NCBI GenBank assembly: GCA_003218935.1
Contig: QHPA01000076.1
Span: 1-19,227, forward strand
DNA: 19,227 nt
Source: Verrucomicrobiota bacterium
GTDB lineage: Bacteria > Verrucomicrobiota > Verrucomicrobiia > Limisphaerales > AV2
Direction: 5' to 3'
Shown here: positions 1 to 19,227 of the stretch, piece by piece
Numbering within the stretch: the stretch's first letter is position 1
Layout of the letters: every line of letters starts with the position of its first letter
Position numbers and translations under genes: made by a program
Notes under the pieces: model-generated
What the model was told of the DNA's origin: nothing
The model's input: only the letters and a program-made list of their open reading frames with translations
The model's database searches: none

Positions 1-948
1 AATTCCGCCGCGCCCTGGGCGGATTACGTGAAGGGTGTGCTCGTCCAGTTGCGCAAACGCGGCGTGCACTTCAGCGGTTTCAGCGCGGCCATCCACAGCA
101 CCATTCCCATCGGCGCCGGCATGAGCAGTTCGGCCGCGCTGGAGGTCGCCACGGCGCTGATCGTTCGCCAGTTGTTCCCGTACTCGCTCACCGAACTCGG
201 CGCCTCGGTTCCGCCTCCGCGCGACAATCGGGGCCGGTTGCCGCCGCTGGAAGCAAAGGAGAAAATCCATCTGGCCAGACTCTGCCAGGCGGCTGAGGTC
301 GAGTTCGTCGGCGTGAACTGCGGGTTGCTCGACCAGCTCTCCTGCCTGTTCGGCCGGGCGTATCATGTGATGAACATCGATTGTCGGTTCCACAGCGTGC
401 ACCACACGCCGATGCCTGGCGAAGCGATGGTCGTGTGCGACTCGGGCGTCAAGCACCGGCTTGCCGGCGGCGAATACAACGAGTTGCGGGAACATTGCGA
501 ATCCGCCGCCCGCGCGCTGGCCGCGAAATCGCTTCGCTCGGTCGAACTCCCCTGGCTCAAAACGAATCGGGGCAACCTCAACCAGCGCCAATACGAGTGC
601 GCTTACCACGTCGTCGGCGAAATCCAGCGGGTGGTTTTTGCGGAAAAGGCATTGAGCGACGACGACCACCGGCAATTCGGCCAATACCTGTTTCTCAGCC
701 ACGAAAGTTCGCGCGATTTTCTCAAAAACAGTTGTCCCGAACTCGATTTGCTGGTGGACCTGGCCCGCGCGCATCCGGGTTGTCTCGGGGCGCGACTGAC
801 CGGGGGCGGCTTTGGCGGCGCCACCATCAACCTCGTGGCGTATCACCAGGCCGATGACTTTATGAAGACGATCGCCGAACAATACGAACAGCGGACCGGC
901 CGGAAAACCAAGCCGGTGGTCTGCCAGATTGTGGATGGAGCGGGCTAG
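1..948 (+). CDS. galK: Galactokinase, 5'-truncated by window edge
   Basis: Galactokinase phosphorylates alpha-D-galactose to galactose-1-phosphate with ATP, the first committed step of the Leloir pathway in the cytoplasm. The frame is open from base 1 to a TAG at 946-948 (315 residues visible). The GTG at 28 is internal, because the upstream residues (PWADYVKGV) already match the family. Visible signatures are the GHMP-kinase phosphate-binding loop GAGMSSSAALEVA (about residues 37-49 of the fragment), the segment GVNCGLLDQLSCLFG that contains the conserved catalytic-region Asp, and the C-terminal GHMP motif LTGGGFGGATINL (about 266-278). The N-terminal galactose signature (GRxNLIGEHTDY type) lies outside the window, so roughly 80-100 residues are missing. 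It ends 21 bases before tsaC, possibly co-transcribed though functionally unrelated. A different GHMP sugar kinase is possible, but the overall pattern fits GalK best. Confidence 0.9.
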   Translation, partial: NSAAPWADYVKGVLVQLRKRGVHFSGFSAAIHSTIPIGAGMSSSAALEVATALIVRQLFPYSLTELGASVPPPRDNRGRLPPLEAKEKIHLARLCQAAEVEFVGVNCGLLDQLSCLFGRAYHVMNIDCRFHSVHHTPMPGEAMVVCDSGVKHRLAGGEYNELREHCESAARALAAKSLRSVELPWLKTNRGNLNQRQYECAYHVVGEIQRVVFAEKALSDDDHRQFGQYLFLSHESSRDFLKNSCPELDLLVDLARAHPGCLGARLTGGGFGGATINLVAYHQADDFMKTIAEQYEQRTGRKTKPVVCQIVDGAG

Positions 949-969
949 CGACTACAACACCGGTGCAGC

Positions 970-1998
970 ATGGGCGCCCCATTCAAATCAAGCGCCGAAG
1001 TTCTGCCGACGCACACGCCGGCGCTGTTGAAGGCGGCGGTGGCGCGGGCGGCCGAACTTTTGCGCGCCGGCGAACCGGTCGCGCTGCCGACCGAGACGGT
1101 TTATGGTCTCGCGGCCAATGCGCTCGACGCGCAGGCGGTCGCGAAAATTTTTGACGTCAAAGGCCGTCCGGCGCGCAATCCGATCATCGTCCACGTCGCC
1201 GGCGTGGCAATGGCGCGGCGTTGCGTGACGGAGTGGCCGGCGCTGGCGGACCGACTCGCCAAAGCATTCTGGCCGGGGCCGCTGACGTTGGTGCTGCCGC
1301 GTTCGCGCGAGATACCGGACATTGTGGCGGCGGGCGGCGCCACCGTGGGCGTGCGCTGGCCGAGTCACCCGTTCATTCAAGCGGTGATTCGCGCGTGCGA
1401 TTTTCCGCTCGCGGCGCCGAGCGCGAATTTATCAAGCCAGGTTTCACCCACGAACGCTCACCACGTCTTCAAAAATCTCGGGGACAAAATCTGTTTGATC
1501 GTTGACGGCGGACCGTCGCAGGTCGGCATCGAATCCACCGTGCTCGACCTGACCGCGCAACCACCACGTGTATTGCGTCCGGGCATGATTCACGCTGAAT
1601 CGCTCGCGGCGGTGACAGGTGAGCTGGCAAACGCGGAACGCGGAGCGCGGAATGCCGAACTGTTGCGCAGCCCTGGACTGCTACCGAAGCATTACGCGCC
1701 GAAAGCGAAGCTGGTGGTTTTGAGCTGGCGCGACGAGACTGAGCTTCGGCGTCAACTCTCGACGTTCAACCTTGCGCGCGGGAAAACATGCGTCATCGCC
1801 CACACACGCATTCCGGCGGGCAAACGCGTGGGCCGCGTCAGTGTCATTGCGCAGGACGCCGGGGCTTTTGCCCGTGCCATCTACGCGGAGTTGCATCGGT
1901 GCGACGAGGAGGGCGCCCAGTTGATCGTTGTCGAAGCACTGCCGGAAGCGGCGGAATGGCAGGCGATCGACGATCGGTTGCGGCGTGCGGCAGCCTGA
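970..1998 (+). CDS. tsaC: L-threonylcarbamoyladenylate synthase (Sua5/YwlC/YrdC type)
   Basis: This enzyme makes threonylcarbamoyl-AMP from threonine, bicarbonate and ATP, the first step of the universal t6A37 tRNA modification. The protein is 342 residues, the long Sua5 form. The N-terminal YrdC domain (about 15-215) shows LPTETVYGLAANA, a KGRPxxNP segment, SAPSANLS-like residues (AAPSANLS), GGPSQVGIESTVLDL and LRPGMI. The C-terminal Sua5 domain begins at SPGLLPKHYAPKAKL (about residue 234). The ATG at 970 is chosen because the domain follows directly; no Shine-Dalgarno is visible. The linker between the two domains, ANAERGARNAE, is encoded by a GCGGAACGCGGA-type dispersed repeat (1630-1660) that looks inserted in frame at a tolerant site. 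The gene overlaps nothing and ends 59 bases before the response regulator start. Confidence 0.93.
   Translation: MGAPFKSSAEVLPTHTPALLKAAVARAAELLRAGEPVALPTETVYGLAANALDAQAVAKIFDVKGRPARNPIIVHVAGVAMARRCVTEWPALADRLAKAFWPGPLTLVLPRSREIPDIVAAGGATVGVRWPSHPFIQAVIRACDFPLAAPSANLSSQVSPTNAHHVFKNLGDKICLIVDGGPSQVGIESTVLDLTAQPPRVLRPGMIHAESLAAVTGELANAERGARNAELLRSPGLLPKHYAPKAKLVVLSWRDETELRRQLSTFNLARGKTCVIAHTRIPAGKRVGRVSVIAQDAGAFARAIYAELHRCDEEGAQLIVVEALPEAAEWQAIDDRLRRAAA
1630..1660 (+). repeat. Dispersed CGGAACGCGGA repeat inside tsaC
   Basis: The stretch is built of CGGAACGCGGA, GCGCGGAATGC and similar units. The reverse complement of the same words occurs in non-coding DNA at 13601-13630, just upstream of the HlyD gene. 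Here it codes for the interdomain linker of TsaC. That it is an inserted repeat is inferred from shared words. Confidence 0.5.
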
Positions 1999-2057
1999 TA
2001 TCGACCGTTCAAGCTAAAGCTTGCGAGCGTTGCGGTCCGCTGGCACAAACTCCATCC

Positions 2058-3422
2058 GTGGTCCAATCCGACGCCCGTATCTTGATCGCCGATGACCAGG
2101 CCGATGTGCTGGAGGCGCTCCGTCTTTTGTTGAAAGGGGAAGGTTACCGGATAGCAACGGTGAGTTCGCCCGCCAAAGTCCTCGCCGCATTGCAGCAGGA
2201 CGAATTCGACGTCGTGCTGATGGACCTCAATTACGCCCGTGACACGACTTCGGGCCAGGAGGGACTCGATTTGCTCGCGCGCATTCAGGCGCTCGACAAC
2301 GCGCTGCCCGTGGTGGTCATGACGGCGTGGGCCAACATCGAACTGGCTGTCGAGGCAATGCGCCGCGGCGCGCGCGACTTCATCCAGAAGCCCTGGGACA
2401 ACGCCCGGCTCGCCGCCATCATCCGCAACCAGGTCGAACTCGGCAAGGCATTGCGCAAAGGCCAGCGGCTCGAAGCGGAAAACGAACTGCTTCGTGTCGG
2501 CGGCAAAGGCCCGGCGCTCATCGCGGAATCGCCCGCCATGCGGCCCATCCTCGAACTGATCAATCGCGTCGGTCCGTCGGATGCCAACGTGCTCATCACC
2601 GGTGAAAACGGCACGGGCAAAGGCGTCGTCGCCCGCGCGTTGCACTCCGTTTCGGTTCGCGCGGGCAAACCGCTCGTCGTCGTCAATATGGGCGGCCTGT
2701 CCGAGGGCGTTTTCGAAAGCGAACTGTTCGGTCATGTGAAGGGCGCGTTCACCGACGCGAAGGCCGATCGCGCGGGCCGGTTCGAGCTGGCCGACGGCGG
2801 CACGCTGTTCATGGATGAAATCGCCAACATCCCGCTCAATCAACAGGCGAAACTGTTGCGCGTGCTCGAGACCGGCGAGTTCGAGCGCGTCGGTTCGTCG
2901 AAAACCAGACGCGGCAATGTCAGGTTCATTTCCGCGACCAATGCCGATGTGCACGCGGAAGTCGCGGCGGTGCGGTTTCGACGGGACTTGTTGTTCCGGT
3001 TGAACACTGTCGAAATTCACCTGCCGCCGCTGCGCGAGCGGCGCGAAGATATTCCGCCGCTGGCCGCGCATTTCCTGCGGCTCCACGCGCAACGCTATCG
3101 CAAAAACGTCACCGCCTATGAGCCGGCGGCGATGCGATTCCTCCAGGAACATGGCTGGCCGGGCAACGTGCGCGAACTGGACCATGCCATCGAACGCGCC
3201 GTGCTCATGGCGCAAGGCAACCTGGTGAAGGCTTCCGACCTCGCTTTACGCGCTGGCGGCGAAATCCCATCGCGGTTGGACGAGATGAGCCTCGAAGAGG
3301 TGGAGCGTCATCTCATCAAAAAGACGCTGGCCCGATGTGACGGCAACGCGATGAAAGCCGCCGAAGCCCTCGGCCTGAGCCGCAGCGCGTTTTATCGGCG
3401 CTTGGAAAAGTATGGGTTGTGA
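2058..3422 (+). CDS. NtrC-family sigma-54-dependent response regulator
   Basis: This is a cytoplasmic two-component response regulator that would activate sigma-54 promoters after phosphorylation by the adjacent sensor kinase. The product is 454 residues, a normal NtrC length. The receiver domain (about 6-130) has the acidic pair D12/D13, phospho-acceptor D56 in VVLMDLNYARD, and a TAW switch region. It carries an unusually long loop (NYARDTTSGQEG) after D56. The AAA+ domain (about 155-390) has Walker A GENGTGKG (182-189), GAFTDA (229-234, usually GAFTGA), Walker B GTLFMDE (D253/E254) and the NxLxFRLNTVEI and GWPGNVREL motifs. A Fis-type helix-turn-helix closes the protein (about 415-454). GTG at 2058 is chosen because it directly precedes the receiver domain; an open frame extends further upstream but overlaps tsaC out of frame. 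It is followed 66 bases later by the kinase. Confidence 0.9.
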   Translation: MVQSDARILIADDQADVLEALRLLLKGEGYRIATVSSPAKVLAALQQDEFDVVLMDLNYARDTTSGQEGLDLLARIQALDNALPVVVMTAWANIELAVEAMRRGARDFIQKPWDNARLAAIIRNQVELGKALRKGQRLEAENELLRVGGKGPALIAESPAMRPILELINRVGPSDANVLITGENGTGKGVVARALHSVSVRAGKPLVVVNMGGLSEGVFESELFGHVKGAFTDAKADRAGRFELADGGTLFMDEIANIPLNQQAKLLRVLETGEFERVGSSKTRRGNVRFISATNADVHAEVAAVRFRRDLLFRLNTVEIHLPPLRERREDIPPLAAHFLRLHAQRYRKNVTAYEPAAMRFLQEHGWPGNVRELDHAIERAVLMAQGNLVKASDLALRAGGEIPSRLDEMSLEEVERHLIKKTLARCDGNAMKAAEALGLSRSAFYRRLEKYGL

Positions 3423-3488
3423 GGATCTCCAATTTGGCGGTCCTTGTTATTCCCGGATTCTCGAATCACCATCGTCCACTGGCCGACC

Positions 3489-4835
3489 ATGACTCGAAAT
3501 CCGAAATCCCAGATCCGAAATCCAAAATGGACACATGACCGCCGCATTCTGTTGCTGACTCTGTTGTCGGGGCTGCCGGCGTTGGCGGTCGCGCTGGCGT
3601 TGCTCTGGCGCGGCGATTTTTCCTCGAAGACGCAATGGACGCTGACGGTGCTGGTGCTGGGGGCATGGTGCAGTTTCGCTTTTGCCGCGCGCGAGCGCGT
3701 GGTTCACCCGCTGCAAACCGTCTCCAATTTGTTGTCCGCCTTGCGCGAGGAGGACTTTTCCGTGCGCGCCCGGGGCGCCCGGCGCGACGACCCGCTGGGC
3801 GACGTGATGTTCGAAGTGAATGCGCTGAGCGAAATGCTGCGCGAACAACGACTCGGCGCGCTCGAAGCCACGGCTTTACTGCGCACTGTGATGGAAGAGA
3901 TCAATCTCGCCGTGTTCGCCTTCGACGACGCGCAACGACTGCGGCTGGTCAATCGCGCCGGCGAACGATTGCTCGCCCAGCCGATCGAACGATTGCTGGG
4001 CCGCACCGCCGGGGAACTGGGTCTGGCGGACTGTTTGCAAGGCGAGCCGACGCGCACGTTGCACATGACCTTTCCGGGGAGCATTGGCCGCTGGGGCATG
4101 CGGCGCAGTTCGTTTCGCCAGGGGGGCAAACCGCATCAATTGCTCGTGCTGGCGGACTTGAGCCAGGCGCTGCGCGAAGAGGAGCGACAGGCCTGGCAGC
4201 GACTGCTGCGCGTGCTCGGCCACGAGCTGAATAATTCCCTTGCGCCGATCAAATCCATCGCGGGCAGCCTGGGCAGTCTCCTCGGCAAGGAACCGCCGCC
4301 TGTCGATTGGAAAGAGGACATGCAAGGGGGCCTCGGCGTGATCACGGCCCGCGCCGATGCGCTCAGCCGCTTCATGGAAGCTTACTCACGCCTGGCGCGA
4401 CTGCCGCAGCCGAAACTGGGCGCGCTCGAAATCGAACCGCTTATCCGCCGTGTGGCCGGCCTCGAAACGCGCGTTCCGGTCGTGCTCGCGCCCGGACCCA
4501 ACTTGATGATTCAGGCTGACGGCGACCAGTTGGAGCAATTGCTCATCAATCTTCTCCGCAACGCCGCCGATGCCGCGCTCGAAACCAAAGGCGGAGTGAA
4601 AATCGGCTGGGCGAAGACTGGCGCGCAGTTGGAAATCCGGGTTGAGGACGAAGGGCCGGGACTTTCCAACACTGCGAATCTGTTTGTGCCGTTCTTCACC
4701 ACCAAACCGGGCGGATCGGGCATCGGGTTGGCGCTGAGCCGCCAAATTGCCGAAGCCCACGGCGGCAGTCTCACGCTGGAAAACCGGAAACAAGGAACGG
4801 GCTGCCTGGCGCGGCTGCGACTGCCGTTGGGTTGA
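3489..4835 (+). CDS. NtrY-like membrane sensor histidine kinase
   Basis: This is the probable partner of the preceding regulator. The 448-residue product has two N-terminal transmembrane segments (about 19-36 and 45-65) separated by only a few residues, so little is exposed to the periplasm. A HAMP-like linker (VVHPLQTVSNLLSALREED) and a PAS-like segment (about 135-215) follow. The dimerisation and phosphotransfer region holds H245 in LGHELNNSLAPIKSI. The HATPase region has the N-box LLRNAADAAL (N358), G1 VEDEGPGL and G2 GGSGIGLAL. ATG 3489 is preferred; a TTG at 3444 in frame would add 15 residues. Residues 3-13 (RNPKSQIRNPK) are encoded by a dispersed AAATCCGAAATCC-type repeat, so the true N-terminus has been remodelled or starts slightly later at a non-ATG codon. 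No Shine-Dalgarno is visible. Confidence 0.9.
   Translation: MTRNPKSQIRNPKWTHDRRILLLTLLSGLPALAVALALLWRGDFSSKTQWTLTVLVLGAWCSFAFAARERVVHPLQTVSNLLSALREEDFSVRARGARRDDPLGDVMFEVNALSEMLREQRLGALEATALLRTVMEEINLAVFAFDDAQRLRLVNRAGERLLAQPIERLLGRTAGELGLADCLQGEPTRTLHMTFPGSIGRWGMRRSSFRQGGKPHQLLVLADLSQALREEERQAWQRLLRVLGHELNNSLAPIKSIAGSLGSLLGKEPPPVDWKEDMQGGLGVITARADALSRFMEAYSRLARLPQPKLGALEIEPLIRRVAGLETRVPVVLAPGPNLMIQADGDQLEQLLINLLRNAADAALETKGGVKIGWAKTGAQLEIRVEDEGPGLSNTANLFVPFFTTKPGGSGIGLALSRQIAEAHGGSLTLENRKQGTGCLARLRLPLG
3494..3527 (+). repeat. Dispersed AAATCCGAAATCC repeat at kinase N-terminus
   Basis: Tandem words of the form GAAATCC(C/G)(A/G) run through the first codons of the kinase gene and spell RNPKSQIRNPK. 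Similar A-rich CCAAATCCC words occur at 14941-15080 and 19171-19227, between genes. The call is by eye from word similarity. Confidence 0.5.
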
Positions 4836-5027
4836 CCCGGACGGGTCCGAAACAGCATCGGAAAGGGGACCGGAAGAAAGTGAAGATAGCGTGGCGATTG
4901 CGGCAGGAGACGACCATGATTGGCAGGATCAACCCAAGATAACTGACCACTATCTTTCGGAAACGACGGGACACTGCTTAATCGTCTCCTTGTCAGACTA
5001 GGCTTTGCTCCGTTAGGCTGAGCGTAT
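4836..5027. other. Intergenic 192 bases, no gene seen
   Basis: No convincing gene. A short inverted repeat GACCC-GGAC-GGGTC sits right at the kinase stop codon but has no T-run, so it is a weak terminator candidate. A TTGTCA word near 4990 has no convincing -10 partner. GTTAGGC lies at 5012-5018, just before the next gene. Confidence 0.4.
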
Positions 5028-5510
5028 ATGCAGTTTATCCATCCACCTGGAAGTTCATCAATCGAGTGGTCGAAGTATCGTGCATATCTTGAGGGTGTGC
5101 GTGATCGAATTCCTGCCGAGATTTACAAGTTTGCCTCAGACTCAAGATACTTTGGCCTTGATTCACCGCAGTCGTTGCATGACTCGTGGTTTATCTCGCT
5201 ATGTATCTATGAAAACCGAGCGCTGTCTGCGCCGACTAATCCGGAGGTGCGTGCTTCTCTTCGGTTGCTCGGCCGTAACGGCGATCGGACGATAGTCTTG
5301 GAGTACTCAGGAGTATCGTTTTATCACGTTGAGGGCACTCGAAACACGTTAAACTACTCGGATACGTTTCACGGCGACCTTTACACCCACGAGGTGCGAG
5401 TTGTAGAATCAAGTCAGATCGAGCACGAAATCCTCTTTCGGTCGGACTCCGTAATTCTCATCCGCTGTGCGACGTTCACTCACCGAGAGGAACCTTTTCC
5501 AGCGGAGTAA
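5028..5510 (+). CDS. Hypothetical protein, AT-richer than surroundings
   Basis: I do not recognise this 160-residue protein. It has no signal peptide or membrane segment and looks like a small soluble alpha/beta protein. A Ser-Leu-His-Asp-Ser-Trp stretch (SPQSLHDSWFISL, about residues 46-58) and GDLYTHEV / HEILFRSDSVILIRC near the C-terminus look like conserved-core segments. Its base composition is visibly AT-richer than that of its neighbours, and codon use differs (many AT-ending codons), which suggests recent acquisition. It stands alone: it begins 192 bases after the kinase and converges with the minus-strand ATPase gene, with 25 bases between stop codons. A 9-base direct repeat TTTGCTCCG (5004-5012 and 5514-5522) brackets it. 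It could be an orphan immunity-type or cassette gene, but nothing proves this. ATG 5028 has no strong Shine-Dalgarno. Confidence 0.7.
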   Translation: MQFIHPPGSSSIEWSKYRAYLEGVRDRIPAEIYKFASDSRYFGLDSPQSLHDSWFISLCIYENRALSAPTNPEVRASLRLLGRNGDRTIVLEYSGVSFYHVEGTRNTLNYSDTFHGDLYTHEVRVVESSQIEHEILFRSDSVILIRCATFTHREEPFPAE

Positions 5511-5535
5511 CCGTTTGCTCCGAAAGGGGTCGGTA

Positions 5536-8500
5536 CTAGGACTGACCGCTGAACTGCGCCAGGTTCCGTGCGGCCTCCTCGATCCACGCGGAGTCGGGCA
5601 GGGCGTAGGGACGGAAGGTTTCGAGCGTCCCGGCCTGCGCGTTTTGGAGGATAGCGCGATGAAGACCGAGGTTCGCGGCTTTGGGCGTGTCGATGAGACT
5701 GGCGGAGTCGGTGGCGCTCATCTGGAACAGCACGCGCAGTTCGAATTCGCTGAGCGCCTTTCGGCTGAGGCATCGGTTCGCGTTGTTGAGGGTGTCGCAA
5801 GTGCAGATGACGTGAAACCCAAGCTGGGTGCCCTCGCAGAGAATCCGGTTGAGTGATTTGCCAGGATTGGCGGGAGCATTGGCGTCGTCCAGGGAAATAC
5901 TGAATTCGTCCTCGTGCCGCAGTCCTTTGAATCGTTGAATGCCGTTAATGAACAGGTAAACCGCCGGGGCTTTGGCCGCGCTTGCGGAGTCGGAACGCTT
6001 TTCAAATTCGCCCGCCAACGCGCCAAACACGTTCTCCAGTTCGGGGTTGCCCGCCAGCGTAATCTCATGCGGAATGGCCCCGACAATCTTTTCGAGGAAA
6101 TTCCGGTGCATTGAATCTTGTGGACTCGCGTCAAGGACAATGAATCGCGCCTGGTTGCGCGGATGCTGGGCGGCCAGAGAAACCAGCGCGACGCCAAGCA
6201 TCGCCAGAGCGGATTCATCGCGCTGACCAAGGATGAGGAGGTTGTTGCCGCTCTGGCGATGGAAAGCGACTTCCGTCGGTCCTTTAATGGAGTTGGGCGC
6301 GCCGAGCCAGGCGCGCGGGGCTGTCGCAGGTTGTATCGATTTGGCCGTAAGGACTCGTTGCAGCACTGCATTCTCGCGCACGTCAGCAGGAGCATTGCCT
6401 TCGAACACGACCGGTCCAGCCGGTGGCGCGCCCGTTTGTTGCGCGCGACGGCGGACTTTCTCCAGCCACCGTTCACGTTCTTCCTCGGAAAGCCACACGA
6501 CTTGAAAAGGACTATTGCCTTCGATGGCGCCGGCGGCGTCGTTGTAGATGGCTTCGCCCGGTCGCGAGAGCAGGCGCGGAGCCGGATTGTCGTCATCCAT
6601 GATGAGCATGGCGTCCGCTTCGTTGCACTGAAGGGCGATGCGGACGACCATCTGGCCGATCGTGGTTCGGGCGAGGGTGTAAGCGCCGCCGAGGGTCTGT
6701 GAACCCAGCAGCACGTGAATGCCGAACGCCCGGCCCTGGCGGACCAGCCGGTCGAGCAGAAGCGCGGCGTGTTGCGAGACGCGGTCGTCTTCAACGAAGA
6801 ATTCCTGAAACTCGTCAATGATCAGGAGCGTCCGGGGGAGCGGCTCTGCGCCGCCGGCCCGTTTGTAGCCGGGCAGGTCCTGGACGCCGAGCTGGCGGAA
6901 GAGATCGCCGCGGCGACGCAGCTCCTCGTCCACCCGCTCCAACACGCTGAGACCGAATTCCCGGTCGCTCTCGATGGCCACCACCCGCGCTTGCGGCAGT
7001 TTGTGGGTCGCGTAGCATTTGAACTCGACGCCTTTCTTGAAGTCCACGAGGTAAAACTCGACCTGGTCCGGACTGCACCACAAAGCAAGGTTGGTGATGA
7101 TGACGTGGAACAGGGTGGATTTGCCGGAGCCGGTCTTGCCGGCGATAAGCGCATGTTGGCGGGTGCCTTTGCCGAGCGCGAGTTGCTGGAGCTTGGTGGC
7201 GCCGGTGCGCCCGATGGGGACGCGCAGTTCGTTGGTGGTCTCCAGAGTCCAGAGCGCGGAATCTTCCGGGGCGATTTCAACGAAAGGCATTTCGACGCGA
7301 TTCGAATCCACGCTGATGCGGCCCACCTTTTCCAGAAACGCGGTGGCGAGGCCGGCCTCGGGCGGTGGATCCAAAAGCAGTGTCGTTCCTTCCAGCGGTT
7401 TGTCGGCCAGAACGAAGCGGTCGCCTTTGGCGCGGACACGCACGCTCGCCTTGCGAAGGTCATCCGGGACAAACTCCACGCTCGTCGGCTTTCTCAGGTC
7501 CCAATGAATGAGAGTGAACACACCGCAACGCGGCCCGCTGGCAGCGATACTAAGAAGGCGTCGGACGGCCAGATCACTGAAGTTGACCGGAAAATCGGCG
7601 ACGACCAGGAAGTGATACGGCTCGGCGATGCGGCCCGCCTGTTCGTTGTAATCTGCGATGGTCGCGTATTCATTCCGGAGATAGAGCTGGGTAACCTTTT
7701 CGATATGCTCGTTCAACTCAGCGAGGCGTTGCTCGAGGTGATCAGGCTGCGTCCAGATGCGGCGATTGATGAGGCGGTCTTCGTGATCCGTGAGGTGCAT
7801 GAGACCGGCGAAGCTTTGCCCGAGGTCGAGCGGGTCGAGGATCGTGAACACCACCCGGCCGGGCGGCGCGCCAGAGAGCAGCCGCAGCACCAGATTGTTG
7901 AGCGCAGTGATCGCGGGTTCGCGGCCTGACTCTTTTGTTTCGAGCAAAATCGAGCCGCGATCGGGGAATGTGAGCAATAACGGCAGCGAAAACCGGGCGG
8001 CACCCGGAAGGGCCAGCCGCTTGGCGTCCGGCAATGCGCCCGAGAGTCTTTCAACATCCACTTCCAGGCGCGCGAAGGGCGCCGAAGCAACGAACTCGCG
8101 GGGTGCTTTCCAGTTCTCCCACAAGGCAGCGCGCCATTCGGGGAAAAGTTTGCCGGCTGACTCGCGCGCGGCGGCGAAGGTGTCGTAAACGGACTGAGTC
8201 GTGTTCTTCCATTCGGCCTGGAGCGCCTGCCATTGGGCCTGCTGAGCTGATTCAAACTGGTTCGTTTTTGTTGAGCGTGATGATTCGAGCCGGGCGCGGT
8301 CCGCTTCCACTTCATGCTTCAAGCGGCCGACTTCTTGGTCGCGCTGCTGTTGGAGACGTTCCAGGCCATGTTGAAGGAGCTGTTCGTTCCTGCTCGTGGC
8401 GCGTGACAGTTTGGCGTCGAGGTGACGCTGCAGATCATTGCGCATCGTTTCCGCTTCGTTAACCGCCTGGTTCCAGTGTTGATTGAGCTGGTCGGTCCGG

Positions 8501-9549
8501 GCTTCGGCTTCGCGGCGGATGCGCTCACTTTCCTTTTGATAATTTGCTTCGGCAGTTTCCCGGCAGGCATCCAGGCGCGCGCGCGCCCGGCCCATCGCGG
8601 CGGCCAATCTCTTTGCCGACGCCCCGGCCATAAGCCGGCCGAGCCAGTGAAGCGCAAGCACGCCGCCGAGGCACGCGGCGAAGGAGATGGCCGCCTGCGG
8701 CCAGGTGAAAACGCGCGCGGCAAAACGCGAACTCAGCGGAACAGCCACGATGTGTCCGATCAGGAGCAACGGAACAAACAGCCAGAGCGGAAGCAGACTG
8801 AAGAGCAACGGCAACGGCGAAATGCGGAACCAACCGAGTTTCCGTTTTGTCTGCGCGAGCAGCGCGCGGAATTCCTCGAGGAGACGGCATTCGTCTGCCG
8901 TGGCGCTGGCTTCCTCCTTTTTCCTTTGGCCTCCCGACTCACTCGCCCGTCGGAGAGCCTCTCCCCCGTTATCGGGGGAGCTGGATGGGGTAACGATGCG
9001 GTTCGCGAGGTCCAACTCCGACGATGATTCATGGGGAGAGTCGAGCAGGCGTTGGAACCGGGTGTATCCGCGCAAGGCGACCCGCGATTTGCGTTCCAGC
9101 ACAGCCAAAGCATCCTGTTCGCGGGCCAGCTCCTCCTGAAAGCTCGTGAAGTGCCCGGCAATCCGTTTCTGCTCGGCTTCCTGATGGCGGCTGGTTTGCA
9201 GCAGCTCGCGCTGGACTTCGTTGATTTGCCGCCCTTCGTGGCTTTCGATGCGCTTGAGGTGTTGTTTCCTGGCGGTGGTCTTGGCGCGGAGCATTCCGGC
9301 TTTGCGCTGACGGTGGCGGGATTCAAGCCGCTCCTTACCGGCTTGAAACGAGGCATCCGCTTCGGCGACCGCCTGGGAGAATCGCGACCCCAATTCTTTG
9401 ACCTCCTGGTCGAACTGCCAGTCGATGCGGGACCTGTTTTGCCTGAGTTCCTGTTCCAGTTGATCCGCGCGCGTCCTGGAGTTCTGGACGACGCTACTGA
9501 GGTGGTCCAGGAGTTCGAGCGTCCGTTCCAAACCCAAATAACTACTCAC
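5536..9549 (-). CDS. Membrane-anchored FtsK/SpoIIIE (EccC-like) ATPase with coiled coils
   Basis: This is the motor of the minus-strand operon, 1337 residues. GTG 9549 is chosen because AGGAG lies 5 bases upstream and the start overlaps the previous stop by 8 bases; a GTG at 9576 is the longer alternative. Order: N-terminal coiled coil (about 10-170); a linker (185-204) encoded by a dispersed repeat; two transmembrane segments (about 245-268 and 286-308); a second long coiled coil (about 310-480); then three FtsK-like ATPase modules. Only the middle one is intact, with Walker A GKTGSGKS (804-811, K810) and Walker B LLIIDEF (D912/E913). The first (around 500-720) and third (around 1080-1337) have lost their Walker A (for example GQRDESALAM). 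Two membrane helices followed by tandem motors is the EccC/EssC plan of type VII secretion. No eccB, eccD, essB or mycosin gene is present. A DNA translocase role cannot be excluded. Confidence 0.88.
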   Translation of the reverse strand: MSSYLGLERTLELLDHLSSVVQNSRTRADQLEQELRQNRSRIDWQFDQEVKELGSRFSQAVAEADASFQAGKERLESRHRQRKAGMLRAKTTARKQHLKRIESHEGRQINEVQRELLQTSRHQEAEQKRIAGHFTSFQEELAREQDALAVLERKSRVALRGYTRFQRLLDSPHESSSELDLANRIVTPSSSPDNGGEALRRASESGGQRKKEEASATADECRLLEEFRALLAQTKRKLGWFRISPLPLLFSLLPLWLFVPLLLIGHIVAVPLSSRFAARVFTWPQAAISFAACLGGVLALHWLGRLMAGASAKRLAAAMGRARARLDACRETAEANYQKESERIRREAEARTDQLNQHWNQAVNEAETMRNDLQRHLDAKLSRATSRNEQLLQHGLERLQQQRDQEVGRLKHEVEADRARLESSRSTKTNQFESAQQAQWQALQAEWKNTTQSVYDTFAAARESAGKLFPEWRAALWENWKAPREFVASAPFARLEVDVERLSGALPDAKRLALPGAARFSLPLLLTFPDRGSILLETKESGREPAITALNNLVLRLLSGAPPGRVVFTILDPLDLGQSFAGLMHLTDHEDRLINRRIWTQPDHLEQRLAELNEHIEKVTQLYLRNEYATIADYNEQAGRIAEPYHFLVVADFPVNFSDLAVRRLLSIAASGPRCGVFTLIHWDLRKPTSVEFVPDDLRKASVRVRAKGDRFVLADKPLEGTTLLLDPPPEAGLATAFLEKVGRISVDSNRVEMPFVEIAPEDSALWTLETTNELRVPIGRTGATKLQQLALGKGTRQHALIAGKTGSGKSTLFHVIITNLALWCSPDQVEFYLVDFKKGVEFKCYATHKLPQARVVAIESDREFGLSVLERVDEELRRRGDLFRQLGVQDLPGYKRAGGAEPLPRTLLIIDEFQEFFVEDDRVSQHAALLLDRLVRQGRAFGIHVLLGSQTLGGAYTLARTTIGQMVVRIALQCNEADAMLIMDDDNPAPRLLSRPGEAIYNDAAGAIEGNSPFQVVWLSEEERERWLEKVRRRAQQTGAPPAGPVVFEGNAPADVRENAVLQRVLTAKSIQPATAPRAWLGAPNSIKGPTEVAFHRQSGNNLLILGQRDESALAMLGVALVSLAAQHPRNQARFIVLDASPQDSMHRNFLEKIVGAIPHEITLAGNPELENVFGALAGEFEKRSDSASAAKAPAVYLFINGIQRFKGLRHEDEFSISLDDANAPANPGKSLNRILCEGTQLGFHVICTCDTLNNANRCLSRKALSEFELRVLFQMSATDSASLIDTPKAANLGLHRAILQNAQAGTLETFRPYALPDSAWIEEAARNLAQFSGQS
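8946..8994. repeat. Hairpin repeat CTCCCCCG-CGGGGGAG inside the ATPase gene
   Basis: A perfect 8-base stem, CTCCCCCG (8961-8968) and CGGGGGAG (8973-8980) with loop TTAT, is preceded by a small GGAGA/TCTCC inverted repeat. The style matches the intergenic hairpins at 13356-13382 and 13475-13499. On the minus strand it codes for PSSSPDNGGEALRR, a low-complexity linker. Confidence 0.6.
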
Positions 9550-9754
9550 AATCGCTCCTGATTTTGCGGAGGACACTTTCGAGATTGGCGATGCCGGTGA
9601 TCGCCGAGGTTACCGTGGACTCCAGTTCCAGCAGGTAGCGCTCCTCGAATTCCCGGGCTTTGTTGTCCCTCCAATATTCCCGGGTGTGCTGCCACCGCAG
9701 CAGCAGTTCCTTGGTGAGCGCCGCCAGTCGCGCCCCGTTCGCACTCGCGCTCAT
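9542..9754 (-). CDS. Small W-x-D helical-hairpin protein (WXG100-like)
   Basis: The product is 70 residues with no signal peptide or membrane segment, and is predicted to be mainly helical. A central YWRDNKAREFEERY (residues 27-40) aligns without gaps to TWQDQEHAKFAEEF in the first gene of the operon. That suggests two related helix-turn-helix hairpins, as in WXG100 (EsxA/EsxB-like) partners, though the canonical W-x-G is W-x-D here. ATG 9754 overlaps the upstream TGA (ATGA), and a perfect AAGGAGG lies 6 bases before it, so the start is secure. Its end overlaps the ATPase start, implying translational coupling. It is shorter than typical 90-100-residue WXG100 proteins, so it might instead be an adaptor or chaperone. 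Confidence 0.82.
   Translation of the reverse strand: MSASANGARLAALTKELLLRWQHTREYWRDNKAREFEERYLLELESTVTSAITGIANLESVLRKIRSDCE
9555..9559 (-). promoter_or_regulatory. Ribosome binding site deciding the ATPase start
   Basis: AGGAG on the minus strand lies 5 bases before GTG 9549, inside the end of the 70-residue gene. It supports GTG 9549 over GTG 9576. Confidence 0.65.
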
Positions 9755-10323
9755 GCGCCGCCTCCTTTCGTAACGGATGGGTGGGCTGCATCGTTTTCCG
9801 GAGCCACTGCGTCCACGGCGGCGGTTCTTGAAGCAGACGAAGGCGCCGGAGGGGCAGTTTCAGCGTAAGCGGCAAGAGTCGCCGCGGTTCCTTCAAGCAA
9901 GGCTGCAGCCTTGCTCATGTCATAGGCGAGAACCTGGCGCAAGTGTACGACAACCTTGGTGCGGGATTCCACTTCAGTTTCGTATCGCCGGATCCATTGT
10001 TTGACGCGCGCCAGTCCTTCCTCTGCCTGGCGCAGAGCGAGCTTGGCCTTGTTGACGGTCAACCGACGGGCCTTGATGGCCTCCGGCATGTCGGACAGTC
10101 GCGCGGTCAACAGTTCCTGCTCCGCCTGGGCAAGTTCTTTGGCACGATGGTGCACCAGCTTCTTCCAATGAAGCTGCCGATCCGTTTCGAGCCAGATTCG
10201 GGTACGGACGACATCCTCGCTGATTTCGTCCAGGAGACGGCCGGCCTTCTCGAGATAAACGATCAAGTTGGCCTTGAAATCGTCCAGGGCCTCGATCGAG
10301 GTGACCTTGGCGGGTACGGGCAT
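9751..10323 (-). CDS. Coiled-coil protein of the WXG100/FtsK operon
   Basis: The product is 190 residues and almost wholly helical. It has heptad-rich coiled coil from about residue 10 to 140 (for example DDFKANLIVYLEKAGRLLDE and LAQAEQELLTARL), then a flexible Ala/Pro-rich tail (about 150-190). There is no signal peptide, membrane segment or catalytic motif. ATG 10323 (MPVPAK) is preferred: it starts 4 bases after the upstream stop, whereas a longer frame from 10353 would overlap the previous gene. It ends in an ATGA overlap with the next gene. I do not recognise a named family. By position it could be a structural component or a larger secreted substrate of a type VII-like machine; that is inference. 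Confidence 0.8.
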   Translation of the reverse strand: MPVPAKVTSIEALDDFKANLIVYLEKAGRLLDEISEDVVRTRIWLETDRQLHWKKLVHHRAKELAQAEQELLTARLSDMPEAIKARRLTVNKAKLALRQAEEGLARVKQWIRRYETEVESRTKVVVHLRQVLAYDMSKAAALLEGTAATLAAYAETAPPAPSSASRTAAVDAVAPENDAAHPSVTKGGGA

Positions 10324-10327
10324 GATG

Positions 10328-10600
10328 CTAGTGCTGAGACAAGTACTCTTCAATGCGCTGGGCTTTCCTCAACAGGAAAGGCGTGTGCTGATTGGAGATC
10401 TCCATGAATTTCGCCAGGGCTCTCATCGTTTGTCGGAACTCCTCAGCAAATTTGGCATGCTCCTGGTCCTGCCAGGTTTCGCCCAGCGCGGCAAACCTGG
10501 CTTGCAACAGCGTAATTCTGTTCTGGAGATCCTGGTTAAACCGCTTCAGTTCTTCGGCGAAACGCCGGACCTCCGCGGGATCCATGACAGCTTTCGACAT
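10328..10600 (-). CDS. WXG100-like protein (type VII substrate-like)
   Basis: First gene of the minus-strand operon, encoding 90 residues with no signal peptide or membrane segment. Two amphipathic helices (about 8-37 and 48-85) are joined by LGETWQD, placing W43-x-D45 centrally where WXG100 proteins carry W-x-G. Size, helix-turn-helix layout and an adjacent FtsK/SpoIIIE ATPase are the standard hallmarks of this family, which typically forms dimers and is exported by EccC/EssC. The family's C-terminal YxxxD/E signal is not seen; the protein ends EEYLSQH. ATG 10600 is chosen because GAAGG lies 7 bases upstream; an in-frame GTG at 10627 would add nine residues and run through a palindrome. The Gly-to-Asp change makes the assignment WXG100-like rather than certain. 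Confidence 0.8.
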   Translation of the reverse strand: MSKAVMDPAEVRRFAEELKRFNQDLQNRITLLQARFAALGETWQDQEHAKFAEEFRQTMRALAKFMEISNQHTPFLLRKAQRIEEYLSQH

Positions 10601-10607
10601 CGCATTA

Positions 10608-10612
10608 CCTTC
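10608..10612 (-). promoter_or_regulatory. Ribosome binding site deciding the WXG100-like start
   Basis: GAAGG on the minus strand, 7 bases before ATG 10600, supports that start over the GTG at 10627. Confidence 0.6.
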
Positions 10613-10625
10613 GTTAAGGGTTAAC
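10613..10625. promoter_or_regulatory. Palindrome GTTAA-GGG-TTAAC, operator-like
   Basis: A perfect 5-base inverted repeat with a 3-base spacer sits immediately upstream of the ribosome binding site of the WXG100-like gene. The position suits a repressor site or a leader structure controlling the operon. The function is inferred from position and symmetry only. Confidence 0.4.
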
Positions 10626-10628
10626 ACG

Positions 10629-10644
10629 CTCCGGCTGGCCGGAG
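10629..10644. promoter_or_regulatory. Palindrome CTCCGGC-TG-GCCGGAG upstream of WXG100 operon
   Basis: A perfect 7-base inverted repeat with a 2-base centre lies 4 bases beyond the GTTAA palindrome. It may be a second operator half, a leader hairpin, or a short dispersed palindrome. Confidence 0.4.
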
Positions 10645-10945
10645 ACTCATCCTGGCAAGCTTAAAAGCAAGATCAAGGCCAGGCGGGCGGCGCGGTGGCC
10701 GGAGCCTGCGACAAGGTATCAGAGGGGGCTTGTGCTATCAAAGGGGAAACAAGGGATGAAGTATGTGGGACGAAACCAAGAGCCGGGCGACATACAAATT
10801 TGAGCCGCCGAGGTGTCATTCGATTAGTGGTTCAGGTTGCTCAACATACCCGCGCCCTGAGCGGACGCGTTATTTTTCCCGGTAGATTGGCTGCACGCCG
10901 CGTTGGTTGATAACCGATTCATAATTCATCCTTCATACCTCTCTT
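10645..10945. other. Divergent intergenic region, promoters expected
   Basis: About 300 bases separate the minus-strand operon from the divergent ABC-2 permease. No ORF has coding character. I see no convincing -35/-10 pair. The last part (about 10917-10935) is an ATTCATAATTCATCC-type word that resembles the GAATGACGAAT words after the ADOP gene, so it is probably another dispersed short repeat. Confidence 0.4.
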
Positions 10946-12577
10946 ATGAACCTCCTTCCCCTGGTGGTGCATGAGATGCGCTCGGCGGTGCGGCGTCCGA
11001 GCGCCTACCGCATTCGACTTTCCGCCACCGGCGCGGCGATCGGGCTCAGTTGCTGCGGATTGCTTATCTGGTCGGATTCGATAAGTGCCGCTGCGCTGGG
11101 CCATTCGCTCCTGGAAATTTTCGGATGGACGGCCTTCGTCGGCAGCGCACTGGCTGGCCTGCTCTTAACCTCCGATTGCATCAGCCGCGAGCGACGCGAA
11201 GGAACGCTGGGACTTCTGTTCCTGACGGATTTGCGCGGGCACGATGTCGCGTTCGGCAAGCTCGCGGCCAAAGGGATCGCGCCGTTTTATTGTCTGCTGG
11301 CCATCTTTCCGTGCCTGACCGTTTGCGTGATTGTTGGCGGTGTGACAGCCGGCGAGGTGTGGCGGCTGTCGCTCGTCCTGGTGAACATGCTCTTCTTTTC
11401 GCTGTCGGTGACAATTCTGACTTCGACGTTTTGCCGGCAGCAACGCGCGGCCCAAACCGGCGCGTTGCTTGCCATCCTTCTCAGCGTTGTGGCTCTGCCG
11501 CTTTTGGGTCTCGGTCTTACTTCCAATCGTTCCCTATGGCGTTCCTGGTGGTTTATATTCAGTCCGGCCAGCAATTGTCTCCTGGCCTTCGATCCGCGAT
11601 ACCGGCTGGAGTCCGGCTGGTTTTGGAGCTCGCTACTCGTCACTCATCTGCTGGCGTGGGTTTGCCTGGCGCTGGCCGGGCGACTGCTTCCCCGCATCTC
11701 GCTGGAAGAATCATTCGTCTTTGCACCCAACGCCGGGGGCCGATGGGCGCACTGGCAATCCCGCGGCGCGGCAAGACGGCGAGAGGTGCGACGCGAGTGG
11801 TTGTCCCGGAATCCAATCGCGTGGCTGGCCAGTCGCGATGACTTAAAGCGGCGTTTGGTCTGGTGCCTTCCGGCAATAGCGCTGTGGATTTGGTTGAGCT
11901 TCGATCCCGATCCGCTGGGGCGTCTGTCGGCGCAAATCAGTTGCCTGGCTTTTGCCATCATCCACGCGCTGTTCAAAATCTGTGTGGGCGCGGATGCCAG
12001 CCACGAGTTCGCCGCGAGTCGGCTGAACGGAACGCTGGAACTGCTGCTGTTGACCCCGCTGCAGACCCGCGAGGTCGCCACCGGGATGTTGTCGGCGTTC
12101 AGACACCGGTTTCTCGGCCCGCTCCTCGCGCTCTTGATGGTGGATGCGGCGCTCGCGGCAAAATTGTTGTTCGTCAACAACCGGCTCGGCGCGTTCATCG
12201 CGGGGGCGGGCGCGGTGATGTTGCTGGTCGATTCGTATTGTCTTTGTTGGGTGGGGTTGTGGCGGGGGTTGGTGGCGCGCGATTCGGTACGGGCGATCCT
12301 GGCCACGACTTTGCGAATCCTGATTTTGCCGTGGATTTTCTTTGCCGGCGCCGCCGGTATTTTTCTTCAGAGCACCCTGGCTGAGTTCGCGGGTATGTGG
12401 TTGGTCCTGGGCGTTCTGAACGACGTTGTCTTTCTGGTCAACGCGAGGGACTTTTTCAACGAACATTTCCGCACGATGGCCTTGCGTCCGTTTGGCGCGA
12501 AACCGCCGCGCGTTGAAAGCAAATGGTCGCCGATGAATTGGGAGGCGGAGCCCGACAGTCAGCCAAACGCGTCCTGA
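10946..12577 (+). CDS. Duplicated ABC-2 type transporter permease
   Basis: An integral inner-membrane protein of 543 residues with about twelve hydrophobic segments in two halves (about 1-255 and 295-515). Each half contains the ABC-2 permease cytoplasmic motif: SRERREGTLGLLFLTDL (about 76-92) and ASRLNGTLELLLLTPL (about 355-370). The protein therefore looks like an internal duplication or fusion of two permease subunits. Transporters of this family (Gld/Nos/ABC-2 type) need a separate ATPase, and none is found in this window. The substrate cannot be told. ATG 10946 has no Shine-Dalgarno; the bases before it are a short repeat (TTCATCCTTCATA). It is divergent from the FtsK operon. The first helix is preceded by a short Arg-rich segment, and there is no cleavable signal. 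Confidence 0.82.
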   Translation: MNLLPLVVHEMRSAVRRPSAYRIRLSATGAAIGLSCCGLLIWSDSISAAALGHSLLEIFGWTAFVGSALAGLLLTSDCISRERREGTLGLLFLTDLRGHDVAFGKLAAKGIAPFYCLLAIFPCLTVCVIVGGVTAGEVWRLSLVLVNMLFFSLSVTILTSTFCRQQRAAQTGALLAILLSVVALPLLGLGLTSNRSLWRSWWFIFSPASNCLLAFDPRYRLESGWFWSSLLVTHLLAWVCLALAGRLLPRISLEESFVFAPNAGGRWAHWQSRGAARRREVRREWLSRNPIAWLASRDDLKRRLVWCLPAIALWIWLSFDPDPLGRLSAQISCLAFAIIHALFKICVGADASHEFAASRLNGTLELLLLTPLQTREVATGMLSAFRHRFLGPLLALLMVDAALAAKLLFVNNRLGAFIAGAGAVMLLVDSYCLCWVGLWRGLVARDSVRAILATTLRILILPWIFFAGAAGIFLQSTLAEFAGMWLVLGVLNDVVFLVNARDFFNEHFRTMALRPFGAKPPRVESKWSPMNWEAEPDSQPNAS

Positions 12578-12645
12578 GGGCGGGTCGCCTGCCACATGGG
12601 TAGCTTCCACGACCTCAAAATCCCGCATCCAAACCGTGAACCGGT

Positions 12646-12688
12646 CGGGACAAATTTATGTTGCACCTGCAACACCAAATTGTCCCGG
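12646..12688. repeat. Hairpin CGGGACAA...TTGTCCCG with inner TGTTGC/GCAACA
   Basis: The outer arms CGGGACAA and TTGTCCCG and the inner arms TGTTGC (12659-12664) and GCAACA (12669-12674) around an ACCT loop form a two-part stem. It lies 68 bases after the ABC-2 permease stop. With no T-run it is more likely a dispersed palindrome than a classical terminator, though it might stabilise the upstream mRNA end. Confidence 0.55.
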
Positions 12689-12706
12689 TGGAGACGTACG
12701 GTTCAT

Positions 12707-12755
12707 GGATAGCGAACACCTCCCCAATTCGGACGTGCATCGAAGCCATGAACCC
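12707..12755 (-). repeat. Long inverted repeat, left copy
   Basis: The reverse complement of this stretch matches 13532-13579 at roughly 40 of 48 positions by eye, sharing blocks such as GGTTCATGGCTTCGAT, CACGTCCG and GGAGGTGTTC. It is not part of a gene. Confidence 0.75.
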
Positions 12756-12762
12756 ATCGACC

Positions 12763-12833
12763 TCGTGGTCGTCCTCGTCCTCGAAACCAAATCGGCCGGC
12801 CGAGGACGAGTTCGAGAACGACGACGAGGACGA
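12763..12833. repeat. Imperfect palindrome of TCGTCCTCG units
   Basis: The arms 12763-12785 and 12811-12833 are complementary at 19 of 23 positions around a core containing CGGCCGGCCG. Its low-complexity TCG/CGA composition yields Ser/Glu/Asp-rich spurious reading frames. Confidence 0.6.
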
Positions 12834-12962
12834 TGGGGCGGTTCCTGGAAAGTCCCATTTGCGGGATGGCTGAATCCCATCACCGAACAACCTTGTGCGC
12901 GACAATGCCACGACGCTTTCACTTCAGTCGCATTTACAACTAGTTACGATGTCGCCGGGTAT

Positions 12963-12978
12963 TGGCACGCGCGCTGCA
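12963..12978 (+). promoter_or_regulatory. Sigma-54 promoter-like -24/-12 element
   Basis: TGGCACG-N4-CTGCA, with GG and GC at the correct -24/-12 spacing, matches the sigma-54 consensus TGGCACG-N4-TTGCW at all but one defined position. Transcription would start near 12989, about 60 bases before the DUF4160 gene and 650 before the HlyD gene. A sigma-54 activator is encoded at 2058-3422. The match is seen; activity is inferred. Confidence 0.5.
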
Positions 12979-13049
12979 AGAAGTTCCTCGTTTTGGTGCC
13001 CGCGTGATCGGGAGCGATCGAGGATGCAACAGAAAACGACTCTAAACCT

Positions 13050-13310
13050 ATGCCGGTGATATCAAAATTTTACGGGATCGTGATTCGGATGTTGGTCATC
13101 CGGCCATTCGTGGCGCACTTTCATGCCATCTACGGGAACTGTGAATTGATCGTCGGCGTCGCTCCGTTGCGAGTTATTCAAGGCGACGCGCCCAGTCGCG
13201 TCCGTGCCATGGTCCTGGAATGGGCCGCCCAGCATCAAGGAGAATTGCTGGAAGCATGGAACCGTTTGAGCGCCGCGCAATCCCCTTTGCCGATCGCGCC
13301 GCTGCGATGA
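13050..13310 (+). CDS. DUF4160 family protein
   Basis: A small cytoplasmic protein of 86 residues. The start MPVISKFYGIVIRM, the HFHAIYG segment (about 28-34), the Val/Ile-rich strand after it and the helix VLEWAAQHQGELLEAWNRL are the DUF4160 pattern. The family is common beside DUF2442 genes and is sometimes listed with toxin-antitoxin-like pairs; its biochemical role is unknown to me. No DUF2442 partner is adjacent. Residues 15-27 (LVIRPFVA region) do not match the usual D-x-H-x-P-P stretch before HFHA, which may reflect local divergence or compensating indels. The gene is surrounded by dispersed repeats, and a sigma-54-like promoter lies 70 bases upstream. No Shine-Dalgarno is visible before ATG 13050. 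Confidence 0.78.
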   Translation: MPVISKFYGIVIRMLVIRPFVAHFHAIYGNCELIVGVAPLRVIQGDAPSRVRAMVLEWAAQHQGELLEAWNRLSAAQSPLPIAPLR

Positions 13311-13355
13311 TGCCGAATCTTCCCATGAATCAGCCCCTCTCCCGGCCTGCGGCCA

Positions 13356-13382
13356 CCCTCTCCCCGCCGTGCGGGGAGAGGG
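13356..13382. repeat. Perfect hairpin CCCTCTCCCCGC-CGT-GCGGGGAGAGGG
   Basis: A 12-base perfect stem with a 3-base loop, followed by CAAGGAGAGGGG. It belongs to the same style as 13475-13499 and the element inside the ATPase gene. It is a dispersed palindrome, not a typical terminator (no T-run). Confidence 0.75.
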
Positions 13383-13474
13383 CAAGGAGAGGGGAGGCTC
13401 GGAAGCGGTTCCTCGTTCCAATGCGGGGTCAAAAACCGTGGGAGATTTCCATGAACCGTACCCCCTCATCCCGT

Positions 13475-13499
13475 CCTTCTCCCCCAGTGGGGGAGAAGG
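13475..13499. repeat. Perfect hairpin CCTTCTCCCCC-AGT-GGGGGAGAAGG
   Basis: An 11-base perfect stem with a 3-base loop, followed by TGCCCGGAGGG. It is a second member of the GC-rich hairpin family in this island. Confidence 0.75.
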
Positions 13500-13531
13500 T
13501 GCCCGGAGGGCAGTTGAGGGGGATTCCGACC

Positions 13532-13579
13532 GGTTCATGGCTTCGATTCACGTCCGGATCTTGGAGGTGTTCCCTACCC
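13532..13579 (+). repeat. Long inverted repeat, right copy
   Basis: Partner of 12707-12755 in opposite orientation. Read as protein, both give nearly the same peptide (MASIHVRILEVFPTHE here, MASMHVRIGEVFAIHE there), but this is repeat-derived and has no gene context. Confidence 0.75.
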
Positions 13580-13600
13580 ACGAGCGACACAGGTCGTTCA

Positions 13601-13630
13601 TTTCGCGATCCGCATTCCGCGTTCCGAGTT
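13601..13630 (-). repeat. Dispersed CGGAACGCGGAATGC repeat before HlyD gene
   Basis: On the minus strand it reads CGGAACGCGGAATGCGGA, sharing words with the repeat inside tsaC. It occupies the position where a ribosome binding site for the HlyD gene would be expected. Confidence 0.5.
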
Positions 13631-13636
13631 TGAATC

Positions 13637-14902
13637 ATGGACGTCGCACGACCAGACATAGCCCGCAGGCGCCGCCGCCACAGGATTCTCTATTCCTTCG
13701 CCGGCCTCGGCGCACTGGTCGTAATTACCATCGGCCTTTCACGACTCAAGCCGGCGGCGCCGCTCGTCGAAAACCCCTGGCCCGACACCGTCAAACGCGG
13801 CGAAATGCTCAGGCAGGTGCGCGGCAACGGCACGCTGGTGCCGGAGGAGATCCTTTGGATACCGACGCTCAGCGCCGGTCGAGTCGAGCGGATTCTGGTT
13901 TTGCCCGGAGCGCGCGTGAAAGCCGACACCGTGTTGGTCGAGTTGAGCAATCCCGATGTCGATCAAGCTGCCTTCGACGCTGAATCACAACTGAAGGGAG
14001 CGGAAGCGGATATGGCTAACCTCCGCGTTCAACTGGACTCCCAAAAGTTGACGGAGGAGGCGATGGTCGCCATGGCTCAGGCCAATTACAGCGGCGCCAA
14101 GCTCGACTTCGAGGTGAACGACGAGTTGGCCAAAGCCGGCCTGGTGCCCGCGCTCACGCTGAAGCAGTCGAAGGCCAAAGCCGAGGAACTGGCCAAGCTT
14201 CTGGAAATCGAGCAGCAGCGTTTGAAAATCAGCGCCGACGCCGCCAGGGCGCAGCTCGCCGTGCAGGACGCCAAAGTCGCGCAACTGCGCGCGCAACTTC
14301 AGCTCCGGCGCCGCCAGGTGGAAGCCTTGAAAATCCGGGCGGGCATTGACGGCGTGCTGCAGAAGCTGGGCGACGCAGCGGCGACGACGCTCCAGGTCGG
14401 TCAGCAACTGGCGCCCGGCGCCACCGTCGCGCGCGTGGCCAATCCCGCGAAGCTCAAGGCCGAGATCAAAATCGCCGAAACGCAGGCCAAGGACATCACC
14501 TTCGATCAGAAGGCCGAAGTGGACACGCGAAACGGCGTCATCCCGGGACATGTGGTGCGCATCGATCCTTCCGCTCAGAACGGAACCCGGACCGTGGACG
14601 TGGCGTTGGACGGGGCCCTTCCGAAAGGGGCCGTTCCGGATCTCAGCGTTGATGGTACCATCGAACTCGAACGGCTCGAAAACGTGATGTATGTCGGCCG
14701 TCCCGTGCAAGCACAGCCGGAAACCACCGTCGGCGTTTTCAAAGTCGTGAATGGCGGCAAAGAAGCGGTCCGCGTGCCGGTCAAGCTGGGCCGCACTTCG
14801 GTGAGCACCATTGAAGTCGTTGAGGGGCTCCAAGTCGGCGACCAGGTGATTCTCTCGGACATGTCCCAGTATGATGCGTATGCGCGAGTAAGACTCCGTT
14901 GA
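13637..14902 (+). CDS. HlyD/RND-type periplasmic adaptor (membrane fusion protein)
   Basis: A 421-residue adaptor linking an inner-membrane transporter to the periplasm or outer membrane. A basic N-terminus (ARRRRRHR) precedes one transmembrane helix (about 19-36). Then come a beta-barrel/lipoyl half motif (GRVERILVLPGARVKADTVL, about 76-95), a long alpha-helical coiled-coil hairpin (about 115-235), the second lipoyl half (IRAGIDGVLQKLG), a barrel domain and a membrane-proximal domain ending VVEGLQVGDQVILSD. This order is typical of HlyD/MacA/AcrA adaptors. It sits 202 bases upstream of the ADOP permease, which suggests a MacAB-like pair, but no ABC ATPase gene lies between or near them. ATG 13637 lacks a Shine-Dalgarno. 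Substrate unknown. Confidence 0.9.
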   Translation: MDVARPDIARRRRRHRILYSFAGLGALVVITIGLSRLKPAAPLVENPWPDTVKRGEMLRQVRGNGTLVPEEILWIPTLSAGRVERILVLPGARVKADTVLVELSNPDVDQAAFDAESQLKGAEADMANLRVQLDSQKLTEEAMVAMAQANYSGAKLDFEVNDELAKAGLVPALTLKQSKAKAEELAKLLEIEQQRLKISADAARAQLAVQDAKVAQLRAQLQLRRRQVEALKIRAGIDGVLQKLGDAAATTLQVGQQLAPGATVARVANPAKLKAEIKIAETQAKDITFDQKAEVDTRNGVIPGHVVRIDPSAQNGTRTVDVALDGALPKGAVPDLSVDGTIELERLENVMYVGRPVQAQPETTVGVFKVVNGGKEAVRVPVKLGRTSVSTIEVVEGLQVGDQVILSDMSQYDAYARVRLR

Positions 14903-15104
14903 ATCGTTAAAACGTTAAATCGTGAAACGTGACTCGCGAATGAAAACTCCAAAAACCAAACTCCAAACAGCAAAGAAGCTCCAAGTTCAAAGCTCCAAGG
15001 CGGCGAGGCTGCCGCAGGTTTTGGGATTTGAAGTTTGGGATTTCTCTGGAGCTTGGTGTTTGGGATTTGGTGTTTTGGCCTCTCGTCAATCGTAAATCGC
15101 AAAT
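14903..15104. repeat. Intergenic dispersed repeat, imperfect A-rich hairpin
   Basis: The whole HlyD-permease gap is repetitive. It begins with CGTTAAAACGTTAAATCGTGAAACG-like units and continues with CTCCAAA/CCAAACTCC units (about 14944-15000). A GC-rich middle follows, then the complementary TTTGGGATTTGG/GGAGCTTGG units (about 15020-15080), and it ends in CAATCGTAAATCGCAAAT next to the permease ATG. The two halves can fold into a long imperfect hairpin. A 17-base word, CGAATGAAAACTCCAAA (14937-14953), recurs exactly at 19167-19183. Confidence 0.7.
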
Positions 15105-17522
15105 ATGTCTGAGCTGCGCTACGCCTTCCGCCAATTGCTGAAAAACCCCGGCTTCACCGCCGTGGCCGTCCTCACGCTTGCGCTCGGCATCGGAGCGAAC
15201 CTCGCGCTCTTCGCCATCCTCAACGAGCTGCTTCTCCGCCCGAAACCCGTCGCCAATCCCGATGAGTTGTGGGCCATTGAGCCAGCCGACTCAACTGGGC
15301 AACCGGTCTTTGCGAATGTCTGCAGACCCTACTACGAAGCCGTCCGCCAGCACGCAAGAGCGTTCAAAGGAGTCATCGGCTACGCGGGCATCATGGCGAA
15401 ACTGCGTACCAAGGAAGCCGCAGAGCGCATCTACGTGGAGCTTGTTTCGGGCGATTACTTCTCGTTTCTCGGCATCAGGCCGGCGCTGGGTCGTTGGTTT
15501 CTTCCGGAAGAAGACGCAAAGATGGGAACGCACAGCGTGGCGGTGATCAGCCATGGCTTTTGGCAAAGGCAGTTGGGCGGGTCTGGCGACGTCATCGGCC
15601 GCACGGTCACGCTGAACAACAACGCAATCGAGATCATCGGCGTTGCGCCCAGGGAATTCATTGGACTCGACTTCATGCAACCCGCCCTCTGGCTGCCGAC
15701 GAGCATGGAGAAATTGATGGATGAGACCACGCGCTACCACTTGGTGGGCCGCCTGGCAGAACCAAAACTGGCTGCGGCTGCCGCCGATTTATTGTCGCCG
15801 TTGGTCGCGGACGTGACGAAGGAGCTTTCCGGCTTCAGGGATCCGCAATGGAGCCACTACGGCGTGAACATCAACTTTCAGGGAGTGCGCCTTGGACCGA
15901 TCGGCCGAGGTTTGCTGGGGGTCGCGTTCATCAAGAAACGAATTCTCGACTTCCTCAAATTCGCTGGCGTAGCCACGGTGCTCCTGCTTCTTATCGCGTG
16001 CGCGAATGTGGCGAGTCTGTTTCTGGCGCGGGCATTGCAACGCCGCAAGGAGATGGCGACCCGCCTGGCGCTCGGCGCCACTCGCGGCGCGCTGGTGCGT
16101 CAGCTTGTCGGCGAAGGCATTCTGATCGCGGCGCTCGGGACAGCCGGCGCTTTGCTTGCCTTCTCTTGGATCGGCAGGATCATCACGCAGCTTGCAACTT
16201 GGTGGCAAGGGCCTGATCTCCACCCGGCTCTTGACCTGCGGCTCCTTCTTTTTGCCGTCGGCAGTCTGCTGCTCGTGGGGGTCGGCTTCAGTCTCTTCCC
16301 GGCGCTCAGCGCGACCGGTTTCCAGCTATTCACCGCGCTCAAGGATGCGGAAGGAAGCGATGGATCGGATCGAAAACGGGCGTGGCTGCGTCACGGCCTG
16401 ATCGTCGCGCAGATCGTCGGATCGCTCGCGCTCCTGTGCGGCGCGACGCTCTGCCTGCGCAGCATGAGCAAGCAACTGGCGGTGGACGTCGGCTTCCGAT
16501 CCGATCGGCTCGTGATCGCGCCGTTGAATCTGGAACGGATTGGGTTTGCGACCAACACCGTGGTGCCGGAACTTGCGGAGATCGCCCGTCGCGTCGCGCT
16601 GATTCCGGGGGTCGAGAAGGTTGGCTTGTCGGCCTCCGAGCCGCTCGTGGGGTGGGAGAGGAATATGGGCATTCCGCAACTAAAATCACCGGATGGCAAC
16701 GTCATTATGTTCGGCGTTGCCGATGTCGGGCCGGGTGTCTTCGCGGCGCTGGGGATTCCTCTCTTGCACGGCCGCGCGGTCAATCGGACGGATGTTGAAC
16801 TCGACCGCAAGGTGGCGGTGGTGAACGAGAGTTTCGTGAGGAAGTTCTGGCCGGATCAGGAACCGCTGGGGAAGCAGATTGAAGATGTTGAGGTAATCGG
16901 CGTCGTGAGGGACGCGCGTTTCGACCGTTTCGATGTGGCTCCTGGACCGATGGTGTTTTGGCGCGCGAGCAAGGAAAGTCTGCTTCAGACGAAACTGCTC
17001 GTTCGCGCGAAACGGAATCCCCGTCGCCTGATTGGGGACATTCGCGCTGAACTGGCTCGCATCCACCCCATGCTCGTGCAGGGAGAGATATGCACGCTGC
17101 GCGACACCATGAAGAACGCCTTGCGAATTCAGCACACTGCGCTGCGAATTCTTGGCATCCTGGGAGGTCTGGCGCTGGCGCTTTGCGTCATCGGAACCTA
17201 CGGCTTGATGGCCTTTGTCGTCACGCGCCGAACACGTGAGATTGGTCTCCGCATCGCCCTGGGGGCTACGCGCGGCTCGGTGATGAAGCTGATTCTGACC
17301 GCTGGGCTGCGGCTGGGCTTCATCGCGCTGGCGATCGGCCTGCCGCTGGCGCTCGGCTCGGCTGGGCTTCTCCGTCACCAACTCGCTGGCATCAGTCCGT
17401 TTGATCCGTTGTCCTTCGTTGCGGTGACGTTGTGCGTCCTTACGGCGTTGCTTAGCGCCTGCTGGCTGCCCGCGCGCCGTGCGGCGAAAGTCGATCCGAT
17501 GGAGGCGCTGCGGTACGAATGA
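15105..17522 (+). CDS. ADOP-type ABC transporter permease (MacB/FtsX family)
   Basis: An 805-residue inner-membrane permease of the duplicated orphan (ADOP) family: two MacB-periplasmic-core plus FtsX units in one chain. The N-terminus MSELRYAFRQLLKNPGFTAV and first helix (about 17-42) are family hallmarks. A periplasmic domain is followed by three helices (about 285-310, 335-358, 375-400), then a fourth (about 425-447), a second periplasmic domain, and three C-terminal helices (about 683-705, 730-752, 768-788). Both FtsX halves show the LGATRG signature (LALGATRGALVR and IALGATRGSVMK). The end DPMEALRYE is also family-typical. Family members usually lack an adjacent ATPase, as here. It probably works with the HlyD adaptor in efflux or lipoprotein/envelope handling. 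No Shine-Dalgarno is seen; a dispersed repeat runs up to ATG 15105. Confidence 0.92.
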   Translation: MSELRYAFRQLLKNPGFTAVAVLTLALGIGANLALFAILNELLLRPKPVANPDELWAIEPADSTGQPVFANVCRPYYEAVRQHARAFKGVIGYAGIMAKLRTKEAAERIYVELVSGDYFSFLGIRPALGRWFLPEEDAKMGTHSVAVISHGFWQRQLGGSGDVIGRTVTLNNNAIEIIGVAPREFIGLDFMQPALWLPTSMEKLMDETTRYHLVGRLAEPKLAAAAADLLSPLVADVTKELSGFRDPQWSHYGVNINFQGVRLGPIGRGLLGVAFIKKRILDFLKFAGVATVLLLLIACANVASLFLARALQRRKEMATRLALGATRGALVRQLVGEGILIAALGTAGALLAFSWIGRIITQLATWWQGPDLHPALDLRLLLFAVGSLLLVGVGFSLFPALSATGFQLFTALKDAEGSDGSDRKRAWLRHGLIVAQIVGSLALLCGATLCLRSMSKQLAVDVGFRSDRLVIAPLNLERIGFATNTVVPELAEIARRVALIPGVEKVGLSASEPLVGWERNMGIPQLKSPDGNVIMFGVADVGPGVFAALGIPLLHGRAVNRTDVELDRKVAVVNESFVRKFWPDQEPLGKQIEDVEVIGVVRDARFDRFDVAPGPMVFWRASKESLLQTKLLVRAKRNPRRLIGDIRAELARIHPMLVQGEICTLRDTMKNALRIQHTALRILGILGGLALALCVIGTYGLMAFVVTRRTREIGLRIALGATRGSVMKLILTAGLRLGFIALAIGLPLALGSAGLLRHQLAGISPFDPLSFVAVTLCVLTALLSACWLPARRAAKVDPMEALRYE

Positions 17523-17557
17523 CGAATGACGAATACAAATAACTCTCATCCAAAATT

Positions 17558-19081
17558 ATGAACAGAAAAACACCGCTTCGTTTCGGGCCTGGTTGTCTCG
17601 CCGGCCTGTTGCTTGGCGTCGGGACGGTCGTTGGCGCGGTAGAATACGACCAGAAAATCGAAAAAGAGTTTCAAGTCAACACAGCGGGAAAACTGATCGT
17701 GCAGGCAGATCAGGGTTCGATTGAAGTCAATTCCGACACCAGCGATAAAGTCCACGTGCGCGTGCTTCGCCACGTCAAAGGAGGGAGCCAGGCGCAGGCG
17801 GATGAATTGTTTGCCAATCATGACGTGACGTTCAAGCAAGACGGAAACACGGTGTCCGTCATCGGGAGGAACAAGAAAGATCGATCCAGGTTCGGGAGTT
17901 TTCGCCAGGCCAGCTTGCAGGTGCGTTACGAAATCCGCATACCGAGGAAATACAACGTGGATCTGAATACCTCGGGCGGCGACATCCGCCTGGGTGAACT
18001 CGAAGGCGCGGTCATCACCCGGACTTCCAGCGGTTCAATCGACCTGGGCACGATTTCAGGCCCGATTGAGTCCAGCAATTCGGGCGGCGATATTCTTGTC
18101 GCGCACGCAGGCGGCGACCTGGTCGCACACACCTCCAGCGGTTCGATCAAAGTGCAAAGGGCCAGTGGGAAGGTCGAGGTCTCCAACTCCGGCGGCGATA
18201 TTCGTGTGGATGAGGCAGGCCAGGATGTTGTGGCCAGAACCTCCAGCGGCTCGATCACTCTCAAAACGGTGCAAGGCGGGGTGCAGGCCAGGAATTCAGG
18301 CGGCGACATCAGGGTCGAGTCAGCGGGTGGCGATGTCGCGGCACAAACATCCAGCGGTTCGATCCATCTCGGGAAAACCAAAGGCAATCGCGTGAATGCC
18401 AAAAATTCCGGCGGTGACATCAACATCGAAGCGATTGAGGGCGACGTAGTGGCGCAGACGTCCAGCGGTGCTATCAAGATAGGCATTGTAAAAGGCGGGG
18501 CGGAGGTCAGGAACTCCGGCGGCCAGATAAGCATTGGCGAGGCCGGCAGCGTCGTGGCCGAGACGTCGAGCGGTTCAATTGAGATCACGAGGGCGAAAGG
18601 CAAAGTGGAAGCAAAGAATTCGGGCGGCGACGTGCGCATAGACCAGGCCGATGGGGAGACCGTGGCTCGCACTTCCAGCGGCTCCATTGTAATCAAGCTG
18701 GCGAAGGGCAAAGTGGACGCCAGGAATTCGGGCGGAAAGATCGAGGTGAATGAGGCTCGCGACGTGGTGCTGGCGCATACCTCCAGCGGCCCGATCATCT
18801 TGGGTCTGGGAGCACAGCCCAAGGCGGATTCTCACCTGGAAGTCTCGGGCGGCGACATCACGGTGACGCTGCCTCGCTCAGTCGCAGTTGACCTGGACGC
18901 GGAGAGCAGCGGCGGAAAAGTCGTCAGCGCAATCCCGGTCACCACGACCGTGTCGGGCGAACAAAAGCCCGGCAATCTGCGGGGCAAAATCAATGGAGGC
19001 GGTCCGATGTTGAGCCTGCGGGCGAGTGCGGGCGACATCCGCTTGAATGAATCGGCTGCGCTGACCAACCGCGGTCGATAG
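17558..19081 (+). CDS. Secreted DUF4097-type beta-repeat protein
   Basis: A 507-residue exported protein. A signal peptide (basic MNRKTPLRFG, hydrophobic CLAGLLLGVGTVVGA, cleavage probably near residue 28) is followed by an N-terminal domain (about 30-130). Residues about 131-430 form a strikingly regular array in which NSGGDI and TSSGSI rungs alternate every 18 residues, giving a 36-residue period repeated about eight times, consistent with a beta-helix or stacked beta-sheet. A more degenerate C-terminal part (430-507) continues the SGG pattern. DUF4097 proteins are often encoded near regulators and transporters; their role is unclear. It lies 35 bases after the ADOP permease and is likely co-transcribed. 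ATG 17558 directly precedes the signal peptide; no Shine-Dalgarno is seen. An adhesin-like or surface-binding role is speculative. Confidence 0.88.
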   Translation: MNRKTPLRFGPGCLAGLLLGVGTVVGAVEYDQKIEKEFQVNTAGKLIVQADQGSIEVNSDTSDKVHVRVLRHVKGGSQAQADELFANHDVTFKQDGNTVSVIGRNKKDRSRFGSFRQASLQVRYEIRIPRKYNVDLNTSGGDIRLGELEGAVITRTSSGSIDLGTISGPIESSNSGGDILVAHAGGDLVAHTSSGSIKVQRASGKVEVSNSGGDIRVDEAGQDVVARTSSGSITLKTVQGGVQARNSGGDIRVESAGGDVAAQTSSGSIHLGKTKGNRVNAKNSGGDINIEAIEGDVVAQTSSGAIKIGIVKGGAEVRNSGGQISIGEAGSVVAETSSGSIEITRAKGKVEAKNSGGDVRIDQADGETVARTSSGSIVIKLAKGKVDARNSGGKIEVNEARDVVLAHTSSGPIILGLGAQPKADSHLEVSGGDITVTLPRSVAVDLDAESSGGKVVSAIPVTTTVSGEQKPGNLRGKINGGGPMLSLRASAGDIRLNESAALTNRGR

Positions 19082-19153
19082 GAAGCGAGACCCGTGCGAG
19101 TGAAGATCCATCGTGAATCCCGCGGTCGGATGGAGGCGTTGCGTTATGAATAG
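19082..19153 (+). pseudogene. Relic of a permease C-terminus (MEALRYE*)
   Basis: Bases 19130-19153 code for MEALRYE followed by TAG and differ at few positions from the last codons of the ADOP permease (17499-17522). The preceding bases in the same frame (VRVKIHRESRGR) are Arg/Lys-rich, as expected for the end of such a permease, but have no start codon and no further homology that I can see. It may be the 3' scar of a deleted or recombined second permease gene. The stretch is very short, so chance cannot be excluded. Confidence 0.4.
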
Positions 19154-19227
19154 AACGAACATCGCACGAATGAAAACTCCAAATCCCAAAACCCAAATCC
19201 CAAATAAGCCCCAAATCTCAATCTCCA
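19154..19227 (+). repeat. Dispersed A-rich CCAAATCCC repeat at window end
   Basis: AAAACTCCAAATCCC and AACCCAAATCCCAAAT units run to the window edge. They share the exact 17-mer CGAATGAAAACTCCAAA with the repeat upstream of the ADOP gene. This is probably the left half of the same hairpin-type element, cut by the window end. Confidence 0.6.

Follow-up and report, generated by a model that had tools for sequence, protein, structure and literature searches.

A four-gene cassette of a WXG100 protein, two further predicted hairpins and an EccC/EssC-like ATPase in Verrucomicrobiota: a candidate minimal type VII-like export machine

The type VII secretion machine has been studied mostly in Gram-positive bacteria. 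The question of how few parts such a machine can work with arises because, in the systems that have been studied well, several further membrane parts accompany the WXG100 proteins and the ATPase EccC, for which two membrane helices are described (PMC11217815). WXG100 proteins have been identified in Lentisphaerae and Verrucomicrobiae, among others, according to a published account (PMC6471051). Moreover, stand-alone WXG100/FtsK operons are mentioned with reference to Anantharaman et al. 2012 (PMC11090510). A footnote to a table by Zhang and co-workers outlines a class of this type, in which a solo WXG protein occurs with a three-module ATPase whose middle module alone is active; the footnote names verrucomicrobia and calls the class apparently mobile (Zhang et al. 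2012; PMC3482391). Here, we describe a cassette of four genes from a window of 19,227 nucleotides, i.e. the whole stretch of DNA that was analysed, and compare it with these systems. A sequence-only reading had interpreted the cassette as a minimal type VII-like operon in a diderm-type genome.

The four genes and their products

The genes g4, g3, g2 and the ATPase gene follow one another in this order on the minus strand between positions 5536 and 10600 of the window. Four bases separate g4 from g3, while g3 and g2 overlap by 4 bases and g2 and the ATPase gene by 8 bases. The features of the cassette are as follows.

10328..10600, minus strand: g4, WXG100-family protein of 90 aa with W-x-D replacing W-x-G, ATG start
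10466..10474, minus strand: turn motif W43-Q-D45 of g4; all 47 sequences compared share W43 and D45
9751..10323, minus strand: g3, 190 aa, predicted long helical hairpin with a variable disordered tail, ATG start
9542..9754, minus strand: g2, predicted W-x-D helical hairpin of 70 aa, shortened WXG100-like, ATG start with AGGAGG just upstream
9665..9673, minus strand: W28-R-D30 turn motif of g2
5536..9549, minus strand: EccC/EssC-like ATPase, 1337 aa, GTG start
8638..8829, minus strand: membrane helix pair of the ATPase, from a hydropathy scan
7255..8052, minus strand: module D0, without Walker motifs, FtsK fold only suggested
6430..7254, minus strand: module D1 with Walker A and B, the sole active-looking motor
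7117..7140, minus strand: Walker A motif GKTGSGKS of D1, invariant in 30 of 30 ATPases
6811..6828, minus strand: Walker B motif LLIIDE of D1, with D and E invariant in all 30 ATPases
5539..6327, minus strand: module D2, degenerate and FtsK-like, without Walker A

All four near-abutting or overlapping minus-strand genes of the sequence-only reading are thus present, and their start codons could be read. The alignment consensus of the ATPase relatives begins at the equivalent of position 9549, and a database protein that is 100% identical to the window ATPase has 1337 aa; the 1346-aa frame in the list of ORFs results from an in-frame GTG further upstream, at 9576. For the g4 relatives, the start was chosen by alignment, and all 80 of them (76 distinct) have an ATG at the aligned start and a length of 90 aa. 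Scans for promoters and terminators gave signals at chance level. An Omp85 protein is encoded by the source genome (E 1.1e-61), and therefore an outer membrane is probably present; this single diderm marker that was examined agrees with the diderm-type genome proposed earlier. The same genome encodes another PF01580 protein (236 bits).

The g4 protein scores 38.5 bits against the WXG100 model PF06013, for which the Pfam cut-off is 27.3, and stays below the curated NCBIfam cut-off for WXG100_ESAT6. When solved structures were compared with the g4 profile, HP0062 was the best match (E 3.8e-10). As this protein is a solved hairpin, the previous description of g4 as a WXG100-like hairpin is supported. 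The W-x-G turn motif of the type VII core is absent from g4, in which W-x-D is invariant (47/47). The end motif Tyr-x-x-x-Asp/Glu served as a further yardstick; it does not occur at the end of the g4 sequence, which counts against export.

The two other small proteins are predicted to be helical hairpins; the sequence-only reading had suggested a hairpin for g2 and a coiled-coil protein for g3. AlphaFold2 placed the helices of g3 at residues 7-78 and 81-157 (pLDDT 86.7; input of 191 residues with one extra leading residue), and g2 with its W28-R-D30 motif matches the expected second tiny W-x-D hairpin. A Pfam scan returned no family above cut-off for either window protein and no toxin domain on g3. 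The relatives that were gathered comprise 80 rows for g4, 86 for g3 and 90 for g2, corresponding to 76, 82 and 85 distinct sequences. Among the g3 relatives the longest has 232 aa, the extra length being a Pro/Ala/Ser-rich tail. Sequence and structure searches with g3 returned only unrelated coiled-coil or helical proteins. An invariant Cys adjoins the last residue of g2. A profile comparison of g4 and g2 put their W-x-D motifs in register, the match having a probability of only 1.5%, and nothing was obtained when g3 was compared with g4 or g2. Three proteins of related cassettes, two of them WXG100 proteins and the third a Deinococcus protein of 144 aa, reached 17.8, 17.3 and 17.2 bits with the g2 profile. 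The homology of g2 to WXG100 proteins is likely from these scores and not proven, because one of 859 neighbour ORFs reaches 15.7 bits. In a Foldseek search with g2, WXG100 chains occupied ranks 1-5, and no match had an E value of 0.001 or better.

The ATPase belongs to the PF01580 family (109.5 bits, cut-off 24). Among curated models, it scored highest with EccCa (110 bits), followed by EccCb (95 bits), EssC (92 bits) and FtsK (26 bits), whereas the ranking was reversed for a control FtsK from a genome of the same order (FtsK 436, EssC 94, EccCa 78 bits). The scores lie below the equivalog cut-offs of the EccCa, EccCb and EssC models (509, 347 and 778 bits, respectively). Furthermore, the best sequence matches among solved proteins were EccC proteins and YukB, ahead of FtsK. 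Judged by these matches, the window ATPase is closer to EccC/EssC than to FtsK. A chromosome-partitioning FtsK, the identity that had been named as speaking against a type VII-like reading, was rejected on the same scores and their reversal in the control.

According to the hydropathy profile, an N-terminal part of the ATPase is followed by a membrane region, a stalk and the motor part. Three partly overlapping membrane segments (250-268, 265-283 and 295-313 in the 1346 numbering) were read as a helix pair, and at least two segments were found in 26 of the 30 aligned ATPases, including that of the window, and one segment in the other four. These findings agree with the two-helix membrane anchor that had been postulated. 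The helices sit where EccC has two, according to the topology given for this protein (PMC11217815). Of the three modules, only the middle one, D1, has the Walker A and B residues, which do not vary among the aligned ATPases (30/30). D2 can be aligned to D1 (hhalign, 88.6%, P 2.7e-6), while the FtsK fold of D0 is only suggested by a PF01580 match below cut-off (E 3e-4) and by hhalign to D1 (P 0.017). Of the tandem motor modules that had been read from the sequence, only D1 looks active; D2 is degenerate, and D0 lacks Walker motifs. At the 69 loci with all four genes, the mean pairwise identity is 78% for D1, 71% for g4, 57% for D0, 53% for D2, 41% for g2, 38% for g3 and 23-25% for the coils and the membrane part. 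Thus, D1 and g4 evolve most slowly among the parts that were measured, which fits a motor and a partner that is always with it.

Conservation, inheritance and distant relatives

Relatives of the cassette found in a collection scan are almost all named Verrucomicrobia or relatives among the best 80 of 558 loci. The carriers include Verrucomicrobium sp. BvORR106 (L041). In total, 84 loci were examined by profile, nine of which have less than 1.3 kb of upstream sequence and were left out. At 73 of the remaining 75 loci, g4, g3 and g2 precede the ATPase gene in the same order; L024 lacks g4 and g3, and L045 lacks g4. Because this order is kept, the four-gene set is not due to chance, and the genes are conserved together as the sequence-only reading implied. 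The profiles were built partly from the counted loci, and searches that used each window protein by itself agree with the profile result (80/99, a count that takes in contig-end loci, short stretches and duplicated loci). The neighbouring genes were surveyed at 79 loci, leaving out L064, which has no complete ATPase reading frame; 63 of the 79 have at least 2 kb upstream and 63 have at least 2 kb downstream. The largest neighbour family looks pilin-type and occurs at 7 of the 79 loci. A conserved extra gene beside the cassette was rejected, as no neighbour family exceeds this count. By eye, no defence family, vWA, PP2C, kinase, relaxase or nuclease was recognised in the neighbour clusters present at three or more of the 79 loci, and no linked outer-membrane or periplasmic partner was found in the survey. 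Likewise, none of the five window neighbours scanned with Pfam showed a vWA, PP2C or Ser/Thr kinase domain.

The ATPase was detected with more than 700 bits in 19 of 387 genomes of the phylum, the next score being 228 bits. A WXG100 protein above the Pfam cut-off is encoded by all 19 genomes with the ATPase and by 2 of the 368 without it (hypergeometric 2.7e-30, a value that ignores the relatedness of the genomes). In one of these two genomes, G195, the contig with the WXG100 gene also carries a distant ATPase; the other, G379, has two adjacent WXG100 hits and no ATPase on its 13-kb contig. WXG100 hits below the cut-off at E 0.001 or better were obtained in G051, G134 and G222, and a distant ATPase adjoins the hit in G051. 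In 17 of the 19 cassette genomes only one WXG100 protein was found (up to 13 candidates per genome were scored), and each of the 19 has a single copy of g3 beside the WXG100 gene and no second g3-like protein that could be found. The cassette is split by contig ends in G004, and G086 has the complete gene set with the ATPase gene unlinked, on another contig than the small genes. YukD and YukC/EssB were found in none of the 19 genomes, while a B. subtilis control matched. On these grounds, membership in T7SSb was rejected, and the absence of essB noted in the sequence-only reading extends to all cassette genomes. No LXG protein was detected in the 19 genomes either, again with a control that matched; EccB was found in none of them, with no control genome matching either.

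In an unrooted ATPase tree with 19 rows, the families f4, f9 and f41 each form one side of a branch with supports of 100/99, 100/99 and 100/100, respectively; one f41 row has a long branch and ten rows have an unusual composition. Both flanks of the cassette are common to three genomes of one genus (L125-L127). The presence of the cassette is patchy in the phylum and within genera, as it occurs in four of the six genomes listed for genus g36 and in two of three for g39. Because of this patchiness, inheritance with loss is favoured over recent spread, and the family-level tree fits it, too. Pattern searches of viral contigs gave 104 matches, none of which is a relative (the patterns were derived from close relatives), and a phage origin was rejected. 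Among 72,556 plasmid records, five carry a related ATPase at E 1e-20, at most 58% covered and at most 35% identical. Taken together, the tree, the viral and the plasmid data do not indicate mobility of the cassette, which may have been mobile at an older stage.

Three of the plasmid relatives and the locus L124 are informative with respect to g3. A Helicobacter plasmid encodes a WXG100-like protein (PF06013 24 bits, below cut-off; g4 profile 49.8 bits), a coiled coil with a WHH/colicin-type nuclease, a SUKH-type protein, a 77-aa protein and the ATPase. Here, a nuclease-immunity pair stands at the place of the 190-aa g3 gene. The Caballeronia plasmid has genes for a vWA protein, a WXG100 protein, a 436-aa coiled coil, proteins of 113 and 76 aa, the ATPase, a CARF protein, another vWA protein, a PP2C and a kinase, a layout close to that of L124 and to the CoCoNuT extension as described (PMC11090510). 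The Rhodococcus plasmid encodes an ATPase with a TerD domain and proteins of 314, 73 and 87 aa, the last being WXG100-like (below the Pfam cut-off, 33 bits with the g4 profile). The g3 profile scored 16.3 bits on the 314-aa protein and 11.4 bits on the next compared cassette protein; the best score in a null set of 999 sequences (859 neighbour ORFs and 140 coil segments) was 9.1 bits. With 1.3 and 6.8 bits, the coiled-coil proteins of Caballeronia and L124 lie within the null range, and the Helicobacter nuclease protein gave no match. The place of g3 may thus be a cargo slot, mainly by position because the Helicobacter, Caballeronia and L124 proteins do not rise above the null. The L124 ATPase has no membrane segment in the hydropathy scan that finds them in the cassette ATPases.

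Proposed export and competing explanations

The four genes rather probably encode a minimal, self-contained type VII-like export machine in the inner membrane of a diderm. Building on the gene set, the family assignments, the co-occurrence, the predicted hairpins and the motif conservation obtained with the tools, we infer the following working mode. The ATPase, consisting of a cytosolic coil, two membrane helices, a coiled stalk and D0-D1-D2, would assemble into an EccC-like hexamer forming an inner-membrane pore, with D1 as the only motor supplying force. The g4 protein is probably a dimer like HP0062 and possibly pairs with the shortened WXG100-like g2. With or without g2, it would bind to the motor, both activating it and providing the targeting signal, and would itself be exported. 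The g3 protein could be cargo or a cargo adaptor, as some related cassettes have a coiled-coil protein with a nuclease at this position. Since no second g3-like protein and, in 17 of the 19 genomes, no second WXG100 protein was found, only a small number of candidate cargoes can be named. Further points against the export reading are the scores of g4 and the ATPase below the curated NCBIfam cut-offs, the missing YukD, YukC/EssB and LXG proteins, and the lack of membrane helices in the CoCoNuT-type relatives. As no outer-membrane partner was found linked, the periplasm is the most cautious guess for the destination. The sequence-only reading had itself put the secretion role forward as inferred, and so do we; its type VII-like interpretation is supported, and none of the three observations that it had named as contradicting it (small proteins that are not hairpins, a gene set that is not conserved, an ATPase grouping with FtsK) was made.

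The same parts could also make up a defence or stress device acting inside the cell like the WXG100/EssC-like modules of TerY-P/CoCoNuT systems. Distant relatives on the Caballeronia plasmid and at L124 do lie in such clusters, and there are PADLOC matches, which are confined to the ATPase domain and the coils. However, the L124 ATPase lacks the membrane segments that the cassette ATPases have, no defence-looking neighbour cluster was seen by eye among representative sequences at three or more of the 79 loci, and the ATPases group by family in the tree, as defence genes rarely do. We consider this explanation improbable. A DNA translocase or DNA-transfer machine, in which the FtsK-family motor would translocate DNA with the hairpins as accessory parts, would agree with the PF01580 membership and with the weak matches obtained for models and structures of conjugation and translocase proteins; it is made quite improbable by the far lower score with FtsK than with EccCa, its reversal in the FtsK control, the constant WXG100 partner and the lack of a relaxase or nuclease recognisable by eye among the shared neighbours. 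Equally to be weighed is an envelope scaffold or signalling complex, in which the ATPase would remodel the hairpin proteins at the membrane with no transport across it. The motor's intact Walker motifs (30/30) and the nuclease at the g3 position in a relative render such a complex very doubtful, even though long coiled coils on either side of the membrane helices, a long hairpin partner, inheritance with the host lineage and the failure to find a linked outer-membrane or periplasmic partner point towards it.

The export machine might moreover be a domesticated type VII system, an ex-toxin exporter whose cargo has lost its toxin domain. The four proteins, i.e. the motor, two WXG100-fold hairpins and a long-hairpin trunk, would then be a complete, lineage-inherited machine delivering a structural helical hairpin into or through the diderm envelope. 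This extended proposal is tentative and on the whole unlikely. If the favoured export reading is correct, the way in which WXG100 proteins drive an EccC-like ATPase could be tested directly on a cassette of four proteins, one motor and three hairpins, and type VII machinery would be extended to a large environmental diderm phylum.

Comparison with described WXG100/FtsK systems

Two features of the type VII common core, a WXG100 protein and a membrane-anchored EccC/EssC-type ATPase, are present in the cassette, and it shares them with T7SSa, T7SSb and T7SSc-j as these are described (PMC11217815). In contrast to these systems, it consists of only four genes and resides in a diderm host (PMC11217815). 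A likeness to the H. pylori WXG100 secretion system HP0062/HP0066, drawn from the HP0062 profile match and the published description of the cluster, lies in the diderm host, the W-R-D turn of HP0062 and an FtsK-family gene in the cluster (PMC4978471, PMC3397514). However, the H. pylori cluster is described with an HNH/EndoVII-type nuclease and a DnaK homologue, neither of which was found in the four genes (PMC4978471). The module of type III-A CoCoNuT/TerY-P systems resembles the cassette in the three ATPase modules with an active middle one, the N-terminal coiled coil, the two WXG100-fold proteins (one of them without the motif) and the coiled-coil protein (PMC11090510). Unlike the cassette, this module as described has no membrane helices, carries a nuclease on the coiled coil and is set among vWA, PP2C and kinase genes (PMC11090510).

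The four-gene cassette belongs to the known stand-alone WXG100/FtsK class. As in the solo-WXG class of the table footnote by Zhang and co-workers, a WXG protein is combined with a multi-module FtsK ATPase in which only the middle module is active, the FtsK fold of the first module being only suggested (PMC3482391). The cassette differs from the class as outlined there in the two additional hairpin genes, the membrane helices of the ATPase and an inheritance that follows the host families. The four-gene form was not found described in the titles and abstract openings that were searched, which covered few subscription papers. Thus, what is new is a fixed four-gene form in which no toxin domain was found and which is characterised by two additional hairpins, a membrane anchoring that sets it apart from the CoCoNuT type, and inheritance at the family level.

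The g2 terminus and other genes of the window

The 70-aa protein g2, a predicted helical hairpin (window 9542-9754, minus strand), ends in Asp-Cys-Glu, of which the Cys is invariant in all 51 aligned sequences. Elsewhere in the window, the following genes are found:

13637-17522: genes for an HlyD-type fusion protein and, next in order, a MacB/FtsX-type permease
17558-19081: DUF4097 'toastrack' protein

The former look like an efflux set of ordinary type, and the latter protein contains numerous near-identical internal repeats (TSSGSI / NSGGDI).

Plasmid-borne relatives of the ATPase

A cassette on a Helicobacter plasmid (L141) is likely a toxin-exporting relative:

L141, 5746-10148: a WXG100-like protein and a coiled-coil WHH nuclease, together with a SUKH-type protein, a protein of 77 aa and an FtsK-family ATPase

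The ATPase of a Rhodococcus conjugative plasmid (L143, 5706-14821) carries a TerD domain at its N-terminal end and has as neighbours a WXG100-like protein and two genes annotated as TerD-family, an arrangement that provides one more link between the ATPase family and tellurite-type stress genes.

Other layouts in the same class and phylum

A different layout was observed in G051, a genome of the same class:

L129, 6734-10802: two 97-aa WXG100-like proteins, a 316-aa protein and an 836-aa EccC-like ATPase

One of the 97-aa proteins matches PF06013 under its cut-off and the second is without a match. The 316-aa protein combines a charged coil with hydrophobic stretches. G211, a genome of the same phylum, contains a second operon that is unlike the window cassette:

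L124, 6666-17345: vWA, WXG100, 442-aa coiled coil, 125-aa and 82-aa proteins, ATPase, CARF endonuclease, PP2C and a protein-kinase match

Here, the ATPase is devoid of membrane segments, the CARF endonuclease is Card1-like (PF09002) and the protein-kinase match is weak. The gene layout of this operon is resembled by that of a Caballeronia plasmid locus (L142).
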